From a virus: a stretch of DNA of 64,000 nt. The translations under genes were made by a program, and so were the position numbers. Numbering within the stretch: the stretch's first letter is position 1; every line of letters begins with the position of its first letter. Below, piece after piece: positions 1-64,000 of this stretch. The stretch spans positions 1 through 64,000 of IMG/VR virus record IMGVR_UViG_3300037258_001185, one strand, 5' to 3'. The notes under the pieces are model-generated. The model had not been told where the DNA came from and did not search any database. It saw nothing but the letters and a program-made list of their open reading frames with translations.

Positions 1-162
1 TCAGGCATTGGGCTTCGCGCCCGCGGCTGCGAGAGCCGCGCGCAGATCCCGACGCACCCGAAAATGCTCCGGGTCATCGAGCTTATCGGCAAGCGCATAG
101 AGCGCCGACGCGATCGCGACCAGCAGGCCGTCCCGCTGCTCTTTGGTCAGGCGCTCAGGCAT
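1..162 (-). CDS. Small hypothetical protein (53 aa)
   Basis: Short leftward frame whose stop lies at the window edge. It starts with ATG overlapping the end of the dCMP deaminase gene by 8 nt, so it is probably translated by coupling in the same operon. Charged and alanine-rich, with no signal peptide or membrane segment. Function not recognised. Confidence 0.6.
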   Translation of the reverse strand: MPERLTKEQRDGLLVAIASALYALADKLDDPEHFRVRRDLRAALAAAGAKPNA

Positions 163-643
163 CCTCGATCTCCCGATACCGGATGCCGGCTTCTTCGAGC
201 AGGTCGCGCGCGGCCATCAGGTCGGCGTGCCAGCGGCTCGGTGCGGTGCGCATCGGCCAGGACACCACCTCCTCAATGCCGGCCTGCATGACCTCCACGG
301 TACACCGCACGCACGGCGGGCCGCCCCAGACGGCGCCGCTCGGGTCCGTCGCGGCCACATAGATCGCACAGCCCCTCAGGCGAACGCCCGACCTGGCGGC
401 GGCCAAGACCGCATTCATTTCGGCGTGCACGATCAGCCGCAGCTTGGTCTCGCGATCGCCGAGCCGTTCCGGCGTGTCGGCGATGCCGCGCGGAAAGCCG
501 TTGAACCCGGCCGACAGAACCTCGCCGTCGGGCCCGACGATGACCGCGCCGACCTTCGTCGACGGGTCTTTCGACATACGCGCGTGCTCAAGGGCGAGCC
601 GCAGGAAGTGGCGATCCCAGCGCTCAGACATCACACCAGGCAT
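155..643 (-). CDS. dCMP/CMP deaminase family protein
   Basis: Zinc-dependent deaminase of the dCMP deaminase family, expected to convert dCMP to dUMP for phage dTTP supply or pool remodelling. The zinc site is complete: HAE at residues 73-75 (His ligand and catalytic Glu) and PPCVRC at 109-114 (two Cys ligands). The 162-aa length fits the single-domain phage enzyme. The ATG overlaps the TAA of the MazG-like gene (TAATG), so the two are coupled. A second in-frame Met at residue 5 is an alternative start. Confidence 0.9.
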   Translation of the reverse strand: MPGVMSERWDRHFLRLALEHARMSKDPSTKVGAVIVGPDGEVLSAGFNGFPRGIADTPERLGDRETKLRLIVHAEMNAVLAAARSGVRLRGCAIYVAATDPSGAVWGGPPCVRCTVEVMQAGIEEVVSWPMRTAPSRWHADLMAARDLLEEAGIRYREIEDA

Positions 644-1155
644 TAGGCCGCCTCCTCGATGCGAACGTGATGGTGGTCGCCCGTGCCGTCACCATTGACG
701 ATCCAGCGGCGACCGCGGTTGATCTGCATCTTGGCGTCGACCCGCTCGCCGAGCGCCGTCCCCAATGCCTCGCAGAGACCGCGTAGGAACAAGAAGGCGC
801 GCGACACCAGCGCGCCGGCGTAGACGACGTCCGGGCCGCCTGGGCGCCCGATCTCGAGCAACAGGTCGGCGACGGTTCGGTTGGCATGAAACGTGGCCTT
901 GAGCACCGGCATGGAGCTCACGGGCGTATCGCTGACGAAGCGGGAAGCGGTGCCCAGCGTCGCCGCCACGCGACACAAGATGATCGCGACATCGGCCGCT
1001 TCCTCTCCAATGCGCTCCGTCGGCTCCCCCGAGGTGACGGCGCGCACAAGCTCGGCCATCTCGGTGTTTGCGCGGCCGGCCAGCCGGAGCAGTGACGCGG
1101 CCGGTCCGAAGGTCTCCTCCGCCCAATCGACGATCGAGGCTGGTGTCTCAGGCAT
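643..1155 (-). CDS. MazG-like nucleotide pyrophosphohydrolase
   Basis: 170 aa from the ATG at 1155. The N-terminal half has the MazG helical pattern, including EMAELVRAV and EEAADVAIILCRVA, where acidic pairs bind Mg2+ for (d)NTP to (d)NMP hydrolysis. It sits directly upstream of, and overlaps, the dCMP deaminase gene, so both probably tune nucleotide pools. The frame is open upstream to 1269, but that extension is low complexity and overlaps the next gene. Confidence 0.7.
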   Translation of the reverse strand: MPETPASIVDWAEETFGPAASLLRLAGRANTEMAELVRAVTSGEPTERIGEEAADVAIILCRVAATLGTASRFVSDTPVSSMPVLKATFHANRTVADLLLEIGRPGGPDVVYAGALVSRAFLFLRGLCEALGTALGERVDAKMQINRGRRWIVNGDGTGDHHHVRIEEAA

Positions 1156-1495
1156 GTTCGATTTCCCCCGGATTGGCGAGTTCATGAAGCACGTCGGCGT
1201 GGCACGGCCGGCCGATCGGGCACCAGCAGGCGAGGTCGTGGTCGCGCAATTCAGCAAGAAAGGCGGCAAGGCGTTCTGGCGACCAGGCGCTCAACCAGTC
1301 TCGGTACGCTTCAACCGCTTCCTTTGCGGTCTCGACCCTGAGGACGTTGTGAGTGCATTCCCCAGCCGACCGGCAGCCGCAGGCGACCAGGCCGACCCGA
1401 TACGGGTTTCCGCCGCGACTCGGGCGTCCGACATAGATCGCCCCCTCGGGCATGCGCCAGCCGGCCGCGCGCTTGCGCTGAATGCGCACCGGCAT
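1148..1495 (-). CDS. DUF4326 domain protein
   Basis: 115 aa. The family pattern is clear: an N-terminal PVRIQRKR block, YVGRPSRGGNPYRVG, and a C-terminal DLACWCP...PCHADVL block with conserved Cys/His. DUF4326 is common in phages but has no established biochemical role; the Cys/His cluster could bind metal (inference). The ATG at 1495 overlaps the TGA of the upstream 58-aa gene. Confidence 0.8.
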   Translation of the reverse strand: MPVRIQRKRAAGWRMPEGAIYVGRPSRGGNPYRVGLVACGCRSAGECTHNVLRVETAKEAVEAYRDWLSAWSPERLAAFLAELRDHDLACWCPIGRPCHADVLHELANPGEIEHA

Positions 1496-1671
1496 CAGAT
1501 CAGACCCTTTTCCTTGGCGAGCCATTCCGGCATCGCGAAGGTGCCGTCCGCCGGGTCGTGCTCAACCAGCGCCTTCGGCAGCCACACCTCTTGCGTGCCG
1601 TCGAAAATCAGCATGCCGCGGTCAGTCTCCCGCCGCAGCTCGCCCGCGATGTCGACCAGGTCGCTGCGCAT
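1495..1671 (-). CDS. Small hypothetical phage protein (58 aa)
   Basis: ATG at 1671; the stop TGA overlaps the ATG of the DUF4326 gene (TGATG). It ends in a MPEWLAKEKGLI-type tail that I associate with small alphaproteobacterial phage proteins. No signal peptide or recognised domain. Confidence 0.7.
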   Translation of the reverse strand: MRSDLVDIAGELRRETDRGMLIFDGTQEVWLPKALVEHDPADGTFAMPEWLAKEKGLI

Positions 1672-2159
1672 CAGACGGCCGCCAGAACGAACCGCCGGCC
1701 GGCGGCGTCGAGGCGATAGGCGATCTCGCCCGACCAGTCGTAGTAGGCGAGCGCATATTCGCCCGGCTTGTAATCCATCTGCTCGACAAGCTGCTCGACG
1801 CTGTCGGACATGGCGTCTGGGTCATGGTCGGCGCAAACATGAGTGGCGTCGCTGGGCATGTCGCGGCTCGTGCGATATTCGAGCGCGCCATCAACGGTGA
1901 GGATCGCGTTACCGTATTCGGTCAGCCGCAAAAACTTGACGATCTCGCCGTCGGCCAGGGCGCGCGCGTCCTCTTCATCCACAAACTCGCCGGCCAGCGC
2001 CGGCAGCCCGTTCGGCAGGGTGATCAGCCAGCCGTCCGGCATCGCGCGAGGCGTCGGCGACACCTCGTCGCAGTAGATGGCCGGCACATAGCCCTTGACG
2101 GTGCCACCGGCCGGTTCGTCGACGCCCGGCAGAAGGCTGAGCTGGACTGCGTCACTCAT
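1671..2159 (-). CDS. Hypothetical protein (162 aa)
   Basis: Acidic soluble protein, coupled by short overlaps to the genes on both sides (stop at 1671, start at 2159 next to the stop of the nuclease gene). It contains aromatic-rich stretches but no family that I recognise. Early-operon placement suggests a takeover or accessory role (inference). Confidence 0.65.
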   Translation of the reverse strand: MSDAVQLSLLPGVDEPAGGTVKGYVPAIYCDEVSPTPRAMPDGWLITLPNGLPALAGEFVDEEDARALADGEIVKFLRLTEYGNAILTVDGALEYRTSRDMPSDATHVCADHDPDAMSDSVEQLVEQMDYKPGEYALAYYDWSGEIAYRLDAAGRRFVLAAV

Positions 2160-2989
2160 TTCGAGCTCCTTCGCGCTTTCGGGAGATCAGGCGCCGCGGC
2201 CGGTTCGGGGATCGCCAATTCGCCGATCGCCTCGGCCACCCTGTCGTGCATCGCACGAAGCTGCTCGTGGAGTTGCCGAAGGCCGCCATACGAGCCAGCC
2301 ACCCCGGCCTTCATCACCACCTGGACGGCGTCAATCAGGGCGGCATCACGCCAGAAATGATCAGGCTGCTCGCCGATCGCTTCGACCAGTCCGCGCCAGT
2401 GCTGGGCCGCCAGCGTGTCACCCTCACGGCGGTTCTCGACGGCCTGGCGGACACGTTCCTCGAATTGCTTGTCCTGTACCTGCCGACGCGCCTGGAACAC
2501 GGCGTCGACCTCGTCCTGATCCAGCGGCCGGCCGGCGGCGCGCAGCATCGCCGCAAGGAACGGCCGGCCCACTGGCTCAGCCGGAGTCTTCTCCGCTCGC
2601 TTGGCGACGGCCGTTTTGCCTGCGCCATCGACCACGATCATGCCCCAAGCAGGGGGCAACTCCCCGACCGGCACGACGCCGGCCGGGGCCGCGATCCAGA
2701 AATAGTCGCAGAACCGGGCAATCTGTTCGGCCTTGGACGGGTTCGCCTTCTCGCGGCGCCAGTCGTAGAGGTTGACCTTGATCTCGATGCCGTGCAGCGA
2801 CAGGCCGCGGCTCGGCCATAAATCCATAGCCACAGCATCGAGGTGACGGTGCGCCTGTGTTCCCGTCGAGTGCGCCACCTCGAAGGCGATGGCGCACTCC
2901 GGCGCCGGGAAATGCCGGCGCAGCGCGGCCCGGACGTCGGGCGCCTTCATCACCTTCGGCGCGGCCGGCCGTTCGAGCAGGTCGCTCAT
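2156..2989 (-). CDS. MmcB-like PD-(D/E)XK nuclease family protein
   Basis: 277 aa. Residues about 15-130 follow the MmcB/DUF PD-(D/E)XK-like pattern: a conserved Asp in HLDAVAMDLWPS, then GIEIKV with the ExK pair, DWRREKANPSKAEQI, and a WIAAPAGV...PPAWGMIVVDG strand. The catalytic D-ExK residues look present. The C-terminal half is helical and charged. Probably a DNA-processing nuclease in the early operon. Confidence 0.65.
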   Translation of the reverse strand: MSDLLERPAAPKVMKAPDVRAALRRHFPAPECAIAFEVAHSTGTQAHRHLDAVAMDLWPSRGLSLHGIEIKVNLYDWRREKANPSKAEQIARFCDYFWIAAPAGVVPVGELPPAWGMIVVDGAGKTAVAKRAEKTPAEPVGRPFLAAMLRAAGRPLDQDEVDAVFQARRQVQDKQFEERVRQAVENRREGDTLAAQHWRGLVEAIGEQPDHFWRDAALIDAVQVVMKAGVAGSYGGLRQLHEQLRAMHDRVAEAIGELAIPEPAAAPDLPKARRSSK

Positions 2990-3375
2990 GCGGCGATCCG
3001 TTCAGGATAAAGGAGACCCTGCAGGTGCGCGGGCAGCCGCTCGAACGACTCGCGCATCTTGCCGTCCGGCGACCGGCTGACGAGCCCCGCAGCGATGCGC
3101 CACAGGTCGATGTGGTATTTGCGGCCGAAGGTCAGGACGCCGCGGTGCTGCTCGACATGATGATCGCGGCAGAGCGGAATGCCATACGCGGCGTGCGGCT
3201 TGTCGCTCTTGCCCGAATTGGCCGCCGTCCGCTGATGGGCGAACTCGACCGGCCCGCACCAGCATCCCGGAACGCAACAGCCCTGACTGCGCACGAACGC
3301 CTCGTGCACCGGGAACACCGTCCGCTCGATCTCGCGGACGCCCATGCGCTGCCGCTTTGGCGTCGCGCGCGGCAT
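2986..3375 (-). CDS. HNH-type nuclease-like protein (DUF968 type)
   Basis: 129 aa from the ATG at 3375. A zinc-finger HNH pattern is visible: CCVPGCWCGPVEFAHQR, then IPLCRDHHVEQHRG, giving paired Cys and His ligands with the AHQR and HHVEQH catalytic region. The family (DUF968/NinB-neighbour type) is common in early regions of temperate phages and is linked to recombination. The frame extends upstream of the chosen start over the DUF1643 gene and that part looks non-coding. Confidence 0.75.
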   Translation of the reverse strand: MPRATPKRQRMGVREIERTVFPVHEAFVRSQGCCVPGCWCGPVEFAHQRTAANSGKSDKPHAAYGIPLCRDHHVEQHRGVLTFGRKYHIDLWRIAAGLVSRSPDGKMRESFERLPAHLQGLLYPERIAA

Positions 3376-3920
3376 CACGAGATCCCCGCGGCGCGGGCGG
3401 CGCGCCAGTCGGCGGCGCAGATCCACCTGAACGGCTTCAGTCCGTAGGACAGGTAGAGCGGGTGCCCCGGCTGGCCGGCGGCCGTGAGCTTCAGCGCATA
3501 GAGGTCGTGCCCGAGGTCGGCCAGCAGGCCCACCACCTCTTGCCACCGCGGGCGCGCGTGGCCGTTGAGCAGGCCGTGGCTGCCCCAGCCGCACAGGACC
3601 ATCCCGGCGTCCGCGCACATGCGCACCAGGTAGCCGTCGGCGTCCGGGCCGAGCGGATCGTCGACGCGCAACAGCCCTGCCGGGTCGGTCGACCGCAGGG
3701 TGAAGATGTTGCCGACGCGGAGGCCGCCGAAGCCCATCTGCTCGGCGCGCATCCGACAGCGGTAAACCGTCGGGTCGTCCTGCACGGCGTCGGCGGTCGA
3801 CGGGTTGAGCAGCACTACGACGAGCGGCGGCGCGTCCGACCAGCGCCGCCATAGCAGGCCGCGGTAGCGCCCGCAGGGCGAGAACTCGGCGCCGGAGTCG
3901 AGAAACAGGTCCACGCTCAT
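3375..3920 (-). CDS. DUF1643 domain protein
   Basis: 181 aa. The diagnostic DUF1643 motifs are present in order: YRGLLWRRW, VVLLNPSTADA near residue 40, DDPTVYRCRMRA, GLRVGNIFTLRSTDP, a GPDAD block and a C-terminal GHPLYL. Biochemical role unknown. The ATG overlaps the end of the upstream 247-aa gene. Confidence 0.85.
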   Translation of the reverse strand: MSVDLFLDSGAEFSPCGRYRGLLWRRWSDAPPLVVVLLNPSTADAVQDDPTVYRCRMRAEQMGFGGLRVGNIFTLRSTDPAGLLRVDDPLGPDADGYLVRMCADAGMVLCGWGSHGLLNGHARPRWQEVVGLLADLGHDLYALKLTAAGQPGHPLYLSYGLKPFRWICAADWRAARAAGIS

Positions 3921-4660
3921 GCGCCAGCCTCGTCATCTGGCTCGTCAACCAGCGCCCTCGCTTCCGCGATGACGGCGCTGTCGCAGTCATCGACGAACAA
4001 CCCGGTTTTCACGCCGGCGCAGGAGGCGTGGGCCAGGATTTCCTCGCCATCGATGCACCCGGCGCTCACCCGCTCGTCACCGGGGCGCATGAACTCGCCA
4101 CAAAGTTCGCAGCGCTCGAACCATTCCCCGCGATTGGCTTGGTCGAGCGCAGCGAGGGTCGGCCGGATCACTTCGATGCGGATACGTGCGGCTTCACGCG
4201 CGGCCTTGGCGTTACGCCGCTGCTCGAAGCCACGATGCAACCAGATCGCCATCTGCAACCGGGCCGCGGCATCGCGCCGCCAGAACGCAACTTCCTCCGC
4301 TGCGGCGCGCGCCGCCGGCCGCTGAGAAATGTCGATCAGCAACTCACCCAACAGGGCGTCCAGACGGGACACCTCCGCTTCGGCGGCGCGCCGCCGCTCG
4401 ACCTCGCGGTTGTTGGCTTCGAGCAATACGGTAGTCCGTGCCGCCCATGACGGGCTTCCGGCGCCCTCGAAAACCGCTTCTTGCAGGCCGTCTGCGGCAA
4501 GCCAAAGCTGGCCGATCAGATGCGCGACGCCGGCACGGCCGGCCGCATGGGCGTCGAACGCCCCCAGGATTGTCGCCTTAGCGACCGCGATCGCGTCCTG
4601 CTCGTGTGAGCGTCTTTCGGGGCTGTGCGCAGCGGTATCCCGTGTCGGCGTATCGCTCAT
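3917..4660 (-). CDS. Hypothetical protein with coiled coil and zinc ribbon
   Basis: 247 aa from the ATG at 4660. The central part is a long Ala/Arg/Glu-rich helix, probably coiled coil. The C-terminus carries CELCGEF...CIDG..LAHASC, a likely four-ligand zinc site. Coupled by 4-nt overlaps on both sides. No family recognised. Confidence 0.65.
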   Translation of the reverse strand: MSDTPTRDTAAHSPERRSHEQDAIAVAKATILGAFDAHAAGRAGVAHLIGQLWLAADGLQEAVFEGAGSPSWAARTTVLLEANNREVERRRAAEAEVSRLDALLGELLIDISQRPAARAAAEEVAFWRRDAAARLQMAIWLHRGFEQRRNAKAAREAARIRIEVIRPTLAALDQANRGEWFERCELCGEFMRPGDERVSAGCIDGEEILAHASCAGVKTGLFVDDCDSAVIAEARALVDEPDDEAGA

Positions 4661-5715
4661 GCCGGGAACTCCGAATGCTCGCGTCCGTCGAGCAGATGGC
4701 CGGCGGCGCGCCTGCCGACGCGCGCGAAAATGCCGGGCCATTCGCAACTGCCGGCAGCAACGTCGCCAAGATCATCGGCGTGCCGCCACGCGCGATCGTC
4801 AAAATCAAGGTGGGCCGGAAACTGGTCTTCTGTCAGCCACTCGCCCATTTGTTTGAAGAAGAACGGGACGCCGGCTGCGGCACACTGGTCGCGTAGCGCG
4901 CGCGCCCAGGCCGGATGCATCGGCCGCGCGCCAGGGCCGCTTTCGCCGCCGGCGATGACCCAATCGAGGCTGGGCCGGCGCCGCCAGAACCAATCATAGG
5001 CGCCATCAATGAGGGCGCAGCCTGGTATCTCGTCGAGTCGCATCCGACGCCAGAACGATCCATCAAGATCGAATGGCCCGAGCAGCGGCTCGACTGAGAG
5101 GCCGTGGACCGGCAACGGGACGGCAAGCAGTTCGGGGATGCGCTCATCGGCGCGGCGCTGATCTTCGACGCTGGTCATCGCCCAGCAGCGCGCGAAGACG
5201 GCGTCGAAATCCGCCACAACCGGTTCGAAATTCGGCCTGCCGAGGATCGGATGGTCGAACATCAGCCACCGGCCGCTGTCGCGCAGCTCGGTGAAATAGT
5301 CCCGCATGACGGCGGGCCGCTTGGTCAGGAATTGCCCGATATGCGGCGAGTAGATGATCGCCGCGACGGCGCGGTCGATGTCCGCCCGCGGCCGGTCTTC
5401 ATGGAACAGGTCCGCCATGTCGCCGACAAAGATCATCGACGGCTTGCCGGGACCGAGCCGTGGGTTCTTGGCGCCACGCCAGCGGACCGGCCAGGACCAG
5501 ACATCGGCGTCATCGGCGGCGCGGGTGAGGTGACCGTTGAAGACCGGGCCGGCGTTGGACGGCGTCGTCGTGCCCGCGTAGAGCGGCAGATGCTTCAGCC
5601 GCCGGCCGGCAAGCCCTTGCGCGTAGCAGTTCGTGCAGCCGGGTGACTTGATCGAGCAACCACCGACAGGGTTCCAGGTCGCGTCCGTCCACTCGATCGC
5701 GGTGATGGCGCCCAT
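4657..5715 (-). CDS. Phage Gp37/Gp68 family protein (DUF5131)
   Basis: 352 aa. The N-terminus IEWTDATWNPVGGC, followed by CTNCYA, is the signature of the Gp37/Gp68 family; downstream lie SMIFVGDMADLFHED, LTKRP, the MTSVEDQ block and DWVIAGGESGPGARPM. The Cys triad resembles a radical-SAM-type cluster site (family knowledge, not proven here). A GGAGG eight bases upstream of the ATG at 5715 decides the start. Confidence 0.9.
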   Translation of the reverse strand: MGAITAIEWTDATWNPVGGCSIKSPGCTNCYAQGLAGRRLKHLPLYAGTTTPSNAGPVFNGHLTRAADDADVWSWPVRWRGAKNPRLGPGKPSMIFVGDMADLFHEDRPRADIDRAVAAIIYSPHIGQFLTKRPAVMRDYFTELRDSGRWLMFDHPILGRPNFEPVVADFDAVFARCWAMTSVEDQRRADERIPELLAVPLPVHGLSVEPLLGPFDLDGSFWRRMRLDEIPGCALIDGAYDWFWRRRPSLDWVIAGGESGPGARPMHPAWARALRDQCAAAGVPFFFKQMGEWLTEDQFPAHLDFDDRAWRHADDLGDVAAGSCEWPGIFARVGRRAAGHLLDGREHSEFPA

Positions 5716-6041
5716 CAGCATTTCCTCCACACGCGGCATTGACGCCCCGTCGGCGCGGCGGCCGTCTGTCCTGTCGGGACTGCCTTGCCGTCGGCCTTCA
5801 ACTCCGGCAGCCGCCGCGCGACCTGGACGTGGTTGAGGCCGGTCCGGCTGGCGATCTGGTAGATGGTCGCCTCGCCGTCGGCCAGGGCGCCGAGGATCGC
5901 CCCGCAATGGGCCTCGGCACTGCTGAGCTGAGCCGCAGCCGCGTGCGACGTCTCAGGATCGGAGCGCCGCGCGCGATGCTCGGCTGCTGAATACAGGTCC
6001 ACCTTCAGGCAGCTTTCGCTTCCGCGGCGGCCGGCGTGCAC
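5715..6041 (-). CDS. Small winged-helix-like DNA-binding protein
   Basis: Up to 108 aa. Residues about 45-85 (GALADGEATIYQIASRTG, then NHVQVARRLPEL) read as a helix-turn-helix with recognition helix, followed by a short Pro/Gly tail. The ATG at 6041 overlaps the upstream gene by 37 nt; a GTG at 6002, just after the upstream stop, is an equally good start. Likely a small regulator of the early operon (inference). Confidence 0.6.
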   Translation of the reverse strand: MHAGRRGSESCLKVDLYSAAEHRARRSDPETSHAAAAQLSSAEAHCGAILGALADGEATIYQIASRTGLNHVQVARRLPELKADGKAVPTGQTAAAPTGRQCRVWRKC

Positions 6042-6556
6042 TGTTCATAGGGGATGAGTACGCCGCCGTTCTGGTCGGGGTTTCGGCGCAGGTATTCGTC
6101 CGTCTGCACGACATAGGACGCTATGGCGCCGGCGATGCTGGTGATCGGCCCGCTACCGGCCGGCGTGTCGACGACCTCGCCGATCGTCAGATGCGGCCTG
6201 ACACCGTTGGCTTCCGCCCACAACTTGACGAATGCCCTCTCGGCGCCGAGCAGCGTGCTTGGCAGTCCGGCGAGGATGTCGACGAGGTGCTCGTCGGGCT
6301 GCCAGCGGTGGTCCCGCTCCAGCTTCCGGCACGCGCGATAGCCGTCCGTCTCGCCGACGACGCTCAGGAGATCCGCGACGATCTGATCGCGCGGCGTGCC
6401 GCCATATTCATCGCCGAGCCATTCGGCCACCTCAGGCAGGATTGCCGCGACCGCGGCGACCCGCACGCGGTCGTCGCGGTCGGTCGGCCGCGGCGGCGGG
6501 TTCGGCTGCTCGGGGAAGGCGAGCGGCAATAGGGCATCGGTGCGCTGATTTTCCAT
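6005..6556 (-). CDS. Hypothetical protein (183 aa)
   Basis: Soluble, acidic, predicted mostly helical; Pro-rich near residue 20. No catalytic motif seen. It lies 3 nt downstream of the terminase-like gene, so the two are probably translated together. Confidence 0.65.
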   Translation of the reverse strand: MENQRTDALLPLAFPEQPNPPPRPTDRDDRVRVAAVAAILPEVAEWLGDEYGGTPRDQIVADLLSVVGETDGYRACRKLERDHRWQPDEHLVDILAGLPSTLLGAERAFVKLWAEANGVRPHLTIGEVVDTPAGSGPITSIAGAIASYVVQTDEYLRRNPDQNGGVLIPYEQCTPAAAEAKAA

Positions 6557-6559
6557 GTG

Positions 6560-7147
6560 CTACTCCAATTGCGGCGCCACGCGCCGCATGTTCGGGCCGT
6601 CCGACGGGCCGCTGAAATGGACGGTCACCGATGCGGCCTCACGGGCCGCGCGCATTGCGCGAAGGCGCGCCGTAACCCCGTCTGGACCCTCAGGGCCATA
6701 GCGCCCTGTGCTATCGAGCAGCACGGCCCGCGGGTTGCGCCCGAGGCGCAGCCCGAACATCAGCGTGTCCCACGCCTCGCGGTGGTCGGAGCGAAAGAAC
6801 GGAAGGGGCGCGGCCCATATCGCAAAATCGTGCTGCGGACCGCGCAGCGCGGCGGGATCGTCGACGCTATAGATCTCGGAGACGGCGCCGGTCGGCCAAG
6901 AAAGGCGCGCGCGCGGCCAGTCCACCGCGGGGAGCGAAGGTGAGAAATGCCACATGAAGGCCAGATCGCCCGTCACACGATCAGCGGTGGTCACCAGGGC
7001 GATGCGTTTGCGCTCGTCGGCGATGGCCGCAAGCATGAGATCGTGAAGCGCAAGCCGACGCGGGCGCGCGACCCGCACAATGTCGATCTGGAGGCCGACA
7101 TTGTTCTCGGCGAGCCAAGAGGCGACACGGGAGGTTGGATCGGTCAT
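6560..7147 (-). CDS. Terminase large-subunit-like protein without ATPase motifs
   Basis: 195 aa. It aligns by eye with the ATPase domain of this phage's own TerL (49495-50922): KRIALV at 47-52, SWPTGA at 83-88, LRGPQHDF at 101-108, and EAWDTLMFGLRLGRNPR at 124-140, the last matching TerL at 15 of 17 positions. The Walker A P-loop region is missing, and the Walker B acidic pair of TerL (WCDE) reads IWAA here. The nuclease domain is absent. The gene is intact and coupled on its start (ATGA) to the IS110-like gene, so it is not obvious debris. A non-enzymatic role such as packaging modulation or interference is inference. Confidence 0.7.
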   Translation of the reverse strand: MTDPTSRVASWLAENNVGLQIDIVRVARPRRLALHDLMLAAIADERKRIALVTTADRVTGDLAFMWHFSPSLPAVDWPRARLSWPTGAVSEIYSVDDPAALRGPQHDFAIWAAPLPFFRSDHREAWDTLMFGLRLGRNPRAVLLDSTGRYGPEGPDGVTARLRAMRAAREAASVTVHFSGPSDGPNMRRVAPQLE

Positions 7148-8454
7148 CCGGCGTCTCCTTGCGGATTGCGATGATCCCCGAGAGCGGCGGCAGGATTACG
7201 ATGGCCTTGCGGCACTCCGGGGCTGGCCGCCACGCTCGGGGATGGGGTCAGAAGGGCATCGGCACCGGTACAATGGCCTTGCGGCAGGAACTCCTTGGCC
7301 TTTGCTCTCCTGGTGGGCTTGGCGCGGACGCCGGTCATCACGGACATGGCGGTGTCCGCGCCGATCAGGGCCGAAGCGGAGTCGGCATAGGCAGTCGGGC
7401 CTTTCGGCAACCTTCGGACGGCGTTCTCCGCTTCGGTTTGGTTCGGGGCGCCGGCGGCAACGGTCGCATGGCCTTGCGGCATCAACCAATCGGCCTCCGG
7501 CGCCCCGATCTCTTGTGCCGCGACCTCGGCGTGCCAGACACGCCACAGGTCGCGCAATACGCGCTTGGCCATGAGGCGCCGGGCGGCCATGTCGGCGTGC
7601 GCCGGCGTCCATTTGTCGGGGTTCTTCTTGCCGCCGAGCTCGGCCGGCAGGTCCGCCGTGGCGGCGACGCGCAGCGTGTACCGCGCCTTCGCCCGCCCAT
7701 AGACCTCGCCATAGGGGCCGATCGCGTGCGCCTCGGCAACAATGCCGAACGGCTCGGCGAGTTCCCTCAACTCCTCTATCTTCTTGACTTGCTTCAGGTC
7801 GATGTCGCGGCGCTGGATTTCCGCAGCGGCGGCCGGGTCATCCTCCAGCGCCTTACGGTAAGCGCCGACCTCACTGCACCATTGCTGCCTCAGCATGGCA
7901 TCATAGATGCCGACATAGATGGCGGAACGCCGCCACTTGTGCATCTGGCGTACCGCCGTCTCGTTCTCTCCCGCGCCCGCGAACCCCAGACCGAGCCGCT
8001 TCCACATTTTCGAATGGGAGGGGAAATCGGACAGACCCCGGTCCTGCGCGCCGTGGCAATGCGCCACGATCACGGCAAACGTCAGATCGCCAAACCCATT
8101 GACGGACCTGACCCAGGCGTAGGCCGGCAACTGCGGCGCCAGCCGCTCCATTTGCCGCTCGATCTTTTTCCTCTCCTTTTCGAACAGGGCGACCGCCACC
8201 AATGCGGCCATGACCGCGCCGCGCCAGGCCCCGGCCGTGTTCTCGGCGCCCTCGGCATCTGCCTTGACCGCAGCGACGATCTGACGGGCGCGTGCCGCGA
8301 TCTTCTCGCTTTCGGCTTTCGACAGGTCGCTGCGCCACCCGAGGGCGCTGCGAAGTTGTCCTCCCATGCGATTTGAAATCGCCGTCGTTTGACTGACGAG
8401 GCCGGCCCTGACCCGATTGAGTCCGGCCAAGGCCTGCACCGCGTCGCTCAGCAT
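7144..8454 (-). CDS. IS110-type Transposase_20-like protein lacking the RuvC-like domain, with palindrome-encoded C-terminal repeats
   Basis: 436 aa. After an N-terminal helical region (1-105), residues about 108-180 match the IS110/IS116 C-terminal transposase pattern: VRSVNGFGDLTFAVIVAH, FPSHSKMWKRLGLG, and MHKWRRSAIYVGIYDAM, with a later ADMAARRLMAKRVLRDLW helix. The N-terminal DEDD (RuvC-like) domain of IS110 transposases is absent, and the usual Ser-Gly-Gly stretch after the LGL motif reads GAGEN. The last 110 residues contain four repeats beginning xPxGx, each from one palindromic DNA element. Probably a domesticated transposase relative used in phage recombination (inference). Confidence 0.65.
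   Translation of the reverse strand: MLSDAVQALAGLNRVRAGLVSQTTAISNRMGGQLRSALGWRSDLSKAESEKIAARARQIVAAVKADAEGAENTAGAWRGAVMAALVAVALFEKERKKIERQMERLAPQLPAYAWVRSVNGFGDLTFAVIVAHCHGAQDRGLSDFPSHSKMWKRLGLGFAGAGENETAVRQMHKWRRSAIYVGIYDAMLRQQWCSEVGAYRKALEDDPAAAAEIQRRDIDLKQVKKIEELRELAEPFGIVAEAHAIGPYGEVYGRAKARYTLRVAATADLPAELGGKKNPDKWTPAHADMAARRLMAKRVLRDLWRVWHAEVAAQEIGAPEADWLMPQGHATVAAGAPNQTEAENAVRRLPKGPTAYADSASALIGADTAMSVMTGVRAKPTRRAKAKEFLPQGHCTGADALLTPSPSVAASPGVPQGHRNPAAALGDHRNPQGDAG
7174..7243. repeat. In-gene palindromic element, copy 1
   Basis: Arms 7174-7190 and 7227-7243 pair at 14 of 17 positions. The core ATGGCCTTGCGGCA lies at 7201-7214. On the minus strand it encodes VPQGHRNPA near the end of the IS110-like protein. 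Confidence 0.75.
7262..7300. repeat. In-gene palindromic element, copy 2 (core only)
   Basis: Same 14-base core at 7273-7286 (ATGGCCTTGCGGCA), encoding LPQGHCTGAD on the minus strand. I could not find complementary arms, so this copy has probably decayed. Outer limits are approximate. Confidence 0.55.
7371..7436. repeat. In-gene palindromic element, copy 3
   Basis: Perfect 11-base arms CCGAAGCGGAG (7371-7381) and CTCCGCTTCGG (7426-7436) around the core GGCCTTTCGGCA at 7398-7409, encoding LPKGPTAYAD on the minus strand. Confidence 0.8.
7444..7507. repeat. In-gene palindromic element, copy 4
   Basis: Arms 7444-7458 and 7493-7507 pair at 14 of 15 positions; core ATGGCCTTGCGGCA at 7468-7481, encoding MPQGHATVAA. 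It starts 7 bases after copy 3. Confidence 0.8.
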
Positions 8455-9227
8455 GACAGACCTCCGGCGATGCGCAGCGCCTCCGCCATGATCGCCTCGG
8501 TGATCTGGCTGCGGATCGGTTTGCGCGGGTCCGCAATCAGGCTGCAGAGCGCTTTGGCGAGCGCGAGGTTGCGGCCCGTCCGCTCAGCCCAGGCGCCGAC
8601 CTCCTCGGTCGTGCAGTCGAGCATCGAGCGGCCGTTGACGCGAACTTCCTCAAATTCGGGATGGGCGGAACTGCGGACCGCAGCGGCGGCGTGCATCGCC
8701 CGCAAGCGACCCTGCTGGATTTCTTCACTCGGCGCCGGGGGCGAAACAGCGGTTGCTTGGCCTTGCGGCACTCGGTTGCTGGCCTCGCCCCCGGCATGGG
8801 TTGCCGTTCCCGGATCTGCATTACGGCTCGGGCCTCGCGGCAATCCGGTTCCGGCCTCTCCGGGAACGGCATTTTGTCCGACCCGCGCATCGGCATCTGT
8901 AGCCTGGCCTTTCGGCAAAGATGCCGTGGCCTTTGCGCGGGTCGGTGTGGTTTCGCCTTTGCGGCGAATTTCGTCGTCGAGCGATTTGTTCAGCGCCGGG
9001 CGGCTTGCACCGCAGTATTCCCACAGGATCGCCTCCGGGTCGGCGTCCCGGCTGACGCAGAGCCGGAAATAGCCGTCGTTGCCATCGACACCGAACAGTC
9101 GCACCTCATCGCGCCGGATCACCTTGAGGCGTTCCCGCGGCGTCAGCGGCGGCTCTGGCTGTATCCTTGAAACGGCGCGCCGCAACTGGTCGTTGACCTG
9201 TGCTTCCAATTCACTTTCCCCCATCAT
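8448..9227 (-). CDS. Repeat-containing hypothetical protein (259 aa)
   Basis: N-terminal region of about 85 residues, a middle made of three consecutive palindrome-encoded xPxGx repeats (about residues 95-165), and a helical C-terminal domain containing FEEVRVNGRSMLDCTTEEV. I associate the overall design, a small C-terminal domain preceded by such repeats, with rhizobial phage proteins, but know no function. ATG at 9227 chosen; the frame is open to 9251. It overlaps RecT upstream and the IS110-like gene downstream. Confidence 0.65.
   Translation of the reverse strand: MMGESELEAQVNDQLRRAVSRIQPEPPLTPRERLKVIRRDEVRLFGVDGNDGYFRLCVSRDADPEAILWEYCGASRPALNKSLDDEIRRKGETTPTRAKATASLPKGQATDADARVGQNAVPGEAGTGLPRGPSRNADPGTATHAGGEASNRVPQGQATAVSPPAPSEEIQQGRLRAMHAAAAVRSSAHPEFEEVRVNGRSMLDCTTEEVGAWAERTGRNLALAKALCSLIADPRKPIRSQITEAIMAEALRIAGGLSC
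8734..8795. repeat. In-gene palindromic element, copy 5
   Basis: Perfect 11-base arms GCCGGGGGCGA (8734-8744) and TCGCCCCCGGC (8785-8795); core GGCCTTGCGGCA at 8759-8770, encoding VPQGQATAVS in the 259-aa protein. Confidence 0.8.
8802..8871. repeat. In-gene palindromic element, copy 6
   Basis: Perfect 12-base arms TGCCGTTCCCGG (8802-8813) and CCGGGAACGGCA (8860-8871); core GGCCTCGCGGCA at 8831-8842, encoding LPRGPSRNAD. Confidence 0.8.
8878..8945. repeat. In-gene palindromic element, copy 7
   Basis: Perfect 12-base arms CCGACCCGCGCA (8878-8889) and TGCGCGGGTCGG (8934-8945); core GGCCTTTCGGCA at 8906-8917, encoding LPKGQATDAD. Confidence 0.8.
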
Positions 9228-10140
9228 CACGGGCTGCCGCCGCCGAGGCATCGGGATTTCGGCCTTCCGGCATATTCCTTATGGCCTCGGCGGCGCCCTC
9301 GGTCGTGGCGTCCATCAGGAAATCAGTGTTGGTGACGGTCGGCGCCGCCGGCGGCAGGTCGCGCACCTCTTCGAGGATCGACAGGCCGCCGAGGTTATCC
9401 ATGAAGCCGGCGCGCAGCGCGATCGCCGTCGCCCGGACCATCAGCATTTCGCCCGGCGCGTTCATCCACCACGGCCGCTTCGGGTTGCGCCACAGACCGG
9501 CCCGGCGCGCGTCACGGATCGAGTAGCGGCCGACATAGGGCTCGCTTTGGCCGCGGCGCCAGATGCGGTAATCGGCGCTAACGGCGTCGGTGAACTCGGC
9601 CAGGGTGTTCTCGTCGCGGACATCGTCGGGGACGCCGAGCAGCTTGCGCTCGACCCGCTCGACCAAGCCGCCGCGCTGCGCCAGGGCGAGCGCGCCCGCA
9701 CACAGAATGCAGTAGCGGCCGTCCTGCAGGATGATCTTGTCGAGCGCCGTCGAAGGCGGCATGCCGAGGTCGGCGCCCATGCGGATCGCGACGACGAGGC
9801 GCGCCTTTGTCTGCTTGTCGTTACCCGTGACGACGAAGGTGTTCGGCACCGTGCCGGCGCGGATCAGCTCAATCGCCCGCTGGCCGGCCTCGCGCGCGGT
9901 GACACGCGGGGGCGCATACCCGGCCTTGATACGCTCCGGCGTATCGGCAGGATTCGCAAATCCGGCCCGAAGCGGCGCGGGCGCCGCCGGCCTTTCGCGC
10001 ACTTGTGAAGCGCCCCGGTTCCGGCCGCCTTTGTCGGTCAGGCCATCCGACAAAACAACGCGGCCGACAACGAGATCCCCATCACAAACATGCGTATCTT
10101 GCGCTTTTTGTTTGCCGACCGAGGCGCTGATAACGGACAT
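9211..10140 (-). CDS. recT: RecT-family single-strand annealing recombinase
   Basis: 309 aa from the ATG at 10140. Residues about 90-265 carry the RecT pattern: an AIRMGADLGMPPSTALDKI block, GRYCILCAGALALAQRGG, RYSIRDARRAGLW, and PGEMLMVRATAIALRAGF before an EEVRDL motif. RecT proteins anneal complementary single strands and work with a 5'-3' exonuclease; a RecE-like exonuclease lies at 11421-12497. The C-terminus ends with a palindrome-encoded repeat, an addition to the normal fold. Confidence 0.88.
   Translation of the reverse strand: MSVISASVGKQKAQDTHVCDGDLVVGRVVLSDGLTDKGGRNRGASQVRERPAAPAPLRAGFANPADTPERIKAGYAPPRVTAREAGQRAIELIRAGTVPNTFVVTGNDKQTKARLVVAIRMGADLGMPPSTALDKIILQDGRYCILCAGALALAQRGGLVERVERKLLGVPDDVRDENTLAEFTDAVSADYRIWRRGQSEPYVGRYSIRDARRAGLWRNPKRPWWMNAPGEMLMVRATAIALRAGFMDNLGGLSILEEVRDLPPAAPTVTNTDFLMDATTEGAAEAIRNMPEGRNPDASAAAARDDGGK
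9236..9297. repeat. In-gene palindromic element, copy 8
   Basis: Arms 9236-9249 and 9284-9297 pair at 13 of 14 positions; core GGCCTTCCGGCA at 9261-9272, encoding MPEGRNPDAS at the C-terminus of RecT. It also lies just upstream of the start of the next gene. Confidence 0.75.
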
Positions 10141-10142
10141 TC

Positions 10143-10541
10143 TCAGACGCCTTTTCCCGCGTCCGGCGCCGCCTCGGCGGCCACTTCGATCTCCGTTGCC
10201 GCCAGCCAGCGCCGCAGGATCTCGTCGCTGGTTTGCGCGTTGTCCGCGTTCTTGACGGCGCCATTGACACTGCGGATCAGCTCCATGACGCCGGCAAGGG
10301 TCGCCTGCCCGAGGCCGGCGCTCTGCCGGCCGTGTTGAGCGGCCCATTTGATCATCGCCGCCACGGTGTCGCGCGCATCGGAAACCACGGCCGGGTTTTC
10401 GTCGTCAAGTTCGCGCAGCGTCGCCCACAGCCAGACCAGGGTCGGCGCGTGACGATCGCGTCCGAGAAGTACGAACATCGGCTCGTCCGGCTCCGCCTTG
10501 TCGTAGCAGTCGCACTCGCCTGGATTGCTCTTTGTTGCCAT
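10143..10541 (-). CDS. Hypothetical protein (132 aa)
   Basis: ATG at 10541, ending 2 nt before the RecT start. N-terminal GECDCYDKAEPDEPMFVLLGRDRHAP, then a helical body. The 'DEPxFxLLGRD' pattern recurs in small phage proteins near recombination genes (recalled, not searched). No catalytic motif. Confidence 0.65.
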   Translation of the reverse strand: MATKSNPGECDCYDKAEPDEPMFVLLGRDRHAPTLVWLWATLRELDDENPAVVSDARDTVAAMIKWAAQHGRQSAGLGQATLAGVMELIRSVNGAVKNADNAQTSDEILRRWLAATEIEVAAEAAPDAGKGV

Positions 10542-10555
10542 CGTGTGTTCGATCC

Positions 10556-10747
10556 TTAATCGGTGGAGGGCGGGGAACGCCCGGCGATGTCGCATCTGCG
10601 GATCTCGGCGACGCCGAGTTGCCGTTTCAGAAAGGCGACCGTCACGTCATGCCAGTCGCTCCTGATGACCTTCCCGTCAGCGACGTAGAGGTAGTCGCCG
10701 TAGACCGGATAATCGTCCGGCAGGACAGGCTCTCGAAGATCAGGCAT
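10556..10747 (-). CDS. Small hypothetical phage protein (63 aa)
   Basis: Starts at the ATG at 10747. Contains VYGDYLYVADGKVIRSDWHD followed by a VAFLKR helix. Small soluble protein of the early operon with no assigned role. Confidence 0.6.
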   Translation of the reverse strand: MPDLREPVLPDDYPVYGDYLYVADGKVIRSDWHDVTVAFLKRQLGVAEIRRCDIAGRSPPSTD

Positions 10748-10820
10748 CGCTTTCGCGTCCCTCTTTGTTCGCAAACGGCACCAGGGCATTTCCTTGCCCC
10801 ATGCCGCGCGACACGAGCAT
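10740..10820 (-). CDS. Possible 26-aa peptide
   Basis: ATG at 10820 preceded by AAGGGA four bases upstream; the stop overlaps the start of the 63-aa gene. It lies between the 10842-10874 hairpin and the next gene, so it could be a leader peptide. Evidence is only the ribosome-binding site and coupling. Confidence 0.35.
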   Translation of the reverse strand: MLVSRGMGQGNALVPFANKEGRESDA

Positions 10821-10841
10821 GGTTCCCTTGGGCAAGGCCGC

Positions 10842-10874
10842 ACGCGCTACCGCCGGAACCCGGCGGTAGCGCGT
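10842..10874. other. Perfect 15-bp hairpin inside the early operon
   Basis: Arms 10842-10856 and 10860-10874 are perfectly complementary with a 3-base loop. It spans the stop codon of the 187-aa gene. There is no T-run on either side, so it is not a standard intrinsic terminator; RNA processing, attenuation or protein binding are possibilities. Confidence 0.7.
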
Positions 10875-11410
10875 CCCGGGCCGCCATTGGTGCGGCGCGT
10901 CTCGGGCGCTGGCGCCGGCTCTACCGCGACCTGCGCAGGAGCCGCCACCGGCTCGACCGTGAGCAGCGCTGGCGCGAAGACGCCCGGCTCCATCAGGTCG
11001 AGCTCCGGCTCGTCGAAATACTCCCGGGCGATCGTGCTGCCCTCGTGCAGCGCCTCCGGCTTGACACCAATCCGTGTGCAGCCGTTCAGCCAATCGGTGA
11101 CTGATTCGACAATGCCGACAAGGCCCGTCACCCGATGCTGCACGCGGTCGCCAAGACCGATGCCGCCGCTGACGGCGCCCCGGATGACCAGCGGCGGATA
11201 GACGGCGCGCATCATCAAAACCAAGCCCGCCTGGTCGTAATCGCACATTTTGAGGGGCTGCCCTTCCTTGTCCAGCCCCTCCGGCTGGATTCCCATGCGA
11301 ACGGAGCCAGTCAAATAGCGGGTCACTGTGGTGACGATCCCCTGGAAGCGGGTGATCGGATCCTCGGCACGGTCACCGAGGCCGATCGGTTGAAAATCGG
11401 GCATGCTCAT
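10847..11410 (-). CDS. Hypothetical protein with duplicated domain (187 aa)
   Basis: Two homologous segments of about 55 residues in tandem: one with GLGDRAEDPITRFQGIV ending KMCDYDQ, the other GLGDRVQHRVTGLVGIV ending EYFDEPEL. Each looks like a small beta-barrel module seen singly in other phage proteins (inference). The tail is Pro/Ala-rich. ATG at 11410 or 11404 both fit the GGAG upstream. Confidence 0.65.
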   Translation of the reverse strand: MSMPDFQPIGLGDRAEDPITRFQGIVTTVTRYLTGSVRMGIQPEGLDKEGQPLKMCDYDQAGLVLMMRAVYPPLVIRGAVSGGIGLGDRVQHRVTGLVGIVESVTDWLNGCTRIGVKPEALHEGSTIAREYFDEPELDLMEPGVFAPALLTVEPVAAPAQVAVEPAPAPETRRTNGGPGRATAGFRR

Positions 11411-11420
11411 CGCTCTCCTG

Positions 11421-12497
11421 CTAGGCGGCCGCCAGATAGGCCGGAAATTCCAGATGGTCGAAGGTGTCGATATCGCTGATATCGACCCACGGATCGGTGC
11501 CGAACGACTGCCAGCACTCGGCGAATTTGCGCATTCCCTCGGCGATCTCGATGCGCGCGACATCGAGGACGCTGCCCTCGCCGAGCACCATGCCGCGCGC
11601 GACCGCCGCCGGGCCCTTTTGCTGAAAGACAAACATGAAGGTGTGCAAGTCCGACTGCTCGGCGAGGGACTTGATGAAGCCGCGGTCGACCTCGCCGGAG
11701 ACGCGGCCCTCGGCGGCGAACCGTCGCGCCTGGAAGGCACCTCGCAGATAGAGCGCGGCCTGGATATGGTAGGCATGGTTCGCCACGGCGTTGGCGATGG
11801 CGCGCCGCACCGGAATGCGGTTGATGTTGGCGAAGGACTTCAGGTCGACGATCGCCAGCGGCTTCAGGTAGTCGAAGCGGCATTTCAGAGGGACGCCGGT
11901 CTCCTCGTCGATCCAGAACACGGAGACCTGCGGCAGGCCGCCAGTGAATGCGCGGCGCAGTTGCGGGTGGTTGTCGATCATCGCTGCGGCGAGCTCGATC
12001 CGCCGCACGGTCTCGGCCGGCAGGAACTCCCGGCCCGGGTATTTCCCCTCGTGTTCGCGCTGAATCGTGTCCCAGACCTGGGCAGCCGGATCGACGTCGG
12101 CCAGCCTGGCGATCAGCTCAGACTTGCGCTGCGATTTCGTGGCCTTGAGACCGAGTTCGACGAGGACCGCCGCCAACTGCTCGTTCGTGCGCAACGCGTT
12201 CGGATGGGCAGCCGGATCGAGCGCTGGCGCGTAGAGCGCGTCGAACGCCGCCTTGCCCTCGACGATCCGCTTGTCGTAGGCCCGGCCGTCCCGCAGCGCG
12301 ACGGTGTCGCGCGGCTCGCGCTCGGGATTGAGGATGCTGTCGACCCAGAAGTCGAGGGTCGATATGCGGATGTTCCGGATGCCGCTCGACGACAGCGCGA
12401 GGGCGCCATGATATTGCTCGTCAGGCATCCCGAAATAAATCCCGGGCTCGACCGTCAGCGGATGGTTGACCGATATCGGGTAGGTCCAGTCGCTCAA
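11421..12497 (-). CDS. RecE-like PD-(D/E)XK exonuclease (DUF3799 type)
   Basis: 358 aa. N-terminal GIYFGMPDEQYHGALALSSS and FWVDSILNPER are typical of the DUF3799/RecE-like nucleases. The catalytic core is PLKCRFDYL (Asp) followed by AIVDLKS (D-x-K). Expected to resect dsDNA 5' ends to feed RecT, forming a RecE/RecT-type recombination pair within the same operon. Confidence 0.85.
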   Translation of the reverse strand: MSDWTYPISVNHPLTVEPGIYFGMPDEQYHGALALSSSGIRNIRISTLDFWVDSILNPEREPRDTVALRDGRAYDKRIVEGKAAFDALYAPALDPAAHPNALRTNEQLAAVLVELGLKATKSQRKSELIARLADVDPAAQVWDTIQREHEGKYPGREFLPAETVRRIELAAAMIDNHPQLRRAFTGGLPQVSVFWIDEETGVPLKCRFDYLKPLAIVDLKSFANINRIPVRRAIANAVANHAYHIQAALYLRGAFQARRFAAEGRVSGEVDRGFIKSLAEQSDLHTFMFVFQQKGPAAVARGMVLGEGSVLDVARIEIAEGMRKFAECWQSFGTDPWVDISDIDTFDHLEFPAYLAAA

Positions 12498-12808
12498 TGT
12501 GGCGTCCCTCCCCAGATGATCGAGGCCAATTCCAATCCGGCGTAAACGGTGAGCGCCATACCGGCCACGGCGGCCATAGCTGTGGCAGTGATCCAGCCGG
12601 CCTCAGTCGCGCGCGAGTCGGCGACAACCGGCGGGACAGGGCGCTTCAAAACGAGGAGATTGCCGAGGCGCCCAGAAACGGCGCACAGCTCCCAGCCATC
12701 GTCACCGAAGGGCACGAGCCGCTCGGAGAGGCTAAGTTCGGTGAAATTCAGGTCGAGGGTCCGATATTCCCACCGCCCCGTCACAGTCTCCGCCGCATCC
12801 CGGCTCAT
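12494..12808 (-). CDS. DUF4177-like protein with C-terminal membrane segment
   Basis: 104 aa. Residues 12-56 (WEYRTLDL, GDDGWELCAVSG, LLVLKRP) match the small DUF4177 beta-fold. Residues about 70-98 form one hydrophobic helix, so the protein is probably membrane-anchored. Overlaps both neighbours by 4 nt. Confidence 0.65.
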   Translation of the reverse strand: MSRDAAETVTGRWEYRTLDLNFTELSLSERLVPFGDDGWELCAVSGRLGNLLVLKRPVPPVVADSRATEAGWITATAMAAVAGMALTVYAGLELASIIWGGTPH

Positions 12809-14109
12809 GCTGCGGCCTCCTCCGGCAGGAGGGCGCCGACAACCGCGCCGTCGTCGATCACAATGCCGGTCGCGGCGGCGCCGTCACTGACACGCTCCAG
12901 CCAGAGCTGGTAGCCGTTGCCGGCGACCACTTCGGACAGGATGCGCAGGCTGTCATCGTCGAGCAACGAACCGTCACGTACGCAAAGGACGCGAAGGTTG
13001 GGATTCCCGGCCATGGCGATACCGACCGAGACCCGGATTTTTTCCGCCTGACTCGCCTGATTGAACGGCAGCCCGCGGTACATCACCTCGCCGTCGCCGA
13101 AGCCGAGTCCTTCGACCGGGAATTGCGCCCGACCGATCGCATCGGCCTTCTGCTGGTCGCAGGCTTCAATCGCATCGGTAAGCGTGCGCGATTGCGTCTC
13201 CAGGATATCCGCTTCGGCCTCTACCGTGCTCCGTCTGACACGTTCGGCGATGGCGGCGTTGGTCTGCTGCGCCGCGCCGATCGCGACGGCGAGCGCCGCG
13301 GTGTCAGTCGGCTCCGGCAGTGGCGGCAGCGCGGCGATGTTGACAAAGATCGCCGTCCGGTCACTTTCCAAGTCGCGGATGTCGCTCCACAGTTTGCGCG
13401 CCTCCTGCAGCAGCGTCTTGCGCCGCGCGCGGAGCTTCAGGGACTCGGTGCGCTGGCGCTCGACATGCTGATTCATACCGGCGCGCCGGGAGCGTTCACG
13501 CTCAACCCCGCGATTGTGCTCGCTGGCCCGCGCCACCTCGGCCATCAACGCCTCAGTGTCGACCGGCGTCGCCGGCAGGTCGGCGGCAACCTCGATACCC
13601 GCCGCCTTGCCGCGCAGCGCCTGCGCCTCACGGTTGACGTCGGTGCGCTGCGCGTAGTGCGTCGCACGCTGCTCGGCGAGCTCGTCAAGGTTGATGTCGA
13701 GGTGGACGAAACGGCGCAGTGTCTCGATCTGCTCCTTGGGCCGCATGCGGGTGAACGCGAGAGGATCGAACGATATCGTCCCGATCAGCTTGTCGAGCAC
13801 CGCCTGCGGGCTCGGGAACCGAGCGCCATTGTGCTGCGCGACGGTGAGGGGCGAGTTGCCGCTCGGCAAGAAACGCCGGGTGACGATCAAGTCGCCGAGA
13901 TCAAGAGTAATCTCGGCGCGGTCGGTGCCCTCGCGGATCGGGCGCGACGGGGCGACATCGGCGCCTCCGAGCGCCGCCCAGATCGCGTCGAGGACCGAAC
14001 TCTTGCCCTGGCCGTTGCGGCCGCGGATTTCGACAATCGGCCCCTCGGGCCTGATTGCCACGGCCCGCAGCCTTTTGAAGTTCTCGGCGGCGAACGATAC
14101 GATCTGCAT
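12805..14109 (-). CDS. RecF/SMC-like ATPase
   Basis: 434 aa. N-terminal ABC-type half: FKRLRAVAIRP, then Walker A GRNGQGKSS at residues 30-38. The centre (about 150-290) is a charged coiled coil. The C-terminal half has an NQASQAEKIRVSVG signature-like motif and an LRVLCVRDGSLLDDDSL Walker-B-like strand. A short RecF/SMC arrangement common beside RecE/RecT in phages; probably binds DNA ends or forks. Confidence 0.82.
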   Translation of the reverse strand: MQIVSFAAENFKRLRAVAIRPEGPIVEIRGRNGQGKSSVLDAIWAALGGADVAPSRPIREGTDRAEITLDLGDLIVTRRFLPSGNSPLTVAQHNGARFPSPQAVLDKLIGTISFDPLAFTRMRPKEQIETLRRFVHLDINLDELAEQRATHYAQRTDVNREAQALRGKAAGIEVAADLPATPVDTEALMAEVARASEHNRGVERERSRRAGMNQHVERQRTESLKLRARRKTLLQEARKLWSDIRDLESDRTAIFVNIAALPPLPEPTDTAALAVAIGAAQQTNAAIAERVRRSTVEAEADILETQSRTLTDAIEACDQQKADAIGRAQFPVEGLGFGDGEVMYRGLPFNQASQAEKIRVSVGIAMAGNPNLRVLCVRDGSLLDDDSLRILSEVVAGNGYQLWLERVSDGAAATGIVIDDGAVVGALLPEEAAA

Positions 14110-14144
14110 AGTAGGTGTCTCCAGCGGAAGGGGAAGAAAGCCGT

Positions 14145-14573
14145 TCAGTCGCCCGGGACCAGCACGCGCGCCCGGCCGATCGCAGCGCTTACGACCGGCC
14201 GGAGCGCGGTCATTTCCGCGTGGCCGCCGGTGTTCAGAAAATCATCGCCGCCCGGGCCGGGGGCTGCCGCCTCCAGGAAGCGGCCAACCCGCTCGAGCAC
14301 TGGCAAGGCAATTTCCAGCGCCATGTCGGCGGCGCTGCGGGCGCGCCGGTCGAGCCCTCGCGAGCCAGACATCAGCGGCGGCGTAGCGGGGCCGACATAA
14401 ACCCACCACGACAGCTCGCGCGGCGCGGATGGCTCGCGGCCGTCCATCAGGTTCCAGCCGTTGCCGGCCCAGACCGCGACCATCCAGTTGGGCGAGCCGG
14501 TGTCGCGGCGCAGCCAGTGCAGCGTGCCTGCGACGGTGCCGGCTGGCGGCGAAGCAAGCGGTTCGCGCGACAT
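14145..14573 (-). CDS. Hypothetical protein (142 aa)
   Basis: TGATG overlap with the tiny membrane protein upstream. N-terminal half contains Trp-rich strands (WMVAVWAGNGWNLMDG); C-terminal half is helical. No domain recognised. Confidence 0.6.
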   Translation of the reverse strand: MSREPLASPPAGTVAGTLHWLRRDTGSPNWMVAVWAGNGWNLMDGREPSAPRELSWWVYVGPATPPLMSGSRGLDRRARSAADMALEIALPVLERVGRFLEAAAPGPGGDDFLNTGGHAEMTALRPVVSAAIGRARVLVPGD

Positions 14574-14653
14574 CACGTCACCACCGTCAGGCCGTAGAGG
14601 AAGACGAACACGGCGACGCCGAGCGCCACGACAGTAATGACGCGCTCGGTCAT
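14573..14653 (-). CDS. Tiny single-span membrane protein (26 aa)
   Basis: Reads MTERVITVVALGVAVF and onward: one hydrophobic helix after a short charged start. Overlaps genes on both sides (ATGA and TGATG), which supports real translation despite its size. Confidence 0.55.
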   Translation of the reverse strand: MTERVITVVALGVAVFVFLYGLTVVT

Positions 14654-15213
14654 GCCGCCCTCGCGCTCGGCGCGTCGGGGTCTTGGCCGGCGGCCCGGAT
14701 GACGGCGCGGTCGAGCAGGAATTTATGAGTCCGGGTCAATTCCGCGGCCGCCTCGGGATTGACCCGCGCCGCATGCTCGGCTGCCCAGCCGAGCATGGCG
14801 CGATGATATCGGCACAGCCGCCGTTGATAATCCTGGTCGGCCTCGTCGCTCTTTCGCTTGGACTCCCAGGCCGCATGAGAGAGGCCGAGGGCGGCGCCCC
14901 CGAGGGGCTCTGCGGGCGGGTCGACATAACCCTCCGGCACGGGGACAAACCCCGCTGCCGCGGCGATGCGATAATCGGCCTCGGAGCGCCCGGCGCGGAC
15001 CCGGCTGCCGCCGAGATAGGTCGCAAGAACCTCAATGACCGCGTCGGGGCAATCGCGATGCACGACCCTATCGCCAACAGCAAAGCAAGGCGGCTCGCCG
15101 ATGGGTGCCGGCTCGTCGCGCTCCGGCATTGGGTCGGGGATGCGGTCGGGACCGAACGGCGGCGCCTGCACGGGCGGCGCGTCATCGTAGGAATTTCGCG
15201 GCTGTGCGGCCAT
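14650..15213 (-). CDS. Hypothetical protein, first gene of the leftward operon (187 aa)
   Basis: N-terminal Pro-rich stretch, then a short beta-barrel-like segment (VGDRVVHRDCPDAVIEVL) and a helical C-terminal half. It is the first gene after the leftward early promoter at 15243-15271, so it is likely expressed early after infection or induction. Confidence 0.65.
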   Translation of the reverse strand: MAAQPRNSYDDAPPVQAPPFGPDRIPDPMPERDEPAPIGEPPCFAVGDRVVHRDCPDAVIEVLATYLGGSRVRAGRSEADYRIAAAAGFVPVPEGYVDPPAEPLGGAALGLSHAAWESKRKSDEADQDYQRRLCRYHRAMLGWAAEHAARVNPEAAAELTRTHKFLLDRAVIRAAGQDPDAPSARAA

Positions 15214-15242
15214 CGGCCCGATCCCCCTGGAAACTGAGGGAC

Positions 15243-15271
15243 ACTCTAATGCGGGACAGATACCGCGTCAA
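15243..15271 (-). promoter_or_regulatory. Predicted leftward early promoter (PL-like)
   Basis: Read on the minus strand: -35 TTGACG (15266-15271), 17-base spacer, -10 TAGAGT (15243-15248). An operator (15252-15267) fills the spacer, so repressor binding would directly block RNA polymerase. Confidence 0.7.
15252..15267 (+). promoter_or_regulatory. Repressor operator OL1 (predicted)
   Basis: CGGGACAGATACCGCG, one of four matches to the pseudo-palindrome CGSGRTATATAYCSCG found only around the immunity genes. Lies inside the PL-like spacer. Confidence 0.7.
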
Positions 15272-15280
15272 TATGTATTA

Positions 15281-15296
15281 CGGGATATATACCGCG
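15281..15296 (+). promoter_or_regulatory. Repressor operator OL2 (predicted)
   Basis: CGGGATATATACCGCG; the best match to the shared operator sequence, 13 bases from OL1 and upstream of the -35. Confidence 0.7.
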
Positions 15297-15425
15297 CGAA
15301 TGCGCCGCGATCCCCCCGCGTCAACAGACGCGACCAAACCGCAAACTAAATATGTCGGCCGCGGGGAACGCGCCTATAGTTCAACCAGCGCTTGAGGGAG
15401 AAGCACCTTGCGGGGGAGCAGCACC

Positions 15426-15614
15426 TTGACAGATGCGGAGCACCGCCTGTTGGCGGTCGTGGCCGACGGGTTGCCGCGATACGTTTGGGTGAAGCGCTTT
15501 CTGGTCAACCCGAGTCTATGGCTGCGCTTGCTGTCCACCCTGCGGCGCCATGCGGCGCCGGTCACCGAAGGCGCGAGGCGACCAGTCGTCGGATCAGGCC
15601 GTCTATCAGCCTGA
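15426..15614 (+). CDS. Possible small protein convergent to the repressor
   Basis: 62 aa from a TTG at 15426 with GGGGGAGC upstream. Moderately hydrophobic and basic. Its 3' end overlaps the repressor gene on the other strand by 53 nt. No family recognised; could be chance. Confidence 0.3.
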   Translation: MTDAEHRLLAVVADGLPRYVWVKRFLVNPSLWLRLLSTLRRHAAPVTEGARRPVVGSGRLSA

Positions 15615-16035
15615 GCGCGCTGGCCTCGTCCAGCGATTCGCCCGCGGCGGCACGCTCAGTCAGTACATCATAGACCGCAGAGGCGATATCCGCCCTCAAC
15701 AGACTGGCGTCCTGAACATTTTCGCCGCTGATCGCGCGGTCGGCGGCGAGCAGCGCCAGGCGCAGGCGCTCTCTGTCCAGGTGGCCGTCCGGCGGGGGAG
15801 CCATCACAGAGACCTCGTCCTCGATGAGATGGCGCGCAGGGACGCCCAGCGCACGCGCCAGCGCCAGCAGCTTCGCGGCGGCCGGTGAGCTGTTTTTGTT
15901 GCGGCGCAGGTCACGGATAAAATCCGCGCCCAGGCCAGCGCCGAGGGAGATCGCCCGGTCGCTGTGCCGAGATCCCCGATCTCCTGCTGCCTGCTGCGCC
16001 GCGTCAATTCGACGCAGAAGCTCATCTCGATCCAT
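15562..16035 (-). CDS. CI-type repressor (XRE family, no peptidase domain)
   Basis: 157 aa from the ATG at 16035. Residues about 27-75 form the XRE helix-turn-helix (DRAISLGAGLGADFIRDLRR, then AAAKLLALARALGVPARHLI). The C-terminal part is helical and lacks the S24 autoprotease Ser/Lys motifs, so induction probably does not use RecA-stimulated self-cleavage. It is divergent from the Cro-like gene and flanked by four matching operators, the standard layout of a lysis-lysogeny switch. Confidence 0.8.
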   Translation of the reverse strand: MDRDELLRRIDAAQQAAGDRGSRHSDRAISLGAGLGADFIRDLRRNKNSSPAAAKLLALARALGVPARHLIEDEVSVMAPPPDGHLDRERLRLALLAADRAISGENVQDASLLRADIASAVYDVLTERAAAGESLDEASALRLIDGLIRRLVASRLR

Positions 16036-16069
16036 GCCGCGATTATCCCGCATGCGGCCGCAATGCTCA

Positions 16070-16085
16070 CGCGGTATATTTCCCG
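16070..16085 (-). promoter_or_regulatory. Repressor operator OR2 (predicted)
   Basis: Reads CGGGAAATATACCGCG on the minus strand. It abuts the -35 of the rightward promoter and lies in the leader of the repressor gene. Confidence 0.7.
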
Positions 16086-16114
16086 TTGACAGACGGGATA
16101 GATACCGCGATATT
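16086..16114 (+). promoter_or_regulatory. Predicted rightward early promoter (PR-like)
   Basis: -35 TTGACA (16086-16091), 17-base spacer, -10 GATATT (16109-16114), 8 bases before the ATG of the Cro-like gene at 16122. An operator fills the spacer, the same geometry as at PL. Confidence 0.72.
16094..16109 (+). promoter_or_regulatory. Repressor operator OR1 (predicted)
   Basis: CGGGATAGATACCGCG, between the -35 and -10 boxes of the PR-like promoter. A weaker 14-base relative (minus strand, CGGGATAATCGCGG) lies at 16037-16050 next to the repressor start codon and could serve autoregulation. Confidence 0.7.
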
Positions 16115-16121
16115 GCGGGGC

Positions 16122-16388
16122 ATGTCCCTTGTCGACTCGCTCCTCGCCGTGGCCCGAGATTATTCCGAGGCCACCGGCCTGTCGCTGGCGACCGTCGCGA
16201 CCGCGGCGGCAAACGACGGCAAATTCTTCGCCAGGATAGCCCGCGGCGCCGGCCTGACCACCCGCCGTTACGAGTGCGTTATGCTGTGGTTCAGCGAACG
16301 GTGGCCGCAGGATCTTCCCTGGCCGGAAAATGCCGACCGTCCGAATAAAGCTGCAAGGGAGGCGGCCACGCCATGCTCTGTGACGTAG
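16122..16388 (+). CDS. Cro-like regulator (88 aa)
   Basis: First rightward gene after the PR-like promoter. Residues 8-65 (LLAVARDYSEATG, SLATVATAAANDGKFFARI, RGAGLTTRRYECVMLWF) read as a small helical DNA-binding domain of a kind common in this position in rhizobial phages. ATG at 16122 with GCGGGG upstream; the frame is open earlier but would run through the promoter. Confidence 0.65.
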   Translation: MSLVDSLLAVARDYSEATGLSLATVATAAANDGKFFARIARGAGLTTRRYECVMLWFSERWPQDLPWPENADRPNKAAREAATPCSVT

Positions 16389-16558
16389 TTTGCGCAGATA
16401 CCCTGGCAATTCTGGTGCTCGGCTTCTGCCTGTTGCGCACCAACGGGCGCCTTTCACGATTGCGGGACGCGGTGCTCGGCCTTGCCAGCCTGCGGGGTGG
16501 TCACGAAAATGGCGACCAACACTCCAGCCTGCGGAACAACCGCGAAGATGACCGTTAG
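16373..16558 (+). CDS. Small membrane protein (61 aa)
   Basis: Overlaps the Cro-like gene by 16 nt. A hydrophobic helix (residues 6-22) then a polar Arg/His/Asn-rich tail. Possibly a Cro-operon accessory protein; function unknown. Confidence 0.45.
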   Translation: MLCDVVCADTLAILVLGFCLLRTNGRLSRLRDAVLGLASLRGGHENGDQHSSLRNNREDDR

Positions 16559-16574
16559 CATCGACGATCATTCG

Positions 16575-16624
16575 GACGCAATGCCACTTCGCCTGGTTGC
16601 ACCCGAGCGAAGTGGTATTGCGTC
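16575..16624. other. Imperfect 18-bp hairpin at a possible convergence point
   Basis: Arms 16575-16592 and 16607-16624 pair at 17 of 18 positions (the exception allows a G-U pair in one direction) with a 14-base loop. It lies just past the end of the 61-aa gene (+) and directly after the stop of the possible gene at 16623-16964 (-). No T-run, so a terminator role is only a guess. Confidence 0.65.
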
Positions 16625-16964
16625 ATGTCCGCCTCACCGCGCTGGGCTGGCGCGTCGAGCCGAGGGGGAGCTCCAATTGCCGGCGTCCGCGCGAGGGGGC
16701 CGGAAACGCAACGATCACTGCTGTAGGCCGAACCGAGTTCGCGGACCGCTCCCGGGGGGAGAGCGGTCCGCGACGGCCCGTGGGCGTGGCGGCGAACGCT
16801 TGGGGGGAAGCGCCGCCGCTGCCGTCATCACTGCGCGCCGCGGATTCTGCCGCCGCGCCCATGGGCCAGTTGTTTTCCTGTGCAAGCCGCTGTGCAAGCC
16901 GCGAAACGAGATCGCCTATGCTTTGAAGTCCGCCAGTACCTCCGATCCTGTGGCGCGTTTCCAT
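16623..16964 (-). CDS. Possible leftward protein (113 aa)
   Basis: The only plausible gene in 16.56-16.99 kb. It has a helical start (GLQSIGDLVSRLAQRLAQEN) and later VRPTAVIVAFPAPSRG. It overlaps no recognised gene, but its ribosome-binding site is weak and a strong hairpin (16739-16773) lies inside. The frame also continues upstream. Confidence 0.35.
   Translation of the reverse strand: METRHRIGGTGGLQSIGDLVSRLAQRLAQENNWPMGAAAESAARSDDGSGGASPQAFAATPTGRRGPLSPRERSANSVRPTAVIVAFPAPSRGRRQLELPLGSTRQPSAVRRT
16739..16773. other. Perfect 13-bp hairpin
   Basis: Arms 16739-16751 and 16761-16773 (TCGCGGACCGCTC and its complement) with a 9-base loop. No T-run. Role unknown; possibly a protein-binding or RNA-processing site. 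Confidence 0.65.
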
Positions 16965-16993
16965 GCCCCAGACAATAACAAGAGATACCTGAC

Positions 16994-17431
16994 GTGCCGA
17001 GAGCACCGAAACGAAGCAGAACTGCGAAGATGCGCAATGTGATTGCAGTCCGTGCCGGCGCGGCCCTTGACCGGCTTTACCCTGGGCCGCACAGGGACAA
17101 GCTGATCGCCCGGGACTTCGGGGTGTCCGTGCGCATGGCGCAGTACCTACGCACCGGGCAGCATTGGACGATCGACCACCTCGCGCAAGCGAGCGCGTTA
17201 CTCGGCGCTGCCTTCGACCGGGCACTTTATTCCCCCGCCCAGGATCAGCAGCACTTTGACGAAATGGGCGATATTTCGAGCCGGCTTGGCCGGCTGGAGG
17301 CATGGCGTGGGGACATGGCTGGCCGGGCTGAGGCGGGATTGGCACCGCCGGAACGCGTTGCTGTTGACGGCAGCGGCCGAGCGGCGGGCGGCGCAGATGG
17401 GACGCCTGATTGCGAGGGCGCGCCGCCATGA
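16994..17431 (+). CDS. HTH regulator of the rightward operon
   Basis: 145 aa. Basic N-terminus, then an HTH-like segment: RDKLIARDFGVSVRMAQYLR, TIDHLAQASALLGAAFD, and SRLGRLEA near residue 95. I associate this type with alphaproteobacterial phages. The last 45 residues are low-complexity and overlap the next frame, so the original end may have been near residue 100. Confidence 0.65.
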   Translation: MPRAPKRSRTAKMRNVIAVRAGAALDRLYPGPHRDKLIARDFGVSVRMAQYLRTGQHWTIDHLAQASALLGAAFDRALYSPAQDQQHFDEMGDISSRLGRLEAWRGDMAGRAEAGLAPPERVAVDGSGRAAGGADGTPDCEGAPP

Positions 17432-17528
17432 GCGTCTAGCTGGCGCGCTGCACCAACAGTTTTGCCGTGCCCGGCCGAGCCGGAACGACGCGTGGGACGC
17501 CCACATCATAGGGGGACGCGATGCCTGA
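17256..17528 (+). CDS. Possible small basic protein overlapping the HTH gene
   Basis: Up to 90 aa; earliest start is TTG. Contains GVGTWLAGLRRDWHRRN and AAERRAAQMGRLIARARRHERLA, a plausible amphipathic helix. It ends overlapping the ATG of gapR. Real start not determined. Confidence 0.4.
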   Translation: MTKWAIFRAGLAGWRHGVGTWLAGLRRDWHRRNALLLTAAAERRAAQMGRLIARARRHERLAGALHQQFCRARPSRNDAWDAHIIGGRDA

Positions 17529-17799
17529 CGTTGGAGGGATTGCCGGCGAGCGCCTGAAATCCTTCATCGAGCGCGTCGAGCGGCTCGAGGAGGAGAAGCG
17601 GGCGCTTGCGGCCGACATCAAGGAGGTGTTTGCCGAGGCCAAGGGCACCGGCTTTGACACCAAGGTCATGCGCCAGATCATCAAGCTGCGGCGCATGGAC
17701 AAGGACGATCTCGACGAGCAGGAAACGCTGATCGACATCTACAAACGCGCCCTCGGCATGCTGCCCGGCGAAGATCACGCCGAGGTCGATCCTCCATAA
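17521..17799 (+). CDS. GapR-like nucleoid protein (DUF2312)
   Basis: 92 aa. Nearly the whole family signature: LKSFIERVERLEEEKRALA, ADIKEVFAEAKGTGFD, KVMRQIIKLRRMDKDDLDEQ, IYKRALGM. GapR of Caulobacter binds overtwisted AT-rich DNA and helps topoisomerases ahead of replication and transcription; phage copies are common in Alphaproteobacteria. It is followed by an AAAAAGCGC palindrome at 17798. Confidence 0.92.
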   Translation: MPDVGGIAGERLKSFIERVERLEEEKRALAADIKEVFAEAKGTGFDTKVMRQIIKLRRMDKDDLDEQETLIDIYKRALGMLPGEDHAEVDPP

Positions 17800-17823
17800 A
17801 AAGCGCAGAACACGCACTTTTTT
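17798..17823. repeat. AAAAGCGC palindrome, copy 1
   Basis: AAAAAGCGC, a 7-base centre, then GCACTTTTTT, right after gapR and 17 bases before the next ATG. Imperfect member of the seven-copy family described under the promoter modules; may end the gapR transcript. Confidence 0.6.
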
Positions 17824-17839
17824 GTTTCGGAGGTAATGA

Positions 17840-18376
17840 ATGATTTTGGCGTCCCTCAACCGCCTCTACGATCTTCTCGTCGAAGCCGCGGTGGCCGGAA
17901 AGCCTTGCCCGACGAATGACGAGCTGTCCTGCGAGATCGGCGGCCGCCGGGCCGAGCGCCTCATCGCCATGCTCGAAGAGGACGGCAAGATATCCCGCGT
18001 GATGGACGGCCAATATCGGGTCGTAACGATCCTGTCGGGCCCATTCGCCGGCGCGGCGACCGGCGCACCGGCGCAAGAGGTTCGGACCTGTGCGATCTGC
18101 GGATGCGCGCTCTACCGGCGACCGCATGGCAAATTCTCGCAAACCTGCGTCAGTCCAAGTTGCAGAAAGGAACTCTGGCGCCGCACCTTTGGCTGCCCCG
18201 AAAGGACGACGGAATTCCATTGGCCGACAACGCAGCCCGACGCCTTGCCGCAAAACTGCTTCGCAGCCCATAACCTGAAATTTCGACCGATGCCCGGGGT
18301 CATCTCCCGACCGGAATCCATGACGCTCGGCGGCGTGTCCGCGGCATGGGCCGTGCGAGGCGGCGTCGATGGGTAA
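17840..18376 (+). CDS. Winged-helix plus zinc-knuckle protein (178 aa)
   Basis: GGAGGT precedes the ATG. Residues 5-65 read as a winged helix (LYDLLVEAAVAGKPCPTNDE, RRAERLIAMLEEDGKI). Then CAICGCALYRRPHGK..TCVSPSCRKELW forms a Cys4-type zinc knuckle. Likely a DNA-binding regulator or replication accessory; exact role unknown. Confidence 0.65.
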   Translation: MILASLNRLYDLLVEAAVAGKPCPTNDELSCEIGGRRAERLIAMLEEDGKISRVMDGQYRVVTILSGPFAGAATGAPAQEVRTCAICGCALYRRPHGKFSQTCVSPSCRKELWRRTFGCPERTTEFHWPTTQPDALPQNCFAAHNLKFRPMPGVISRPESMTLGGVSAAWAVRGGVDG

Positions 18377-18779
18377 GCGTCATTGGTCGCAGGTGACGCG
18401 CCGGCTGCCGAAGGCACTCAGGACGACATCGGACGGCATCACCTTCGACAGCGCCGGCGAGAAATCCCGCTGGCACCAACTGCAATTGCTGGAGCGCGGC
18501 GGCCAGATCGCCGCGCTGCGCCGGCAGGTGAAGTTCCCGTTGATCCTGGCAAACGGGCGCCCGATCAAGATCCGCAGCGCCGGATTTCCGAACGGCCGGG
18601 CGTGCAACTACCGCGCGGACTTCGCCTATACCGTCACCGGCACCGGCGAACGCGTCGTCGAGGAGCACAAAGGACACGACGACCCGGTTGCCCGCCTGCG
18701 ACGCGCGGTCGTCGAGGCGCTCTACAATATCGAGATCACGCTGACCGGACCGGCGGCCCGACGGCGGCGCGCGCCGTGA
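18369..18779 (+). CDS. DUF1064 family endonuclease-like protein
   Basis: 136 aa. Family motifs: ITFDSAGEKSRWHQL, IAALRRQVKFPL, the strand YRADFAYTV with conserved Asp, and VVEEHKG (E-x-K), then RLRRAVVEALYNIEI. DUF1064 proteins are PD-(D/E)XK-like and are often annotated as phage Holliday-junction or DNA-processing nucleases. Confidence 0.82.
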   Translation: MGKRHWSQVTRRLPKALRTTSDGITFDSAGEKSRWHQLQLLERGGQIAALRRQVKFPLILANGRPIKIRSAGFPNGRACNYRADFAYTVTGTGERVVEEHKGHDDPVARLRRAVVEALYNIEITLTGPAARRRRAP

Positions 18780-19837
18780 CGGTAACAATCCTCATCGGCG
18801 ACGCGCTGCGGCATCTGCGGCAACTGCCGGGTGACAGCGTCCATTGCCTCTGCACGTCGCCGCCATACTGGCGGCAGCGCGATTATGGCGTCCCCGATCA
18901 GCTCGGGCTTGAAGGGACTCCTGAGGGCTATGTCGCAAAGTTGACCGAGGTCTTCCGCGAGGCGAGGCGGGTGCTGCGCCCGGACGGCGTCTGCTGGATC
19001 AACATCGGCGACAAATGGGCAGCAAGCGGTCAAGGGGGAGGCGCCCAAAGCAAGGAGCACGCATACGGATCGGTTCCCGACGCCGCCAAATCACGAGAGT
19101 GGCGCAAGCCGCCGCACGGCTACAAAGATAAGGATCTGCTCGGACTTCCTTGGATGCTCGCCTTTGCGCTCCGGGCCGACGGATGGTGGCTCCGGCAATG
19201 CAATATTTGGGCGAAGCCGAACGGGATGCCCGAGTCGACGCGGGACCGCACGACAACCGCCCATGAATATGTGCTGCACCTGACGAAATCGGCCGAGTAT
19301 TGGTACGACAGCGCCGCAACCCGCTTGCCCGCAGTTCCCGAGAGCGTCGGCCGCCTCGAACGCGCGATGCGCGCCAGCCTCGATGCCGGCGCTTTCGTGA
19401 TCAGCGGCAGCGGATATGAACCGCCTGGGCAGCCCCCGCACCAGGGAGCGCGCCGCACCGATAAGCAGCGCGGGCACACCAGACGGCACGCCGGGTTCAA
19501 CGACCGCTGGGACGCGATGTCCCGCGCCGAACAGCAAGGAAAGGGCTCGCAGCTTCGTTCCGTCTGGTGGTTGCCAACCGCCAACTTCGCGGAGGGCCAT
19601 TTCGCGGTCATGCCGGAAGAGTTGGCGGCGATTTGCGTGCTCGCGGGGTGTCCGGCCGGCGGCACGGTTCTCGATCCATTTGCGGGCGCCGGCACCACCC
19701 TGATGGTAGCCGACCACCTCGGGCGCGATGCCATTGGCATCGAATTGAACCCGGCGTTCGCCGCCATGGCGGAGAGGCGCGTCAAAGAGCCTGGCCTGAT
19801 GCTCGATGCGGCACCGACGGCGGAGCGCGCTGCGTGA
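18776..19837 (+). CDS. DNA methyltransferase, beta class (SPPYW)
   Basis: 353 aa from the GTG at 18776, overlapping the upstream stop. The catalytic motif SPPYW is near residue 28; the SAM-binding motif DPFAGAGTT is near the C-terminus (about 305). This order (catalytic first) is the beta class of amino-MTases (N4-C or N6-A). Probably an orphan modification enzyme against host restriction; no partner endonuclease is visible. Confidence 0.88.
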   Translation: MTVTILIGDALRHLRQLPGDSVHCLCTSPPYWRQRDYGVPDQLGLEGTPEGYVAKLTEVFREARRVLRPDGVCWINIGDKWAASGQGGGAQSKEHAYGSVPDAAKSREWRKPPHGYKDKDLLGLPWMLAFALRADGWWLRQCNIWAKPNGMPESTRDRTTTAHEYVLHLTKSAEYWYDSAATRLPAVPESVGRLERAMRASLDAGAFVISGSGYEPPGQPPHQGARRTDKQRGHTRRHAGFNDRWDAMSRAEQQGKGSQLRSVWWLPTANFAEGHFAVMPEELAAICVLAGCPAGGTVLDPFAGAGTTLMVADHLGRDAIGIELNPAFAAMAERRVKEPGLMLDAAPTAERAA

Positions 19838-21666
19838 CGGTTCGGGTGGAACACGACGACATGATGCAGGCGATCCCGCGTCTCGTCGCGGCGGGCGCGG
19901 TCTGCGACGCGTGCGTTTGTGACCCGCCATACCACCTCACGGCAACGCAGAAACGCTTTGGGGCGGCCAACAGCGCACCCGCGCAATACGGCCGTGACGG
20001 CGCCATGTCGCGCCTGTCCGGCGGTTTCATGGGCCAGCAATGGGACGGCGGCGACATCGCTTTCCGGCCCGAGACCTGGGCGACGGTCGCGACGATCCTG
20101 CGGCCTGGCGCCTTCCTCGTCGCGTTCGGTGGCACGCGGACCTATCACCGCCTCGCCTGCGCGATCGAGGACGGCGGCTTCGTGATCCAGGACTGCATTA
20201 TGTGGTTGTTCGCGACCGGGTTCCCGAAGCGCCGCGACATGCTCAAGCCCGCTTACGAGCCGATCGTGCTCGCCTACAAGCCGGGCGGCACGCGGACGAT
20301 GCAGGTCGATGAATGTCGAGTCGAGGGTGTGGTGCCCTCGACCACGCAGGGACAAGCTATTTCGGCGGGCGTCATCTACGGCAATGATCAACGCACGCTC
20401 CGACAATTAAATGGGCATAACGCCGGCCGCTGGCCCTCCAATGTCGCCACGGACGGCAGCGACGAAGTGCTCGCGGCGTTCCCGCAGAGCGCCGGGCAGC
20501 AGGGCGACGTGCGCGGCAGCGAGCCGAGCGCCACGGGCGATAACGGCATCTACGGCCATTTTGACCGCGTGCCATTCAACAAGCGTGTCGGCGAGGCGTC
20601 TGCAGAGCGGCGTTACACCGATGCCGGTTCCTCTGACTCCGCGATGCTGCCCGGCGCGCGGCGCGGTGACGCTGGCTCCGCCGCTCGATTCTTCTTTTCG
20701 GCACAGCCAGCCCCGGCCCCATGCGATCTTTGCGGGTGGCCGCGTGACGGATTTACAGGGACAATGGCCGAATGCAATGCACCTGTATCCAGCGCGGCCA
20801 GCACTTCATCGCAACCGGCCATAAATCCGAAGCCGCCCGCTTCTGTTCCAGGCGATGTTCCGGGCTATTTACTGCTCGGCGACGGGGACACGAGCCGAGC
20901 GTCGAGCGCCCCTGCGAGCAATGCGGGAAGCCATTCATCGCCCCACCATCCGACCACGCCAAGTTCTGCTCCGTTGCCTGCCGAGGTTTGGCCGCTGTCA
21001 AAGATCGTCCAAAATGTGGAGTCTGCGGCGCATCTGTGCGGCTCATGCGCAACCGCTATTGCTCAAAGTCTTGCAGCGTCAAGGCTCGGCCTCGCCCCGG
21101 AGTTACCACCCTTTCCGGCGTCTATATCCGAAACATCAAGGCAAATCCTGACCCGCAGCCTTGTGCTATATGTGGCGGGCCGGGAAAGCACAGACACCAT
21201 CCTGACTACGCCGAGCTTGAGCGAATTGTTTGGCTCTGTGTTCCATGCCATCGCCGAGAACATCAACTCGGAAAGAAACGTGGGAAAGGTGAATATCGGG
21301 TCCGGCCAGAAACGATTCCATTTCTCAAGTAAGGCCCAAAAATCTGATCGTTGGGGCAGCCGCCACCCGACAATTAAACCGGTCGAGTTGATGAAGTGGC
21401 TGGTGAAATTGGTTTGCCCCGAAAATGGGACGCTGCTTGATCCGTTTGCCGGCAGCGGCACGACGGGCGTGGCCGCCCTTGCCACCGGCCGCAATGCGAT
21501 CCTGATCGAACAGCAGGCCGCTTACGTCGCCGACATTCACGCGCGCCTCGACCACTACCGCGGCGAGGGGCGCCATTCCCTCGCCGTCAAGAACAGGTCG
21601 CGCGGCGCCCAGCCGGCGGAAGACGGCGACCTGTTCTCATGCGCAACCAAAGAGGATGCCGCATGA
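19834..21666 (+). CDS. DNA methyltransferase, beta class (DPPYH), with 209-codon internal insertion
   Basis: 610 aa from the GTG at 19834. DPPYH at residues 30-34, DPFAGSGTTG near 545. Uninterrupted relatives normally run from a RFF(F/Y)xAK motif straight into an (S/D)R.GSRHPTxKP motif. Here the frame stays open across an extra 209 codons (about 20704-21330; residues about 291-499) between ARFFFSA and KAQKSDRWGSRHPTIKP. That stretch carries an HNH gene in another frame. Whether the enzyme is active with the insertion is unknown. Confidence 0.82.
   Translation: MTVRVEHDDMMQAIPRLVAAGAVCDACVCDPPYHLTATQKRFGAANSAPAQYGRDGAMSRLSGGFMGQQWDGGDIAFRPETWATVATILRPGAFLVAFGGTRTYHRLACAIEDGGFVIQDCIMWLFATGFPKRRDMLKPAYEPIVLAYKPGGTRTMQVDECRVEGVVPSTTQGQAISAGVIYGNDQRTLRQLNGHNAGRWPSNVATDGSDEVLAAFPQSAGQQGDVRGSEPSATGDNGIYGHFDRVPFNKRVGEASAERRYTDAGSSDSAMLPGARRGDAGSAARFFFSAQPAPAPCDLCGWPRDGFTGTMAECNAPVSSAASTSSQPAINPKPPASVPGDVPGYLLLGDGDTSRASSAPASNAGSHSSPHHPTTPSSAPLPAEVWPLSKIVQNVESAAHLCGSCATAIAQSLAASRLGLAPELPPFPASISETSRQILTRSLVLYVAGRESTDTILTTPSLSELFGSVFHAIAENINSERNVGKVNIGSGQKRFHFSSKAQKSDRWGSRHPTIKPVELMKWLVKLVCPENGTLLDPFAGSGTTGVAALATGRNAILIEQQAAYVADIHARLDHYRGEGRHSLAVKNRSRGAQPAEDGDLFSCATKEDAA
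20772..21332 (+). CDS. HNH homing-endonuclease-like gene nested in the methyltransferase
   Basis: 186 aa in the +2 frame relative to the host gene. Four zinc-binding Cys clusters are visible: CSRRC, CEQCGKPF...FCSVAC, CGVCGAS...YCSKSC, and the HNH unit CAICGGPGKHRHHPDY followed by IVWLCVPCHRREH. These conserved motifs show the HNH frame is the evolved one and the host-frame reading of the same DNA is secondary. The stop TAA lies exactly at the right insertion border. Confidence 0.85.
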   Translation: MQCTCIQRGQHFIATGHKSEAARFCSRRCSGLFTARRRGHEPSVERPCEQCGKPFIAPPSDHAKFCSVACRGLAAVKDRPKCGVCGASVRLMRNRYCSKSCSVKARPRPGVTTLSGVYIRNIKANPDPQPCAICGGPGKHRHHPDYAELERIVWLCVPCHRREHQLGKKRGKGEYRVRPETIPFLK

Positions 21667-22131
21667 GCGCCGTCGCATTGCCCACCTACCTGCGGCAACG
21701 GCTCGCCATCGAATTGCCGCCATATCTACAAGGCCCTCTCGACAGGTTCCTTTTGGATTTGGCGCAGCAGGCCTTTGAAAACGGGAGGAAAGCGGGGGAG
21801 AAAGAAGCCTTCGAGCGTCTGACGGGGCACCGCGACCTGAAGCCGACGATCGGTGCCATCCAGCGCATCGTGGCTGAGGATTTCGCGCTGCCGCTAATCG
21901 ACATGACGTCGGACCGACAGTCGCGGAACGTCGCGCGCCCGAGGCAAGTTGCCATCTTCCTGTGCCGCCAATACACTGATTTCAGCCTGAAGGTCATCGG
22001 CAAACACTTCGGCGGAAGAGACCATACGACTGTCAGTCACGCCATTTCCACCGTTAACAGACTGGCGAAATCCGATCTGCAATTTGCCGATAGGATCGCG
22101 CGGATACGGTCCGCCGTGGAGTCTGCCTTTA

Positions 22132-22139
<8 letters not shown>
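21663..22139 (+). CDS. DnaA domain-IV-like replication protein
   Basis: 158 aa from the ATG at 21663 (ATGA overlap). The C-terminal half has the DnaA DNA-binding signature: RPRQVAIFLCRQYTDFSLKV, IGKHFGGRDHTTVSHA. There is no AAA+ domain. Phage proteins of this type bind DnaA boxes, perhaps at the phage origin or to compete with host DnaA (inference). Confidence 0.85.
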
Positions 22140-23127
<988 letters not shown>

Positions 23128-23566
23128 GGGCTGGGAAATCCAGGTCGGGCTGTATCACCGCCTGCTGAACGATATTCCGCGCGACCTTCTCGCCGAAGGC
23201 ATGTACCTGGCGCTGCGCGACGGCAAGTGGTTTCCCAAGCCGGCGGAAATTCGCGAGCCGATCAGAAGCGTCCTCGCGCGCCGGCAACTCACCGCGAAAC
23301 GCCTTGATCTGGCGCTCAGCCGCGCTCGCCGGGAGAGCAGGAGTCAACCCACGCGGCGGCCGAGCGAGGAGGAGAAGCGCGAGGTGGAAGCGATCATCGC
23401 GACGCTGTGCGCCAGATCGCCGCGCCACGAACGGCCGCGCGAATCCGAGCGGATGACAGGCGCCGAGCGCGAGCGTGTTGCCGCGGAGACCAAGAGTTTT
23501 CGTTTGCCGGGAGCGGATGATCCCGGCGTCAAAAAATGGCTGCGGGCCATGGGAGAGGAGTGAGCA

Positions 23567-24064
23567 ATGGCGGGTTCGATCAACAAGGTTATCCTGCTCG
23601 GCAACGTCGGTAAGGATCCGGAAATCAGGTCGACACAGGACGGACGCCGTATCGCGAACTTCTCGATCGCGACATCGGAGACGTGGAAAGACCGCGCCTC
23701 CGGCGAGCGCAAGGAGCGCACGACCTGGCACAACATCGTGGTGTTCAACGAACATCTCGTGCCGATCGTCGAGCAGTACGTCAAGAAGGGGTCGAAGCTC
23801 TACGTCGAGGGCGCGATGCAGACCCGCAAGTGGACCGACAACCAGGGCCAGGACCGCTACACGACCGAGGTCGTTCTGGCGCAATACCGCGGCGAGATCG
23901 CGCTGCTCGGCGACAGCCACAGCAACCGCCCGCCCGCCGCCGGCAGCGCGGACGACTATGGTCAGGAATCCGCTCGTCCGGGTTACAGCGCCAGGCACGG
24001 CCTCGGCGCCGGCGTTCCACAGAGCGGGTCCGGAAGCGATCTCGACGACGACATCCCATTTTGA
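23567..24064 (+). CDS. ssb: Single-stranded DNA-binding protein
   Basis: 165 aa. Complete OB-fold: SINKVILLGNVGKDPEIRS at the N-terminus, the ETWKDRASGERKERTTWHNI strands, and KGSKLYVEGAMQTRKW. A Gly/Ser-rich linker leads to the acidic tip DDDIPF, which binds host replication and repair partners. Coats ssDNA during phage replication and RecT-mediated annealing. Confidence 0.97.
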   Translation: MAGSINKVILLGNVGKDPEIRSTQDGRRIANFSIATSETWKDRASGERKERTTWHNIVVFNEHLVPIVEQYVKKGSKLYVEGAMQTRKWTDNQGQDRYTTEVVLAQYRGEIALLGDSHSNRPPAAGSADDYGQESARPGYSARHGLGAGVPQSGSGSDLDDDIPF

Positions 24065-24240
24065 AGCTGATCATCTGCAACGGGCGCGAACTCGAGGTGC
24101 GAGACCTGGGTCCACCGCTTTTGCGGCTTCGCGCCGGAGCCGTGCCCATCAAGATCAACGGTCACTTGGTTGTCGAAGACGACGAGGCGCGCCGCCAGAT
24201 AGCGGCGCTGCTGGCGACGGGCCTGTATCAGCGCGAGTGA
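24061..24240 (+). CDS. Small hypothetical protein (59 aa)
   Basis: Starts at a TTG overlapping the ssb stop. Short beta-like sequence with VEDDEARRQIAALLATGLY at the end. Ends 3 nt before the XRE gene. Supported mainly by context. Confidence 0.5.
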   Translation: MKLIICNGRELEVRDLGPPLLRLRAGAVPIKINGHLVVEDDEARRQIAALLATGLYQRE

Positions 24241-24243
24241 CCG

Positions 24244-24492
24244 ATGCTGGCCGATGACACGATGATCGACGCGGCGCTTTGCCGGGCGGCGCGCGGGCTG
24301 CTCGACTGGTCACAGGATCAGCTCGCCGAGGCGGCGCAGGTCTCCCGCGGCACGATCCTCAGCTTCGAGCGCGGCCTGTCGTTGCCGTGGCGGGTCAATA
24401 GGCTGGCGATCGAAGCTGCATTCGCCGCGGCGGGGATACGATTCGTTAAATCCGCAGACGGAGCAGGGTGCATCCTGGCCGGCCGTCCTTAA
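24244..24492 (+). CDS. XRE-family regulator (82 aa)
   Basis: Single helix-turn-helix: CRAARGLLDWSQDQLAEAAQ, VSRGTILSFERG, a classic XRE arrangement, with a short IRFVKSADGAGCIL extension typical of small alphaproteobacterial XRE proteins. An AAAAG...GCGC palindrome starts at its stop codon, a candidate for autoregulation or termination. Confidence 0.82.
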   Translation: MLADDTMIDAALCRAARGLLDWSQDQLAEAAQVSRGTILSFERGLSLPWRVNRLAIEAAFAAAGIRFVKSADGAGCILAGRP

Positions 24493-24542
24493 AAGAAGCG
24501 CAAAATGCGCACCTTGTACCTTGGATTTGGCAAAAGGTGCGC
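24491..24542. repeat. AAAAGCGC palindrome, copy 2, with a second hairpin
   Basis: AAAAGAAGCGCAAAATGCGC, a degenerate member of the palindrome family, followed by a 9-bp hairpin (24507-24515 with 24534-24542). Lies in the 158-bp gap after the XRE gene. The rest of that gap (to 24650) holds AT-rich sequence and a GC hairpin but no recognised gene. Confidence 0.5.
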
Positions 24543-24650
24543 CGCCGATGAAGTTAAGGCGATTTTTGTTTCATAGTATTCCCAAGCAATAAACAATGTG
24601 CCAGCGGTCCGCCGGGGGGCGGAACGCCTTGACATGCGGCGCGGGGGCGC

Positions 24651-25628
24651 ATGAGGAAGAAACGCGGGAGACCGGCGGCGATCGACCGTCCGCATTATTC
24701 CAGCGGACGCGTCGAGAACCCGGCACATCAGGATATCGCCTCGCCATTTGCCGCAGCGCGCCGCGTCGCGCTCGCCGACCCGCGAGCCGCCGGCACCGCG
24801 GTAAACAAAGCGGAGGCCGCCGCCGGCGCCGCCGGCAAGGCATTCGGTCCGGAAGACGCAGCTCGCGCCATCGCGGGTATCGCGGTCGATGCCGACCGCG
24901 CGAGCACCGCCATCGGCCGCTACTTCCTGTGGTCGTTGCATCACGGCACCAAACACCGCCTGACCGAAGCGCAATACCTGGCCGGCTGCCGATACGCCAG
25001 CCAGCACGGCATGGCCTGGGCGGGCTTGCATGATGACCTCAAACGGGTCAGCGGCGACGTCCTGAGGGACATCGTGGTGCCGCGGCGACACCCGCCTGCG
25101 GCTCTCGGCAACCACGTCGCGACCACGCCGGCGACAGACCTTAACCCCCGGCCGAAACCCAGCCCGGACGAGCTGATCGAGTATCGGCAGCGGCAGTGGC
25201 ATCGGTACATCGCGGCCAGGGAAACGCTGCTCCAGATCGGCTTGGCCGTGACCCTGGCCGTCGAGGATCTCGTCATCGAGGGACACGATCCATGGTGGCT
25301 CAGTCCGTCGTCCTGCCGTCTTGGGGAGACCGAGGCGCGGCACCGCGCGGCCGAGGTGTTTCATCAGCGCTCGATGCTGGTCGACGGCCTGACGGCGCTG
25401 GCCCAACTCTTCGGCACCGATAAAGAGGTCGCCAGCAGAGAGGGCGGCGATCCATCGGGCGCATCCGACACGCCGCGCGCTCCGCCCCCTCAGGCGACGC
25501 GACGAGCGCAGGCCAGGCTGCCGATCATTCTCACCAGGGACGACGCAAACCTTAGCGCCGGCGCCATCGTGGCATCGGTGAACCGCCTGAAGCAGCAGCG
25601 CAATAGCGTGGGGGGTTGCGATGGATAA
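24651..25628 (+). CDS. Hypothetical protein (325 aa)
   Basis: Basic N-terminus (MRKKRGRPAAI), a block DIASPFAAARRVALADPRAAG, GKAFGPEDAARAIAGI, and a helical centre with EYRQRQWHRYIAARETLLQIG. No catalytic motif recognised. Probably a nucleoprotein; seen by memory in similar prophages. Confidence 0.65.
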   Translation: MRKKRGRPAAIDRPHYSSGRVENPAHQDIASPFAAARRVALADPRAAGTAVNKAEAAAGAAGKAFGPEDAARAIAGIAVDADRASTAIGRYFLWSLHHGTKHRLTEAQYLAGCRYASQHGMAWAGLHDDLKRVSGDVLRDIVVPRRHPPAALGNHVATTPATDLNPRPKPSPDELIEYRQRQWHRYIAARETLLQIGLAVTLAVEDLVIEGHDPWWLSPSSCRLGETEARHRAAEVFHQRSMLVDGLTALAQLFGTDKEVASREGGDPSGASDTPRAPPPQATRRAQARLPIILTRDDANLSAGAIVASVNRLKQQRNSVGGCDG

Positions 25629-25830
25629 CTTGAACAGGGCCGGGGCTACCGAGTTGGCCGGTCGCATTTGCGATTACTGGATCAGCAACGGCTTTGCCGG
25701 CATCAGCGCCATTGTCGTGCCGATCGGAAACGTCGGCGGCGAACAAGTGTATGGCGTCCGCAGCAACATCGGCGGCAGCGGCTTCCCGCCGCGCCGGACG
25801 ACCGCGACCAGCACGCGGGAGGCGGCATGA
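25621..25830 (+). CDS. Small hypothetical protein (69 aa)
   Basis: ATG overlaps the upstream end; the stop overlaps the next ATG (ATGA). ELAGRICDYWISNGFAGISA followed by a Gly-rich tail. No function assigned. Confidence 0.6.
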   Translation: MDNLNRAGATELAGRICDYWISNGFAGISAIVVPIGNVGGEQVYGVRSNIGGSGFPPRRTTATSTREAA

Positions 25831-26105
25831 GAAACTTCATCGAGCTGGACGGCGTGAGCGCCATCGAGCGGGATATTCTGATTGCCTCGCGATGGGCGGC
25901 AGCGATGGCCATGAAGGCGATCTCCGCCTCGGCGGTCTGGGGCGCCGATTTTAACGCGGACACCCACCGGGGGCGCCCCTCGCCGGCAATCGTGCGCATC
26001 AACGCTCCGGGTTACCCCAAGGTTGTCCGCGACCGCCTCGGGCGCGAGTTCGTGGTTCACCGCGGCGTCGACCGCGCCACGTTCCGGGGGATGCAGTCCA
26101 GATGA
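25827..26105 (+). CDS. Hypothetical protein (92 aa)
   Basis: Coupled by ATGA overlaps on both sides. Contains IVRINAPGYPKVVRDRLGREFVV. No recognised family. Confidence 0.6.
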   Translation: MRNFIELDGVSAIERDILIASRWAAAMAMKAISASAVWGADFNADTHRGRPSPAIVRINAPGYPKVVRDRLGREFVVHRGVDRATFRGMQSR

Positions 26106-26695
26106 TACTGGCAGCAGATCATCCAGCCGCCAGCACGGCCCGCATCCATGGCAACGGCTTCCTGCAGATCGACCTGCTGGACGGATCGCGGCTGCATCTT
26201 TGGGATGACCGGCTGCCGAGGCAGGCGGTCAACTCGGCGATCCACAACCACCGCTTCGGCTTCATCAGCGAGGTGCTGCGCGGCACGATCATCAATACCG
26301 AGCTCGCGTGGGTGCCGGCCGCTTCCAACGGCGATGGTCGCGCGACGCACGCGCTCTACCGGACCGAGCGCCGTGCCGGCACCGAGGACACGCACCTCGT
26401 CGACACCGGCCACCGCGGCACCTTCGTCGCGACCAAATCCCATATCGTGCACGCCGGCAATCGCTACCGGTTCCCGGCGGCTCGTTTCCACACGACGCAC
26501 CACCTCGGCCTGACGGTAACGCGGCTGCACAAGCGCCACATCGACGAGACAGTGGCGGTGATCGCGGCCCTGCGTCTCGGCGAGCAGCCCGACAACGAGT
26601 TCAATCGCGACACAGCCCCGATCCCCGGATGGGTGTGGAGCGTCGTGGCGCCCTACCTGACTGCCGCGCCAGCCGAACTGCCGGTGGCTGCCTGA
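26102..26695 (+). CDS. Cupin-like hypothetical protein (197 aa)
   Basis: A beta-rich protein with a His cluster: NSAIHNHRFGFISEVLRGT, HIVHAGNRYRFP and TTHHLGL, compatible with a metal-binding double-stranded beta-helix (cupin). Substrate unknown; the cupin call is pattern-based inference. Confidence 0.55.
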   Translation: MILAADHPAASTARIHGNGFLQIDLLDGSRLHLWDDRLPRQAVNSAIHNHRFGFISEVLRGTIINTELAWVPAASNGDGRATHALYRTERRAGTEDTHLVDTGHRGTFVATKSHIVHAGNRYRFPAARFHTTHHLGLTVTRLHKRHIDETVAVIAALRLGEQPDNEFNRDTAPIPGWVWSVVAPYLTAAPAELPVAA

Positions 26696-26733
26696 TGGAC
26701 GCGCACGTCCGGCCCAACTGACGGAGAACGTAG

Positions 26734-26934
26734 ATGCCGACAATCGGATTCCTACCGCTGCTTGGTCTGCTGTTCATCGGCCTCAAGCTCGGGGGCGTGA
26801 TCGCCTGGTCGTGGTTCTGGGTAACGCTGCCGCTCTGGGCCGGCCTCTTCGTCGCGCTTGCGATATTTGGCGTCATCGCGGTCATCACCACACTCGCCGG
26901 CATATCGATCAAGGCCACGACACACCGCCGATAA
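26734..26934 (+). CDS. Small membrane protein, TM Fragile-X-F type
   Basis: 66 aa with two hydrophobic helices around an aromatic WSWFWVTLPLW motif, the hallmark of the small phage family annotated as transmembrane Fragile-X-F protein. Function unknown; GGAGAA precedes the ATG. Confidence 0.7.
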   Translation: MPTIGFLPLLGLLFIGLKLGGVIAWSWFWVTLPLWAGLFVALAIFGVIAVITTLAGISIKATTHRR

Positions 26935-26980
26935 TAGCGGCCCGGCGCCCTCCCTTCGGGGCACTGAAAGAGGTCTGAGA

Positions 26981-27028
26981 ATGGTAGTTATCGTCGCTCA
27001 CGCAGGCGTTTCCTGGGGCCGGTTCTGA
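26981..27028 (+). CDS. Possible 15-aa leader peptide of the integrase gene
   Basis: MVVIVAHAGVSWGRF, preceded by AGAGG at a good distance. It lies in the 106-bp gap before the integrase. The segment GGTAGTTATCG at its start can pair with CGATAACC immediately before the integrase ATG, which could hide that start until the leader is translated. Confidence 0.35.
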   Translation: MVVIVAHAGVSWGRF

Positions 27029-27040
27029 CCGGCGATAACC

Positions 27041-28012
27041 ATGGAAACCCGATCCCACGAAATGCCCGAAAACGCCAACCTTCCTGCGCGCCTCGGCGAC
27101 CTGCCGGCCATCGGCCAAAGGGCGGCCGATTTTGCGCGCTCGGCGAGGTCGCCGGCGACGCTGCGCGCATACGAGTGGGATTGGGCCGATTTCGTCGCGT
27201 GGTGCGATGCGCTTGACCTCGCTTCCCTGCCGGCCGAACCGACGACAGTCGGGGCCTACCTCTCTGACCGTGCAGGGAAATTGAAGGTCGCGACGCTCGA
27301 ACGGCGGCGCGCCGCGATCGCGTTTTATCATCGGCGCGCCGGGCATGGGTTCGATAATGAGCATTTGGCCATCGCCAGCGTCATGTCCGGCATCCGCCGA
27401 ACGCTCGGATCTCGCCAGGACGGCAAGGCGGCGATTCTGACCGAGGATCTGCGCGCAATGGTGCGAACCCTGCCGGACACGCTGCGCGGCGTGCGCGACC
27501 GCGCCGTCCTGCTGATCGGCTTCGGCGGCGCCTTCCGACGCTCCGAACTGGTCGCCCTCGATCGCGAGGATTGCCAGATCAGCTCCGGTGGCATCGTCAT
27601 CACCGTACGGAAATCGAAAACCGACCAGGAGGGCCGCGGCCGCGAGGTTGGCATTCCGCGCTCGAAGCGCACTTGCCCGGTCGCCGCGCTTGAGCACTGG
27701 CTGCGGATGGCTGGGATCGAGGACGGCCCGGTGTTCTGCGCTGTCGTGCACAACACCAAGCCCGGCGCCAGGCTGGCTGGCAAAGCCGTCGCCGACATCG
27801 TAAAGGCCGCCGCCAAGGCCGCCGGATACGACCCGGCGAAATACGGCGCCCATTCACTGCGCAGCGGCTTTGCCACATCGGCGGCCCGGGCCGGCGCCGA
27901 TATCGCGCACATCATGCAGCAGACCGGCCACAAGAGCGTCGACGTCGCGCGCCGCTATGTCCGTCGCGGCAACCTGTTTGAAAACCCGGCGTCCAAGGCG
28001 GTGCGACTGTGA
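27041..28012 (+). CDS. int: Tyrosine-family integrase
   Basis: 323 aa. N-terminal SAM-like core-binding domain (residues 30-120, LRAYEWDWADFVAWC). Catalytic set visible: Arg166/167 in FGGAFRRSEL, Lys about 191, His271 and Arg274 in HSLRSGF, His297 in TGHKS, and Tyr306 in ARRYV. Shows the phage is temperate. No excisionase was recognised nearby, and no attP core or tRNA-like sequence is visible. Confidence 0.93.
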   Translation: METRSHEMPENANLPARLGDLPAIGQRAADFARSARSPATLRAYEWDWADFVAWCDALDLASLPAEPTTVGAYLSDRAGKLKVATLERRRAAIAFYHRRAGHGFDNEHLAIASVMSGIRRTLGSRQDGKAAILTEDLRAMVRTLPDTLRGVRDRAVLLIGFGGAFRRSELVALDREDCQISSGGIVITVRKSKTDQEGRGREVGIPRSKRTCPVAALEHWLRMAGIEDGPVFCAVVHNTKPGARLAGKAVADIVKAAAKAAGYDPAKYGAHSLRSGFATSAARAGADIAHIMQQTGHKSVDVARRYVRRGNLFENPASKAVRL

Positions 28013-28206
28013 GTTTGGTTATCGCCGAGCTGCTGCAGATCGCACTTCAGGGCGCGATCATCCTGCTCATGGCGCAGGGTTATTGGCTGTTCCTGGCAGC
28101 CCATCTGCCGCTCGCCGCGCTTGCCGGCTACTGCGGAACCACCGCGACGCTGATTGCCGCCAATCTCCACGTAGCGCTGACACGGGGGAAGGGACATGCC
28201 AACTAA
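28009..28206 (+). CDS. Small membrane protein (65 aa)
   Basis: GTG start overlapping the integrase stop (GTGA). Two hydrophobic segments (residues 5-25 and 27-52). Overlaps the next gene by 11 nt. Function unknown. Confidence 0.55.
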   Translation: MSLVIAELLQIALQGAIILLMAQGYWLFLAAHLPLAALAGYCGTTATLIAANLHVALTRGKGHAN

Positions 28207-29578
28207 GCCGCGATCGCCGGACAGAATTGCCGCCATCACCGCCGCGGTCGAGGATTGCCTGCGGGAGGGCTTCACGCCGCCCGGCCAATTCGGCGGGCGC
28301 GGCTCAGCCATTCGGGAGGCCGCACGTCGCCTGGACGTCAACCCGACGACGCTTCTCGGCACGGTTCGGGGCGAGGAAGAAAAATTCCGCTGCAACAAGC
28401 CGGCCCGCGTGCCGGACTGGAGCCTGTACGCGCCGCCGGACGAGAGCTCGCGGGTAGTCGGCGCCAGCGGTCACACGCTGAAGGGCGTCTCGATCCTGAC
28501 CGACGCCAAGGGCGTCGAGATGGGGCGCTGGACAAAAACCGCGCGGGCCGGCCGCGATGATGCGGACGTCCAGCACCTCCCTGACCCCAAGACGATCAGC
28601 AAGATCAGCACGCTCAAGGACCAGGACGGCAAGGTCACCCAGCAATGGGTAACGGAGAAGCCGGCAGATGCCGAGCGGGAGGCGCTGTGGTTTGCTGCGG
28701 CTGCGGCGCTGGCCGCGGCGTTGCCGCCGGCGCCTCCGATAGCCGGGCCCGCGAACCAGCCGAGCGCTGACCTGCTCGCGCTCTATCCGGTCGGTGACCA
28801 CCACAATGGCCTCTATGCCTGGTGGCGAGAAACTGGCGCATCCTACGACCTCGATATCGCCGAGAAGCTGCTGGCGCGGGCGACCGACGAATTGATCGCG
28901 TTGCTGCCACCCTGCGAGACATCGCTGATCGCGCTGCTGGGCGATTATTTCCACTACGACAGCCTGGAGCCGGTGACGCCGACGAGCCGCAACATGCTCG
29001 ACAGCGACGGCCGCTACGCCAAGATGATCGACGTCGGCATGCGCAGCGTGCGCCGGATGATCGAGCGCGCTGCCGAGCGCCACAGCCGCGTCCATGTCAT
29101 CGTCGAAACCGGCAATCACGACCTGTCGAGTTCGATCTTTCTCGCGCTGGCGCTCCACCAGATTTACCGCGACAACCCGCGGATCACCATCGACACGTCG
29201 CCGGCGCATTTCCACTACTTCGAGTGGGGCAAGGTGCTGATCGCCACGCATCACGGCCACGGCGTCAAGATGCAAAACCTGCCGCTGATCATGGCCGCCG
29301 ATCGACGTGAGGCGTGGGGCCGAACCAAATACGGCTACTGGCTGACCGGCCACGTCCACCATGCCGAGACGCAATCGGCAGTCGTCAACAAGGATTTTGC
29401 CAACGTTTCGGTCGAGAGCTTCCGTGTCCTCGCCCCGGTCGACGCCTGGGCAGCCCAGAAAGGCTACCGCTCGATCCGGGACATGAAAGCCATCGTGATG
29501 CACCGTGAGTTCGGCGAGGTCGCGAGATTTTCGGTGAAACCAGAAATGTTTGATACGGGGATGGAGTTGGCCGCATGA
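28196..29578 (+). CDS. Calcineurin-like metallophosphoesterase with N-terminal HTH
   Basis: 460 aa. N-terminal helix-turn-helix-like region (GSAIREAARRLDVNPTTLLG), a linker with SILTDAKGVEMGRW, then the phosphoesterase core: VGDHHNG, LLGDYFHYDS, ETGNHD, ATHHGHG and TGHVHH, giving all five metal-binding motifs. Phage enzymes of this layout are probably nucleases or phosphatases on nucleic acid; substrate unknown. Confidence 0.85.
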   Translation: MPTKPRSPDRIAAITAAVEDCLREGFTPPGQFGGRGSAIREAARRLDVNPTTLLGTVRGEEEKFRCNKPARVPDWSLYAPPDESSRVVGASGHTLKGVSILTDAKGVEMGRWTKTARAGRDDADVQHLPDPKTISKISTLKDQDGKVTQQWVTEKPADAEREALWFAAAAALAAALPPAPPIAGPANQPSADLLALYPVGDHHNGLYAWWRETGASYDLDIAEKLLARATDELIALLPPCETSLIALLGDYFHYDSLEPVTPTSRNMLDSDGRYAKMIDVGMRSVRRMIERAAERHSRVHVIVETGNHDLSSSIFLALALHQIYRDNPRITIDTSPAHFHYFEWGKVLIATHHGHGVKMQNLPLIMAADRREAWGRTKYGYWLTGHVHHAETQSAVVNKDFANVSVESFRVLAPVDAWAAQKGYRSIRDMKAIVMHREFGEVARFSVKPEMFDTGMELAA

Positions 29579-29946
29579 GCTATTGGTACATCGGTTCTCC
29601 ATACGCCAAATACCCCGGCGGCCCCGACGCGGCCTTCGATGAAATCTGCCGCGTCATGGGCGAGTTCGCGAAAGCCGGAGTGCCGGCATTTTCGCCAATC
29701 GCGCATTGCCATCCGATCGCCAAGGCGGCCGGCCTCGATCCGCTCGACTACAGAATCTGGCTGCCGTTTATGGAGCCGATTATGACCGGCGCCAAAGGCC
29801 TCGTCGTCGTCAAGATGGCGACCTGGGAAGACAGCTACGGCCTGAAGCAGGAGATCATCAGCTTCGACTCGGCCCGCAAGCAGATCCGCTATCTCGACCC
29901 GGACATGCTGTTCCTCGACAATGTGCCCCTGCGGAGGGTGGCGTGA
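29575..29946 (+). CDS. DUF1937 (nucleoside deoxyribosyltransferase-like)
   Basis: 123 aa. N-terminus YIGSPYAKYPGG, PAFSPIAHCHPIA, an IWLPFMEPIM segment and LVVVKMATWEDSYGLKQEI with conserved Asp/Glu are diagnostic of DUF1937, a relative of deoxyribosyltransferases. It may act in nucleotide salvage. ATGA overlap upstream, TGATG downstream. Confidence 0.85.
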   Translation: MSYWYIGSPYAKYPGGPDAAFDEICRVMGEFAKAGVPAFSPIAHCHPIAKAAGLDPLDYRIWLPFMEPIMTGAKGLVVVKMATWEDSYGLKQEIISFDSARKQIRYLDPDMLFLDNVPLRRVA

Positions 29947-30659
29947 TGGCGGATTCACGGACATGGGCCGCTGCTGGCGAAGAGGTATGCGCGACGGCCG
30001 CGGCGCCCGGCGAGCCGCAGATGAACCCCAAGGATCGCGTCGCCAAGGGCAAGGTGCCGCTGAGCCTGATCCCGCCGTCGGCGCTGGTCTACTGCGCGAT
30101 GGCGCTCCGCTCCGGGGCCTACGAGTCGCCGCGGGCTGATGGCGGCATTGGGTACGATCCGTATAACTGGCGCGCCATCGCGATCCAGTACATGACCTAT
30201 CTCGATGCCGACCTGCGGCACAGCGCTCGGCTGATCGATCGCGAGGATTTTGATCCGGTCAGCGCCGTGCACGCGCTCGGTCACAAGATGGCCTGCTGCG
30301 CCATTCTGATCGATGCCATCGAGGGCGGATGGCTGATCGACGACCGGCCGCTACGCGGTCCGGCGCCGGCATTGCTCGACCGGATGAAGACGTTCATCGC
30401 GGAACGGACGGCGGCGGCCGAGCAAACGGCCACGCCACCGGCCGATCTCTCGATGGTCGAGCCGGAAGCGCGCCGGCTCAGGCCGACCGACAGCGCAGGT
30501 GATCGCCGCGGGCTCGACGAACAGGGCGAACCGATCGGCAATGTGCGGGAGCCGCGCGACAGCATGATCCAGGATTTGCTCAGCAAAAGCGCGGCCGCCT
30601 TCACTGCCATGCCGCCGGAGCAACGCCGCACGCGCCGGATATGGCACCACCAGGTCTGA
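29946..30659 (+). CDS. dATP/dGTP diphosphohydrolase-like protein (DUF5664)
   Basis: 237 aa. Residues 30-130 match DUF5664: NPKDRVAKGKVPLSLIPPSA, AMALRSGAYE, YDPYNWRAI, YLDADLRHSA, SAVHALGHKMAC. Relatives hydrolyse dATP/dGTP and occur in phages with altered purines, but no PurZ or DatZ is visible here, so base replacement cannot be claimed. The C-terminal 100 residues are charged and variable. Confidence 0.78.
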   Translation: MADSRTWAAAGEEVCATAAAPGEPQMNPKDRVAKGKVPLSLIPPSALVYCAMALRSGAYESPRADGGIGYDPYNWRAIAIQYMTYLDADLRHSARLIDREDFDPVSAVHALGHKMACCAILIDAIEGGWLIDDRPLRGPAPALLDRMKTFIAERTAAAEQTATPPADLSMVEPEARRLRPTDSAGDRRGLDEQGEPIGNVREPRDSMIQDLLSKSAAAFTAMPPEQRRTRRIWHHQV

Positions 30660-30663
30660 TGCC

Positions 30664-30855
30664 ATGACCGATCCGACCGTCATCCTGGATCCTCATGCCG
30701 TCTGGATGCTGATCGTCTGCAGCGGCCTGGCTCTGTTTTTCTCGATCGTGCAGCTCGCAATCGATGTCCGCCGGCCGCCGCCGCCACCGTTGCCGCCGCG
30801 CGACAAGCGTGACGATCCGGACCCGGCCAACTACCCGATCTTCCCGATTTTCTGA
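30664..30855 (+). CDS. Small membrane protein (63 aa)
   Basis: One hydrophobic helix (residues 12-33) followed by a polyproline stretch and a short charged tail. Rz/holin-like roles cannot be supported from sequence alone. Confidence 0.55.
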   Translation: MTDPTVILDPHAVWMLIVCSGLALFFSIVQLAIDVRRPPPPPLPPRDKRDDPDPANYPIFPIF

Positions 30856-30861
30856 GGGCAT

Positions 30862-31062
30862 ATGACCGAGGACGATCTCGCTGAAGCAACAGGCCTCGTG
30901 AGCCGCTTCTATCGGGCGAAGAAACACGGAGCGCCGCACGAGACGCTGTTTGCGATCCAGCGCCGGCTATTGGTGCTGAACGTGACGCTGAACACGCCCG
31001 TCGAGGCGCCCGATCCGCACGCGCCGCCTGGCGGATCAGTCCTCGCCCAGAAAGCAGCCTAA
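30862..31062 (+). CDS. Small hypothetical protein (66 aa)
   Basis: Helical, charged; GAGGGCAT lies before the ATG. No family recognised. Confidence 0.55.
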   Translation: MTEDDLAEATGLVSRFYRAKKHGAPHETLFAIQRRLLVLNVTLNTPVEAPDPHAPPGGSVLAQKAA

Positions 31063-31077
31063 GAGGAGAACTGGCTC

Positions 31078-31362
31078 ATGGCAGACAACAGGCACGACGC
31101 CGCGACCGAGTATGCCGAGACGCAATCTGCGATCGCCGCGGCGCTGACGGAAGACGCGGTCTCCCGGCTGCGCGCCAGCAACCTCGACGCCCCGACGGAA
31201 TGGCCGCTCCGGTTGGCGTGGTGGGGCGCCCCCATCGGCTTGATGATCGAAACCGAACAAGGGACGTACTGCCTTTCGCCCGACGACCCGATCAAGCCAG
31301 CGGACGCCCTGCGCCGGCTGTTCCATCCGGGATTTGCCTCGCCGCATGGCGGCTGGTGCTGA
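31078..31362 (+). CDS. Hypothetical protein (94 aa)
   Basis: Preceded by GAGGAGA. Soluble; contains WPLRLAWWGAPIGLMIET. No family recognised. Confidence 0.6.
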   Translation: MADNRHDAATEYAETQSAIAAALTEDAVSRLRASNLDAPTEWPLRLAWWGAPIGLMIETEQGTYCLSPDDPIKPADALRRLFHPGFASPHGGWC

Positions 31363-31374
31363 AGGAGGACCACG

Positions 31375-31839
31375 ATGGCATCCAAGTTCAACATCTTCAA
31401 CAAGGGCGACATCGTGGTGGTGTCATACGCGGAACGGCAGCCGCATCTGTTTCGGTACGTCAAAGGCTTTGTCGCCGATGACGGCGAGATACTGCATCGG
31501 GTCGACTCGATCGAGACGGATTTTGGCGCGCACCAGGCCATCGTCCCGGATGAGCATATCGAACTCGCTGGCGAACTCCGGTTCTTTGCCGTCGATCATT
31601 GGGTCTACGAGCTGGAGAACGACACCATTCGCCAAGCCGCCAATTTCGATACGAGCGAGGCCGCCGGTCGTTGCGCGCAGTTGATGCAGGCCGGTCTCGA
31701 TGCGGCGCAATCCGAGCTACGGCCGAGCGCGGGAAAGCTGTTCTTGGCGCTCGAACACGGGAACGCCGAGCATCGCGCATGGCTGCGCACCGCGATCAAC
31801 GCCATTTTCGCCGGCGAGCCCGTCCCGCTGCCGGCTTAA
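31375..31839 (+). CDS. Hypothetical protein (154 aa)
   Basis: GGAGG precedes the ATG. N-terminal beta-rich half (NKGDIVVVSYAERQPHLFRY), helical C-terminal half. Last gene of the rightward block; it meets a leftward frame at 31836. Confidence 0.6.
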   Translation: MASKFNIFNKGDIVVVSYAERQPHLFRYVKGFVADDGEILHRVDSIETDFGAHQAIVPDEHIELAGELRFFAVDHWVYELENDTIRQAANFDTSEAAGRCAQLMQAGLDAAQSELRPSAGKLFLALEHGNAEHRAWLRTAINAIFAGEPVPLPA

Positions 31840-31958
31840 GCAGCCGCCAGCAGGTCTGCCTGGACGGCCGACGAGCGCAGCGCCTGCTCCATCTGCGCGA
31901 GGTGCTTCTGGATCAGCGCCAGCTTGTCGGCGTAGGTTATGGCGCGGCTCGGATCAAT
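31836..31958 (-). pseudogene. Open frame without a standard start (possible remnant)
   Basis: On the minus strand a stretch IDPSRAITYADKLALIQKHL continues into a helical end with a TAA at 31836-31838, but there is no ATG, GTG or TTG before an upstream stop (31968-31970); only ATT at 31956-31958. It resembles the C-terminus of a real coiled protein, so a truncated gene or an ATT start is possible. Confidence 0.3.
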
Positions 31959-31971
31959 GCGCGCCTTTTAT

Positions 31972-32193
31972 TTATGGAACCACGCGGGTAACCCTAGCGT
32001 CCATCGGGACGATCTTGTCTGAGCGGACGCTTCGCATCGCGAGGTCGATCGCCCGAGCCCAATCGCCGGCCATGACCTTGATGACGGAGATTTGCCGCTT
32101 TTCGCCGTCGGTCCAGTGGATCTTGACGTCGAACGGCCGCGCCGGCGGCAACGCGATGGGCGTCTCGATGGTCTCCGGGCGGCGCGCGCTCAT
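31972..32193 (-). CDS. Small hypothetical protein (73 aa)
   Basis: Last gene of the leftward operon driven by the 33.9-kb promoter. Contains FDVKIHWTDGEKRQISVIKV. ATGA overlap with the upstream gene. Confidence 0.6.
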   Translation of the reverse strand: MSARRPETIETPIALPPARPFDVKIHWTDGEKRQISVIKVMAGDWARAIDLAMRSVRSDKIVPMDARVTRVVP

Positions 32194-32426
32194 AAGGTCG
32201 CCCCCGCCCAATCGATCTGGGATTCGGTGTGAGGCGGTATCTCCAGATCAGCCTCGTCGATCAGCTCGCCCTCGATCTCTTCTTCGCCGGTGGCGCGGCA
32301 GATCGGGCACGGCTCCCAATAGCCGAGCGGCGAGCCATCGTGCCGATCATAGCCTCCGGTCAGCACGCCCCAGCCGCGCTCCCCGTCACAGGTGCGGCAT
32401 TCGATGATGAGCGGGCGGCACATCAC
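32190..32426 (-). CDS. Small zinc-ribbon protein (78 aa)
   Basis: Two CxxC pairs, CRTCDGERGWGV and CPICRATG, like a DnaJ-type zinc finger. A small phage zinc protein of unknown role, coupled to both neighbours. Confidence 0.65.
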   Translation of the reverse strand: MMCRPLIIECRTCDGERGWGVLTGGYDRHDGSPLGYWEPCPICRATGEEEIEGELIDEADLEIPPHTESQIDWAGATL

Positions 32427-32635
32427 CGGGGCGCCGCGATGCGAACGATGCGGCAGGTGATCGGTCGGCCGAGCTTCGCGGCACCGTCACAAAGATGGCG
32501 CTTGGCTGTCTCGGCCTCTTCGCGCGACAGCGGCTTGCAATACGCCACCGTGTCATGCACGCGAAGGTCCATGCCGATATACTGGAACGGCCCGGATTTA
32601 CCTTTCTCGCGCACCGCTACCGTGTAATCCATCAC
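32423..32635 (-). CDS. Small hypothetical protein (70 aa)
   Basis: N-terminal beta strand YTVAVREKGKSGPFQYIG, then a helix with LSREEAETAKRHL. No family assigned. Overlaps both neighbours by 4 nt. Confidence 0.6.
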   Translation of the reverse strand: MMDYTVAVREKGKSGPFQYIGMDLRVHDTVAYCKPLSREEAETAKRHLCDGAAKLGRPITCRIVRIAAPR

Positions 32636-32850
32636 TCGCCCTCCAGTTCGGCGCTGCTGTCGAAGATTTCGAAGCCGTGATCCAACGGTGGGACGCCAGG
32701 GTCGATCAGTTCCCGCAGGGCGCGCTCGACGGTCGTGATGCCATCGCCCATCCCGGGATCCTGCTCATTGGCGTATCGCTGTGCCGCAGCAATCACTTTC
32801 TTCGGGTCATGCACCTCGACGACGACCGTCACGACGTAACGGGACATCAT
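32632..32850 (-). CDS. Small hypothetical protein (72 aa)
   Basis: Begins with two Met codons; GGAGGGCGA lies just upstream. Beta start (RYVVTVVVEVHD) followed by a helix. Function unknown. Confidence 0.6.
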   Translation of the reverse strand: MMSRYVVTVVVEVHDPKKVIAAAQRYANEQDPGMGDGITTVERALRELIDPGVPPLDHGFEIFDSSAELEGE

Positions 32851-33296
32851 TCGCCCTCCACGATGTAGCGCTGGGCACGGCCAGCGTCGGTGATCTCGAA
32901 ACAATCGGCGTTCGGCTGATCGCAGCGGCGCAGCAGGCCCAAGCCTGCCAGGTTGGCGCAGTCGGCGTCCGTGGCGTCGCCGGGCGGCAGCCAACCGCCG
33001 GGGCCGCCGCGCCCGTAGTAGCCGACGATCAGGTGATCGCGGTAGGTGATCTCTGGACCCTCCGGATGGAGGGCCCGGTAAGCCTCAGCGGTGGCGCGGG
33101 CATCTTCCCACCGTCCCCGGGACCGCTCATCGAGCTGTTCGTTATTCCAGGACTTCCCGCACCCATCGCAGGTACAGGAAATGAATGGGCCGAGCGTCGG
33201 ATGGAGGGTGTCGCATTGCAATCGTCCGCAGCCGGGGCACTGCCACTCTTCGACGGAAAATTCCGTCCCGTCCTTCGTGGTGATCTGTTCAGCCAC
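32847..33296 (-). CDS. Zinc-binding hypothetical protein (149 aa)
   Basis: GTG start at 33296 after GGAGGGCGAG. Contains CPGCGRLQCDTLHPTLG and CTCDGCG, a likely zinc ribbon, and a C-terminal winged-helix-like segment (CANLAGLGLLRRC). Role unknown. Confidence 0.6.
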   Translation of the reverse strand: MAEQITTKDGTEFSVEEWQCPGCGRLQCDTLHPTLGPFISCTCDGCGKSWNNEQLDERSRGRWEDARATAEAYRALHPEGPEITYRDHLIVGYYGRGGPGGWLPPGDATDADCANLAGLGLLRRCDQPNADCFEITDAGRAQRYIVEGE

Positions 33297-33307
33297 CTCG
33301 CCCTCCC

Positions 33308-33838
33308 TTATGCGGCCGCGATGATTTCGGCGAGGCGCCGGCCGTCCGAGACACCATCCCAATGCGGGAGGGCGCCCTCGTTCCACAGCACACAATGCTG
33401 TTCGGGCGTCAGCGCCTTCCAGGCGCGCTCGGCCTTCGCCTCGAAAACGGGCGAGATTTCGCGGCTGAGGCTCGGCATCGAGCCGTGGAAATGCACCAGC
33501 TTGGCGTCCGGGTCCGGCCGGTCGACCTTATGCGCCGGGACCGACCCCATCGAGCCTACGGTGCCGCTGGTTCCGGCATAGACGACCGAGCCGTCCGGCA
33601 GCAGCCAGGAATTTGTCGAGTAGCGCATGTCGATCATGCCGTCGAAGCTGTCGCCGCTATAGGGGTCCACGAGATCGCGAACCGCCCTCTTCGGCGGCCC
33701 GTCGGTCCATTTGACCTCCAGGTGCGAGCCCATGCTGTAGGACTCGGTGCGCACCGAGAACTTGACGCCGGGGAAGGCGCGCTTCAGCGCGGCGCGCACC
33801 ATCTTGGCGGCATCCTTAGTCTGGATGTATTCGAACAT
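33308..33838 (-). CDS. LPD29-like protein
   Basis: 176 aa from the ATG at 33838, first gene behind the 33.9-kb promoter. TKDAAKMVRAALKRAFPGVK, FSVRTESYSMGSH, VKWTDGPP and a YSGDSFDGMIDM block match the Large Polyvalent Protein associated domain 29 seen in phages and conjugative elements. Biochemical role unknown. Confidence 0.72.
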   Translation of the reverse strand: MFEYIQTKDAAKMVRAALKRAFPGVKFSVRTESYSMGSHLEVKWTDGPPKRAVRDLVDPYSGDSFDGMIDMRYSTNSWLLPDGSVVYAGTSGTVGSMGSVPAHKVDRPDPDAKLVHFHGSMPSLSREISPVFEAKAERAWKALTPEQHCVLWNEGALPHWDGVSDGRRLAEIIAAA

Positions 33839-33878
33839 CGGAAACTCCGTGGAAGGATCAAGCAGTCTCAACGGCTTG

Positions 33879-33933
33879 ATAATACCACAACCACGGTATC
33901 GGTCAACATAAAAGCGCGTAATGTGCGCTTTAT
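33879..33933 (-). promoter_or_regulatory. Leftward promoter module A with AAAAGCGC palindrome
   Basis: On the minus strand: palindrome 33908-33933 (GCGC arms with A/T flanks), then -35 TTGACC (33901-33906), 16-base spacer, -10 TATTAT (33879-33884). Same layout as modules B, C and D. The palindrome includes the stop codon of the XRE gene upstream and could both end that transcript and control this promoter. Confidence 0.78.
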
Positions 33934-34310
33934 TTCTTGTCTGCCGGCAGTATCCTTGGCGTGCGAGGCGGCGCAGGCCGATAGGTGGGGACGGCGCCGG
34001 CGGCGTCTTCGAGCGAGACGACGATACGACTATAGGCGGCCCGCAATTCCTGATCCGACAGGCGGGTCGCTCCCATTTCCACGTCGAGCCCTTTGACCGC
34101 GAGCTCGAGTTGGCGCGGGACTGTGATCAGGACGTTGCTGCCACGGGTCTTGCCGCGCTCGGCGTATTGGTAAGTGCGGCGCGCGACGCCCAAGAGGGCG
34201 GCGGCAGCGCGCTGAATCAAGCCGCGCGACCGGCGCCACGCCCGCAGCTCGGCCGGCGTCATCTTGCCCTGGATCGGGTCAATCTCAAGGAGCGAGCGGT
34301 TTTCCATCAA
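33930..34310 (-). CDS. XRE-family regulator (126 aa)
   Basis: Residues 17-60 form the helix-turn-helix (TPAELRAWRRSRGLIQRAAA, LLGVARRTYQYAERG), followed by a VPRQLELAVKGLDVEMGATRL segment shared with the C-terminal part of the next upstream protein (34307-34753). A candidate binder of the AAAAGCGC palindrome at its own 3' end (inference). Confidence 0.75.
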   Translation of the reverse strand: MMENRSLLEIDPIQGKMTPAELRAWRRSRGLIQRAAAALLGVARRTYQYAERGKTRGSNVLITVPRQLELAVKGLDVEMGATRLSDQELRAAYSRIVVSLEDAAGAVPTYRPAPPRTPRILPADKK

Positions 34311-34753
34311 CCATCGGGCACCGCGGCGCGCAATGCGCGCTCCGCCATCCGAAATTTCACGAGGCGCAACTCCGCGTCAAGCCCCTTCGTCGCGAGCTCG
34401 ATCAGACGCGGCACCTTTGGCACCCTCATGCGGCAGCGGGTATTGCCGTTCTCGGCGTGAACCAGGGTTCGCTTCGATATGCCGAGCAACTTGCTGGCGG
34501 CGTCTTGGGTAAAGCCATGGCTCTTACGCCAGAGGACCAGGTCGTCCGGCTTCATGCTGCTCGGGACGGCATGAACCACCTGCGGCGGCCGGCCCCTGAC
34601 CTGGATGCCGGCTCTCTTCGCCAGCGCGCTCGCGGTGGAGGGGTGGATGCCAAGATCGGAGGCGATGGCGGTGAGGGTGCGCCTGGCGTCGACGCCGGTC
34701 CGGATGGCTTCGATCTTCGCGTCCCGTATTGCGTCAGTTTCCTTGGGCATCAT
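34307..34753 (-). CDS. Two-HTH regulator paralogous to its neighbour (148 aa)
   Basis: N-terminal HTH (TLTAIASDLGIHPSTASALA) and a C-terminal XRE domain (LVLWRKSHGFTQDAASKLLG, ISKRTLVHAENGNT) followed by VPRLIELATKGLDAELRLVK, clearly related to the neighbouring 126-aa protein. The start may be either of two Met codons at 34753/34750. Tandem duplication is likely. Confidence 0.75.
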   Translation of the reverse strand: MMPKETDAIRDAKIEAIRTGVDARRTLTAIASDLGIHPSTASALAKRAGIQVRGRPPQVVHAVPSSMKPDDLVLWRKSHGFTQDAASKLLGISKRTLVHAENGNTRCRMRVPKVPRLIELATKGLDAELRLVKFRMAERALRAAVPDG

Positions 34754-35526
34754 GCCTTCGCCACCTCCCAGAGACCCGGTCCGCGACGGCAGAATGCGGC
34801 ACTCAATTGCAGGGTCTGCCGGATCTTCGCCTTGTAGTGGCGATTGCGGGCCGCCTTCGGGTGCGTGGCGACGGCGCGATACAGGTCCGCAAGCGGCACT
34901 GGACCATCGCTCCCCTCGAGCAGTTTCTCGACGATCTCGCGCCACGACGGCAACTCGATCACGGCGCCGAGGAAGGATCTCGGGATGCGGAGCGGCACGA
35001 ATTGACCGGCGAGCAGGCAGCACGCCAGGATGTCAGCATCGGACTTGCCATAGGCGATCAACACCGAGGGGGCGCCGCTATTGTGCGGCGCCCGACTGCC
35101 GTCCGGAAAATGGAAGTTGATCCGGCCTCGCAGGAATAGCATGGCGGCGGCGCGCTCCCAGGCATGGGAAAAGAACGCCTCCGTCTCGGTGCGCGCGAAG
35201 ATGAACGCGGTCCCCTGGTTATGCTGCCCCATGCGGCCGAGCCATCGGCCGATTTCGGCCGCGCTGTATGGCGGGTTCAGCCAGACACGGCCGAACCACG
35301 GCAGCATCAGGCCATTGTCGCGTCTCGTGTAGTGCCGCTGCGCGGTCGACCACGGCCGGCTCTCCGGGCTGCACGGGTCCAGGTCGAACGACTCGGCGCC
35401 ACCCAGCGCGCCAATGATCTCGGGGGGCGTCAGCCACTCCACCGTGCCGGCTGCGGGGCTGTGATGAGAGCCCATGCCGTGAGCGATCGACGCCGCGTTG
35501 CCCGCGAACAGGTTTCCTTGGCCCAT
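34750..35526 (-). CDS. Phage Dam-type DNA N6-adenine methyltransferase
   Basis: 258 aa. WLTPPEIIGALGGAESFDLD, WFGRVWLNPPYS (NPPY catalytic motif near residue 83), IGRWLGRMGQHNQGTAFIFA, RTETEAFF and LFLRGRINFHFPDG match the phage Dam family (PF05869 type). The C-terminal 80 residues are an extra helical region. Likely protects phage DNA from restriction. Confidence 0.88.
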   Translation of the reverse strand: MGQGNLFAGNAASIAHGMGSHHSPAAGTVEWLTPPEIIGALGGAESFDLDPCSPESRPWSTAQRHYTRRDNGLMLPWFGRVWLNPPYSAAEIGRWLGRMGQHNQGTAFIFARTETEAFFSHAWERAAAMLFLRGRINFHFPDGSRAPHNSGAPSVLIAYGKSDADILACCLLAGQFVPLRIPRSFLGAVIELPSWREIVEKLLEGSDGPVPLADLYRAVATHPKAARNRHYKAKIRQTLQLSAAFCRRGPGLWEVAKA

Positions 35527-35529
35527 CGC

Positions 35530-37824
35530 TCAATTCCCCATGATGGCGGTGACGAGGGCGCAGGCCGTATTGACGGGCACCGCGTTGCCGATCTGCTTGG
35601 TGATCTCGGTCTTCGTCCCGACGAACTCGTATTCGATCTCTCCTTCGCTGAAGCCCATCGCCCTGGCCAACTCCTTCGGATCGAGCATGCGGAAGCGGAT
35701 GTCATAGCGGCGCTCGCCGGCGGCGCCCTCGACCAGTTGCACGCGGCCGGCGGCGCAGATCGTCGGCGCCGGGTCGTCGATGCTGTGCACGCGCGGCGCC
35801 TGCCCTGGCCGCTCGCCAAAGGCGGCGGCGATGAAGGCCAGCTCGCCGCGCGGCGCGGCGGTGATCGTCGGCAGCGGATCATCTGGCGAGCGGACGCGGC
35901 CCTTGTCGCCGCCGTGCGTGACCGGCATGACCAGCGCGAACTCGCCGCCCTTGGCCGTCGTCATGGTCGGCAGCGGGTCGTCGATCGCGCGCGGGCCCGG
36001 GCCGCCGGTGCTGTTCGTGACCGGGACGACGAGGCCGAAGCGTGCCTTGGTCGTGACGGTCGGCAACGGCGTCTCGGTCGAGCCGCAGGTCTCGCCCGAG
36101 CCCGAGCCGTAATAAGGGGCGATGAGGGCGTGGGCGCCGCCGTGGCCGCCCGTAGTGATCGTTGGGACCGGCTGATCAACGCTGCGCGGCGCGCCGCAAG
36201 AGGCTTGCGAAAGCACGAACGGCTGGACCACGGCGATTTGCGATTTCGTGGTCAGCGCCGGGACTGGATCGCCGATCGCCGATGGCACATTGCCATCGCG
36301 CATTGCCGAGACGAACGGCTCGACGATGCCGAACTTCCCTCCTCCGGCGTGGATGGTCTGCAGCGGGTCGTCCAGGCTGCGGCACCGCCGGCTATCGGGA
36401 TCGCGCTCATGCGCTGGGTTGCCATGCGCCAAGGTCGCGATAAACGGCTCGACGACCAGCGGCTCGCAGAGAAACTGGCCGCCGCCGGTTGTCGTGGTGA
36501 TCCCGCCGACCGGATCATCGACGCTCTTCGGCGTGTTGTTGGTCCGGTTGCCGCAGACGAACGGATCGAGGCGCCATTCCTCGCCGCAGCGCGGGCATTC
36601 TGGCGACGACAAGCCTCCTGGCTCACTTCCGGCGTACCTATCGGTGAACATCTCGCCGCAGGCCTGACAACGCCATGCGGTCGTCGGCTCCACCATATAG
36701 CCGGCGCCGCGGCAGTCAGCCGTCGGCATCGGCTCGTCGAGCGGATGCGCACGGGTCGCGCCGTTGTCGCCATGCCGGTTCAGGATGAACGGCTCGACGA
36801 CGGCCGGCCGCGCGCACCCGGGGCGCCGCTCATTCGAGGCTCCCCCCGTGGTAATCGTCATCAACGGGTCTTCGACCGAGCGCGCCGCACCGCTGCTGCT
36901 GTTCGACAGCGTGAACGGCATGGGCACAGCCAGCGCGATATGCGTGCCGCCGGCGCAGATCGCCGGGACCGGCTCGTCGATGCTTTGCGCGTCCATGTGG
37001 TTACGCAGGATGACGAGGAACGGATCAGGCCACTTGAATTTGACGGCGCCGGCGTAGATCCGCGCCAGCGTCTTCGGGCTGAGCGGCCGCTTGCGGTCGA
37101 AGATCGACTTGCCGGAGAGCGACCAGTCGATGATTTCTCGGGCCGCACGCCATTTCTCGGTCGCATGGCCGAGCAGGTCGCCGACGGCGCCCTTGCGGCT
37201 GTGGGTCGGCGTCGGCCAGACGATGCGTTTGCCGTCCGACCGCGCCATCAGGAAGAAACGCTCGCGGGTCGTCGCGTCGCCAAAGTCGGCAGCGTTCAGG
37301 ACGCGCCACTCAACCTTGAACCCGGCGCCGCGCAGCGCGTTGACCCAGGCGAGGAAATACTCGCCCTCATGGCGCTTTGACGGCCGGCCAGTGCGCAGGT
37401 TGACCCTCCCCCAGCGCACAAATTCCGGGACGTTCTCGACGATCAGTCGCTTGATCCTGAGCTCGGTGCACCAGTGGATGATCGCCCACGGGTCCATGCG
37501 CTGCTGGTCGTTGATCGGCTTGCCGCCGCGGGCGCGCGAGTGATAGGTGCAGCTCGGGCTCGCCATCAGCAGGTCGAGCTTGCCCTCGGGGACCAGTTCG
37601 ATCGGCTTGGCGACATTGACGTCCTGGCAATAGTGACGCGCCTCCGGGTGATTGCGGCTGTGGGATTCAATGGCGAGCGGCCAATGGTTGACGGCACAAA
37701 GGTCCATCCGGTAGCCAAGGCCGAGCAGAGCCCGGCGCGCGCCGGTCGAACTGCCGCCAGCTCCGCAAAACAGATCGGCGACTAGCGCGGTGCGGGTCGG
37801 GGCCGGGAGCGTGTCATGCGGCAT
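35530..37824 (-). CDS. C5-cytosine DNA methyltransferase with long repeat array
   Basis: 764 aa. Motif I LFCGAGGSSTGA near residue 20, catalytic motif MASPSCTYHSRARGG near 90-103, motif VI VENVPEF, and C-terminal motif X QIGNAVPVNTA. Between them (about 270-715) lie eleven repeats of the type (I/V/L)DDP(L/V)PTITT, spaced about 35-40 residues, plus a CQACG...CPRCG zinc ribbon near 405-435. The array sits where target recognition domains are expected. Confidence 0.88.
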   Translation of the reverse strand: MPHDTLPAPTRTALVADLFCGAGGSSTGARRALLGLGYRMDLCAVNHWPLAIESHSRNHPEARHYCQDVNVAKPIELVPEGKLDLLMASPSCTYHSRARGGKPINDQQRMDPWAIIHWCTELRIKRLIVENVPEFVRWGRVNLRTGRPSKRHEGEYFLAWVNALRGAGFKVEWRVLNAADFGDATTRERFFLMARSDGKRIVWPTPTHSRKGAVGDLLGHATEKWRAAREIIDWSLSGKSIFDRKRPLSPKTLARIYAGAVKFKWPDPFLVILRNHMDAQSIDEPVPAICAGGTHIALAVPMPFTLSNSSSGAARSVEDPLMTITTGGASNERRPGCARPAVVEPFILNRHGDNGATRAHPLDEPMPTADCRGAGYMVEPTTAWRCQACGEMFTDRYAGSEPGGLSSPECPRCGEEWRLDPFVCGNRTNNTPKSVDDPVGGITTTTGGGQFLCEPLVVEPFIATLAHGNPAHERDPDSRRCRSLDDPLQTIHAGGGKFGIVEPFVSAMRDGNVPSAIGDPVPALTTKSQIAVVQPFVLSQASCGAPRSVDQPVPTITTGGHGGAHALIAPYYGSGSGETCGSTETPLPTVTTKARFGLVVPVTNSTGGPGPRAIDDPLPTMTTAKGGEFALVMPVTHGGDKGRVRSPDDPLPTITAAPRGELAFIAAAFGERPGQAPRVHSIDDPAPTICAAGRVQLVEGAAGERRYDIRFRMLDPKELARAMGFSEGEIEYEFVGTKTEITKQIGNAVPVNTACALVTAIMGN

Positions 37825-38404
37825 GATCGGCTCCCGTCTCCGGAGCGGCCAGCGGCCGGTTTAGCCGCTCACAGAGGGCTTCGGTCTCGCTGCTCGTCAG
37901 CGGCTCAAGCTGCTCTCCGCTTGTCGCGATGTTGCCGATATCGGCCATCGTTGGACCGGCAGGGGGAATCGTCACGACGCAGACCGGCCAGTCTACCGAG
38001 CCGCCGAAATCGCTCGCGATGGACTGAAACAGCCGCAGCCCCGCCAGGACTGCAGCCAACTCGCGATCATGCAGGACTGCAGCCCACTCGCGATCATGCA
38101 GCGCCAGCTCGTCACCGGCAAACTCGGCTGGGATTGGCAGCTTCGGCAGACCAGCGCTATAGAGCGCGTGCGCCGCCGGACTGCCGACGGCCGCAAACTT
38201 GTTATAGTCGGGCTGGTAATCTTCGGGGATCTCGACCGCCTCGGTGATCGCGGTCGCCCGGGCGTTGTCGTAATCGTTTTCGGCGAAATCCCAATTGTCG
38301 TTGTCGATCACGCCGCGGCACGCCGTCGCCAAATCCGGCGCCTCGACGACCTCGTGCTTGTAGACGGGCAGCAGGTATTGCGCCTCGATGACGAATTTGG
38401 GCAT
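37814..38404 (-). CDS. Hypothetical protein (196 aa)
   Basis: Overlaps the C5 methyltransferase start by 11 nt. Contains a tandem 9-residue duplication (HDREWAAVL, HDRELAAVL) from a 27-bp DNA repeat. No family assigned. Confidence 0.6.
   Translation of the reverse strand: MPKFVIEAQYLLPVYKHEVVEAPDLATACRGVIDNDNWDFAENDYDNARATAITEAVEIPEDYQPDYNKFAAVGSPAAHALYSAGLPKLPIPAEFAGDELALHDREWAAVLHDRELAAVLAGLRLFQSIASDFGGSVDWPVCVVTIPPAGPTMADIGNIATSGEQLEPLTSSETEALCERLNRPLAAPETGADHAA
38046..38099. repeat. 27-bp tandem duplication inside a gene
   Basis: Two adjacent 27-base copies, 38046-38072 and 38073-38099, with one mismatch; keeps the reading frame. Confidence 0.9.
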
Positions 38405-38427
38405 GGCAGATTCTCCAAGGGAAAGGA

Positions 38428-38646
38428 TCAGGCGGCCGGCTTCAGCGCTCGCTCAATGATGTGCATTGCGTCGCCGTAGCGCCGCCACTCGGCGGCGGTC
38501 AGGACGACGTGATATTCGGCGGCATCGGGCACATCAAAATCGGCCTTTGCCTGCTCGGGATAGATTTGCCTATCGAGAGCGGCCTCGACATCGCCAAGCG
38601 CCTCAAAGGCCTCGGCCAGCGGGTTCGTCGGTGTAGTTTTGGGCAT
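38428..38646 (-). CDS. Small hypothetical protein (72 aa)
   Basis: First gene behind promoter module B. Helical N-terminus, then AAEYHVVLTAAEWRRYGDAM. The GGGAAGGG stretch upstream is a fair ribosome-binding site. Confidence 0.6.
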   Translation of the reverse strand: MPKTTPTNPLAEAFEALGDVEAALDRQIYPEQAKADFDVPDAAEYHVVLTAAEWRRYGDAMHIIERALKPAA

Positions 38647-38685
38647 CTTGGCCTCGGGAAGGGAAAAGCAAAACTCAACAGCGCA

Positions 38686-38743
38686 ACAATAACATATTGC
38701 GGGTTCCCGTCAACAAAAAGCGCACTATACGCGCTTTTTGTTG
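38686..38743 (-). promoter_or_regulatory. Leftward promoter module B with perfect palindrome
   Basis: Perfect 13-bp arms CAACAAAAAGCGC (38711-38723) and its complement (38731-38743). On the minus strand -35 TTGACG (38708-38713), 16-base spacer, -10 TATTGT (38686-38691). Predicted to drive the leftward genes from 38646 down to the methyltransferases. Confidence 0.8.
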
Positions 38744-39262
38744 CTGGCTCTGCGGCCTTGCCAGGGCGCTCGGCCCGTGGCATAAGGAGCGACTCCTTGG
38801 AAGGGAGTCGGCGCCTTAAGCAAGCGCCATCGGGCTCCCCGGCTCGGCTCAACACGGGACCGGGGCCTCGGCGGGCCGAGGATTGGCAGAGACGGGCGCG
38901 TTCGCGCGACGCCCCAAGCCTTCCTCGGCCCCGCCCGATCATCTCCGAATAAAGTTGAGGCGATTTCTCTTCGCGTTCCGGGAATCATCCCGGACACTGT
39001 GAAAATTCTCAATCGAGAACTCCGAGTGGGCAGGGGAGGACGCCATGCGCGCGATCTGATTCCTGAGCCGGCGGCAACCGATGAATCCGGGCGCTCTCTG
39101 GATCGCCAAGGTGCGGTCCAAGATGTCAGGTGGAGGGCGCCGCCGGGGCAAGCGCTTGGTGCCTAATGCCAGCGCCTCGAACGCCGGATGGATTCCAGGC
39201 GTGACGGCCGCCAGAGGCGGCGCTCCATGCTACGTCGACTTCACGCCAGCGGAGTAAACGCG
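38744..39262. other. Non-coding, hairpin-rich region
   Basis: About 520 bp without a convincing gene. It holds several hairpins: CGACTCC with GGAGTCG (38790-38810), a GGCGC/GCGCC pair just after, CCTCGG/CCGAGG near 38870, and CCGGGA-atca-TCCCGG (38978-38993), then the 16-bp leader motif at 39001. It could encode a structured RNA or a leader of the sigma-factor operon; neither is proven. Confidence 0.5.
39001..39016 (+). promoter_or_regulatory. Shared 16-bp leader motif, copy 1
   Basis: GAAAATTCTCAATCGA, identical to 48988-49003. Downstream both copies also share a CTGATT and a GCCGGCGGCA-like stretch. Lies about 250 bp upstream of the operon starting at 39263. Candidate late promoter or leader signal. 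Confidence 0.6.
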
Positions 39263-39592
39263 ATGGACAACCTGTTCGAAGGTGAGCCGGACGCCCGGCA
39301 GACTGACGCGCCGGTGACGGCGCCGCAGCATTCGCTGTTCCGCAAGCGCTACCGCAAGTTGACGGAACCCGAGGTCGCGCTGCAGGACGCCATCAAGGAC
39401 AAGGCCGATGAGCTCGCGGTGCTGATCGGCCTCCTCAATCCGGCCACCGCCAATCGGCTCGGCGTCCATTCCGTGACGACCGGATGCTCGCTTGCGATTG
39501 AGCTGGGCGACCGCGATCCCGCGAACGTGACGCTGGCCATTCGCCACCTTGAGGACGCCGTCTATCGCGCCGTCAAAGCACTGACTGCATAG
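39263..39592 (+). CDS. Acb2/Tad1-like protein (candidate anti-CBASS/anti-Thoeris sponge)
   Basis: 109 aa from the ATG at 39263 (GGAG upstream). After a 25-residue tail, residues 29-58 (RYRKLTEPEVALQDAIKDKA and on) and 88-109 (NVTLAIRHLEDAVYRAVKAL) match the two-helix pattern of the Acb2/Tad1 hairpin domain, including Tyr30 and Lys45/47 in the places where Acb2 uses Tyr and Lys to hold cyclic nucleotides. It has about 25 extra residues between the helices compared with compact Acb2. Acb2 soaks up cyclic nucleotide signals; activity here is inference. Confidence 0.65.
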   Translation: MDNLFEGEPDARQTDAPVTAPQHSLFRKRYRKLTEPEVALQDAIKDKADELAVLIGLLNPATANRLGVHSVTTGCSLAIELGDRDPANVTLAIRHLEDAVYRAVKALTA

Positions 39593-39601
39593 GCGACGCC
39601 A

Positions 39602-40081
39602 ATGTCGGGGGCGCGAGCGTTCGCAGATGCCGAGCTGATCGAGCACCTGCCGCGCTTGCGCCGCTACGCGCTGGCGCTGACGAGAGACGGCGATCGAGCC
39701 GACGACCTGGTGCAGGACACGATCATGCGCGCGCTCGACAAGCATGAGCTATGGCGGCCCGGCAGCAGCCTGCGCGCATGGCTTTTCACGCTCTTACACA
39801 ACACCTACGTCAACCAGATCAGGGCCATCAAAAGGCGCCCCGAGACGGTCGAGTTGACCGAGACGAACGGCGGTTCCCGGCCGGCGGCGGCCGAAGGGCT
39901 GCTATTCGCGAACGATCTCGCCTCGATCATTTCGGGCCTCGATATCAGCACGCGCCGGCTGCTGGCGCTGATCTCCGACGGTCACTCCTACGAGGCGGTA
40001 GCCGGCATGCTCGACGTTCCGACCGGAACTGTCCGATCGCGCCTCTCTCGCGTCCGCGCCATGCTTTCGGGGGCCGCATGA
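39602..40081 (+). CDS. ECF-like sigma factor
   Basis: 159 aa. Region 2: LRRYALALTRDGDRADDLVQ, then SSLRAWLFTLLHNTYVNQIR. Region 4: STRRLLALISDGHSYEAVAG, MLDVPTGTVRSRLSRVR. Complete two-domain sigma-70 ECF layout with no anti-sigma partner next door. Could redirect host RNA polymerase to phage promoters; the motif at 39001/48988 is a candidate target (inference). Confidence 0.85.
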   Translation: MSGARAFADAELIEHLPRLRRYALALTRDGDRADDLVQDTIMRALDKHELWRPGSSLRAWLFTLLHNTYVNQIRAIKRRPETVELTETNGGSRPAAAEGLLFANDLASIISGLDISTRRLLALISDGHSYEAVAGMLDVPTGTVRSRLSRVRAMLSGAA

Positions 40082-40857
40082 ATCTTGGTGACAAGCCTGA
40101 GTTGCGGTGGCTCCCCGTCGACTGCCTGTCGGTCGACAACCGCTATCAGCGAACGCTCAACACCCGCGCCGGCAGGAAGCTCGTCGCCGAGATCGTCGCG
40201 AATTTCGCATGGTCCGCCTTCCAGGCGATCCTCGCGACGCCAGCCGGAGCCGGTTGGCTGATCGTTGATGGACAGCATCGCGTTGAGGCGGCTCGCCAGT
40301 TGGGTATCGCGGAGGTGCCGGCCGTTGTCGTCACCTCGGTCAGCGTCGTCGAGCAGGCCCTGGCCTTCGTGACCGCAAACAAACAGCGCGTCGCCGTCAA
40401 CAACTACGCGCTGCATCACGCGGCCGTGGTCGGCGGCGATCCGCTTGCGACCGAGGTCGACCGGGTGTGCCGCGAGGCCGGCGTCTCGGTGCCCCGCTAT
40501 CCCATACCGGAGATCAACCTTGTGCCGGGCCAGACGCTCGCGCTCAGCACAATCACCAGCCTCGTCAAAAATGACGCGGCGCTTGCGACTCTAACGCTGC
40601 GCTGTCTCGCCGAAGCCTACCGCCGCACTAAGGGAGCGCTCCGCGCGCCGACGATCGCCGCCGCGGCTCTGGTGCTGGAAAGGCGCCCAAAGCCAGACCG
40701 GCCGGCCTCGGCCGGCATCATCACCAGTTTTCTCAGCCAGCGCACCTCAGCCGATCTGGCTATCGAGGCCCTGAAGCATCGCGGTAAGTACGGGGGCACG
40801 ATGAAGGAAGCCATCGCCGGCATGCTGCGCCGCCGCGTCGAGGCGCCGCGCCGGTGA
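40078..40857 (+). CDS. ParB/Srx-fold nuclease-domain protein
   Basis: 259 aa, ATGA overlap with the sigma factor gene. N-terminal ParB-type domain: ELRWLPVDCLSVDNRYQR, and WLIVDGQHRVEAARQLG (the GQHR motif). The C-terminal part is helical. Proteins of this type in phages are DNA-binding or NTP-dependent; a partition role is unlikely without ParA. Confidence 0.75.
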   Translation: MNLGDKPELRWLPVDCLSVDNRYQRTLNTRAGRKLVAEIVANFAWSAFQAILATPAGAGWLIVDGQHRVEAARQLGIAEVPAVVVTSVSVVEQALAFVTANKQRVAVNNYALHHAAVVGGDPLATEVDRVCREAGVSVPRYPIPEINLVPGQTLALSTITSLVKNDAALATLTLRCLAEAYRRTKGALRAPTIAAAALVLERRPKPDRPASAGIITSFLSQRTSADLAIEALKHRGKYGGTMKEAIAGMLRRRVEAPRR

Positions 40858-41138
40858 GCGCCTTCATCGTCGCCACCGCGGCCGACAAGCTGCGCGCCTT
40901 CGACGACCTCGATCCCGCACTGCGCGAACTGATCGATTACGGACCCTTCAATCCGGACAGCGTCTTCATCATGCGCCAGATGCAGAGCGACCTTGGCGTG
41001 GCCGAAACGGCGCGTCGGATGCGCGCGCAGATCGCCGAGACGCCGGAGACCTGGGCCGCGAACACCGCGCACGCCTGGAAACCCGAGCGAGGCAGTCCGC
41101 TCGCCGGCAGGGCGCCCAATCGGAGGAACGCCGCATGA
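40854..41138 (+). CDS. Hypothetical protein (94 aa)
   Basis: GTG start overlapping the ParB-like stop. Helical, with LRELIDYGPFNPDSVFIMRQ. No family assigned. Confidence 0.6.
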   Translation: MSAFIVATAADKLRAFDDLDPALRELIDYGPFNPDSVFIMRQMQSDLGVAETARRMRAQIAETPETWAANTAHAWKPERGSPLAGRAPNRRNAA

Positions 41139-41626
41139 GCACGGGCCTTTGGGGATTCCCGGCCAGCGGTCAGAAGGGTCGCTGGACCGCTCTCGTCGAG
41201 CCGATGGTGTCGCGCGCGACACGCTTCCACACCCTGAAACGCTCCCACGCGAGCGACGGAACGGCTGTCATGCGCCGCGTCGGCGAGGGACCGACCGCGC
41301 AAAACGTCATAGAGGCGGTGCGCGAATACGAGATCCGCTTCGAGCTCGTCCAAATCGAGGAAGGGGGGCCCTTAAGCGAGCCGACGATCGTCGGGAGGTC
41401 GCACGATGGCCTCAGCCTCAACGGCACCGACGACGTACGCGATTTCCTCCAGGCGATCGTCGACTGCGCCGCTCAGATGGGGATCGAGGCAACCGAGGCG
41501 GCCAAGCTCGACCTGACCGGCGAACTCGACGCCACCCTCAACCACCTCGACGACATGCGCCGCCTCGCCATGGGCGATAAATACGCCGGCCAGGTGCGGA
41601 AAACGCCTAAGGAACGCCGAGGATGA
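41135..41626 (+). CDS. Hypothetical protein (163 aa)
   Basis: ATGA overlaps at both ends. N-terminus with Trp and basic residues; centre EAVREYEIRFELVQIEE; C-terminus helical. No domain recognised. Confidence 0.6.
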   Translation: MSTGLWGFPASGQKGRWTALVEPMVSRATRFHTLKRSHASDGTAVMRRVGEGPTAQNVIEAVREYEIRFELVQIEEGGPLSEPTIVGRSHDGLSLNGTDDVRDFLQAIVDCAAQMGIEATEAAKLDLTGELDATLNHLDDMRRLAMGDKYAGQVRKTPKERRG

Positions 41627-41826
41627 CGGCAAAAGGTCTCCCTGCGCAGCTCGCCGACATCGACGGCGAGGCGGAACCCGATCCTGACATCGGGGGCGCG
41701 ACGGTGACCCACGACCCCATGCAGAGCCGCCAGACCGGAATGAGCGACCTGCTCGACGCCACCCTCAACTGCTCTCAGATCGTCATACTCGACGGCGAGA
41801 CCGACAGGGGGGCGCACAAGGAATGA
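41623..41826 (+). CDS. Small acidic hypothetical protein (67 aa)
   Basis: Acidic, low-complexity, no membrane segment. Supported by tight coupling and coding context. Confidence 0.5.
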   Translation: MTAKGLPAQLADIDGEAEPDPDIGGATVTHDPMQSRQTGMSDLLDATLNCSQIVILDGETDRGAHKE

Positions 41827-42005
41827 TCGCGGAATTGCTGCACTACGCCGTCGGCTTTGTCCTGATGATGGCAGCCGCAAAGTGCACCGCGATCGCCTGG
41901 TGGCTGACGACACCAATCGGCCGCGCTCGCTGGGACAAGGTGTATCAGGCCGAAGTGGAGAGACGGCGCGTCAACAAGCTGATCCGCGAAAGCCTCAGGC
42001 GATGA
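41823..42005 (+). CDS. Small membrane protein (60 aa)
   Basis: Hydrophobic helix at residues 7-29 (VGFVLMMAAAKCTAIAWWL) then a basic tail. Function unknown. Confidence 0.6.
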   Translation: MIAELLHYAVGFVLMMAAAKCTAIAWWLTTPIGRARWDKVYQAEVERRRVNKLIRESLRR

Positions 42006-42123
42006 CGGCCGCGCGGCGGCGACGTTGCGTCCATAAAACACGCGCGTGAGTTTGGTTCAGGAGTTGGCGCGGGCTGGCCGCGTCTTGATGCCGATCGGGG
42101 GATTGGCGAAGGGGAGAGGCGTT

Positions 42124-42396
42124 ATGGGATTGCGTGACATGGTGGCGGCGGCGTCGGGCTGGCTGCATGCGCGGCGCGACACGGCCGTCCACAACAAGCT
42201 CGGCTTCATGGCGAGTTTGTTCGACCCGATGAAGGAAATGCTGGCCGAGCACATGGCGGCGGCCGAGGCTCGGAAGCGCGAACACGAGGCGGCGGCGGCG
42301 GTGCACACGGCGCAGGCGCAGGCGCACCAGACGGCGATCGACCAGTCGGCGATGCTGGCCGCGAACGTCGAGAAGCTGTTCACCCAGCCGCTCTGA
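42124..42396 (+). CDS. Coiled-coil hypothetical protein (90 aa)
   Basis: ATG at 42124 chosen because GGGGAGAGG sits just upstream; the frame opens earlier at a GTG (42046). Long Ala/Glu/His-rich helix (residues 30-80), probably coiled coil. Confidence 0.6.
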   Translation: MGLRDMVAAASGWLHARRDTAVHNKLGFMASLFDPMKEMLAEHMAAAEARKREHEAAAAVHTAQAQAHQTAIDQSAMLAANVEKLFTQPL

Positions 42397-42409
42397 GAGG
42401 GCAACGCCG

Positions 42410-42574
42410 ATGGCCTGGTTTCTCCTGGCGATTTTGGTCCTCCGTGGCTTCGGGCTGCTGGTCGAAGGCGTCGGGAAAAACCTGGTCGCCGAGCGCGCCG
42501 CGGCTTTGATTGGCGCGGCATGCTTCGGCGCCTGCGCCGGATGGCTCTACTTCGCAAGCGGGCTGTTCGCATGA
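42410..42574 (+). CDS. Small membrane protein (54 aa)
   Basis: Two hydrophobic segments (WFLLAILVLRGFGLLV and ALIGAACFGACAGWLYFA) with a short charged loop. ATGA overlap with the next gene supports it. Confidence 0.55.
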   Translation: MAWFLLAILVLRGFGLLVEGVGKNLVAERAAALIGAACFGACAGWLYFASGLFA

Positions 42575-43176
42575 GGGGCGCCGACCTGATCGTGCCGCGC
42601 TCAACCACCGCGCTGATCCCCTACGTCGGGAACAGCCGGACGCACAGCCCGGAGCAGGTGCAGCAGATCGCGGGCTCGATCCGCGAATTCGGCTTCACCA
42701 ATCCGGTGCTGATCGACCAGGACAACGGCATCATCGCCGGGCACGGCCGCGTCCTGGCCGCTCAGTTGCTTGGCCTGTCTGAAGTGCCCTGCATCGTGCT
42801 CAGCCACCTCTCGCCGGCGCAGCGGCGCGCCTACGTCATCGCCGACAACAAGCTGGCGCTCAACGCCGGCTGGGACGAGAAAATGCTCGCCCTCGAGCTC
42901 GACGAGCTGAAGGCGGGCGGCTTCGACCTCGACCTCACCGGGTTCGGCGAGGTCGAGCGCGCCGATCTGGAGTTGCGGCTGAATGATCCTGCGCCGTCGG
43001 GCGGCAATGACGCGCCGCCCGACGCGGAGCCGATGGAGTTGCGCTGGGGCAATACCCGGCTGCCGATCACGGCGACCGAGAAACTGGCGCTGACCGGCCG
43101 GCTCGATCAGCACTTGAAGGATTTCGGCGCGCCCTACGGCTTCGTTCGGGAAGGGCTGGGGCTCGGCGCCGAATAG
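42571..43176 (+). CDS. ParB N-terminal domain protein (201 aa)
   Basis: Domain signature in order: LIPYVGNSRTHSPEQVQQIA, SIREFGFTNPVLIDQDNGII, AGHGRVLAAQLLGL, VIADNKLALNAGWD. The family often precedes DNA methyltransferase domains in phage proteins; this copy is stand-alone. It is a paralogue of the protein at 46137-46736. Confidence 0.88.
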   Translation: MRGADLIVPRSTTALIPYVGNSRTHSPEQVQQIAGSIREFGFTNPVLIDQDNGIIAGHGRVLAAQLLGLSEVPCIVLSHLSPAQRRAYVIADNKLALNAGWDEKMLALELDELKAGGFDLDLTGFGEVERADLELRLNDPAPSGGNDAPPDAEPMELRWGNTRLPITATEKLALTGRLDQHLKDFGAPYGFVREGLGLGAE

Positions 43177-43179
43177 CGA

Positions 43180-43464
43180 TCAGGCCGGGCGCGGCCGGTG
43201 AGCCGCACGAACACGCTGCGCCATGGCGGCGGCGGCGTGGCACATCGGAGCGAACGCCGGCTCGCTGGCACGGGAGGCGGCCCAGCGTGCCATATCGGCG
43301 GCCAACGCGACTTCCCTGGCCGGCGTCATGTTGTCGTTCATCTGCTCCACGTCACGCCGCTGGCTCCAAACGCCAGACGCCTCAGTGCCCCTACCGAAGA
43401 ACACTTGGGGCCAAGCCTGCCTAAAACCTTGGCGACGCGGACGGTCGAACACGGCCTTTGCCAT
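43180..43464 (-). CDS. Hypothetical protein (94 aa)
   Basis: Only gene behind promoter module C. Basic N-terminus, Ala/Met-rich helical C-terminus. Convergent with the ParB-like gene, ending 3 bp from it. Confidence 0.55.
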   Translation of the reverse strand: MAKAVFDRPRRQGFRQAWPQVFFGRGTEASGVWSQRRDVEQMNDNMTPAREVALAADMARWAASRASEPAFAPMCHAAAAMAQRVRAAHRPRPA

Positions 43465-43506
43465 CACCAATCTCCCCTCGAACCGCAAGCAATCTCAACG
43501 CTGTGG

Positions 43507-43566
43507 ATAATAACACAACCCGCTAATCGATCAACATAAAAGCGCGTTATACGCGCTTTTATGTTG
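43507..43566 (-). promoter_or_regulatory. Leftward promoter module C with perfect palindrome
   Basis: Perfect 14-bp arms CAACATAAAAGCGC (43532-43545) and its complement (43553-43566). On the minus strand -35 TTGATC (43529-43534), 16-base spacer, -10 TATTAT (43507-43512). The palindrome contains the stop codon of the upstream gene (43559-43561). Confidence 0.82.
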
Positions 43567-43735
43567 GCAGCTCCTTCAATCGACGGACGATCGCTTGCGC
43601 TGCGTAAAGGCCGCAGCCATAGGCTTCGAGGTAGGAGATGATCGGGCCGGCTGCATAGCCGGCGGCGAACATGCGCGCGGCCGTGGCGCGGCACCAATCG
43701 TCGGCCGGCGCGGTCCAGGGGATTGTTCGGCTCAT
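43559..43735 (-). CDS. Small hypothetical protein (58 aa)
   Basis: ATG at 43735; the TAA lies in the module C palindrome. Contains AGYAAGPIISYLEAYGCGLY. Last gene of the leftward operon from module D. Confidence 0.6.
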   Translation of the reverse strand: MSRTIPWTAPADDWCRATAARMFAAGYAAGPIISYLEAYGCGLYAAQAIVRRLKELPT

Positions 43736-43959
43736 CGATCCGCCCTCATCGCTACGCGGGTGACGTCGCCGCGGACACCGTCGTCGCGGCCATTGAGATA
43801 GGCATCGAGCCAATCTGCGCTGGCCGCCGGGTAGAGATCGCAAGCTTCGCGAGGGCTGACGAATTGCCGCGAAACATGACCGTCGAGCCAACCGCGCAGG
43901 CCAGGTTCGTCGCGGTGCGCGCGGCAGAACTTGGCCGCCGCCGAGATGGCGCCCTTCAT
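43732..43959 (-). CDS. Small hypothetical protein (75 aa)
   Basis: Helical with many charged residues; coupled at both ends by 4-nt overlaps. No family. Confidence 0.6.
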   Translation of the reverse strand: MKGAISAAAKFCRAHRDEPGLRGWLDGHVSRQFVSPREACDLYPAASADWLDAYLNGRDDGVRGDVTRVAMRADR

Positions 43960-44207
43960 TGCTCGCTGTCCTCGATCAGCGTGAGCAGGTCGGCGATCGC
44001 CTCCTCCTCGGTCGCACCGTAGCCGACCTGGCCGCGATTGCAGGAGTCCGGCGCGCCGTCATATCGGTCGTCATCGATCGCGGCATAGTCGAACGCGCGG
44101 GTCGGCAGGCAGCCGGCCTCGGTGGCCGAGACGCGGACATTGACGATCCTGGTTGATGCGTCGGGAAGTGCGCCGGTCGGGCCGGCCTGGACAGCGTAGA
44201 TGGTCAT
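43956..44207 (-). CDS. Small hypothetical protein (83 aa)
   Basis: ATG at 44207. Ends with YGATEEEAIADLLTLIED, resembling HicB-like antitoxin ends, but no HicA partner is seen, so no toxin-antitoxin call is made. Confidence 0.6.
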   Translation of the reverse strand: MTIYAVQAGPTGALPDASTRIVNVRVSATEAGCLPTRAFDYAAIDDDRYDGAPDSCNRGQVGYGATEEEAIADLLTLIEDSEQ

Positions 44208-44368
44208 TTCGGACTCCAATCAGACGGGAAGACCTCGGCGGCTGCAGCCCACGGGCTGACGCCCTCTAGCCGCAGCGCCTCGGCTGTCTTGCGGGTATTT
44301 GCGGTCATCCGCGCCGCCAGGGCCGCGCGGCAACGGTCGAGCGCCGCCCACCATTCATCGTGTGCCAT
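44204..44368 (-). CDS. Small hypothetical protein (54 aa)
   Basis: MAHDEWWAALDRCRAALAAR start, helical; stop overlaps the next ATG (ATGA). No family assigned. Confidence 0.55.
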   Translation of the reverse strand: MAHDEWWAALDRCRAALAARMTANTRKTAEALRLEGVSPWAAAAEVFPSDWSPK

Positions 44369-44380
44369 CGCCGTTGCTCC

Positions 44381-44803
44381 TCAGACCGCCATGAAGCGGA
44401 TCTTGCGGCCCTGTGCGTCTTTCGCCGGCAGGTCGAGGTGCTTGGCGGCGATTACCGTGATCCAGTAGAAGCCGCCGCGATCGGCGCGGACGATCCACTT
44501 CTGCTGCTCGGCGTAGCGGATGACGCCAGGGCTGACGAACTGCAGCAGGTCTTCGCGCTCGACGACGTGGGTGCGCAGCAGCGCGGTCCGCAGGTCGTCA
44601 TTGGTCAACCGCTCGTGCGGCAGCGACCAGTCGCGGATCAGGTGGCCGTCGGCATCCTCGCTGTAGACCGGCTTGTCGGCGACGGCCCGCGCCATGGTCT
44701 TGGCGGCGCGGCTGGCCATCCCGCAGCGATCTTCGTAGGCGCGGCGCTTGTTCGCGACGGTCGGGAGCGACAGGGTCGAGCGAGTAGCGATTTTGCGGGG
44801 CAT
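44381..44803 (-). CDS. Hypothetical protein (140 aa)
   Basis: First gene behind promoter module D. Basic N-terminus; C-terminal half DDLRTALLRTHVVEREDLLQ then WIVRADRGGFYWITVIAA, possibly winged-helix-like (weak). Confidence 0.6.
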   Translation of the reverse strand: MPRKIATRSTLSLPTVANKRRAYEDRCGMASRAAKTMARAVADKPVYSEDADGHLIRDWSLPHERLTNDDLRTALLRTHVVEREDLLQFVSPGVIRYAEQQKWIVRADRGGFYWITVIAAKHLDLPAKDAQGRKIRFMAV

Positions 44804-44843
44804 CGTCGTCTCCGTGGAAAAGCAAACAATCTCAACGCCGTGG

Positions 44844-44897
44844 ATAATAACATATCCGGCAAACTCGTCAACAAAAAGCGCGCTATGCGCGCCTTTT
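44844..44897 (-). promoter_or_regulatory. Leftward promoter module D with palindrome
   Basis: Palindrome AAAAAGCGCGC/GCGCGCcTTTTT (44873-44897). On the minus strand -35 TTGACG (44866-44871), 16-base spacer, -10 TATTAT (44844-44849). Drives the six-gene leftward operon ending at 43559. Confidence 0.8.
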
Positions 44898-44969
44898 TAT
44901 TAGGAAAAATGCGATGAATACGATGTCGCGGGCCGGTGACGGCCGCCTGAAATCCGGGGAGAGACGCTG

Positions 44970-45416
44970 ATGGCCGCTAAGGGCACCTGCCCGGATTGCC
45001 GGGGCAGCGGGAGCCGCCCGCGGCCGCCTGGGCACGACGGCCGGTCGAATCCATTCCGGCAGCTATGCCAGCGCTGCCAGGGCGTTGGTATCGCGACCCT
45101 GACGGCGGATGAGCACGCTACCGATTTTCGCATGCGACAGACCGCCGGGACGACGATGGCCTCGCGTCGCGCGACATCTTCCACCAGCAGCGGCGATCGC
45201 AGCTTCCGGTCCGGTATCGAGGTCGCGGGCGACATTCGTCGGCGGCGCGATCAGATCAGAAATGAGGAAGGGCGCGGCGCTCCGTCTTGTGAACCAACGC
45301 CAGACCCGCCGGCGACAGGTTCTGTCACAGAGTCTGTCACAGCCCCAGCGACAAGCCGCGGTGACCTCGGTTGTCCCTATGGCTGTGTCGACGACTGCGC
45401 CGGCCTGTGCATGTGA
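44970..45416 (+). CDS. Zinc-knuckle hypothetical protein (148 aa)
   Basis: N-terminal CPDCRGSGSRPRPPG and CQRCQGVGI form a DnaJ-like Cys4 zinc finger; the C-terminus has CPYGCVDDCAGLC. The middle is low-complexity. Role unknown. Confidence 0.55.
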   Translation: MAAKGTCPDCRGSGSRPRPPGHDGRSNPFRQLCQRCQGVGIATLTADEHATDFRMRQTAGTTMASRRATSSTSSGDRSFRSGIEVAGDIRRRRDQIRNEEGRGAPSCEPTPDPPATGSVTESVTAPATSRGDLGCPYGCVDDCAGLCM

Positions 45417-45427
45417 GGAGAATGCCA

Positions 45428-45595
45428 ATGGCCATGACAAAGCGCCGGTGGCATCCCCGGCGCCCGACGGAGTTGCTCGAGATCGAGGACGCCGACGAGC
45501 TGCCGGACGGCTCTGGCGTCGACGATCGCTCGACCTTCAACCTTGGCGACGGCACCCGCTGGATCGAGCCGCATTACGAGGAGGACGTCCAATGA
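45428..45595 (+). CDS. Small hypothetical protein (55 aa)
   Basis: ATG at 45428 with GAGGAG seven bases upstream. Acidic core DADELPDGSGVDD. Stop overlaps the next start. Confidence 0.5.
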   Translation: MAMTKRRWHPRRPTELLEIEDADELPDGSGVDDRSTFNLGDGTRWIEPHYEEDVQ

Positions 45596-45792
45596 AGGCG
45601 GCTCGAATTCGGGCGATCATCACGGTGAATGATCAGTGGGGGCGGCCGCACACCGCAGGCGGCGAGGTCGTCATCGAGCAGGACAAGTCGCCGACGTTCA
45701 TCGGGCTGCTCGACGCCAGCGGCCAGCCGCTCTACCGCTTCCCCCAACAGAACCGGATCGGCTTCGATCTGGGATGGGACGACGACGGATGA
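45592..45792 (+). CDS. Small hypothetical protein (66 aa)
   Basis: Beta-rich (IRAIITVNDQWGRPH, GGEVVIEQDKSPTFIGLLD). Coupled to the previous gene by ATGA. No family. Confidence 0.55.
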   Translation: MKAARIRAIITVNDQWGRPHTAGGEVVIEQDKSPTFIGLLDASGQPLYRFPQQNRIGFDLGWDDDG

Positions 45793-45805
45793 CGCGCGCC
45801 GCCGC

Positions 45806-46039
45806 TCATCGCAGCTTTGCGACCGAAAACTTCCATCCAAGCATCCGCAGCTCGTGCCTTTTCTGTACGGCTTTGCGGCACCAATGGTCGTCTGGAATGA
45901 CACAATGTTCCATCGCAAGATGGTAGATCAGAATCAGTCTTTCGACGTGCGTCGGGCGCACTGGATGCGCCACAACGGCCGCGATCACCAGCGCCAAAGC
46001 CAGGGTCGGTAGGATCATGCTGCGCCAGACGCCCGCCAT
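45806..46039 (-). CDS. Small secreted protein, possible moron (77 aa)
   Basis: N-terminal signal peptide pattern: MAGVWRSM, hydrophobic ILPTLALALVIAAVVA, then the mature part with two Cys (CVIPDDHWC), suitable for a periplasmic disulphide. It is the only leftward gene in this rightward stretch and is not coupled to neighbours. Probable lysogenic-conversion cargo. Confidence 0.55.
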   Translation of the reverse strand: MAGVWRSMILPTLALALVIAAVVAHPVRPTHVERLILIYHLAMEHCVIPDDHWCRKAVQKRHELRMLGWKFSVAKLR

Positions 46040-46136
46040 CCCTTGCCGCCTTCGATCGTAAACGTCGCGCCATCATGCCTCCAGGCACAAGGCGCTGCAA
46101 GGTCGGGCGAGCAAACCCAGAAGTGGAAAGGGTAGA

Positions 46137-46736
46137 ATGAACATCCCAGACAGGATCGTTCAGCGGCCGACGGCGGCGCTGATTCCCTACGCCCGCAACA
46201 GCCGGACCCACAGCGAGCGCCAGGTCGCGCAGATCGCCGCCAGCATCCGGGAGTTCGGCTTTACCAACCCCGTGCTGATCGACGCCGAGGACGGCATCAT
46301 CGCCGGGCACGGCCGCGTCCTGGCGGCGCACACGCTCGGCGTGATCGAGGTGCCGTGCATCGTGCTGGCGCACCTGACTGAGCTGCAAAAGCGCGCCTAT
46401 GTGATCGCCGACAACCGCCTCGCCGAGAGCGCCGGCTGGGATGACGCGGCGCTGTCGGCGGAACTGGCGCGACTTGAGGAAGACGGCTTCAACCTCGGCC
46501 TGACCGGCTTCGATCCGATCGAGCTACGCGGCCTGATGGGCAGCAAGGATCTGCTCGACCCAACCGACGGCCGGGCCGAACACGGCGCCACCTTGCCGCG
46601 GCTGTTCATCGACGACCGCGCCGTCCTGATAACCTCGGAGGAACGCGACATGCTGCAGGATGCCTACGACCGGCACATGGAGACCTACGGCGTCACCGAC
46701 GGCTTTGTCGCGACGCTGCTGAGCAGCGGCCGATGA
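46137..46736 (+). CDS. ParB N-terminal domain protein, paralogue (199 aa)
   Basis: ALIPYARNSRTHSERQVAQI, REFGFTNPVLIDAEDGIIAG, HGRVLAAHTLG, VIADNRLAESAGWDDAAL: the same domain as 42571-43176, with strong identity in the first 130 residues. The C-terminal ends also correspond (a YDRHMETYGVTDGFV-type motif against DQHLKDFGAPYGFV). Likely a duplicated gene whose partner may be the ParB-methyltransferase next door. Confidence 0.88.
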   Translation: MNIPDRIVQRPTAALIPYARNSRTHSERQVAQIAASIREFGFTNPVLIDAEDGIIAGHGRVLAAHTLGVIEVPCIVLAHLTELQKRAYVIADNRLAESAGWDDAALSAELARLEEDGFNLGLTGFDPIELRGLMGSKDLLDPTDGRAEHGATLPRLFIDDRAVLITSEERDMLQDAYDRHMETYGVTDGFVATLLSSGR

Positions 46737-46912
46737 CCGCCGACTATCGCGGCCTGTCATACGAGCAGGCGTCTCGCGAAGGGCTGAGGCTGGTCCGACA
46801 GGCGGCCGAGACTGGCGCTTGGCACAAGATCCTCGAACCGCTCACCGCGCTGCGCGAAATCATGGCGCTCATGGTGCGTCGGCCGCCGTCACAGGAAGAC
46901 GACGGCGCTTGA
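46733..46912 (+). CDS. Small hypothetical protein (59 aa)
   Basis: ATGA overlap with the ParB-like gene. Helical: YEQASREGLRLVRQAAETGA. No family. Confidence 0.55.
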   Translation: MTADYRGLSYEQASREGLRLVRQAAETGAWHKILEPLTALREIMALMVRRPPSQEDDGA

Positions 46913-46943
46913 TGAGTTGCCCACATACCTGGCGAGGGTCGCG

Positions 46944-48356
46944 ATGATCTTCCACCTCAACTACCCGCTCGAAGGCCTGCGCGGCGCCGACTACAACCCG
47001 CGCCACATCGGCGAGACCGAGCTCGCCCGGCTGCGTCATTCGCTCGAACGCCTCAGCGTCTGCAAGCCGATCATCGTGCACGGCAAGACGATCGTCGCCG
47101 GCCACCAGCGCACGCGGTCGTTGCGGGCGCTCGGCCGGACGCACGCGCCGGCGATCGTCTTGGAGACGATCACGGCGACCGACGAAATCCGCTTCAACCA
47201 GCTCCACAACGGCACCGATTTTGACGCCGGTGACGAGAACTGCACGGTCGGGCCGGCTGGCTGCGAGCCGCTCCATTTCGAGGATGTGGCCTATCGCGCC
47301 ATCCAGGGCAACCTGCGCGGCCGGCTCGCGCCGGTACGGGGCGAAATCTGCCGCCTCGTCGAGCGCTACGGCAATTGGGGTGCCGCGACCGCGACGATGT
47401 CCGGCAAGGTCATCCATGCCGCGCAGTTCGCGCTGGCCTGCCGCCTGACCGGGCGGCCGTGCCGGGTCTACCGGATCCCCGACGAGATGGAGGAGGAGGC
47501 GGCAGCGCTGCTCGGCGCGAGCTACGGCAAGTTCTCCTACGAGCACCTGCCGCGCGCGACCTACATCCAGACCCGCGCCCAGATGTTCCGGCTACGGGAG
47601 AACGGGTCGCCGAAGCTCAACCTGTCGGCGCTCTACGAGACGCGCGTCAAGCCGGAATTGGCGCCCTCTGAGCGCATTCTCGATTTCGGCTGCGGCGAGG
47701 GCGATTACGTGCAGGCGCTATGCGCACGCGGCCACCCGATATTCGGGATCGAGTTCTTTTTCCGCGATGGCCAGAGCATCGACGCGACAACGGTGCATCG
47801 GATGATCGACGCCGCGACGGCCGACATGGAACGCAACGGCCTGTTCGATGTCGTCCTGGCCGACAGCGTGATGAACAGCATCGACTCGAAGCTGGCCGAG
47901 GCGGATGTCCTGACCTGCCTCAACGCGTTCTGCCGGCCGGGCGGCCGCATCTACTTCTCGGGCCGGCCGATGTATCGCGTCGAGAAGTCGCTGCGGGCGA
48001 CCTTGCGGGCCGATCAGCGGCGCGGCATCGAGTTCCTCGACGCCGACGGTTTCACCGGCCTCTACCGGGAAGGCAACTGGTTCTACCAGAAATTCCACTC
48101 CGACGAGGAGGCGCGCGCGCTTGGTGCCCGCTTCGTCGGCGAGCGGGCGAGCTTCAGCGGGGGCAAAAACTCCTGGCAGGTCGGCGGCGTCAAGACCATC
48201 GAGTTGCCGGCAGAGGAATGCCGCGCGTCGATCGCCCGCGAGTTCGACCTTATCTGGCCGGCAGGACGCCGCGTTGGCCGAGCGGATCAAATGCTCGCCG
48301 CATGGGATCGAGCCCGTAATATGCCACTCCGAACCGCCAATTCCGACAGGTCGTGA
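46944..48356 (+). CDS. ParB-domain/SAM-methyltransferase fusion protein
   Basis: 470 aa from the ATG at 46944. Residues 1-80: ParB-like domain (YNPRHIGETELARLRHSLER, GKTIVAGHQRTRSLRALG). Residues about 235-400: class I SAM methyltransferase (ERILDFGCGEGDYVQALCAR with the D.G.G.G SAM loop, then FDVVLADSVMNSI and LNAFCRPGGRIYFSG). No DPPY or PCQ catalytic motif, so the target may be unusual (modified base, RNA or protein). Confidence 0.82.
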   Translation: MIFHLNYPLEGLRGADYNPRHIGETELARLRHSLERLSVCKPIIVHGKTIVAGHQRTRSLRALGRTHAPAIVLETITATDEIRFNQLHNGTDFDAGDENCTVGPAGCEPLHFEDVAYRAIQGNLRGRLAPVRGEICRLVERYGNWGAATATMSGKVIHAAQFALACRLTGRPCRVYRIPDEMEEEAAALLGASYGKFSYEHLPRATYIQTRAQMFRLRENGSPKLNLSALYETRVKPELAPSERILDFGCGEGDYVQALCARGHPIFGIEFFFRDGQSIDATTVHRMIDAATADMERNGLFDVVLADSVMNSIDSKLAEADVLTCLNAFCRPGGRIYFSGRPMYRVEKSLRATLRADQRRGIEFLDADGFTGLYREGNWFYQKFHSDEEARALGARFVGERASFSGGKNSWQVGGVKTIELPAEECRASIAREFDLIWPAGRRVGRADQMLAAWDRARNMPLRTANSDRS

Positions 48357-48807
48357 ATTCCTTGCCGCGGCTGTCGTAGCCGAGCGGCAGGTCGGGGATC
48401 TCGACGCGCCGCGCACCGGCGATGCGAAACACGGTCCCGGTGGAGGCGCGGACCTCGGCGACGCTGTGCGGGTCGGGGATCGCGACCAGGTGCAGGTTCT
48501 TCGACCAATCCCATGACTGATGCACGCCGCACAGGTAGATCGCGTCATAGGCGAGGCTGGATCGTCCCCACGGCCGGCTGGTGCCCGGGGCGCCGGGCGC
48601 AAGGCCCATCGGGGTGCCGGGAACGAGCTTTTTGGCGAGTGACGGCAGCGTCCAGCCGATGATGCAGGTCTGGCAATGACAGTGCGGATCGAAGCCATTT
48701 GCGAATTTGACCCATAGGGTTCGCCAGCCGGCGAGCGGGCCATCGGCGGTCAGGGTCGGGGTCGGGGTCGGTTCCGCGGGAGACGGAGCGGACGGCTCTT
48801 GCGACAT
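48250..48807 (-). CDS. Hypothetical protein overlapping the fusion gene (185 aa)
   Basis: Convergent with, and overlapping by 107 nt, the ParB-methyltransferase. Thr/Pro-rich N-terminus (TPTPTLTADGP), CHCQTCIIG cluster, then a mostly beta C-terminal half. A -35/-10 pair (TTGTGG, 17 bases, TGATAT on the minus strand) lies near 48838-48866. Confidence 0.6.
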   Translation of the reverse strand: MSQEPSAPSPAEPTPTPTLTADGPLAGWRTLWVKFANGFDPHCHCQTCIIGWTLPSLAKKLVPGTPMGLAPGAPGTSRPWGRSSLAYDAIYLCGVHQSWDWSKNLHLVAIPDPHSVAEVRASTGTVFRIAGARRVEIPDLPLGYDSRGKEFTTCRNWRFGVAYYGLDPMRRAFDPLGQRGVLPAR

Positions 48808-48914
48808 GATCATCCTCAGAGGGGACATTAGCCGCACAACATATCACAGTCAGTGGCAAGATGCCACAATCATCGCGCTCGATTCGTGGAGCCCATCAAG
48901 TGACCCCCTCTCAT

Positions 48915-48938
48915 AGAGGCGCGCAACACGCGCTTTTC
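48915..48938. repeat. AAAAGCGC palindrome, copy 7
   Basis: AGAGGCGCG, 5-base centre, CGCGCTTTTCT. In the 318-bp gap before terS. The rest of the gap holds the 16-bp leader motif (48988) and a terminator (49087); no gene is seen there. Confidence 0.6.
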
Positions 48939-48987
48939 TGCGGATCAGGTGATTGGGCTGGCGTTTTTTGGTCAATTGGTTTACTGA

Positions 48988-49003
48988 GAAAATTCTCAAT
49001 CGA
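48988..49003 (+). promoter_or_regulatory. Shared 16-bp leader motif, copy 2
   Basis: GAAAATTCTCAATCGA, identical to 39001-39016, 122 bases before terS. Candidate late promoter element; it overlaps a GAGAAAATTCTC palindrome. Confidence 0.6.
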
Positions 49004-49086
49004 TCAGTCCGCCTAGAGATTGGGCTGCCGGGAGCCCGGACGGTCGAGCTCTGATTGATCCCGCCGGCGGCATGAGCCGCTGGCCT

Positions 49087-49114
49087 GCCGCCGGTCCCGG
49101 CCGGCGGTTTTTCT
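49087..49114 (+). terminator. Intrinsic terminator in the packaging-operon leader
   Basis: Stem CCGCCGG (49088-49094) with CCGGCGG (49101-49107), then TTTTT (49108-49112). It lies between the leader motif and terS, so transcripts from upstream would need antitermination or would stop here. Confidence 0.7.
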
Positions 49115-49124
49115 GTTCAGGCCG

Positions 49125-49592
49125 ATGACCAAGAGACACGTACCGAGCGACCGGACGCGGGCGACGGTCGAGGCGCTTGCCGCCTACGGCATCCCCGAGG
49201 AACACATCGCGGCTGACATCGGCGTCTCGCCGCCGACGCTGCGCAAGCACTACCGCGCCGAACTCGATACCGCCGCGACCCGCGCCAACGCCAAGGTCGG
49301 CGAGTTTCTGTTCTCGATGGCCACCGGCCGCAACGGGCCGCTTGCTCGCGACAAGGATGGCTCGGTCATCCGCGACGCCAACGGCGTTCCAATCCGGGAG
49401 GCCGATTACCGCGCCTCGACGACAGCAGCGATCTTCTGGGCGAAGACTCGGATGCTTTGGCGCGAGGTCTCCGGTGTAAATCTGAGTGTCGAAGATGATT
49501 CGTCCGGCGCGCGAGAACTGCTCACTCGCGCAATCGATCGCCTCGCTCCCGCCGGAGGAGAGGAGACGGCTACTACGGCGCCTGAAGCCTGA
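49125..49592 (+). CDS. terS: Terminase small subunit
   Basis: 155 aa. N-terminal HTH: TRATVEALAAYGIPEEHIAA, DIGVSPPTLRKHY, then a helical centre with TTAAIFWAKTRMLWRE. Immediately precedes and overlaps TerL, the usual order. Expected to recognise the packaging site; no cos or pac site could be identified. Confidence 0.85.
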   Translation: MTKRHVPSDRTRATVEALAAYGIPEEHIAADIGVSPPTLRKHYRAELDTAATRANAKVGEFLFSMATGRNGPLARDKDGSVIRDANGVPIREADYRASTTAAIFWAKTRMLWREVSGVNLSVEDDSSGARELLTRAIDRLAPAGGEETATTAPEA

Positions 49593-50922
49593 AGCCGTCA
49601 AGGAACTGCTCTACGATTGGAAGTTCTGGGCGCGGCCCAACCAGCTCGCGCCGCCGGGCGACTGGAGAACCTGGCTGGTGCTCGCGGGGCGCGGCTTCGG
49701 CAAGACCCGCACAGGCGCCGAGTTGGTCCGCGATCGCGTGGCGGCCGGCTATAAGCGCATCGCGCTCGTCGGCGCGACGGCGGCCGACACCCGCGACGTC
49801 ATGGTCGAGGGCGAGAGCGGTATCCTGGCGATTTCTCCGGCCAACAACCGGCCGCGCTACGTTTCAACGGTACGGCGCCTGATGTGGCCCAACGGGGCAA
49901 TCGCCACAACCTATTCGGCAGAAGAGCCGGAGCGCCTTCGCGGTCCGCAGCACGATTTCGCCTGGTGCGACGAGATTGCCGCGTGGCGATATCCGGAAGC
50001 GTGGGACATGCTGATGTTCGGGCTGCGCCTCGGGCGCGACCCGCGGTCCGTCGTGACGACAACGCCGAAGCCGATCAAGCTGGTGCGGGATCTGCTGGCC
50101 GACCCGACGACAAAAATCACTCGCGGTTCGACCTACGACAACCGCGGCAACCTGGCGCCGGCGTTCTTCACCCAGATCATCCGCAAATACGAAGGCACGC
50201 GCCTCGGGCGACAGGAAATCGAGGCCGAGTTGCTCGCCGACACGCCGGGCGCGCTGTGGACCATGAAGCGGATCGATGAGTTGCGCGTCAATCGTGGCGC
50301 CTATCCCGAGCTCACGCGGATCGTCGTCGCGATCGACCCGGCCGTTTCAACCGGCGAGGATTCGGACGAAACGGGCATCGTGGTGGCCGGCAAGAGCGCC
50401 GCCGGCCACGGCTATGTGCTGCATGACGGCTCCGGTCGGATGATGCCGACCGAGTGGGCGCGCGCGGCAATCAAGGCCTATCGGGACCATCACGCCGACC
50501 GTGTTGTCGCGGAGGTCAATCAAGGCGGCGATATGGTCGAGACGACCGTGCGCATGGTCGACCCCAATGTTTCCTATACCGCCGTCCACGCCAGCCGGGG
50601 AAAGGTCGTCCGGGCCGAGCCGGTCGCGGCGCTCTACGAGCAGGGCAGAATCCATCACGTCGGCGCGTTCCCGCAACTCGAAGATCAGATGTGCGCGTTC
50701 ACCAGCGATTTCGACAGGAAATCGTCGGGGTCGCCGGATCGCGTTGACGCGCTGGTCTGGGCATTCACCGAATTGCTGGTCGACCAGGCGGCGGGCGCTG
50801 GCGTCGCTGGCTTTACCCGCCGCCTTGCCGACGAGACCCGGGCTGCCGCCCAGAAACCGCTAGCGACAAAGGTTATTCCGGCCCGCGGCTCGAAGGAATG
50901 GCAAGAGCTGTACGGGGAGTGA
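49495..50922 (+). CDS. terL: Terminase large subunit (Terminase_6 type)
   Basis: About 475 aa; start at ATG 49495 or a nearby codon, overlapping terS. Walker A LAGRGFGKT at residues 63-71, coupling region LRGPQHDFAWCDE (Walker B acidic pair), and C-terminal RNase H-like nuclease starting IVVAIDPAVSTGEDSDETGI with later acidic residues near DRVDALVWA. Packages DNA into proheads. Part of its ATPase domain is mirrored by the protein at 6560-7147. Confidence 0.95.
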   Translation: MIRPARENCSLAQSIASLPPEERRRLLRRLKPEAVKELLYDWKFWARPNQLAPPGDWRTWLVLAGRGFGKTRTGAELVRDRVAAGYKRIALVGATAADTRDVMVEGESGILAISPANNRPRYVSTVRRLMWPNGAIATTYSAEEPERLRGPQHDFAWCDEIAAWRYPEAWDMLMFGLRLGRDPRSVVTTTPKPIKLVRDLLADPTTKITRGSTYDNRGNLAPAFFTQIIRKYEGTRLGRQEIEAELLADTPGALWTMKRIDELRVNRGAYPELTRIVVAIDPAVSTGEDSDETGIVVAGKSAAGHGYVLHDGSGRMMPTEWARAAIKAYRDHHADRVVAEVNQGGDMVETTVRMVDPNVSYTAVHASRGKVVRAEPVAALYEQGRIHHVGAFPQLEDQMCAFTSDFDRKSSGSPDRVDALVWAFTELLVDQAAGAGVAGFTRRLADETRAAAQKPLATKVIPARGSKEWQELYGE

Positions 50923-51020
50923 TGTACCGCCGCTCTCGCCGGCATATCCGGCGATCGGCATATGGCAGGGCGGACGCGCCCCGCCACCCATGACCGGAAG
51001 CTGACAGGGAGCGGCCCACA

Positions 51021-52520
51021 ATGCCACCTGCCGGCGCTCCGCGGACAACGCTAACCGAACTGGTATCGACCGTCACGGGATACCAGCAGCGGGTCGTGTT
51101 CGGACAGAGCGGCGTCTTCTCGCCGGGCTCGCCGATCAGTCCCGTCGTCAAAGAGCCGGTCCGCGCGATCGACTTTCGGGTCGGCGAGAACACGTTCTGG
51201 ACGCCTCGCTCCGGCGAGGCTTGGTCGTTCCAGCAATTGCGCAACCTGGTCGAGCCTGGCGGCTTTGACATTGCACGTCTCGCGATCGAGACCCGCAAGG
51301 ACCAGCTTGAACGGCTCGACTACACAGTTCGGCCAATCGACACGAAGAAGCGCAAGGACAAAGACGCGCGCGCCATCGCGCTGACGAAGATGATCCGGCG
51401 CCCGGACGGCGTTCGGGATTTTGCCACCTGGACCCGCCTGCTGCTCGAAGACCTGTTCGTCATCGACGCGCCGGCCGTCGAGGTGCGCCGCAACCGCGGC
51501 GGCAAGATCATCGGCTTTGACGTCGTCGACGGCGCGACCTTCAAGCTGCTGCTCGACGACACGGGCCGCACGCCCCAGCCGCCGGCGCCGGCCTACGAGC
51601 AGGTCATCAAGGGGCGCCCTTGGAACCTGCTGACGACCGACGACCTGATCTACCGTCCGCGCAACCAGCGCCCGCACAAGATTTACGGCCTCAGCCCGGT
51701 CGAGCAGATCCTGACGACGATCCATATCGGACTGTCGCGCCAGCTCAGCCAGCTCAACTATTTCACCGACGGCACGACACCGCCCGGCTTCCTCAATGCG
51801 CCGGAGGGCTGGTCGCCCGATCAGGTGAAGGAATACTACGACAACCTGATGGCCGTGCTGTCCGGTAACCTCGATGCCCGCCGTCGCATCTGGATGGCGC
51901 CGCACGGTGCGACCTACCAGTCGATCAAGGATGCGCCGCTCAAGGACGAGTTCGACGAGTGGATCGCGCGCGTCGTCTGTTACGCCTTCTCGCTGCCGCC
52001 GACGGCCTTCATCAAGCAGCTCAACCGCTCGTCGTCGGAGACCTCCGACGAAACCTCGCAGGAAGAGGGGCTTGAGCCGCTGAAGGGCTGGGTCAAGCGC
52101 TGGTGGGACGAAGTCATCCAGTTGCGGATGGGCTATGACGACCTCGAATTCGCCTGGGTCGACGACAGGCCGATCGATCCGCAGGTACAGGCCACCATCG
52201 ACAACCTGAACCTGCGCAACGGCCTGCTGTGCATTAACGACGTGCTGGATCACCACGGCTTCGACCCCATCGCCAACGGCAACCGCCACCTGATCTACAC
52301 CGCGAGCGGCGCGGTATTGCTCGACACGATCGTCGCCAGCGATGACCCGAGCAATCAATTGACGCCGCCGGCGCACCCCGGCGCGGTCGCCCATGATCCG
52401 GCGGCCGTCCTGCCCAATCCGACGGCCACGCCGCCGACCGACGGAGGCGCGAACGATGACTCCGAGGCGGCTGCACCTGATGGTAAGGGCCGAGGTACAC
52501 CGGCCGCCGACCAACCTTGA
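51021..52520 (+). CDS. Portal protein
   Basis: 499 aa. N-terminal RDTVR-like region, LVEPGGFDIARLAIETRKDQ, DDLIYRPRNQRPHKIYGLSP, VEQILTTIHIGLSRQLSQLN, and C-terminal GLLCINDVLDHHGFDPIANG are typical of HK97-type portals. Ring at the prohead vertex for DNA passage; Pro/Ala-rich tail. Confidence 0.9.
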   Translation: MPPAGAPRTTLTELVSTVTGYQQRVVFGQSGVFSPGSPISPVVKEPVRAIDFRVGENTFWTPRSGEAWSFQQLRNLVEPGGFDIARLAIETRKDQLERLDYTVRPIDTKKRKDKDARAIALTKMIRRPDGVRDFATWTRLLLEDLFVIDAPAVEVRRNRGGKIIGFDVVDGATFKLLLDDTGRTPQPPAPAYEQVIKGRPWNLLTTDDLIYRPRNQRPHKIYGLSPVEQILTTIHIGLSRQLSQLNYFTDGTTPPGFLNAPEGWSPDQVKEYYDNLMAVLSGNLDARRRIWMAPHGATYQSIKDAPLKDEFDEWIARVVCYAFSLPPTAFIKQLNRSSSETSDETSQEEGLEPLKGWVKRWWDEVIQLRMGYDDLEFAWVDDRPIDPQVQATIDNLNLRNGLLCINDVLDHHGFDPIANGNRHLIYTASGAVLLDTIVASDDPSNQLTPPAHPGAVAHDPAAVLPNPTATPPTDGGANDDSEAAAPDGKGRGTPAADQP

Positions 52521-52854
52521 TGCGGCTAAGGCCTGGCTGCTCCGGCTGATTGACGCAGTCGGCATGACGCTGGCGACGGGCCCGGAGGCCAATCCGATCG
52601 CCTACTACTGCGACACGCCGGGCAACCGCGGCCTGACGGCCTCGGCGATCATCGAAACCAGCAACATCACGCTGCACACCTGGGATGAGGCGAGCCCCGG
52701 CGAATTGCAGCTCGACCTGTTCACCTGCGGCGATCTCGATACCGAGACGGCGCTTGGCTTTCTCGACGAGTTCGGCCCCGAGAGGGTCGACCACCTGCTC
52801 ATCAATCGCCGCGATGGCCTCGGGGTCGCGCGGCTTTGGAGTGACCGCCGATGA
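52456..52854 (+). CDS. S-adenosylmethionine decarboxylase-like protein (SpeD type)
   Basis: 132 aa. The SpeD core is visible: ETSNITLHTWDE with Ser69 (pyruvoyl-forming Ser) and His74 five residues later, and QLDLFTCG with Cys91, i.e. the full Ser/His/Cys set of bacterial AdoMetDC. It sits between portal and a structural gene, overlapping the next start by ATGA. AdoMetDC makes decarboxylated SAM for spermidine; why it lies in a head operon is not known. Confidence 0.75.
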   Translation: MTPRRLHLMVRAEVHRPPTNLDAAKAWLLRLIDAVGMTLATGPEANPIAYYCDTPGNRGLTASAIIETSNITLHTWDEASPGELQLDLFTCGDLDTETALGFLDEFGPERVDHLLINRRDGLGVARLWSDRR

Positions 52855-53516
52855 CCTTCACGATGATTGCCCCCGGCCCCTATCAGGTCTTCGAAACGCT
52901 CGGCGCGACCTACACGTCGGACACCCATGGGATCATCACCGGCGTCGCGCAGGCCGATGTCTCCGACATGATCAACATGGGCTGCCGGCAGCAGGTAGCG
53001 AGCACCCAGGCGGCGGGCGCCAACGGGCTGATGCCGGCGCCGCTCGCGCTGAGCCATTTCCGGAACGCGGACGGTTCGACCGTGGCCGCTGCCGCTGCCG
53101 CCGGCAAGTTCGGGTATTCGATCACGCTGGGCACCTCGTTCGGCCTGATCGGTGAGGCCGCGAACAACAACACCAAGACCGACGACGCGATCGTCGAGTT
53201 TGTGCTGCCGCCCTGGTATCTGGCCGGCCAGAACCTCACTGTCACGGTCAACGCCAAGCTGACCGGCGCCGGCACGCCGGGCACCAAGACGGCGCAGATC
53301 AAGGCATACCGGACCGCCAGCGACGGCACGCAGGGCGCCGACATTGGCCCGGGCGCGGCCTCCGCGATCACCGCGGCCGGCGCCGACATCGCCTTTACGG
53401 TGACCGGCACGACGCTCAACCCAGGCGACCGCTTGGTGTTCGAACTGGAAGCGGTGCTTCAGGAGACCGCCTCCTCGAACCTCGACGTGGTGATCGACTC
53501 GGTGCGGGTCAGCTAA
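52851..53516 (+). CDS. Probable structural protein (221 aa)
   Basis: N-terminal ATYTSDTHGIITGVAQADVS, then beta-rich, Gly/Thr/Ala-rich sequence with an N(L)TVTVNAKLTG and SSNLDVVIDSVRV pattern seen in phage decoration or fibre-like domains. Coupled to SpeD-like gene. Exact place in the virion unknown. Confidence 0.65.
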   Translation: MTFTMIAPGPYQVFETLGATYTSDTHGIITGVAQADVSDMINMGCRQQVASTQAAGANGLMPAPLALSHFRNADGSTVAAAAAAGKFGYSITLGTSFGLIGEAANNNTKTDDAIVEFVLPPWYLAGQNLTVTVNAKLTGAGTPGTKTAQIKAYRTASDGTQGADIGPGAASAITAAGADIAFTVTGTTLNPGDRLVFELEAVLQETASSNLDVVIDSVRVS

Positions 53517-53537
53517 GGCGCTAGGAGGGCCGCGCCC

Positions 53538-55619
53538 ATGCGCTTCTATGCCTCGATCGCCAAGGTTGATGCCGAGCAGCGCATGGTGTGGGGTTACGCC
53601 TCGACCGAAGCGGTTGACGGCGAGGGCGAGACGATCCTGCGCTCGGCCATCGAGGGCGCGCTCGACGACTACATGAAGTTCGCGAACATCCGCGAGATGC
53701 ACCAGCTCTCCGCGGTCGGCGTCGCGAAAGAGGCGGCCATCGACGACAAGGGCCTCTATCTCGGCGCGAAGATCGTTGATGACGACGCCTGGCAGAAAGT
53801 CATCGAGGGCGTCTACAAGGGATTTTCGATCGGCGGCAAGGCGCTCGCGCGCGATCCCGCCAACCGCAAGACCATCACTCAGCTCCGCCTTTTCGAAATC
53901 AGCTTGGTCGACCGGCCCTGCAACCCAGAGGCCGTGTTCGACTGCTGGAAAGCGGCCGATGCCGCGGCATCCATCACAGGAGACACGCCCTTGACCACCG
54001 AAACTCCGGCGGATGCCGCCGCGGTCGTCGCCGCGTTCATCGCGGGCGAAGAGATCCCCGTCGTCAAGGTCGCACCGGTCGACGGCAAGACCGTTGCATT
54101 GTCGGAGGGCGAGGTGCCGAACGTGGCGTCCGGCGCTTCCGGCGAGACGACCGTCGGCGCGCCGGTGGATGGCGCGGCAGTCGATCCGCCGACCGGCGAG
54201 GTTCCCGTTGTCACGCCCGTCGCGTCCGGCGAGGCCGTTGTCGAGACGCCGGTCGACGGCAGCCGGCCGGCCGCGATGATCCCGAGCGGCGACGGTTCGC
54301 CCGTCCAGGTGGTCAACCCTGAGGGCGAGGTTGTCGATATCGACGCCGCTCTCACCAAGCTCGACGAGGCCGGCGAGGACGACCCGATCGTCAAGCGCAA
54401 GTTCACCGCCGCGCAGCGCCGCGACGCCGCCAAGGCCGGGACGGCGATGAAGGACGGCTCGTTCCCGATCGAGAACAAGCAGGATCTCAAGGACTCGATC
54501 CAGGCGCTCGGCCGCGCCAAGGACCGCAACGCGACGATCGCGCATATCAAGCGCCGCGCCAAGGCGCTCAACCTTGAGGATGAGTTGCCGCCCTGGCTCG
54601 GCGGCCCGAAGCCCGATGCCAAGAAGACCGAGCGTCATGTGCCGGGCCAGGTCTGGACTTGCGGCGATCCCGCGCACCAGCACCTCGCCAAGGCCGAAGC
54701 CGTGGCCTGCCTCGACCAGCGCGACGCGATCGCCAAGGCGGCGGCGTCCGCGAAGCCGGCAGCCGATGCGGTGGCGCAGTTGCGCGATGTCGTCGGCGCG
54801 GCGTTGGCGGCCGCCGGCAAAGATCCGACCATCGCCACGGTCGCCGACACCACCACCGTCCGCAAGGGCCTCTACACCCTGAGCGACCTCGCCTGCATGG
54901 TGCTGCAGCTCCGCTCGATGGTGTGCAACGTCGATTACGAAGAGACCAGCGAAAAGGACAGCGACTCCCGGCTGCCGCAGTTGATGCGCGACGCGCTGGC
55001 CTCGCTCGTCACCGCCTTCCGGGCGATGTCCGATGAGGAGACCGCGGAGCTGCTGGAATCGGTCGCGACCAACACGGCCGAGCCCGACAACGCGGCGACA
55101 TTCCTCTACATGGCCGCCCATTCCGGCGATCTCTTCAAGGCCGGCGCGCGGCACAGCAAGGCCGACATGGCCACCATCCAGAAGTGCCACGACATGCTGT
55201 CCGACCTCGGCGCGCAGTGCGCGATGCCCGAGGATGACACCGACAAGGTCGCCAAGGTGCTCGGCGACAAGGACGCCGAGATCAACGAGTTGCGCAAGGT
55301 GCTCGACCAAGTCGAGCCGTTGACCAAGGCTGTCACCGAGCTGGGCACGACGATCGCCGACCTGCGCAAGACGGCCGAGACGCAGGCTGCGGAGATCGCG
55401 ATGCTGAAGGCGCAGCCGATGCCGGCCAAGACCGCAACGACCCAGCACGCGGTCGAAAAGGCATTCGACAACGGCGGCGGGCCGGCCACAACCGATGAAG
55501 ACATGCTGAAGCGCCTCGGCGAGATGTCCGAGGAGGAACGCACCATGCTGCTCATCAAGGCGGCGAAGACCAATCCGGTCGCGCCGCGCTTTGCCGGCGC
55601 CCGACCGGACGCTGGCTAA
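53538..55619 (+). CDS. Prohead protease/scaffold fusion (XkdF-like)
   Basis: 693 aa. Residues 1-140: XkdF-type protease domain (RMVWGYASTEAVDGEGETIL, MHQLSAVG with the His, GFSIGGKAL with the Ser, ISLVDRPCNPEA). Then a low-complexity Val/Pro/Asp linker, a RRDAAKAGTAMKDGSFPIEN block near 295, and a C-terminal coiled coil (about 570-650) as in scaffolds. Assembles and processes the prohead. Confidence 0.82.
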   Translation: MRFYASIAKVDAEQRMVWGYASTEAVDGEGETILRSAIEGALDDYMKFANIREMHQLSAVGVAKEAAIDDKGLYLGAKIVDDDAWQKVIEGVYKGFSIGGKALARDPANRKTITQLRLFEISLVDRPCNPEAVFDCWKAADAAASITGDTPLTTETPADAAAVVAAFIAGEEIPVVKVAPVDGKTVALSEGEVPNVASGASGETTVGAPVDGAAVDPPTGEVPVVTPVASGEAVVETPVDGSRPAAMIPSGDGSPVQVVNPEGEVVDIDAALTKLDEAGEDDPIVKRKFTAAQRRDAAKAGTAMKDGSFPIENKQDLKDSIQALGRAKDRNATIAHIKRRAKALNLEDELPPWLGGPKPDAKKTERHVPGQVWTCGDPAHQHLAKAEAVACLDQRDAIAKAAASAKPAADAVAQLRDVVGAALAAAGKDPTIATVADTTTVRKGLYTLSDLACMVLQLRSMVCNVDYEETSEKDSDSRLPQLMRDALASLVTAFRAMSDEETAELLESVATNTAEPDNAATFLYMAAHSGDLFKAGARHSKADMATIQKCHDMLSDLGAQCAMPEDDTDKVAKVLGDKDAEINELRKVLDQVEPLTKAVTELGTTIADLRKTAETQAAEIAMLKAQPMPAKTATTQHAVEKAFDNGGGPATTDEDMLKRLGEMSEEERTMLLIKAAKTNPVAPRFAGARPDAG

Positions 55620-55751
55620 ACCCTTTCGCCGGCGGTATCCCGCGACGCGGGAACGGCCGGCCAACGAACGGCCCCCGGGGGCCGCATCCGAATGCCCGGG
55701 ACTCACGTCATGCCGCCGCGAGGCGCCGCATCCCTTCGATGGAGCATATCG

Positions 55752-57239
55752 ATGACGCCCCAGGAAACCCTCGACGAACTGAAGAAGTCGCTCGGCGCGC
55801 CGAGCGATACTGTCGCCAAGACCATCTCGACCGGCACCGGCATCGTCGCCTACGACTTGCAGGCCCCGGCCAAGAACCTCTACCCGGTCGTGACCCCGAT
55901 CCGCAACGCGCTGCCGCGCGTCGGCGGCGGCACCGGCCTGATGACCAACTGGCGTCAGGTCAACGCCATCATCGGCTCTGGCTTCGATAACATGGGCTGG
56001 GTCAAGGAAGGCCAGCGCTCCGGCCAGATGAACTACAGCACGTCCAACAAGTCGGCGTCGTACATGACGATCGGCGAGGAAGACGCGGCGACCTACGAGG
56101 CGATCAGCGCCGGCCGGGGTTTCGAAGACATCCAGGCCCGCATGACCATGCGCCTGCTGCAGAAGATGATGCTGAAGGAAGAGGTCGCCCTGCTCGGCGG
56201 CAATTCCAGCATCGCTCTCGGCACGCCCGGCACGATCGCGCACTCGGCTTCGGGTTCGGGCGGCACGCTGCCCGGCTCGCCGACCACCTATTACGCCCAG
56301 GTCGTCGCGCTGACGCTCGAGGGCTACCTGAATTCGAGCCTGACGGGCGGCGTCGCCATCGCCAAGACGATCACCGGCGCCGACAGCAACACCTACACGC
56401 TGAACGGCGGCTCGTCCGCGGCGGCGGATGAGGTCAGCCAGGCGGTCACCCTCGGGCAGACGCTGTTCCTGTCGGTCCCGGCGATCCAGGGCGCGGTGGC
56501 CTATGCCTGGTTCGTCGGCGCCACGTCCGGCGCAACCAAGCTGGAGGTGATCACCACGATCAACAGCGCCGCGTTCTCGGCGCCGCTGCTCGGCACCGGG
56601 CAGGTGGTCACCGCGATCACCGGCGACCATTCGAACAACCCGGACCTGGCGTTCGACGGCCTGCTGACCGCCGCGCTCAATCCGGCGAATGCCGCCTACG
56701 TCAGCATCATGGCGACCGGCACCGCCGGCACCGGCACGGTGTTGACCTCCTCGGGGCGCGGCTCGGTCGTCGAGATCGACACGATGCTGGAGGCCATGTG
56801 GAACAACTTCGAGTTGTCCCCGACGGTTCTCTACATGAACGCGCAGGAGCTGCGGAACATCACCAGCAAGGTGCTGACCAACGACTCCGGTCCGCTGGTG
56901 CGGTACGAGGCGGGCCCCGACGGCGTGCGCGCCACGGCCGGCGGGTTCGTCGAGTTCTACTACAACCCGTTCGCGCTCGGCGGCGGCATCAAGATCCCAC
57001 TGAAGATCCACCCGCGCGTCCCGCCGGGCACGATCATCGGCTGGACCGAGAACCTGCCGATCCAGTACCAGTCGAACGAGGTGCCGAACGTCGCCGAGGT
57101 CAAGACCCGCGTCGACTATTACCAGGTCGACTGGCCGGTCGTGACCCGCCAGCGCGCCGTCGGCGTCTACGCCGAGGAAGTGCTGGCCGTCTACGCCCCG
57201 TTCGCGATGGGTGTCATCACCAACATCGCGAACGGCTAA
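55752..57239 (+). CDS. Major capsid protein (HK97 fold)
   Basis: 495 aa from the ATG at 55752 with GGAG seven bases upstream. Conserved YDLQAPAKNLYPVVTPIRNA start, E-loop-like region, and C-terminal GTIIGWTENLPIQYQSNEVP, YYQVDWPVVTRQRA. Residues about 180-300 look like an inserted Ig-like/I-domain (TITGADSNTYTLNGGSSAAA). The 130-bp gap upstream holds two short GC hairpins only. Confidence 0.88.
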   Translation: MTPQETLDELKKSLGAPSDTVAKTISTGTGIVAYDLQAPAKNLYPVVTPIRNALPRVGGGTGLMTNWRQVNAIIGSGFDNMGWVKEGQRSGQMNYSTSNKSASYMTIGEEDAATYEAISAGRGFEDIQARMTMRLLQKMMLKEEVALLGGNSSIALGTPGTIAHSASGSGGTLPGSPTTYYAQVVALTLEGYLNSSLTGGVAIAKTITGADSNTYTLNGGSSAAADEVSQAVTLGQTLFLSVPAIQGAVAYAWFVGATSGATKLEVITTINSAAFSAPLLGTGQVVTAITGDHSNNPDLAFDGLLTAALNPANAAYVSIMATGTAGTGTVLTSSGRGSVVEIDTMLEAMWNNFELSPTVLYMNAQELRNITSKVLTNDSGPLVRYEAGPDGVRATAGGFVEFYYNPFALGGGIKIPLKIHPRVPPGTIIGWTENLPIQYQSNEVPNVAEVKTRVDYYQVDWPVVTRQRAVGVYAEEVLAVYAPFAMGVITNIANG

Positions 57240-57289
57240 GGCACCCGCGCCGGAGCGTGCTCCGACGCCCGACGCCGGGAGGAACGCCA

Positions 57290-57865
57290 ATGGCCGACAT
57301 GACCCTGGTCGTTCCTCCCGGCGCCCTCGGCTTCCCGATCAGCTACGGTACGCAAGCCTACCAGCCCTATCGGGAAGACCACACCAACCCCAGCGGCCGC
57401 TGGCTGATCGACATGCCGCCCGACGTGGCGCGCCATTTCATCGGCGTAGGAGGTTTCATCGTGGCAGACAGGATCGCGCCGTCGGCGGCGCGCGCGAAGA
57501 TTTCGATCATCCGCATGTTCCATCCCAAGGGCGGCAGCGCCGACGACTACCCGGTCGATCAGGACGGATTCTTGCTGGTGCCGAACGGCCCGGACGTGGC
57601 CGCCATGCGCTCGCACGGCTTCAAGATCGAGGGCGAGGAACCCGCGCCCGCGCCGCCGCCGCAGATGGTGCCGCTTGAAGATCACCAGCGCGCGGTCGAC
57701 CATATCAATGCGCTTGGCGAAACGATCCGTGAACGCGATCGCGACGCGAAGATGGCGCGCGACCAGCTCGACGCCAATCAGGGCGAGATCACTGAGTTGC
57801 GGGAGAAGCTCGCGGCGGCCGAAAAGGCCCTCGCCGAGGCAACGAAGCCTCCGCCGGCGGCGTAG
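57290..57865 (+). CDS. Head-region hypothetical protein with coiled-coil tail (191 aa)
   Basis: N-terminal beta part (YREDHTNPSGRWLIDMPPDV), a PAPAPPPQ linker, and a C-terminal coiled coil (HINALGETIRERDRDAKMAR). It follows the capsid gene; could be a minor capsid or connector accessory. Confidence 0.65.
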   Translation: MADMTLVVPPGALGFPISYGTQAYQPYREDHTNPSGRWLIDMPPDVARHFIGVGGFIVADRIAPSAARAKISIIRMFHPKGGSADDYPVDQDGFLLVPNGPDVAAMRSHGFKIEGEEPAPAPPPQMVPLEDHQRAVDHINALGETIRERDRDAKMARDQLDANQGEITELREKLAAAEKALAEATKPPPAA

Positions 57866-57868
57866 CGA

Positions 57869-58717
57869 ATGCCCCTCAACCTGACCACGCTGGCAAATGC
57901 CGAGGCGTGGATCGGGGATTTGACGCCCGGCGACAGCGCGGCCACGGACGCGCTGATCAATCGCCTGATCACCGCCGCATCCGGCCTGATCCTGTCATTC
58001 GTGAACCGGCCGACCCTGCTGCCGCAGACCTACACGGAGACGCGCGACGGCACTGGCGGCCCGCGGCTGATGCTGCGGAACTGGCCGGTGACCGCGGTCG
58101 CGGCGGTGACGATCGGCGGCACGGCGATCCTGGCCGGTTCCTATTCCGGCCAGCCCACGACGAACGGCTGGGCCGGCTATTTCTTCTCGGGCTGGGACGG
58201 CATGCCGCCCGGCAGGCGCGTCAACCTCGAGCTCAACGGCCAGCGCTTCTGCCGCGGCATCCAGAACGTGTCGGTCACCTACACGGCCGGCTATCTGGTC
58301 GACAATGAAGCGGGCACGGTCGATGGCGCCGCGGATCCGGCCAATTCTGTAACGGTGCAGGCGCCCTACGGTTCGTGGGGCTCCGACCAGGGCGTCACCT
58401 ATGCCAACGGCACGCCGCTGGTCGCGGTGAAGGCGGCGCCCTCCGCCGGCCAGTACCAGCTCGACACGACGCCGGGCATCTACGTCTTCAACGCGGCCGA
58501 CGCTGGCGCGGACGTCCTGATCAGTTACGGCTTCGTCCCCGCGGTGATCGAGGAAGCGTGCGTTCAGATGGTCGCCGAGCGCTACAGCTACCGCGCCCGG
58601 GTCGGATCGCGCTCCAAGACCCTCGGAGGCCTGGAAACCATGTCCTACGACCGCAGCCCGATCCCGCCCGAGGTGACGGCGATGCTGCGGTCCTATTGCT
58701 CGGTCGCGCCGGTCTGA
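57869..58717 (+). CDS. Head-tail connector-like protein (282 aa)
   Basis: N-terminal ANAEAWIGDLTPGDSAATDA, LITAASGLILSFVNRP is the gp6/DNA-packaging connector helix pattern; middle beta domain with GSYSGQPTTNGW; C-terminal EEACVQMVAERYSYRARVG. Position after the capsid and before gp10-like fits. Confidence 0.8.
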   Translation: MPLNLTTLANAEAWIGDLTPGDSAATDALINRLITAASGLILSFVNRPTLLPQTYTETRDGTGGPRLMLRNWPVTAVAAVTIGGTAILAGSYSGQPTTNGWAGYFFSGWDGMPPGRRVNLELNGQRFCRGIQNVSVTYTAGYLVDNEAGTVDGAADPANSVTVQAPYGSWGSDQGVTYANGTPLVAVKAAPSAGQYQLDTTPGIYVFNAADAGADVLISYGFVPAVIEEACVQMVAERYSYRARVGSRSKTLGGLETMSYDRSPIPPEVTAMLRSYCSVAPV

Positions 58718-59226
58718 TGGTGCACGTCGAGATCAGCGTCACTGGCGACACCGAGGTCGCCGGCTATTTCGGCGCGCTCCCCGAAGAGTTGCGCCTGGCG
58801 ATCGCGAAGAAGGTCGCCGACTTCACCGGCCAGCTTTGGGACAAGATCGTCAACCAGAACCTGAACGGCGTCATCTTGCAGCGCCGCAGCGGCAAGCTGG
58901 CGGACTCGATCAAGTCCAAGGTCGACGACAAGGGCGACGTTATCACCGGCACGGTTTTTTCGGACGGCAGCGCGCCCTACGCCGCAATTCAGGAGTATGG
59001 CGGCAAGACATCGCCGCACGACATTGTTCCGGATAAGGCGAAGGCGCTGCATTTCCTGATGGGCGGCAAAGACACCTTTGCGACCATCGTGCACCACCCA
59101 GGCTCGACAATCCCGGCGCACGCGTTCATGCGCTCAGCTCTCGCTGACATGGTGCCGGTCATCGAAGAGGGTTTCCGGGAGGCGGTGGCCAGAGCCGTCG
59201 CGGACCGGCCCGTGCCGACGGAGTAA
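58717..59226 (+). CDS. HK97 gp10-like head-tail/tail completion protein
   Basis: 169 aa. LRLAIAKKVADFTGQLWDKI, RRSGKLADSIKSKV, APYAAIQEYGGKT and HPGSTIPAHAFMRSAL are the gp10 signature. ATGA-type overlap with the connector gene. Confidence 0.88.
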   Translation: MVHVEISVTGDTEVAGYFGALPEELRLAIAKKVADFTGQLWDKIVNQNLNGVILQRRSGKLADSIKSKVDDKGDVITGTVFSDGSAPYAAIQEYGGKTSPHDIVPDKAKALHFLMGGKDTFATIVHHPGSTIPAHAFMRSALADMVPVIEEGFREAVARAVADRPVPTE

Positions 59227-59230
59227 ACGC

Positions 59231-59692
59231 ATGGCCACCCGCGAAGATGTCCTGAACGCCCTGGTGACAAAACTCCAGGGCATGACCTTTGCGGCGCCGA
59301 TCAACGGCAAGACAACATGGGTCGGCACCGTAGGACGCCGCATCAAGCTGTGGGGCAACGTGCCGCCCGACCGCCGGCCGGCCGCCTTCCTGGTCGAGCG
59401 CGGCGAGCGCGACGAGCGCCGTCATCTGGGCACGCCGCCGCTGCGCACGCTGACGCCGCGACTGGTCGCCTACACCAGCGTCAAGGATCAAACGCAGATC
59501 GGCGGAACGCACCTCAACCTGATCCTCGAGTCGCTTGAAGCGGCGCTGACGCCGGACAATTGGGGCCGCGGCACGCTGACCCTGGCTGGCGAATCCTACT
59601 TCGTGCGGATCGAAGGCGAAATCTTCAAGGATGCTGGCGATCTCGACGGCGACGCGATGCTCGTCGTGCCGATCGCCATCCAGATGCCGTAA
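59231..59692 (+). CDS. Tail terminator/minor tail-type protein (153 aa)
   Basis: MATREDVLNALVTKLQGMTF start, RRPAAFLVERGERDERR, and a C-terminal LDGDAMLVVPIAIQMP match the small tail-completion proteins before the major tail gene. Specific role inferred from order. Confidence 0.72.
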   Translation: MATREDVLNALVTKLQGMTFAAPINGKTTWVGTVGRRIKLWGNVPPDRRPAAFLVERGERDERRHLGTPPLRTLTPRLVAYTSVKDQTQIGGTHLNLILESLEAALTPDNWGRGTLTLAGESYFVRIEGEIFKDAGDLDGDAMLVVPIAIQMP

Positions 59693-59708
59693 CCCGGAGA
59701 AGACCGAC

Positions 59709-59963
59709 ATGGATGATTTGCGGGCGCCCATCGAAGCAATTGCCGACGCAACGAACGAGGCCGCGCTCGGCGCGCCTGAAGCGCCTGCCGCCGCGCCAGC
59801 GACGCCTCCCGCGGTGCCGGCCATCAATCTGGAGATGCTGGTCGAGGATTGGTGGCGCGAGCATTTCCCCGGCTCAGCCGTCGGCCGCTTCACCGATGGG
59901 TGGAACGTCGCTCTGAAGGCGAAGGACGAACTGAAGAAGCGGCTTGTGGCCGCCCTCAGCTAA
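59709..59963 (+). CDS. Small hypothetical protein (84 aa)
   Basis: Ala/Pro-rich first half; then LEMLVEDWWREHFPGSAVGR, a short helix-rich domain. Placed between tail genes; role unknown. Confidence 0.65.
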   Translation: MDDLRAPIEAIADATNEAALGAPEAPAAAPATPPAVPAINLEMLVEDWWREHFPGSAVGRFTDGWNVALKAKDELKKRLVAALS

Positions 59964-60053
59964 CCGCAGACGCCCCTTCAAAACGCGCTTTGGGGCAAGC
60001 GCGCCCGCGACCGTCGGATGACAGGCCGCATTCCCTCTTGATGGAGCCCCAAC

Positions 60054-60803
60054 ATGCAAGTCGGGTTCAGTGCAGGCGCGGCCTTTGGCCAGCGCACCGA
60101 TGTCTCGGCCGTCAGCCCCGACCAGTTCGCCCTGCTTCAGAGCGTGAGCGTCGATTTCGACTTCAGCCTGAAGGAGCTGTACGGCGAATATCAGTTCCCG
60201 CCGGTCATCGCTCGCGGGCAGGCCAAGGTCAGCGGCAAGATCAGCTTCGCGCGGATCTTCGGCGCGATCTATGCCGACCTGTTCTTCGGCGAGACCGCGG
60301 CGATTGGCGCCGGGCTCGTCGCGATCGAGAACGAATTCGGCACGATCCCGGGCAGCTCGACCTATATCGTCACGGTTGCCAATTCGGCGACCTGGACGGA
60401 AGACCTCGGCGTCTACTACGCGGCGACCGGGAAGCGACTGGCTCAGGTCGCCTCCGGGCCGACGGCCGGCCAATACAGCGTCGCCGCCGGCGTCTATACC
60501 TTCGCTGCCGCCGACGCCAGCCTCGGGGTGAATATCAGCTACCTCTACAACGCGGCGTCGGGCCAGGTGAAATTCACGATCAACAATCACTTGATGGGCG
60601 TCACGCCGACCTGGAAGGGCGTCTTCTACAATCCGGGCGTGGTCATGGGCGCCGCCAACGGCCGGACCCTTGTTCTCAACCGCTGCGTGTCGAGCAAGCT
60701 GTCGATCCCCGACAAGATCGACGACTTCCAGATGAACGAGATGGATTTCTCGGCCTTCGCGGACGACAGCGGCGTCATCGGCACCTGGACCTCGGTGGAG
60801 TAG
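60054..60803 (+). CDS. Major tail (tube) protein
   Basis: 249 aa. Beta-rich protein with VSVDFDFSLKELYGEYQFPP, a central Ig-like insertion (NSATWTEDLGVYYAATGKRL), and C-terminal SSKLSIPDKIDDFQMNEMDF SAFAD region typical of tube proteins. Order (before tail chaperones and tape measure) supports the call. Confidence 0.82.
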   Translation: MQVGFSAGAAFGQRTDVSAVSPDQFALLQSVSVDFDFSLKELYGEYQFPPVIARGQAKVSGKISFARIFGAIYADLFFGETAAIGAGLVAIENEFGTIPGSSTYIVTVANSATWTEDLGVYYAATGKRLAQVASGPTAGQYSVAAGVYTFAAADASLGVNISYLYNAASGQVKFTINNHLMGVTPTWKGVFYNPGVVMGAANGRTLVLNRCVSSKLSIPDKIDDFQMNEMDFSAFADDSGVIGTWTSVE

Positions 60804-60806
60804 AGC

Positions 60807-61088
60807 ATGGCAGACCTGATCACACTCGGCGACCGGACGTACGAATTCCGCAAGCTGAAGCTCGGCGAGTTGCGCGCGGTGCAGGCGGCGCTGCGCGCCG
60901 ACGCCGAGGACTCGATCGGCTATGCGGCTGGGATCATCGCGGCCGCGTTGCCGGATCACAACCTCACCCCAGAGGCGCTCGACGGCCTGGAGGCGCTGCG
61001 GTACGAGATCGATGACGCGGCGACAAAGCTTCTCAAGCTGACCGGGTTTCAGCGGTCGGGGGAAGTGGAGCCGCAGCCGGCAGCCTAG
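60807..61088 (+). CDS. Tail assembly chaperone G-like
   Basis: 93 aa: TLGDRTYEFRKLKLGELRAV, YAAGIIAAALPDHNLTPEAL. Lambda G-type chaperone that coats the tape measure. A -1 slip near its end would fuse it to the next frame. Confidence 0.8.
   Translation: MADLITLGDRTYEFRKLKLGELRAVQAALRADAEDSIGYAAGIIAAALPDHNLTPEALDGLEALRYEIDDAATKLLKLTGFQRSGEVEPQPAA
61056..61064 (+). other. Probable programmed -1 frameshift site
   Basis: TCG GGG GAA in the G frame. Slipping back one base at GGG keeps the P-site pairing, and the -1 frame then stays open (SGAAAGSLADIYSALATGCG) into the ATG at 61124. This would make a G-T fusion as in lambda and other long-tailed phages. Confidence 0.65.
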
Positions 61089-61123
61089 CCGATATCTACT
61101 CGGCGCTGGCAACCGGCTGCGGC

Positions 61124-61438
61124 ATGTCTCACCGTCAGATCGACGAGCTCTATCTCGACGAGGCGCAAGAGACCTTCGCCTATTGGGAGCGCAACCCGCC
61201 GACCTACCAGATGGTCAGCATCATCGCTCAGATGCTCGGCTGGAAGCGCCCTGTCGGAGAAGCGCCGCCGCTGCCGACGTTGACAGCCGCCGAGGCGGCG
61301 GCGATCGGCAAAGCCGCCGGGCTGCCGGGCCCGGTTGCCACCAGCTTCGAGGACATGAAGGCCCGCAACCTGGCGCGCATGGTCGAGATCGCCAAGCGCA
61401 ACGCGGCCAAGGGCCTCAGTACTGGATCCCCACCATGA
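61124..61438 (+). CDS. Tail assembly chaperone T-region (GT extension)
   Basis: Starts with ATG at 61124 if read alone, but the -1 frame of G runs into it without a stop. SADIYSALATGCG-type upstream sequence plus MSHRQIDELYLDEAQETFAY, WERNPPTYQMVS fits the C-terminal extension of GT chaperones. Confidence 0.72.
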   Translation: MSHRQIDELYLDEAQETFAYWERNPPTYQMVSIIAQMLGWKRPVGEAPPLPTLTAAEAAAIGKAAGLPGPVATSFEDMKARNLARMVEIAKRNAAKGLSTGSPP

Positions 61439-61847
61439 CGCCGTCGCGGAAATAGACGTAGATCGCATCGGCGCCCCCGCCTCGGATCACGTAGGCGCAA
61501 TCGCTGTCGCTGCTGGGATAGATCCACTGCTGGACCGCCTGGCCCGAAACGACACTGATGTTGGTTTTGGCCGGACGCCCAAGCATCGAGTTCCGAACCT
61601 GATCTTCGGTCATCCCGTCGTGCGGGAGCTGCGACACGCATTGCTGGCGAGATGGCAGCACGGGCGCCGTCGCCGGACGCGCATGGAACACACCGCGCGC
61701 GCGCTCCCGGAGTTCGGCGCCCATGCGCTTCTCCGCAGCGATTAGCGCGTCAATCGACTGCGGCTCAGCCGACATAGTTGGCCGGGCCGCCAATAGCGCC
61801 AGCGCCAGCGCGCCGATCGTGACTCGCGTTCCCTGCCTCATGGGCAT
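61416..61847 (-). CDS. Antisense secreted moron protein
   Basis: 143 aa. N-terminal signal peptide (basic start, VTIGALALALLAARPTMSA), then a mature domain with CVSQLPHDGMTEDQVRNSML and WIYPSSDSDCAYVIRGG, somewhat like SmpA/OmlA-type periplasmic proteins. It is on the opposite strand between the tail chaperone and the tape measure, exactly where lysogenic-conversion genes are often found. Confidence 0.75.
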   Translation of the reverse strand: MPMRQGTRVTIGALALALLAARPTMSAEPQSIDALIAAEKRMGAELRERARGVFHARPATAPVLPSRQQCVSQLPHDGMTEDQVRNSMLGRPAKTNISVVSGQAVQQWIYPSSDSDCAYVIRGGGADAIYVYFRDGVMVGIQY

Positions 61848-61867
61848 CAATCGTATCAGGAGGTGCC

Positions 61868-64000
61868 ATGCCTGAGAACATCGGCGTCTCGATTGGTGCA
61901 GACAGTTCCAAGCTGCGCGCCGACCTGGCGATCGCCCAGGCGCAGGTGCGCGCGTTTGGCGCCGAGCTGCGCAAGGCGGCATCATCGTCGCTGTCCGGCG
62001 GCGATGTCAGCGGCCTGCAGAAGATGGCCGCGGCGACGCAGGCGGCCGAGCAGAACGTCAAGCGGCTCCGCTCCACGCTGAACAGCGGCGGTTCCTCGCC
62101 GTTCGGCAAGACGATCAAAGACATGAAGATGCTCGGCGAAGGGGTCGAGAAGGGCCTGACCGCGATCACCTCGATGCGCGGCGCCTTCCGCGAGCTGGGC
62201 GAGACGGTCGGTGTCGCCTTCGCGGCCGAAAAGATCATTGAATGGACCGCCGCGGCAGCCGAGGGCGCCGAGACGATCAAGAACCTTGCACTCGCCACCG
62301 GCATCTCGGCGCAGGAGTTTGCGCAGTTCTCGGCAGCGGAGAAGCTCGTCGGCGGCAATGCCGAGGCGGCGGCGCGGTCGATGATCACGCTGCGCCAGAA
62401 GATGCAACAGGCCGTCGAACAACCGGATTCGGGCGCAATGGACGCCTTCGGCCACCTCGGCCTATCGGTGACAGAGGTGAAGGCCGGGCTGACGGATCTC
62501 TTCCCTTTCATGCGGCGGTTGATCGCACTTTACGGAGAGTTCTCCGCAAGCCAGCAACACGCCGCGGATTTCGCTCAACTCTTCGGGTCGCGCGGCTTGG
62601 TCCAAATCGCCCGGCTGAGCGAGGGACTTGACGAGCTGATCAAGAAGGGCACGGACCTCGGGATGGTCCCTTCCCCGGAGATGCTCGACAACCTCGACAA
62701 GACTGCTGGCAAAATCCACGAGCTCGGCGGCGCATGGGAGGGGTTCAAGAACGAGGTCGCCAACAGCGGCGTATTCACGGCTCCGCTCGAAAACTTGACC
62801 GACCTTCTACAGAAGCTTCGCGGCGCAAGATCATGGCTGGCGGCCGCCCCTGGCCAGAAACAAATGTCGGTAGCCGACGTCGCCGCCTTCACTGGCCACG
62901 CTGCTGTTCCGGATATGGCCGTTGTGGGCGCCGGCAAGTCGGCGGCCTACGCGACGCTGCCGCCGCCAATCCCGGACTTGCCGTTCAGCATGCGCTCCGG
63001 TGTACGCACCGATGCCGGCCAGGAAACCGCCATCGCCGACATCATCGCCCATGCTGCGGCGACCCTGCCGCAAGGCTACCGGGTTGAGATGACCTCGGGA
63101 TATCGGCCGCAGGGGTCAAATTCGCCGGTCGGGAAAAACTCGCAGCACACGCTCGGGTTGGCCGGCGACTTCGCAATCATCGGCCCCAATGGCCAGATCC
63201 CGAACGAGGGTGCCGACACGACCGGCATGTACGGCAATCTATCCACCGCGGCGCAGGCCTACCAGAAGAGCACATACCCGCAGTTTTCACCCTATTGGCG
63301 ATGGGGCGGCCAATTCGGCGCCAACGGGGGACCGGCCGGTCCCGGCTCGCCCGCTGACCTGATGCACTTTGACCTGCGCGGCTATTCGGCAAGCGCACCG
63401 GCGGCGCAGCCGATGCCGAGCGACTACACCACCGGGGCCGCGAAGAAGCGCTATGACGCCGACATGGAAAAGCGCCAGTCGGCGGCCGAGGAAATCCACG
63501 ATCAACAGGCGTTGCTCGCGATCGCCAAGGAACGCGCCGATTTCGAGAAGAAGACGCCGGATCAACAACACACATTCTTGGCCCAGAAATACCCTTACGG
63601 CAGCGCCGAAAACACGGCGGGCGCCGCTGGCGCGAAGGCAGACACCGAGGTCCACAAGACCGAGGTCGCCGCGCAGCAATACGAGATCAGGACGCGGCTC
63701 GCTCAGCTCGACATGCAGCAGGACGAGGCGCGCCGCCGCAGCGACCTCGCTACGGTCGCCCAGATCGAGCAGCAGAAAACCGCCATCATCCAGGCGAACA
63801 GCTCGGCGACCGCGGCCGAGAAGATCCAGGCCGAGAGCCGGGTCCGCGCGGCGCAGTTGGAGACGGCGCAACAGGCCTTCAACCTGGCCGAGCAGGGGAC
63901 GGCGGCGCAGCAGCACGCCGACGCCGACATCGAGAAAGGCTTCGCGGCGCGCCAGAACGCGCTCGTCACGCGCGGCGCGATCACGCCGCAACAGGGCACC
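61868..64000 (+). CDS. Tape measure protein with M15-type peptidase motif (partial)
   Basis: ATG at 61868 after AGGAGGT; 711 codons to the window edge, no stop. N-terminal coiled coils, GISAQEFAQFSAAEKLVGGN and FAQLFGSRGLVQIARLSEGL are typical of tape measures. At residues 425-434 SQHTLGLAGD fits the M15 zinc motif SxHxxGxAxD, with a later His at 500 (LMHFDL). This domain probably cuts peptidoglycan during DNA entry. The C-terminal part seen is coiled coil. Confidence 0.88.
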   Translation, partial: MPENIGVSIGADSSKLRADLAIAQAQVRAFGAELRKAASSSLSGGDVSGLQKMAAATQAAEQNVKRLRSTLNSGGSSPFGKTIKDMKMLGEGVEKGLTAITSMRGAFRELGETVGVAFAAEKIIEWTAAAAEGAETIKNLALATGISAQEFAQFSAAEKLVGGNAEAAARSMITLRQKMQQAVEQPDSGAMDAFGHLGLSVTEVKAGLTDLFPFMRRLIALYGEFSASQQHAADFAQLFGSRGLVQIARLSEGLDELIKKGTDLGMVPSPEMLDNLDKTAGKIHELGGAWEGFKNEVANSGVFTAPLENLTDLLQKLRGARSWLAAAPGQKQMSVADVAAFTGHAAVPDMAVVGAGKSAAYATLPPPIPDLPFSMRSGVRTDAGQETAIADIIAHAAATLPQGYRVEMTSGYRPQGSNSPVGKNSQHTLGLAGDFAIIGPNGQIPNEGADTTGMYGNLSTAAQAYQKSTYPQFSPYWRWGGQFGANGGPAGPGSPADLMHFDLRGYSASAPAAQPMPSDYTTGAAKKRYDADMEKRQSAAEEIHDQQALLAIAKERADFEKKTPDQQHTFLAQKYPYGSAENTAGAAGAKADTEVHKTEVAAQQYEIRTRLAQLDMQQDEARRRSDLATVAQIEQQKTAIIQANSSATAAEKIQAESRVRAAQLETAQQAFNLAEQGTAAQQHADADIEKGFAARQNALVTRGAITPQQGT

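What the first reader, a model, noticed from the sequence alone, without database searches (positions are those of the whole stretch)
6560..7147. Terminase paralogue lacking ATPase and nuclease motifs in the early region
The 195-aa protein matches this phage's TerL over the ATPase domain (for example LRGPQHDF and EAWD.LMFGLRLGR.PR) but lacks the P-loop and the Walker B acidic pair. It is intact, coupled to its neighbour and placed in the early operon, about 42 kb from terL. A dead terminase-like protein could titrate TerS or prohead, time packaging, or interfere with rival phages or satellites.
Basis: partly seen in the sequence, partly recalled or inferred. Interest (0 to 1): 0.75.

Follow-up and report, generated by a model that had tools for sequence, protein, structure and literature searches.

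The report
Captured terminase fragment behind TIGR-Tas
A small phage gene contains a piece of the virus's own DNA-packaging motor gene, without the parts that burn ATP or cut DNA; it looks like a captured and diverged fragment sitting beside an RNA-guided TIGR-Tas system, and whether it blocks packaging or does nothing is not known.

Summary
The ORF at 6560-7147 (minus strand, 195 aa) is real, open and in frame with its neighbours, and it is related to this phage's TerL (45% over 119 aa, E 6e-21). The match covers only an internal segment: residues ~47-143, strongest at 72-143 (TerL ~87-190). Residues 1-46 and 145-195 show no TerL similarity. The P-loop and motif C therefore lie outside the shared segment. 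Only the Walker B 'DE' is lost inside it, while the arginine-finger loop (LRGPQHD; R equals P74-26 R139) and EAWDxLMFGLRLGRxPR are kept. I found no second gene like it in about 290 loci, over 60 viral records, two public collections or 289 alphaproteobacterial genomes, though relatives sharing this early region are not in the databases.

The coupled upstream gene is a TIGR-Tas (Nop-domain) protein with eight stem-loop tigRNA units. In other phages ProQ/FinO, or terS-terL, follows tas. Best reading: a terL segment captured behind a mobile TIGR-Tas cassette, now a chimeric, phage-specific ORF with no shown packaging role. A decoy binding TerL through the arginine-finger patch remains possible. 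The TIGR units lie in frame inside protein-coding ORFs, which may be more interesting than the assigned finding.

The parts
6560..7147 (-). 195-aa ORF (P0001) with an internal TerL-derived segment
   Evidence: the sense frame is open and has the best codon score of six frames over the whole ORF (0.198; other genes 0.35-0.39), GC3 0.79
6719..7009 (-). DNA encoding P0001 residues 47-143, the TerL-homologous segment
   Evidence: residues 1-46 and 145-195 not TerL-like
6821..6853 (-). AALRGPQHDFA: arginine-finger loop; shares near-identical DNA with terL 49936-49961
   Evidence: R102 corresponds to P74-26 TerL R139
6723..6778 (-). EAWDTLMFGLRLGRNPRAV: 93% DNA identity over 56 nt with terL 49996-50051
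49486..50922 (+). the phage's own terL (478 aa), intact Walker A (GRGFGKT), Walker B (DE) and motif C (TTTP)
7144..8454 (-). tas: Nop-domain (IS110-like) protein of a TIGR-Tas system; its ORF reads on through four array units
   Evidence: NCBIfam NF052498 E 8.3e-20, 71.7 bits, below the curated cut-off of 100; units inside the ORF
7185..7506 (-). TIGR stem-loop units 5-8 (loop repeats ending at 7481, 7409, 7286, 7214), directly upstream of P0001
8700..9300 (-). TIGR stem-loop units 1-4 (loop repeats at 9272, 8917, 8842, 8770), in the recT-like and 8448-9251 ORFs
6005..6556 (-). next gene downstream, phrog_11118-like, unknown function

Best explanation
P0001 is a chimeric ORF built around a captured internal piece of a terL gene (TerL about 87-190). 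It lies in the cargo slot directly behind a TIGR-Tas locus. The piece probably came along when a tas cassette that once lay beside a terminase gene was moved, or by RecT/exonuclease-type recombination (both kinds of gene are in the same operon). It then diverged, lost Walker B and gained unrelated ends, while short exchanges with the resident terL kept two tracts near-identical. Shown: the homology, its limits, the intact frame, the TIGR-Tas neighbour, and tas next to terS-like and terL genes in two other phages. Inferred: the capture route, the gene conversion, and the absence of a packaging role for the product.
For: TerL similarity is confined to residues ~47-143, and the ends are unrelated. 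It is a singleton: no second Walker-less or short relative in 273 loci, 50 TerL-bearing viral records, 11 further viral records, most of them TIGR-Tas-bearing, INPHARED, PLSDB, genome contigs or 289 alphaproteobacterial genomes. Codon identity with own terL is 18/18 in two blocks against 7/31 outside; pairs of TerLs give 0.51 against 0.45. The longest identical-codon run is 12 (permutation p 0.0015; maximum 11 in 195 TerLs), consistent with local recombination. tas lies directly upstream of terS-like and terL genes in L275 and L281. The slot behind tas is ProQ/FinO in L282, so it varies between phages. The codon score is lower than that of other phage genes.
Against: The frame is intact despite five or six indels against TerL, and 27 of 38 TerL-conserved columns in the segment are kept against 0 of 21 outside it. 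A useless fragment should have decayed more evenly, so some coding selection is likely. The blocks for the codon test were chosen after seeing the alignment. The TerLs beside tas in L275 and L281 are of another type (L281: Terminase_3), so they are not the donors.
Confidence: 0.5

Rival explanations
1. P0001 is a working packaging decoy: the product presents the TerL arginine-finger loop and the following helix to a TerL neighbour, sits on or in the motor ring without an ATP site, and so slows or blocks packaging by its own phage early on or by a related competitor.
For: The LRG arginine corresponds to P74-26 R139, the trans-acting finger (PMC5727402). It and the post-Walker-B helix are the best-kept parts, while the phage keeps a normal TerL. 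T4 motors doped with inactive subunits package less well but tolerate one (PMC8589836). The frame is intact and coupled. The model's nearest solved fold is the P74-26 TerL ATPase domain (the model rests on a TerL alignment and has pLDDT 60).
Against: The segment lacks the P-loop, first strand and motif C that complete the fold, and its ends are not TerL-like. It occurs in one phage only. HK97 TerL works without such a finger (PMC9410871).
Confidence: 0.28
2. P0001 is an accessory of the TIGR-Tas system (for example a helper for RNA or DNA binding) recruited from terL, with no link to packaging.
For: It starts in the tas stop codon (ATGA). In L282 the same coupled position holds a ProQ/FinO RNA-chaperone-family gene.
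Against: No other tas locus found carries a TerL-fragment gene at this position. The coupling may simply reflect an operon.
Confidence: 0.12
3. The DNA matters rather than the protein: two tracts kept identical to terL act as a recombination or decoy target.
For: 93% identity over 56 nt and 92% over 26 nt with terL, saturated elsewhere.
Against: None of this phage's own spacer pairs matches these tracts, or any site in the record with fewer than 3 mismatches in 18. Protein constraint plus codon bias explains part of the identity.
Confidence: 0.05

Closest known systems
Phage large terminase (TerL), Terminase_6N/6C family; P74-26 and T4 gp17 as solved examples
   Same: Residues ~47-143 are homologous, including the arginine-finger loop
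   Different: No P-loop, Walker B acids, motif C or nuclease domain; unrelated N- and C-terminal ends
Split TerL (ATPase-only ORF plus separate nuclease ORF; L289, L290 from two alphaproteobacterial genomes)
   Same: A TerL-type ATPase region encoded apart from the nuclease
   Different: Those keep Walker A and B intact and have the nuclease ORF beside them; the phage here has a complete TerL elsewhere
Duplicated and translocated head genes, e.g. the diverged second major capsid gene ~21 kb away in Caulobacter phage Colossus (PMC3556154)
   Same: Diverged second copy of a morphogenesis gene far from the original
   Different: There it is a paralogue of the capsid protein; here only an internal segment of TerL in a chimeric ORF
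TIGR-Tas systems (PMC12045711)
   Same: The coupled neighbour and its eight dual-spacer stem-loop units fit this system
   Different: P0001 is not a described component; the units here lie in frame inside ORFs

Membership tests
Terminase large subunit (TerL) | Walker A P-loop | tested here: not met
   0 of 11 conserved columns at TerL 60-85 kept
Terminase large subunit (TerL) | Walker B acidic pair | tested here: not met
   WCDE replaced by WAAP
Terminase large subunit (TerL) | Motif C and lid | tested here: not met
   0 of 10 columns at TerL 191-230 kept
Terminase large subunit (TerL) | RNase H-like nuclease domain | tested here: not met
   Absent; ORF ends
Terminase large subunit (TerL) | Common descent of the core segment | tested here: met
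Dominant-negative / decoy TerL subunit | Keeps the trans-acting arginine-finger patch | tested here: met
   R102 in LRGPQHDF corresponds to P74-26 R139 by motif; that R acts as a finger in this TerL family is inferred
Dominant-negative / decoy TerL subunit | Binds TerL or inhibits packaging | not testable with these tools
   Needs experiment
TIGR-Tas (neighbour 7144-8454 and arrays) | Nop-domain Tas protein | tested here: met
   NF052498 E 8e-20, below the curated cut-off; homologues found by DNA pattern of the repeat unit alone reach up to 122 bits against a cut-off of 100
TIGR-Tas (neighbour 7144-8454 and arrays) | Repeated units with two 9-nt spacers, box C CC(A) and box D TG, palindromic stems | tested here: met
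   8 units, 7 of them the best stem-scoring hits on the minus strand of the genome
TIGR-Tas (neighbour 7144-8454 and arrays) | Processed tigRNA | not testable with these tools
   Needs small-RNA sequencing

The most novel reading that the evidence does not exclude
A phage has turned a piece of its terminase into a small motor poison or pacing factor: an inert piece that offers the arginine finger to a TerL neighbour but has no ATP site, made early from a TIGR-Tas operon to hold back packaging or to block competitors.
Probability: 0.15. Interest if true: 0.75.

Novelty: new variant of a known kind. Interest (0 to 1): 0.38.

Why it matters
If the product does bind TerL, it would be a virus-encoded inhibitor of a viral packaging motor. 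If not, it is a case of a terminase piece carried as cargo with an RNA-guided TIGR-Tas locus, and it suggests that tas cassettes move next to and away from terminase genes. The surroundings (TIGR units read in frame inside protein-coding ORFs in several phages) may matter more than the finding itself.

Tried and rejected
P0001 alone as query in viral contigs and genome contigs: no relatives. Neighbours 6005-6556, 7144-8454 and recT-like as queries in viral contigs: none. The idea that P0001 is a whole dead ATPase domain with mutated motifs was my first reading by eye; it was dropped when the ends scored no better than shuffles. Frameshifted remains of terL in the flanks: none. Short open frames among alphaproteobacterial hits (257, 259, 270 and 300 aa) turned out to be split or truncated TerLs with intact motifs. 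Own TIGR spacer pairs against the 84-kb record: best match 3 mismatches in 18, no credible target. Three of the longest close-TerL viral contigs (G003, G010, G027) share structural genes but not this early region, so they cannot test loss or gain of P0001. PDB searches by sequence with P0001, TerL and a TerL profile found nothing.

Full report
The ORF. Window 6560-7147 on the minus strand encodes 195 aa without a stop. It shares ATGA with the gene upstream (7144-8454) and is followed after 3 nt by the ATG of 6005-6556. The surrounding minus-strand run holds RecT-like, exonuclease VIII-like, SMC-like, dCMP deaminase, MmcB-like and DUF5131 genes, so 'early/recombination region' is a fair inference. 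Over the whole ORF the sense frame has the best codon score of six frames and GC3 0.79, but the score (0.198) is below that of other phage genes (0.35-0.39). In the first 46 codons an antisense frame scores slightly higher.

Relation to TerL. Own TerL at 49486-50922 is complete. P0001 matches it at 45% over 119 aa, E 6e-21, and a TerL profile at hhalign probability 99%. An HMM of about 197 TerLs aligns residues 72-143. The ends, residues 1-46 and 145-195, score like shuffles against the corresponding TerL columns (p 0.52 and 0.92), and no TerL piece appears in other frames nearby. Of columns conserved in at least 90% of TerLs, P0001 keeps 0/11 at the P-loop, 6/10 at 86-128, 11/14 at 129-157, 2/5 around Walker B, 8/9 at 170-190 and 0/10 at motif C and lid. 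So what can be shown is an internal TerL segment in an ORF with unrelated ends, with only Walker B demonstrably lost inside it. Ends that diverged beyond recognition cannot be told apart from ends that were never TerL.

What is kept. TerL's SAEEPERLRGPQHDFAWCDE corresponds to P74-26's SADRPDNLRGATLDFVILDE, in which the LRG arginine is R139. That residue is the confirmed trans-acting finger of P74-26 (PMC5727402), although HK97 TerL has no classical finger (PMC9410871). P0001 keeps it as R102. The correspondence rests on the motif; the hhalign alignment of that stretch agrees but its overall probability is poor. The AlphaFold model (TerL alignment, pLDDT 60, residues 144-195 below 50) is nearest to P74-26 TerL ATPase structures; because TerLs were in the alignment this is weak support.

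DNA level. Two stretches are near-identical to own terL: 52/56 and 24/26 nt. Among same-residue degenerate codons, 18/18 are identical inside two blocks and 7/31 outside; 195 other TerLs against own terL give 0.51 and 0.45. The blocks were chosen after seeing the alignment. The longest-run test, which needs no such choice, gives p 0.0015, and P0001's run of 12 exceeds all 195 TerLs (maximum 11). Local gene conversion with terL is my reading; it is suggestive, not proven.

Distribution. No other gene of this kind was found: viral contigs, phage records (the listed hits lie in annotated terminase or packaging genes), plasmids, genome contigs, 289 alphaproteobacterial genomes, and other TIGR-Tas-bearing contigs. 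The close TerL relatives examined share structural genes only, and the neighbours of P0001 found no relatives in viral contigs, so the early region is unsampled and absence says little.

The neighbour. 7144-8454 matches NCBIfam TIGR_Tas_endo (8e-20, below its curated cut-off) and IS110. Eight units of the form GGCC-box C, 9-nt spacer, TGCCGNNAGGCC loop, 9-nt spacer, TG lie at 9272, 8917, 8842, 8770, 7481, 7409, 7286 and 7214. Seven of them are the best stem-bearing matches on that strand of the genome. This fits the stem-loop type of TIGR array described in PMC12045711. A search of viral contigs with the repeat unit alone brought back ten loci, seven of which encode a Tas homologue, an independent check of the assignment. 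Behind tas, L282 and L279 carry a coupled ProQ/FinO gene; L275 and L281 carry terS-like and terL genes ('terS-like' is by position and by eye, Pfam found no family). No unit lies in P0001.

Judgement. The most economical account is a terL segment captured in the cargo position behind a TIGR-Tas cassette, chimeric and phage-specific. The intact frame, several in-frame indels and the uneven retention argue that it has been translated and selected for at least part of its history, so a decoy function is kept at about 0.28. Nothing here shows any effect on packaging.

Noticed in passing
window 7185-9300; L277, L278, L279, L280, L283, L286: TIGR stem-loop units are read in the same codon frame (NTG|CCG|NNA|GGC) within long ORFs in the window and in most other loci; spacings inside clusters are multiples of 3. 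The array seems to be protein-coding as well as guide-encoding, including the tail of Tas itself.
   Followed up: partly
L275 7941-10606; L281 9114-12040: tas genes directly upstream of terS-like and terL genes on the same strand in two phages.
   Followed up: partly
L289, L290 (G175, G279): terL split into an ATPase ORF with intact motifs (257/259 aa) and a separate nuclease ORF (196/197 aa) about 400 nt away.
   Followed up: no
L293 (G047) 1850-3160 and 12434-13753: Two full TerL genes with intact motifs about 10 kb apart on one viral contig.
   Followed up: no
window 18383-19837: N6/N4 DNA methyltransferase whose homologue in contig G003 lies between terL and portal.
   Followed up: no
window 42583-42878 and 46149-46444: 296-nt direct repeat, 74% identical.
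   Followed up: no
L282 925-1491 and window 8448-9251: Genes upstream of tas carry an array unit followed by a C-terminal region that looks similar by eye; possible conserved partner of Tas.
   Followed up: no

What the first reader, a model, noticed from the sequence alone, without database searches (positions are those of the whole stretch)
7174..9297. Family of in-frame palindromic elements in three adjacent genes
Eight copies of a core close to GGCCTTGCGGCA sit in the IS110-like gene, the 259-aa gene and recT. Seven have arms of 11-17 bp that pair perfectly or almost so, while arm sequences differ from copy to copy, so pairing is kept although sequence is not. All copies read in the same frame and give xPxGx repeats in the proteins. 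This resembles the in-gene palindromic elements of Rickettsia in principle, but core, size (62-70 bp) and host genes differ. Possible roles: selfish palindromes tolerated in linkers, structured mRNA elements, or sites for the IS110-like protein encoded in the cluster.
Basis: partly seen in the sequence, partly recalled or inferred. Interest (0 to 1): 0.85.

Follow-up and report, generated by a model that had tools for sequence, protein, structure and literature searches.

The report
Phage guide-RNA units inside protein-coding genes
The odd palindromes in these phage genes are guide-RNA cassettes of a recently discovered RNA-guided DNA-binding system (TIGR-Tas), and instead of sitting between genes they are written in frame inside the protein-coding genes of the system, so one stretch of DNA appears to encode both protein and programmable guides.

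Summary
In detail: eight units at 7174-9295, all on the minus (coding) strand. Seven have complementary, sequence-variable arms. They are not Rickettsia-type insertion palindromes. Each unit is stem-GG[CCA]-N9-[TG]CC-GNRA-GG[CCA]-N9-[TG]CC-stem', the anatomy of a stem-loop tigRNA unit (box C CCA, box D UG, two 9-nt spacers; Faure et al. 2025, PMC12045711). The 'IS110-like' gene is a Tas protein (NCBIfam TIGR_Tas_endo 8e-20; best structure matches TasH and TasR). It has no nuclease domain, so it is TasA-like. Of 17 records recovered with the unit's DNA pattern alone, 11 carry a Tas gene. Arms covary (95 of 132 pairs against 43.5 in shuffles).

The new part is the location. In the window and in most of 76 related phage Tas loci, units lie in frame inside the tas ORF's N- or C-terminal tail, or in the linker of a conserved upstream partner gene. 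In the window, recT, partner, tas and the next gene overlap, so no non-coding room remains. Spacers almost never start on a codon boundary. I propose that the operon mRNA doubles as the guide precursor. No spacer target was found; processing and translation were not shown. Known system, new variant.

The parts
7174..7243 (-). stem-loop tigRNA unit 8 (tas C-terminal tail); spacer A GCCCCGGAG, spacer B TCGTAATCC; loop GCAA
7247..7320 (-). unit 7 (tas tail), boxes and spacers intact but outer stem weak; spacer A AGGAGTTCC, B TTGTACCGG; loop GCAA. Outer limits approximate
   Evidence: z -1.3
7371..7436 (-). unit 6 (tas tail); spacer A TCCGAAGGT, B GACTGCCTA; loop GAAA
7443..7508 (-). unit 5 (tas tail); spacer A ATTGGTTGA, B TGCGACCGT; loop GCAA
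8734..8795 (-). unit 4 (partner-gene linker); spacer A GCAACCGAG, B AGCAACCGC; loop GCAA
8802..8871 (-). unit 3 (partner-gene linker); spacer A GAACCGGAT, B GAGCCGTAA; loop GCGA
8878..8945 (-). unit 2 (partner-gene linker); spacer A CGGCATCTT, B GGCTACAGA; loop GAAA
9238..9295 (-). unit 1 (last codons of recT, overlapping the most upstream possible start of the partner gene); spacer A TAAGGAATA, B AAATCCCGA; loop GGAA
7144..8454 (-). tas gene, 436 aa; conserved Nop/IS110-like core about aa 2-316, then a disordered tail carrying units 5-8; no nuclease domain (TasA-like)
   Evidence: NCBIfam TIGR_Tas_endo E 8.3e-20; AF2 model and Foldseek: TasH/TasR are the five best hits
8448..9251 (-). partner gene, 267 aa (259 aa from the ATG at 9227): helical N-terminal part, disordered unit-bearing linker about aa 101-160, folded C-terminal domain; family of unknown function conserved upstream of tas
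9211..10347 (-). recT-like gene (378 aa); unit 1 lies beyond its conserved region
   Evidence: phrog_561 E 3.8e-6 over aa 186-337
6560..7147 (-). next gene of the operon (195 aa, unknown); its ATG (7147-7145) overlaps the tas stop TGA (7146-7144), so the tas ORF really runs through the units to that stop

Best explanation
The eight palindromic elements are stem-loop tigRNA units of a phage TIGR-TasA system. Shown by sequence: each unit is an outer stem of variable sequence, then box C (CCA), a 9-nt spacer A, box D (UG), a short GNRA hairpin in place of the loop repeat, box C, a 9-nt spacer B, box D and the other strand of the stem; the neighbouring 'IS110-like' gene encodes a Tas (Nop-fold) protein with no nuclease domain; and the units are written in frame into the protein-coding sequence of the recT-partner-tas operon, in linkers and tails (the partner linker and tas tail are predicted disordered), as is also common in related phages. 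Inferred: the operon mRNA is both messenger and guide precursor. Tas made from it would bind the units through the box C/D motifs, a host RNase would trim each hairpin out, and the Tas dimer with one tigRNA would bind double-stranded DNA that matches spacer A followed directly (0-2 bp gap) by the reverse complement of spacer B. Having no nuclease, it would act by occupying or bending that DNA. Embedding guides in genes would save space and cause guide excision to cut the tas message, a built-in negative feedback.
For: Tas identity: NCBIfam NF052498 E 8.3e-20 and IS110 model 3.7e-11; Foldseek top five hits are TasH/TasR with probability 1.00, then IS621; all 42 aligned relatives hit NF052498. 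Unit identity: box and spacer layout as in PMC12045711; 402 of 420 units in 76 relatives have 9/9 spacers. Linkage: 11 of 17 records fetched by the unit's DNA pattern alone carry Tas; 420 units on the tas strand against 23 on the other. RNA structure: arms of units chosen by boxes only give 95 of 132 pairs against 43.5 +- 5.9, 0 of 5000 shuffles; inner hairpin varies by compensatory change, e.g. GUC-GAAA-GAC and GGC-GAAA-GCC. In-gene location: genes overlap with no gap, tas stop overlaps the next ATG; partner orthologues have conserved N and C parts with units between them in the same ORF; unit-bearing tas tail and partner linker are predicted disordered; coding potential of the tas tail is positive only in the tas frame; 0 of 55 loci have the unit listed first with spacer A on a codon boundary against 20.7% expected among stop-free units, p 2.8e-6.
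Against: The window Tas scores 71.7 bits, under NF052498's curated cut-off of 100, and Foldseek E-values are only 4e-3 to 3e-2. One of eight units (7275) has almost no outer stem. No transcription, processing or translation data. No target found: spacer pairs match the fetched phage DNA no better than mispaired controls, and three scans of viral contigs gave hits at about the chance rate. Across all loci, the first unit after the tas core is not kept open better in the tas frame than in frame +1, so C-terminal embedding is firm only where the gene layout demands it. Some N-terminal extensions may be untranslated if the true start lies downstream.
Confidence: 0.9

Rival explanations
1. Selfish in-gene palindromes of the Rickettsia/Wolbachia kind: small mobile repeats tolerated in linkers of proteins.
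For: In frame, in linkers, several copies in adjacent genes; presence/absence differences between orthologues.
Against: They occur beside one protein family, on its strand; exact 9/9 spacers flanked by CCA and UG; spacers are the variable part while boxes and stems are kept (1/18 spacer identity against 18/18 in the stems of adjacent units); ordinary tandem arrays of the same unit stand between genes in relatives. The strict unit pattern hits one stretch in 84,980 cellular genomes.
Confidence: 0.03
2. Decayed or domesticated array: the units are relics of a former intergenic TIGR array that gene fusion or readthrough carried into the ORFs, now kept only as protein linkers.
For: One window unit has a broken outer stem; two have box C departures (CCG/CCC); L037 and L040 show the same tas with and without an array in the ORF; nearby stretches can be intergenic in relatives.
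Against: Seven of eight stems are intact with low folding energy, stems covary, and spacer A/box D/loop/box C are all kept; a relic kept for the protein would lose stem pairing first.
Confidence: 0.08
3. Units only overlap ORFs by chance: the tas ORF runs on into a neighbouring GC-rich array because stops are rare, and the true proteins do not include the units.
For: GC-rich DNA with few stops; in the window another frame is also open over most of the tas tail; C-side openness over all loci does not differ from frame +1.
Against: In the window, tas must read through its units because its stop overlaps the next gene's start, and so do L037, L053 and L067; partner genes have conserved domains on both sides of units; phase 0 is avoided beyond stop survivorship; upstream openness is longer in the tas frame (median 96 codons against 48.5 and 19).
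Confidence: 0.1
4. The IS110-like gene is a real IS110 transposase and the hairpins are bridge-RNA pieces or insertion sites.
For: IS110 model hit 3.7e-11; same box C/D logic as bridge RNA (PMC12045711).
Against: No DEDD domain: the Nop core starts at residue 2, and the IS110 match covers only model positions 118-243 of 343; many short dual-spacer hairpins instead of one two-loop RNA; Tas model scores better; TasH/TasR are closer in fold.
Confidence: 0.03

Closest known systems
TIGR-Tas systems with stem-loop arrays (Faure et al. 2025, PMC12045711, Fig. 7; Peromyscus gut TasA)
   Same: Solo-Nop TasA protein; hairpin units with variable palindromic stems in place of edge repeats; two spacers flanked by box C CCA and box D UG; found in phages.
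   Different: There the array is described as subarrays separated by an intergenic region; here units are in frame inside recT, partner and tas genes. The main text does not mention units in reading frames (no hit for 'in-frame', 'intragenic' or 'open reading frame'); its supplement was not readable here. The GNRA hairpin of fixed size in the middle and the partner gene are also not described in that text as far as I read it.
TIGR-Tas with dual-repeat arrays (TasR, TasH, TasParB loci)
   Same: Same box C/D and 9-nt tandem spacers, same protein fold.
   Different: 36-nt units with conserved edge and loop repeats, arrays up- or downstream of the gene; TasR and TasH have nucleases.
IS110/IS621 transposases with bridge RNA
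   Same: Related Nop fold and an RNA loop with two guides that read opposite target strands.
   Different: Single bridge RNA, DEDD recombinase, transposition.
Rickettsia palindromic elements
   Same: In-frame palindromes within protein-coding genes.
   Different: From general knowledge: insertion elements with conserved sequence and no guide function; none of the box C/D and dual-spacer anatomy was looked for or reported there.

Membership tests
TIGR-Tas system | Tas protein with Nop domain related to IS110 | tested here: met
   NF052498 E 8.3e-20, though under the curated cut-off; Foldseek top hits TasH/TasR
TIGR-Tas system | two spacers of 8-12 nt flanked by box C (CCA) and box D (UG) | tested here: met
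   8 of 8 window units have 9/9 spacers, TG at both box D positions; box C is CCA at 10 of 16 positions, else CCG or CCC
TIGR-Tas, stem-loop array type | variable but consistently palindromic sequence in place of edge repeats | tested here: met
   7 of 8 stems; covariation in relatives
TIGR-Tas system | array near the tas gene | tested here: met
   within 0.8 kb, and partly inside the gene
TIGR-Tas system | array processed into tigRNAs bound by Tas | not testable with these tools
   needs RNA sequencing
TIGR-Tas system | spacers guide binding of DNA matching spacer A plus reverse complement of spacer B | tested here: inconclusive
   no target above control
IS110 transposase | DEDD catalytic domain before the Nop part | tested here: not met
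   core begins at residue 2; IS110 match starts at model position 118 of 343
Rickettsia-type in-gene palindromic element | dispersed mobile insertion unrelated to one host protein | tested here: not met
   units track Tas and its strand

The most novel reading that the evidence does not exclude
A class of phages has fused guide array and genes: one operon mRNA is at once messenger for Tas and its partner and precursor of Tas guides. Guide excision destroys the message that makes Tas, giving a self-limiting switch, and box C/D bases shield the reading frame so that 9-nt spacers can change freely without creating stops at their edges. Spacer turnover is confined to the spacers even between tandem copies, which points to a dedicated way of changing spacers.
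Probability: 0.3. Interest if true: 0.88.

Novelty: new variant of a known kind. Interest (0 to 1): 0.78.

Why it matters
TIGR-Tas is a newly described family of RNA-guided DNA-binding systems whose natural targets, array growth and regulation are open (PMC12045711, discussion). Guides written inside reading frames make several of these testable: whether guide release and translation exclude each other, how spacers change while the protein stays readable, and what the partner protein does. It also means that arrays of this kind are hidden in annotated proteins and will be missed by searches for intergenic arrays. To my knowledge of the papers I could search, in-frame tigRNA units have not been reported.

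Tried and rejected
Rfam search of 6900-9500: no match, so no catalogued RNA family. Solved-structure search by sequence: no hit for the Tas. The search for related loci with the window Tas alone found no relative; the DNA pattern and an alignment were needed. Target search: spacer A + reverse complement of B, gap 0-2, in about 1 Mb of fetched phage DNA gave 2 pairs with 1 mismatch and 60 with 2, against 6 and 65 in mispaired controls; no self-target in the 84 kb phage; viral-contig scans for three window spacer pairs gave 1, 1 and 6 loci, the six falling into two homologous groups, which is about chance for an 18-nt pattern. Two near-identical prophages of one assembly have identical spacers, so they give no spacer turnover data. 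Tas in cellular genomes of the order of the Bauldia hit: only that hit, 1 of 298. Structure search with the partner model gave nothing. C-terminal openness as a general test of coding was not significant against frame +1. Covariation on A7 is partly built in because those units were picked with a stem requirement; avoids that.
Full report
What is there. Eight units lie on the minus strand between 7174 and 9295. Read in the coding sense, each is stem - GG CCA - 9 nt - TG CC - GNRA - GG CCA - 9 nt - TG CC - stem', with exactly 34 nt between the closing GGC and GCC. The core alone is not above chance in this GC-rich phage, but the full motif gives 9 hits with up to 3 mismatches against 0.16 expected, with none of 100 shuffles reaching 9. 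Seven copies have stems of 10-18 bp and fold far better than shuffles; the copy at 7275 does not.

What it is. A scan of public viral contigs with the unit pattern, without regard to arms, gave 11 stretches, and a second pattern gave further ones. Many have different arms that still pair, some in dense tandem arrays. In units picked by boxes only, 95 of 132 positions just outside the motif pair, against 43.5 +- 5.9 in 5000 shuffles with none as high. On 34 units, 96.3% of cells pair, with both-side changes in 10 of 12 pairs (that set was picked with a stem requirement). The inner hairpin keeps its tetraloop while its pairs switch, for example GUC-GAAA-GAC and GGC-GAAA-GCC, which points to RNA. 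The two 9-nt stretches flanked by CCA and UG are the spacers of a tigRNA: box C = CCA, box D = UG, 9-nt spacers, and in stem-loop arrays variable palindromes in place of edge repeats (PMC12045711). The neighbouring 'IS110-like' protein hits the NCBIfam model for TIGR-Tas at 8.3e-20, below its curated cut-off. All 42 relatives aligned hit that model. Its predicted structure finds TasH and TasR first, with probability 1.00, then IS621. Of 17 records fetched by the unit's DNA pattern alone, 11 carry a Tas gene. With no domain before the Nop core, the protein is TasA-like.

Where the units sit. In the window one unit is in the last codons of recT, three are in the linker of the partner gene and four are in the tail of tas. 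The genes overlap: the tas stop TGA (7146-7144) shares bases with the ATG (7147-7145) of the next gene, partner and tas overlap by 7 nt, and recT and partner overlap. There is no non-coding room, so translation of tas must run through four units. The AlphaFold model has a confident core to about residue 316 and a tail at pLDDT 32-55; the partner model is disordered at 101-160, where its units lie, with a folded C-terminal domain behind. Codon-usage scoring supports the tas frame over its tail (0.18 against -0.25 and -0.35); over the partner linker, which is almost wholly unit sequence, no frame is favoured, as expected if RNA constraints rule there.

Relatives. A Tas-alignment scan gave 79 loci in viral contigs. 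A general unit model (loops of 26-53 nt) has a background of about one hit per 100 kb per strand at its threshold. Over 76 distinct Tas cores it finds 420 units on the tas strand and 23 on the other; 402 of 420 have 9/9 spacers. In 55 of 76 loci at least one unit lies in the open tas frame outside the conserved core: 129 units in N-tails, 51 in C-tails and 7 that overlap the core. The tas stop overlaps the next start (ATGA) in the unit-bearing tails of the window, L037, L053 and L067. Partner orthologues carry units between conserved N- and C-terminal parts, while some (L073, L053, L044) show none. Between L037 and L040 (tas 77% identical) one unit sits at the same place with unrelated spacers, and L037 has a 127-aa tail with further units where L040 stops after 22 aa. 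In L037 adjacent units share stems (18/18) and boxes (15/16) but 1 of 18 spacer positions.

Frame. In-frame units avoid the phase in which spacer A starts on a codon boundary: 2 of 180 units, and none of 55 loci counting the first listed unit, against 20.7% expected if phase were random and only stop-free units survived (p 2.8e-6). In the other two phases the box bases make the edge codons ANN/NTG or CAN/NNT, none of which can be a stop. This is a sign of a coding constraint on the array. Shared ancestry among loci weakens the p value. N-side open frames are longer in the tas frame (median 96 codons against 48.5 and 19), but C-side ones over all loci are not longer than in frame +1, so in-gene placement is firmest where gene layout or conserved flanks demand it.

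How it may work. Shown: the anatomy, the linkage, the in-frame location. Known from PMC12045711: Tas binds box C/D units, Tas is needed for processing by an unidentified host RNase, and the two spacers pair with opposite strands of one target, 0-2 bp apart. Inferred: here the operon mRNA is the precursor; releasing guides cuts the message for Tas and its partner, which would limit Tas; and the nuclease-less protein would act by occupying or bending its target. No target was found.

Limits. No expression data. The supplement of PMC12045711 could not be read here, so overlap of its stem-loop arrays with genes may have been seen there. Viral contigs are mostly metagenomic fragments, and the host of the window phage is unknown; the only strict-pattern hit among cellular genomes is a Bauldia MAG.

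Noticed in passing
L037:5890-6098: Adjacent in-gene units share stems and boxes almost letter for letter while spacers are unrelated (1/18), so variation is confined to the spacers; the way spacers are changed is unexplained.
   Followed up: partly
L106:3498-4750, L111:3499-4959, L114:4094-6784: Long stem-loop arrays in which two stem types alternate (GCGGTCGC and GCGCCCGGC), as if units came in pairs.
   Followed up: no
window 8448-9251 and partner genes in about 15 loci (e.g. L037:4445-5011, L040:4418-5011, L054:4301-5011): A conserved partner family upstream of tas, with no Pfam, PHROG or fold match, that carries guide units in its linker.
   Followed up: partly
window 35530-37824 (-) and 19567-21666 (+): Two DNA methyltransferase genes whose conserved motifs look split by long insertions of several hundred residues; no intein or HNH domain was recognised in them by Pfam.
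   Followed up: no
window 14617-14672 (+): A lone hairpin resembling a unit (score 18.5) on the other strand; about one such hit is expected by chance.
   Followed up: no
window 12805-14109 (-): AAA/SbcC-like ATPase of phrog_1499 beside exonuclease VIII-like (11421-12497) and recT genes: a recombination module next to the TIGR operon.
   Followed up: no
L021:9671-11640: A 129-kb phage contig with about 20 units in a mostly intergenic array downstream of tas, useful as a non-coding comparison.
   Followed up: partly

What the first reader, a model, noticed from the sequence alone, without database searches (positions are those of the whole stretch)
39263..39592. Acb2/Tad1-like candidate anti-defence protein
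The 109-aa protein has the helix pattern of cyclic-nucleotide sponges that block CBASS and Thoeris, with Tyr and Lys at matching places and about 25 extra residues between helices. It is the first gene of the sigma-factor operon.
Basis: partly seen in the sequence, partly recalled or inferred. Interest (0 to 1): 0.75.

Follow-up and report, generated by a model that had tools for sequence, protein, structure and literature searches.

The report
Phage Acb2-family nucleotide sponge candidate
This small phage gene belongs by sequence to a known family of proteins that soak up bacterial alarm molecules, and a close relative is fused to a second kind of alarm-molecule-binding domain, so it is probably a counter-defence gene, although its target is untested.

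Summary
The 109-aa ORF 39263-39592 is a coding gene and a member of Pfam PF24729 (Acb2_Tad1_hairpin): 41.9 bits against a cut-off of 27, E=1.1e-10. Tyr30 and Lys45 occupy the places of the Tyr and Lys of known Acb2. One detail needs correcting. The '25 extra residues' are extra only against the Pfam consensus and an 81-aa sister clade; solved Acb2 proteins have the same inter-helix spacing (50 and 47 residues, here 51). Two other positions differ: the Thr whose change weakens T4 Acb2 is Arg94, and an Acb2 Arg is Ala87. I therefore file it in the hairpin family, not as Acb2 proper. It lacks Tad1's N-terminal sheet. Function is inferred, not shown. The best new support is association. One of the closest relatives is fused to a RyR domain that keeps the ligand residues of RyDEP, an anti-Thoeris family. 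In 80 RyR-selected viral contigs, 14 carry a hairpin and 9 of these lie within 1 kb of RyR (1.5 expected, p<1e-6). The window phage has no RyR match. Verdict: a probable nucleotide sponge, a new member of a known kind; the recurrent RyR-hairpin pairing is the more novel by-product.

The parts
39263..39592 (+). 109-aa Acb2/Tad1-hairpin protein, candidate nucleotide sponge
   Evidence: Pfam PF24729 41.9 bits, cut-off 27; hhalign to solved Acb2; dN/dS
39251..39254 (+). GGAG, probable ribosome-binding site 8 nt before the ATG
   Evidence: sequence
39350..39352 (+). codon of Tyr30, equivalent of T4 Acb2 Y8 and PaP2 Y11
   Evidence: Y8A abolishes T4 Acb2 activity in PMC12657218
39395..39397 (+). codon of Lys45, equivalent of PaP2 K26 and T4 K23
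39542..39544 (+). codon of Arg94, at the position of T4 Acb2 Thr68 and PaP2 Thr74
   Evidence: T68M lowers T4 Acb2 affinity in PMC12657230
39602..40081 (+). ECF-type sigma factor, next gene in the putative operon
   Evidence: PF22029 PhyR_sigma2 69 bits, PF04542, PF08281
40078..40857 (+). ParB-like protein, overlapping the sigma gene
   Evidence: phrog_1033 E=3.6e-12
40854..41826 (+). three overlapping small ORFs without family matches, rest of the putative operon

Best explanation
The gene encodes a phage counter-defence sponge of the Acb2/Tad1-hairpin family. Shown: family membership, conserved Tyr30 and Lys45, two predicted antiparallel helices, purifying selection, an accessory gene pattern in relatives, and a fused or adjacent RyR (RyDEP-type) domain in relatives. 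Inferred: like Acb2 it assembles into an oligomer whose inter-protomer pockets stack a cyclic nucleotide on Tyr30 and bind its phosphates with Lys45, so that a CBASS or Thoeris effector is not switched on. Inferred: because the T68-equivalent is Arg94 and the PaP2 R67-equivalent is Ala87 in all three members of its branch, its ligand preference differs from T4 or PaP2 Acb2, probably with a lost or altered cyclic-trinucleotide site. Inferred: the subfamily's conserved N-terminal D10-x-R12-Q13 stretch, absent from Acb2, may help cover the pocket.
For: PF24729 over cut-off. A profile of 33 relatives matches solved PaP2 Acb2 with prob 90, E=1.7e-6. The top nine PDB chains by Foldseek are 7uq2, 8h2x and 8h2j, best prob 0.97 though E is 0.24 or worse; the best VIA Z is 6.4 to 7uq2. 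Tyr and Lys are conserved. Related viral loci share almost no neighbour gene: apart from the gene itself and frames overlapping it, the most widely shared cluster reaches 10 of 41 loci, and their settings range from recombination to head-tail genes, as for an accessory gene. One of the closest relatives is the C-terminus of a 493-aa protein with a RyR domain that keeps H75, W78, H100 and D117 of RyDEP (PMC13232231). Hairpin and RyR genes are linked in other contigs: 9 of 14 co-occurrences within 1 kb, 1.5 expected, p<1e-6, with a second fusion in L104.
Against: No nucleotide-binding data. T68- and R67-equivalents are changed. T4 F82, which stacks on the ligand (PMC12657218), has no counterpart at the short C-terminus. 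The structural matches alone are not significant and helical hairpins are common. The window phage has no RyR match, and its operon partners (sigma factor, ParB-like) are not known counter-defence genes. Host and its defence systems are unknown.
Confidence: 0.72

Rival explanations
1. It is a hairpin-family protein whose nucleotide-binding ability is lost or repurposed, for example as a regulator or binding partner of the sigma factor encoded next to it.
For: It is the first gene before an ECF sigma factor, 9 nt apart. Two ligand-site positions are changed. Pfam membership alone does not prove binding.
Against: The relatives' neighbours that were annotated are varied and include no sigma factor. 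Tyr30 and Lys45 are kept. No sigma-containing relative locus was found in viral contigs, so conservation of the pair cannot be tested.
Confidence: 0.15
2. It is a virion-morphogenesis or packaging accessory protein, since some relatives lie in head-tail modules.
For: Sinorhizobium phage Aussie gp37 lies between head-tail adaptor and stopper genes; L053 follows a head-tail adaptor; L006 precedes what look like packaging genes.
Against: Other relatives lie beside Erf/integrase, exonuclease and replication genes; the window gene lies in a sigma/ParB-like operon. A structural part would keep its neighbours. Accessory genes are often inserted in structural modules.
Confidence: 0.08
3. A narrower version of the best explanation: the ligand is an ADP-ribose-type Thoeris signal rather than a CBASS cyclic oligonucleotide.
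For: A close relative is fused to a RyR domain with all four RyDEP ligand residues, and hairpins recur beside RyR genes. Tad1, same Pfam hairpin, binds gcADPR (PMC12043709).
Against: A fused partner may widen the range to other signals instead of repeating the same one; sequence matches Acb2 and the N-terminal sheet of Tad1 is missing.
Confidence: 0.3

Closest known systems
Acb2 (Pseudomonas phage PaP2, PDB 8h2j/8h2x; T4 Vs.4, PDB 7uq2)
   Same: PF24729 hairpin; Tyr and Lys 15 residues apart; inter-helix spacing 51 against 50 and 47; small single-domain phage protein; best PDB matches of the model
   Different: about 20 more N-terminal residues with a conserved DxRQ motif; Arg94 in place of Thr68/Thr74; Ala87 in place of PaP2 Arg67; shorter C-terminus without T4 F82; ligand and oligomer untested
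Tad1 (Thoeris anti-defence 1)
   Same: same Pfam hairpin domain
   Different: Tad1 has an N-terminal beta-sheet before the two helices (PMC12043709); the window protein has 29 mostly unstructured residues there
81-aa hairpin clade of phages (40 viral contigs, e.g. L017-L055)
   Same: same N-terminal YEGxPDxRQ stretch, FRPRYRxL, HDxIK; about 41-53% identity in the alignment
   Different: short inter-helix turn (26 instead of 51 residues), keeps the GR and Thr positions of Acb2, MW in helix 2
RyDEP (phage RyR-domain proteins, PMC13232231)
   Same: RyR domain is fused to the hairpin in relative L001 and in L104, and adjacent in several contigs; H75, W78, H100, D117 kept in L001
   Different: the window protein has no RyR domain and no RyR match was found in the window phage

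Membership tests
Pfam PF24729 Acb2_Tad1_hairpin | profile score over the curated cut-off | tested here: met
   41.9 bits against 27, E=1.1e-10
Pfam PF24729 Acb2_Tad1_hairpin | two long antiparallel helices | tested here: met
   AF2 helices 35-56 and 86-108, pLDDT about 90 in the helices; Foldseek best nine chains are Acb2/Vs.4
Acb2 proper | ligand-stacking Tyr (T4 Y8) and Lys (PaP2 K26) at the pocket | tested here: met
   Y30 and K45 align and are at least 90% conserved; importance of Y8 from PMC12657218; K26 role from my own knowledge
Acb2 proper | Thr at T4 position 68 (T68M lowers affinity) | tested here: not met
   Arg94 in the window, L006 and L001; Thr in PaP2 and in the 81-aa clade. Affinity residue rather than a formal definition, but it stops me filing this as Acb2 proper
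Acb2 proper | Arg67 of PaP2 (cyclic-trinucleotide site, from my own knowledge) | tested here: not met
   Ala87 by counting back from the helix-2 alignment; the loop itself is gapped there, so the register is less sure than in the helix; kept as GR in the 81-aa clade
Acb2 proper | hexamer with cyclic nucleotides bound between protomers | not testable with these tools
   only monomers could be predicted; no binding assay
Tad1 | N-terminal antiparallel beta-sheet before the two helices | tested here: not met
   29 residues precede Tyr30, mostly coil and low confidence in the model
Tad1 | binds gcADPR and blocks Thoeris | not testable with these tools
   needs a binding assay and phage plating

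The most novel reading that the evidence does not exclude
Acb2-type hairpins and RyR (RyDEP-type) domains form a recurrent counter-defence module in phages, as neighbouring genes or one fused protein, that removes several immune signals together; the window protein is a free-standing member of the sub-branch that also occurs fused, with a pocket retuned (Thr to Arg) towards ADP-ribose-type signals.
Probability: 0.3. Interest if true: 0.7.

Novelty: new member of a known kind. Interest (0 to 1): 0.45.

Why it matters
Sponges help decide which phages survive CBASS and Thoeris, and their presence can trigger guard systems such as Panoptes (PMC12657218). This branch is divergent at positions that affect affinity, so it is a direct test of how few changes retune ligand choice. 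The linkage of hairpin and RyR genes points to a simple rule for finding counter-defence islands and to natural two-domain signal removers; the 2026 RyDEP preprint does not mention Acb2 or Tad1 in its main text, and no held phage paper contains both Acb2 and RyR.

Tried and rejected
PADLOC and NCBIfam gave nothing, as did plasmids and GTDB genomes with a sequence-pattern scan; the last finds only close relatives. phmmer against PDB with the single window sequence gave only chance hits, and a profile of the 33 relatives reached Acb2 only at E=0.08. No Tad1 chain appeared in the PDB fold search, which does not exclude kinship. The BFVD fold search gave low-significance matches, several named Acb2/Tad1 hairpin. 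The sigma factor was used to look for syntenic relatives in viral contigs: none. Key papers on Acb2 pocket residues were not held, so R67 and K26 roles are from my own knowledge.

Full report
What was claimed.

Observation. The ORF is there, with GGAG 8 nt before the ATG; homologues begin at the same Met. Pairwise dN/dS of 0.33-0.41 against L006, L001 and L018, and mostly about 0.05-0.1 within the sister clade, show a translated, constrained gene. Pfam PF24729, Acb2_Tad1_hairpin, matches residues 30-108 with 41.9 bits against a curated cut-off of 27, E=1.1e-10. The record is an 84,251-bp IMG/VR virus with one such gene. The protein ends 9 nt before an ECF sigma factor (PF22029, PF04542, PF08281), followed by overlapping ORFs including a ParB-like protein, so an operon is likely though transcription was not tested.

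Relatives. Direct relatives are few: L006 (58% identity over the alignment), L001 (65%), and the 81-aa protein of L008. The L008 protein opens a clade of 40 viral contigs with a conserved start, YEGxPDxRQ. Isolated phages with hairpin members include Sinorhizobium phage Aussie gp37 and Microbacterium phage ISF9; a putative Acb2 has also been reported in Microbacterium phage Statler (PMC13348362). PF24729 finds T4 Vs.4, ISF9, L006, L008 and L001, all over cut-off.

Comparison with solved Acb2. phmmer with T4 Vs.4 printed the PaP2 Acb2 chain (PDB 8h2j), so positions can be compared. hhalign of the 33-member alignment with PaP2 Acb2 gives prob 90, E=1.7e-6; with T4 Vs.4 it aligns helix 2 only, prob 32. 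Tyr30 aligns with PaP2 Y11 and T4 Y8, Lys45 with K26 and K23, each pair 15 apart. T4 Y8A abolishes Acb2 function in Panoptes assays (PMC12657218; PMC12657230). From the Lys to the first helix-2 Leu/Ile the distance is 51 in the window, 50 in PaP2, 47 in T4, 26 in the 81-aa clade and 37 in L001, counted on the sequences. The 'insertion' therefore gives the length of true Acb2, and linker length varies within the family. Arg94 stands where T4 has Thr68 (T68M lowers affinity, PMC12657230) and PaP2 Thr74; Ala87 stands at PaP2 Arg67. All three members of the window branch share these changes, while the 81-aa clade keeps Arg and Thr. This suggests changed ligand choice; it is inference.

Structure. 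AlphaFold2 gives mean pLDDT 75.6 with helices 35-56 and 86-108 near or above 90. Foldseek's nine best PDB chains are 7uq2, 8h2x and 8h2j, but E-values are 0.24 to 2.9; VIA-align gives Z 6.4 to 7uq2, not clear of unrelated hairpins. The fold is consistent, not proof. Oligomers could not be modelled.

Accessory character. Among 41 relative loci, apart from the gene itself and frames overlapping it, no neighbour ORF cluster is shared by more than 10 loci. Neighbours range over Erf/integrase, exonuclease, replication, internal virion and head-tail genes. A free-moving accessory gene fits better than a structural part.

Link to RyR. The L001 relative is the C-terminal domain of a 493-aa ORF with a RyR domain (PF02026, E=1e-10; hairpin E=1.4e-7). 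The Met of the free-standing proteins is a CTG there, and a second, degenerate RyR-like repeat lies between (phrog_5154 E=2.9e-4 on residues 202-387; alignment). A 2026 preprint shows that phage RyR-domain proteins (RyDEP) cleave or sequester 2'cADPR and 3'cADPR and overcome Thoeris (PMC13232231). The L001 RyR domain keeps H75, W78, H100 and D117, and its model matches RyR structures. A scan with a RyR alignment returned 80 viral loci, chosen without regard to hairpins, though the L001 locus was the lead sequence of that alignment. PF24729 is over cut-off in 14 of the 80 contigs. Nine of the 14 lie within 1 kb of the RyR match, against 1.5 expected if placed at random; no run of one million simulations reached nine. 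L001 itself is one of the nine and prompted the test, and two of the nine (L103, L110) look like the same locus, so 7 of 12 is the fairest count. Six gaps are under 100 nt. L104 is a second fusion, 201 aa, both domains over cut-off; L083 has the hairpin gene 12 nt before the RyR gene. The 1-kb limit was chosen after seeing the data; the 100-nt limit gives 6 against 0.5 (p=2e-6). The window phage has no RyR match.

Reading. Membership of the hairpin family is shown. That the protein is a sponge is inferred from family, conserved Tyr and Lys, gene behaviour and the RyR link. Which signal it takes is open. I do not file it as Acb2 proper because affinity positions differ, nor as Tad1 because the N-terminal sheet is missing.

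Limits. No binding or plating data; host unknown; the alignment of helix 2 rests on sequence; the fold matches are weak alone; roles of K26 and R67 are from my own knowledge because the primary papers were not held.

Noticed in passing
L001:6810-8291: 493-aa fusion: RyR domain with all four RyDEP ligand residues, a degenerate RyR-like repeat, then an Acb2-type hairpin, in a 259-kb virus contig.
   Followed up: yes
L104:144-746: 201-aa RyR-hairpin fusion, both Pfam domains over cut-off.
   Followed up: partly
L076, L083, L084, L088, L103/L110, L109 (around 1400-3450): Hairpin genes beside RyR genes, gaps 34-878 nt: recurrent linkage in phage contigs.
   Followed up: partly
L037:5409-5738: Weak RyR-like ORF (24 bits, below the 27.4 cut-off) about 2.2 kb downstream of an 81-aa hairpin gene.
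   Followed up: no
window 33911-33931, 38717-38737, 43539-43559, 44875-44895: Four copies of a palindrome AAAGCGCGTTATACGCGCTTT (up to 3 mismatches, 0.01 matches expected by chance); three share flanks, and the 38717 copy lies beside a minus-strand promoter-like site; possible operators of minus-strand gene blocks.
   Followed up: partly
window 39602-40081: Phage ECF sigma factor closest to PhyR_sigma2 (general stress response type of alphaproteobacteria, from my own knowledge); distant relatives in Rhizobium and Sinorhizobium phages.
   Followed up: partly
window 7144-8454 (-): Transposase-like integration protein (phrog_4285 E=1.7e-14), suggesting a transposable temperate phage.
   Followed up: no
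window 35530-37824 (-): 764-aa ORF with a C-5 cytosine methylase domain at its start and a long repetitive remainder.
   Followed up: no
window 42520-43176 (+): Second ParB-like protein, similar to the N-terminal part of phage DNA methyltransferases (phrog_620, phrog_498).
   Followed up: no
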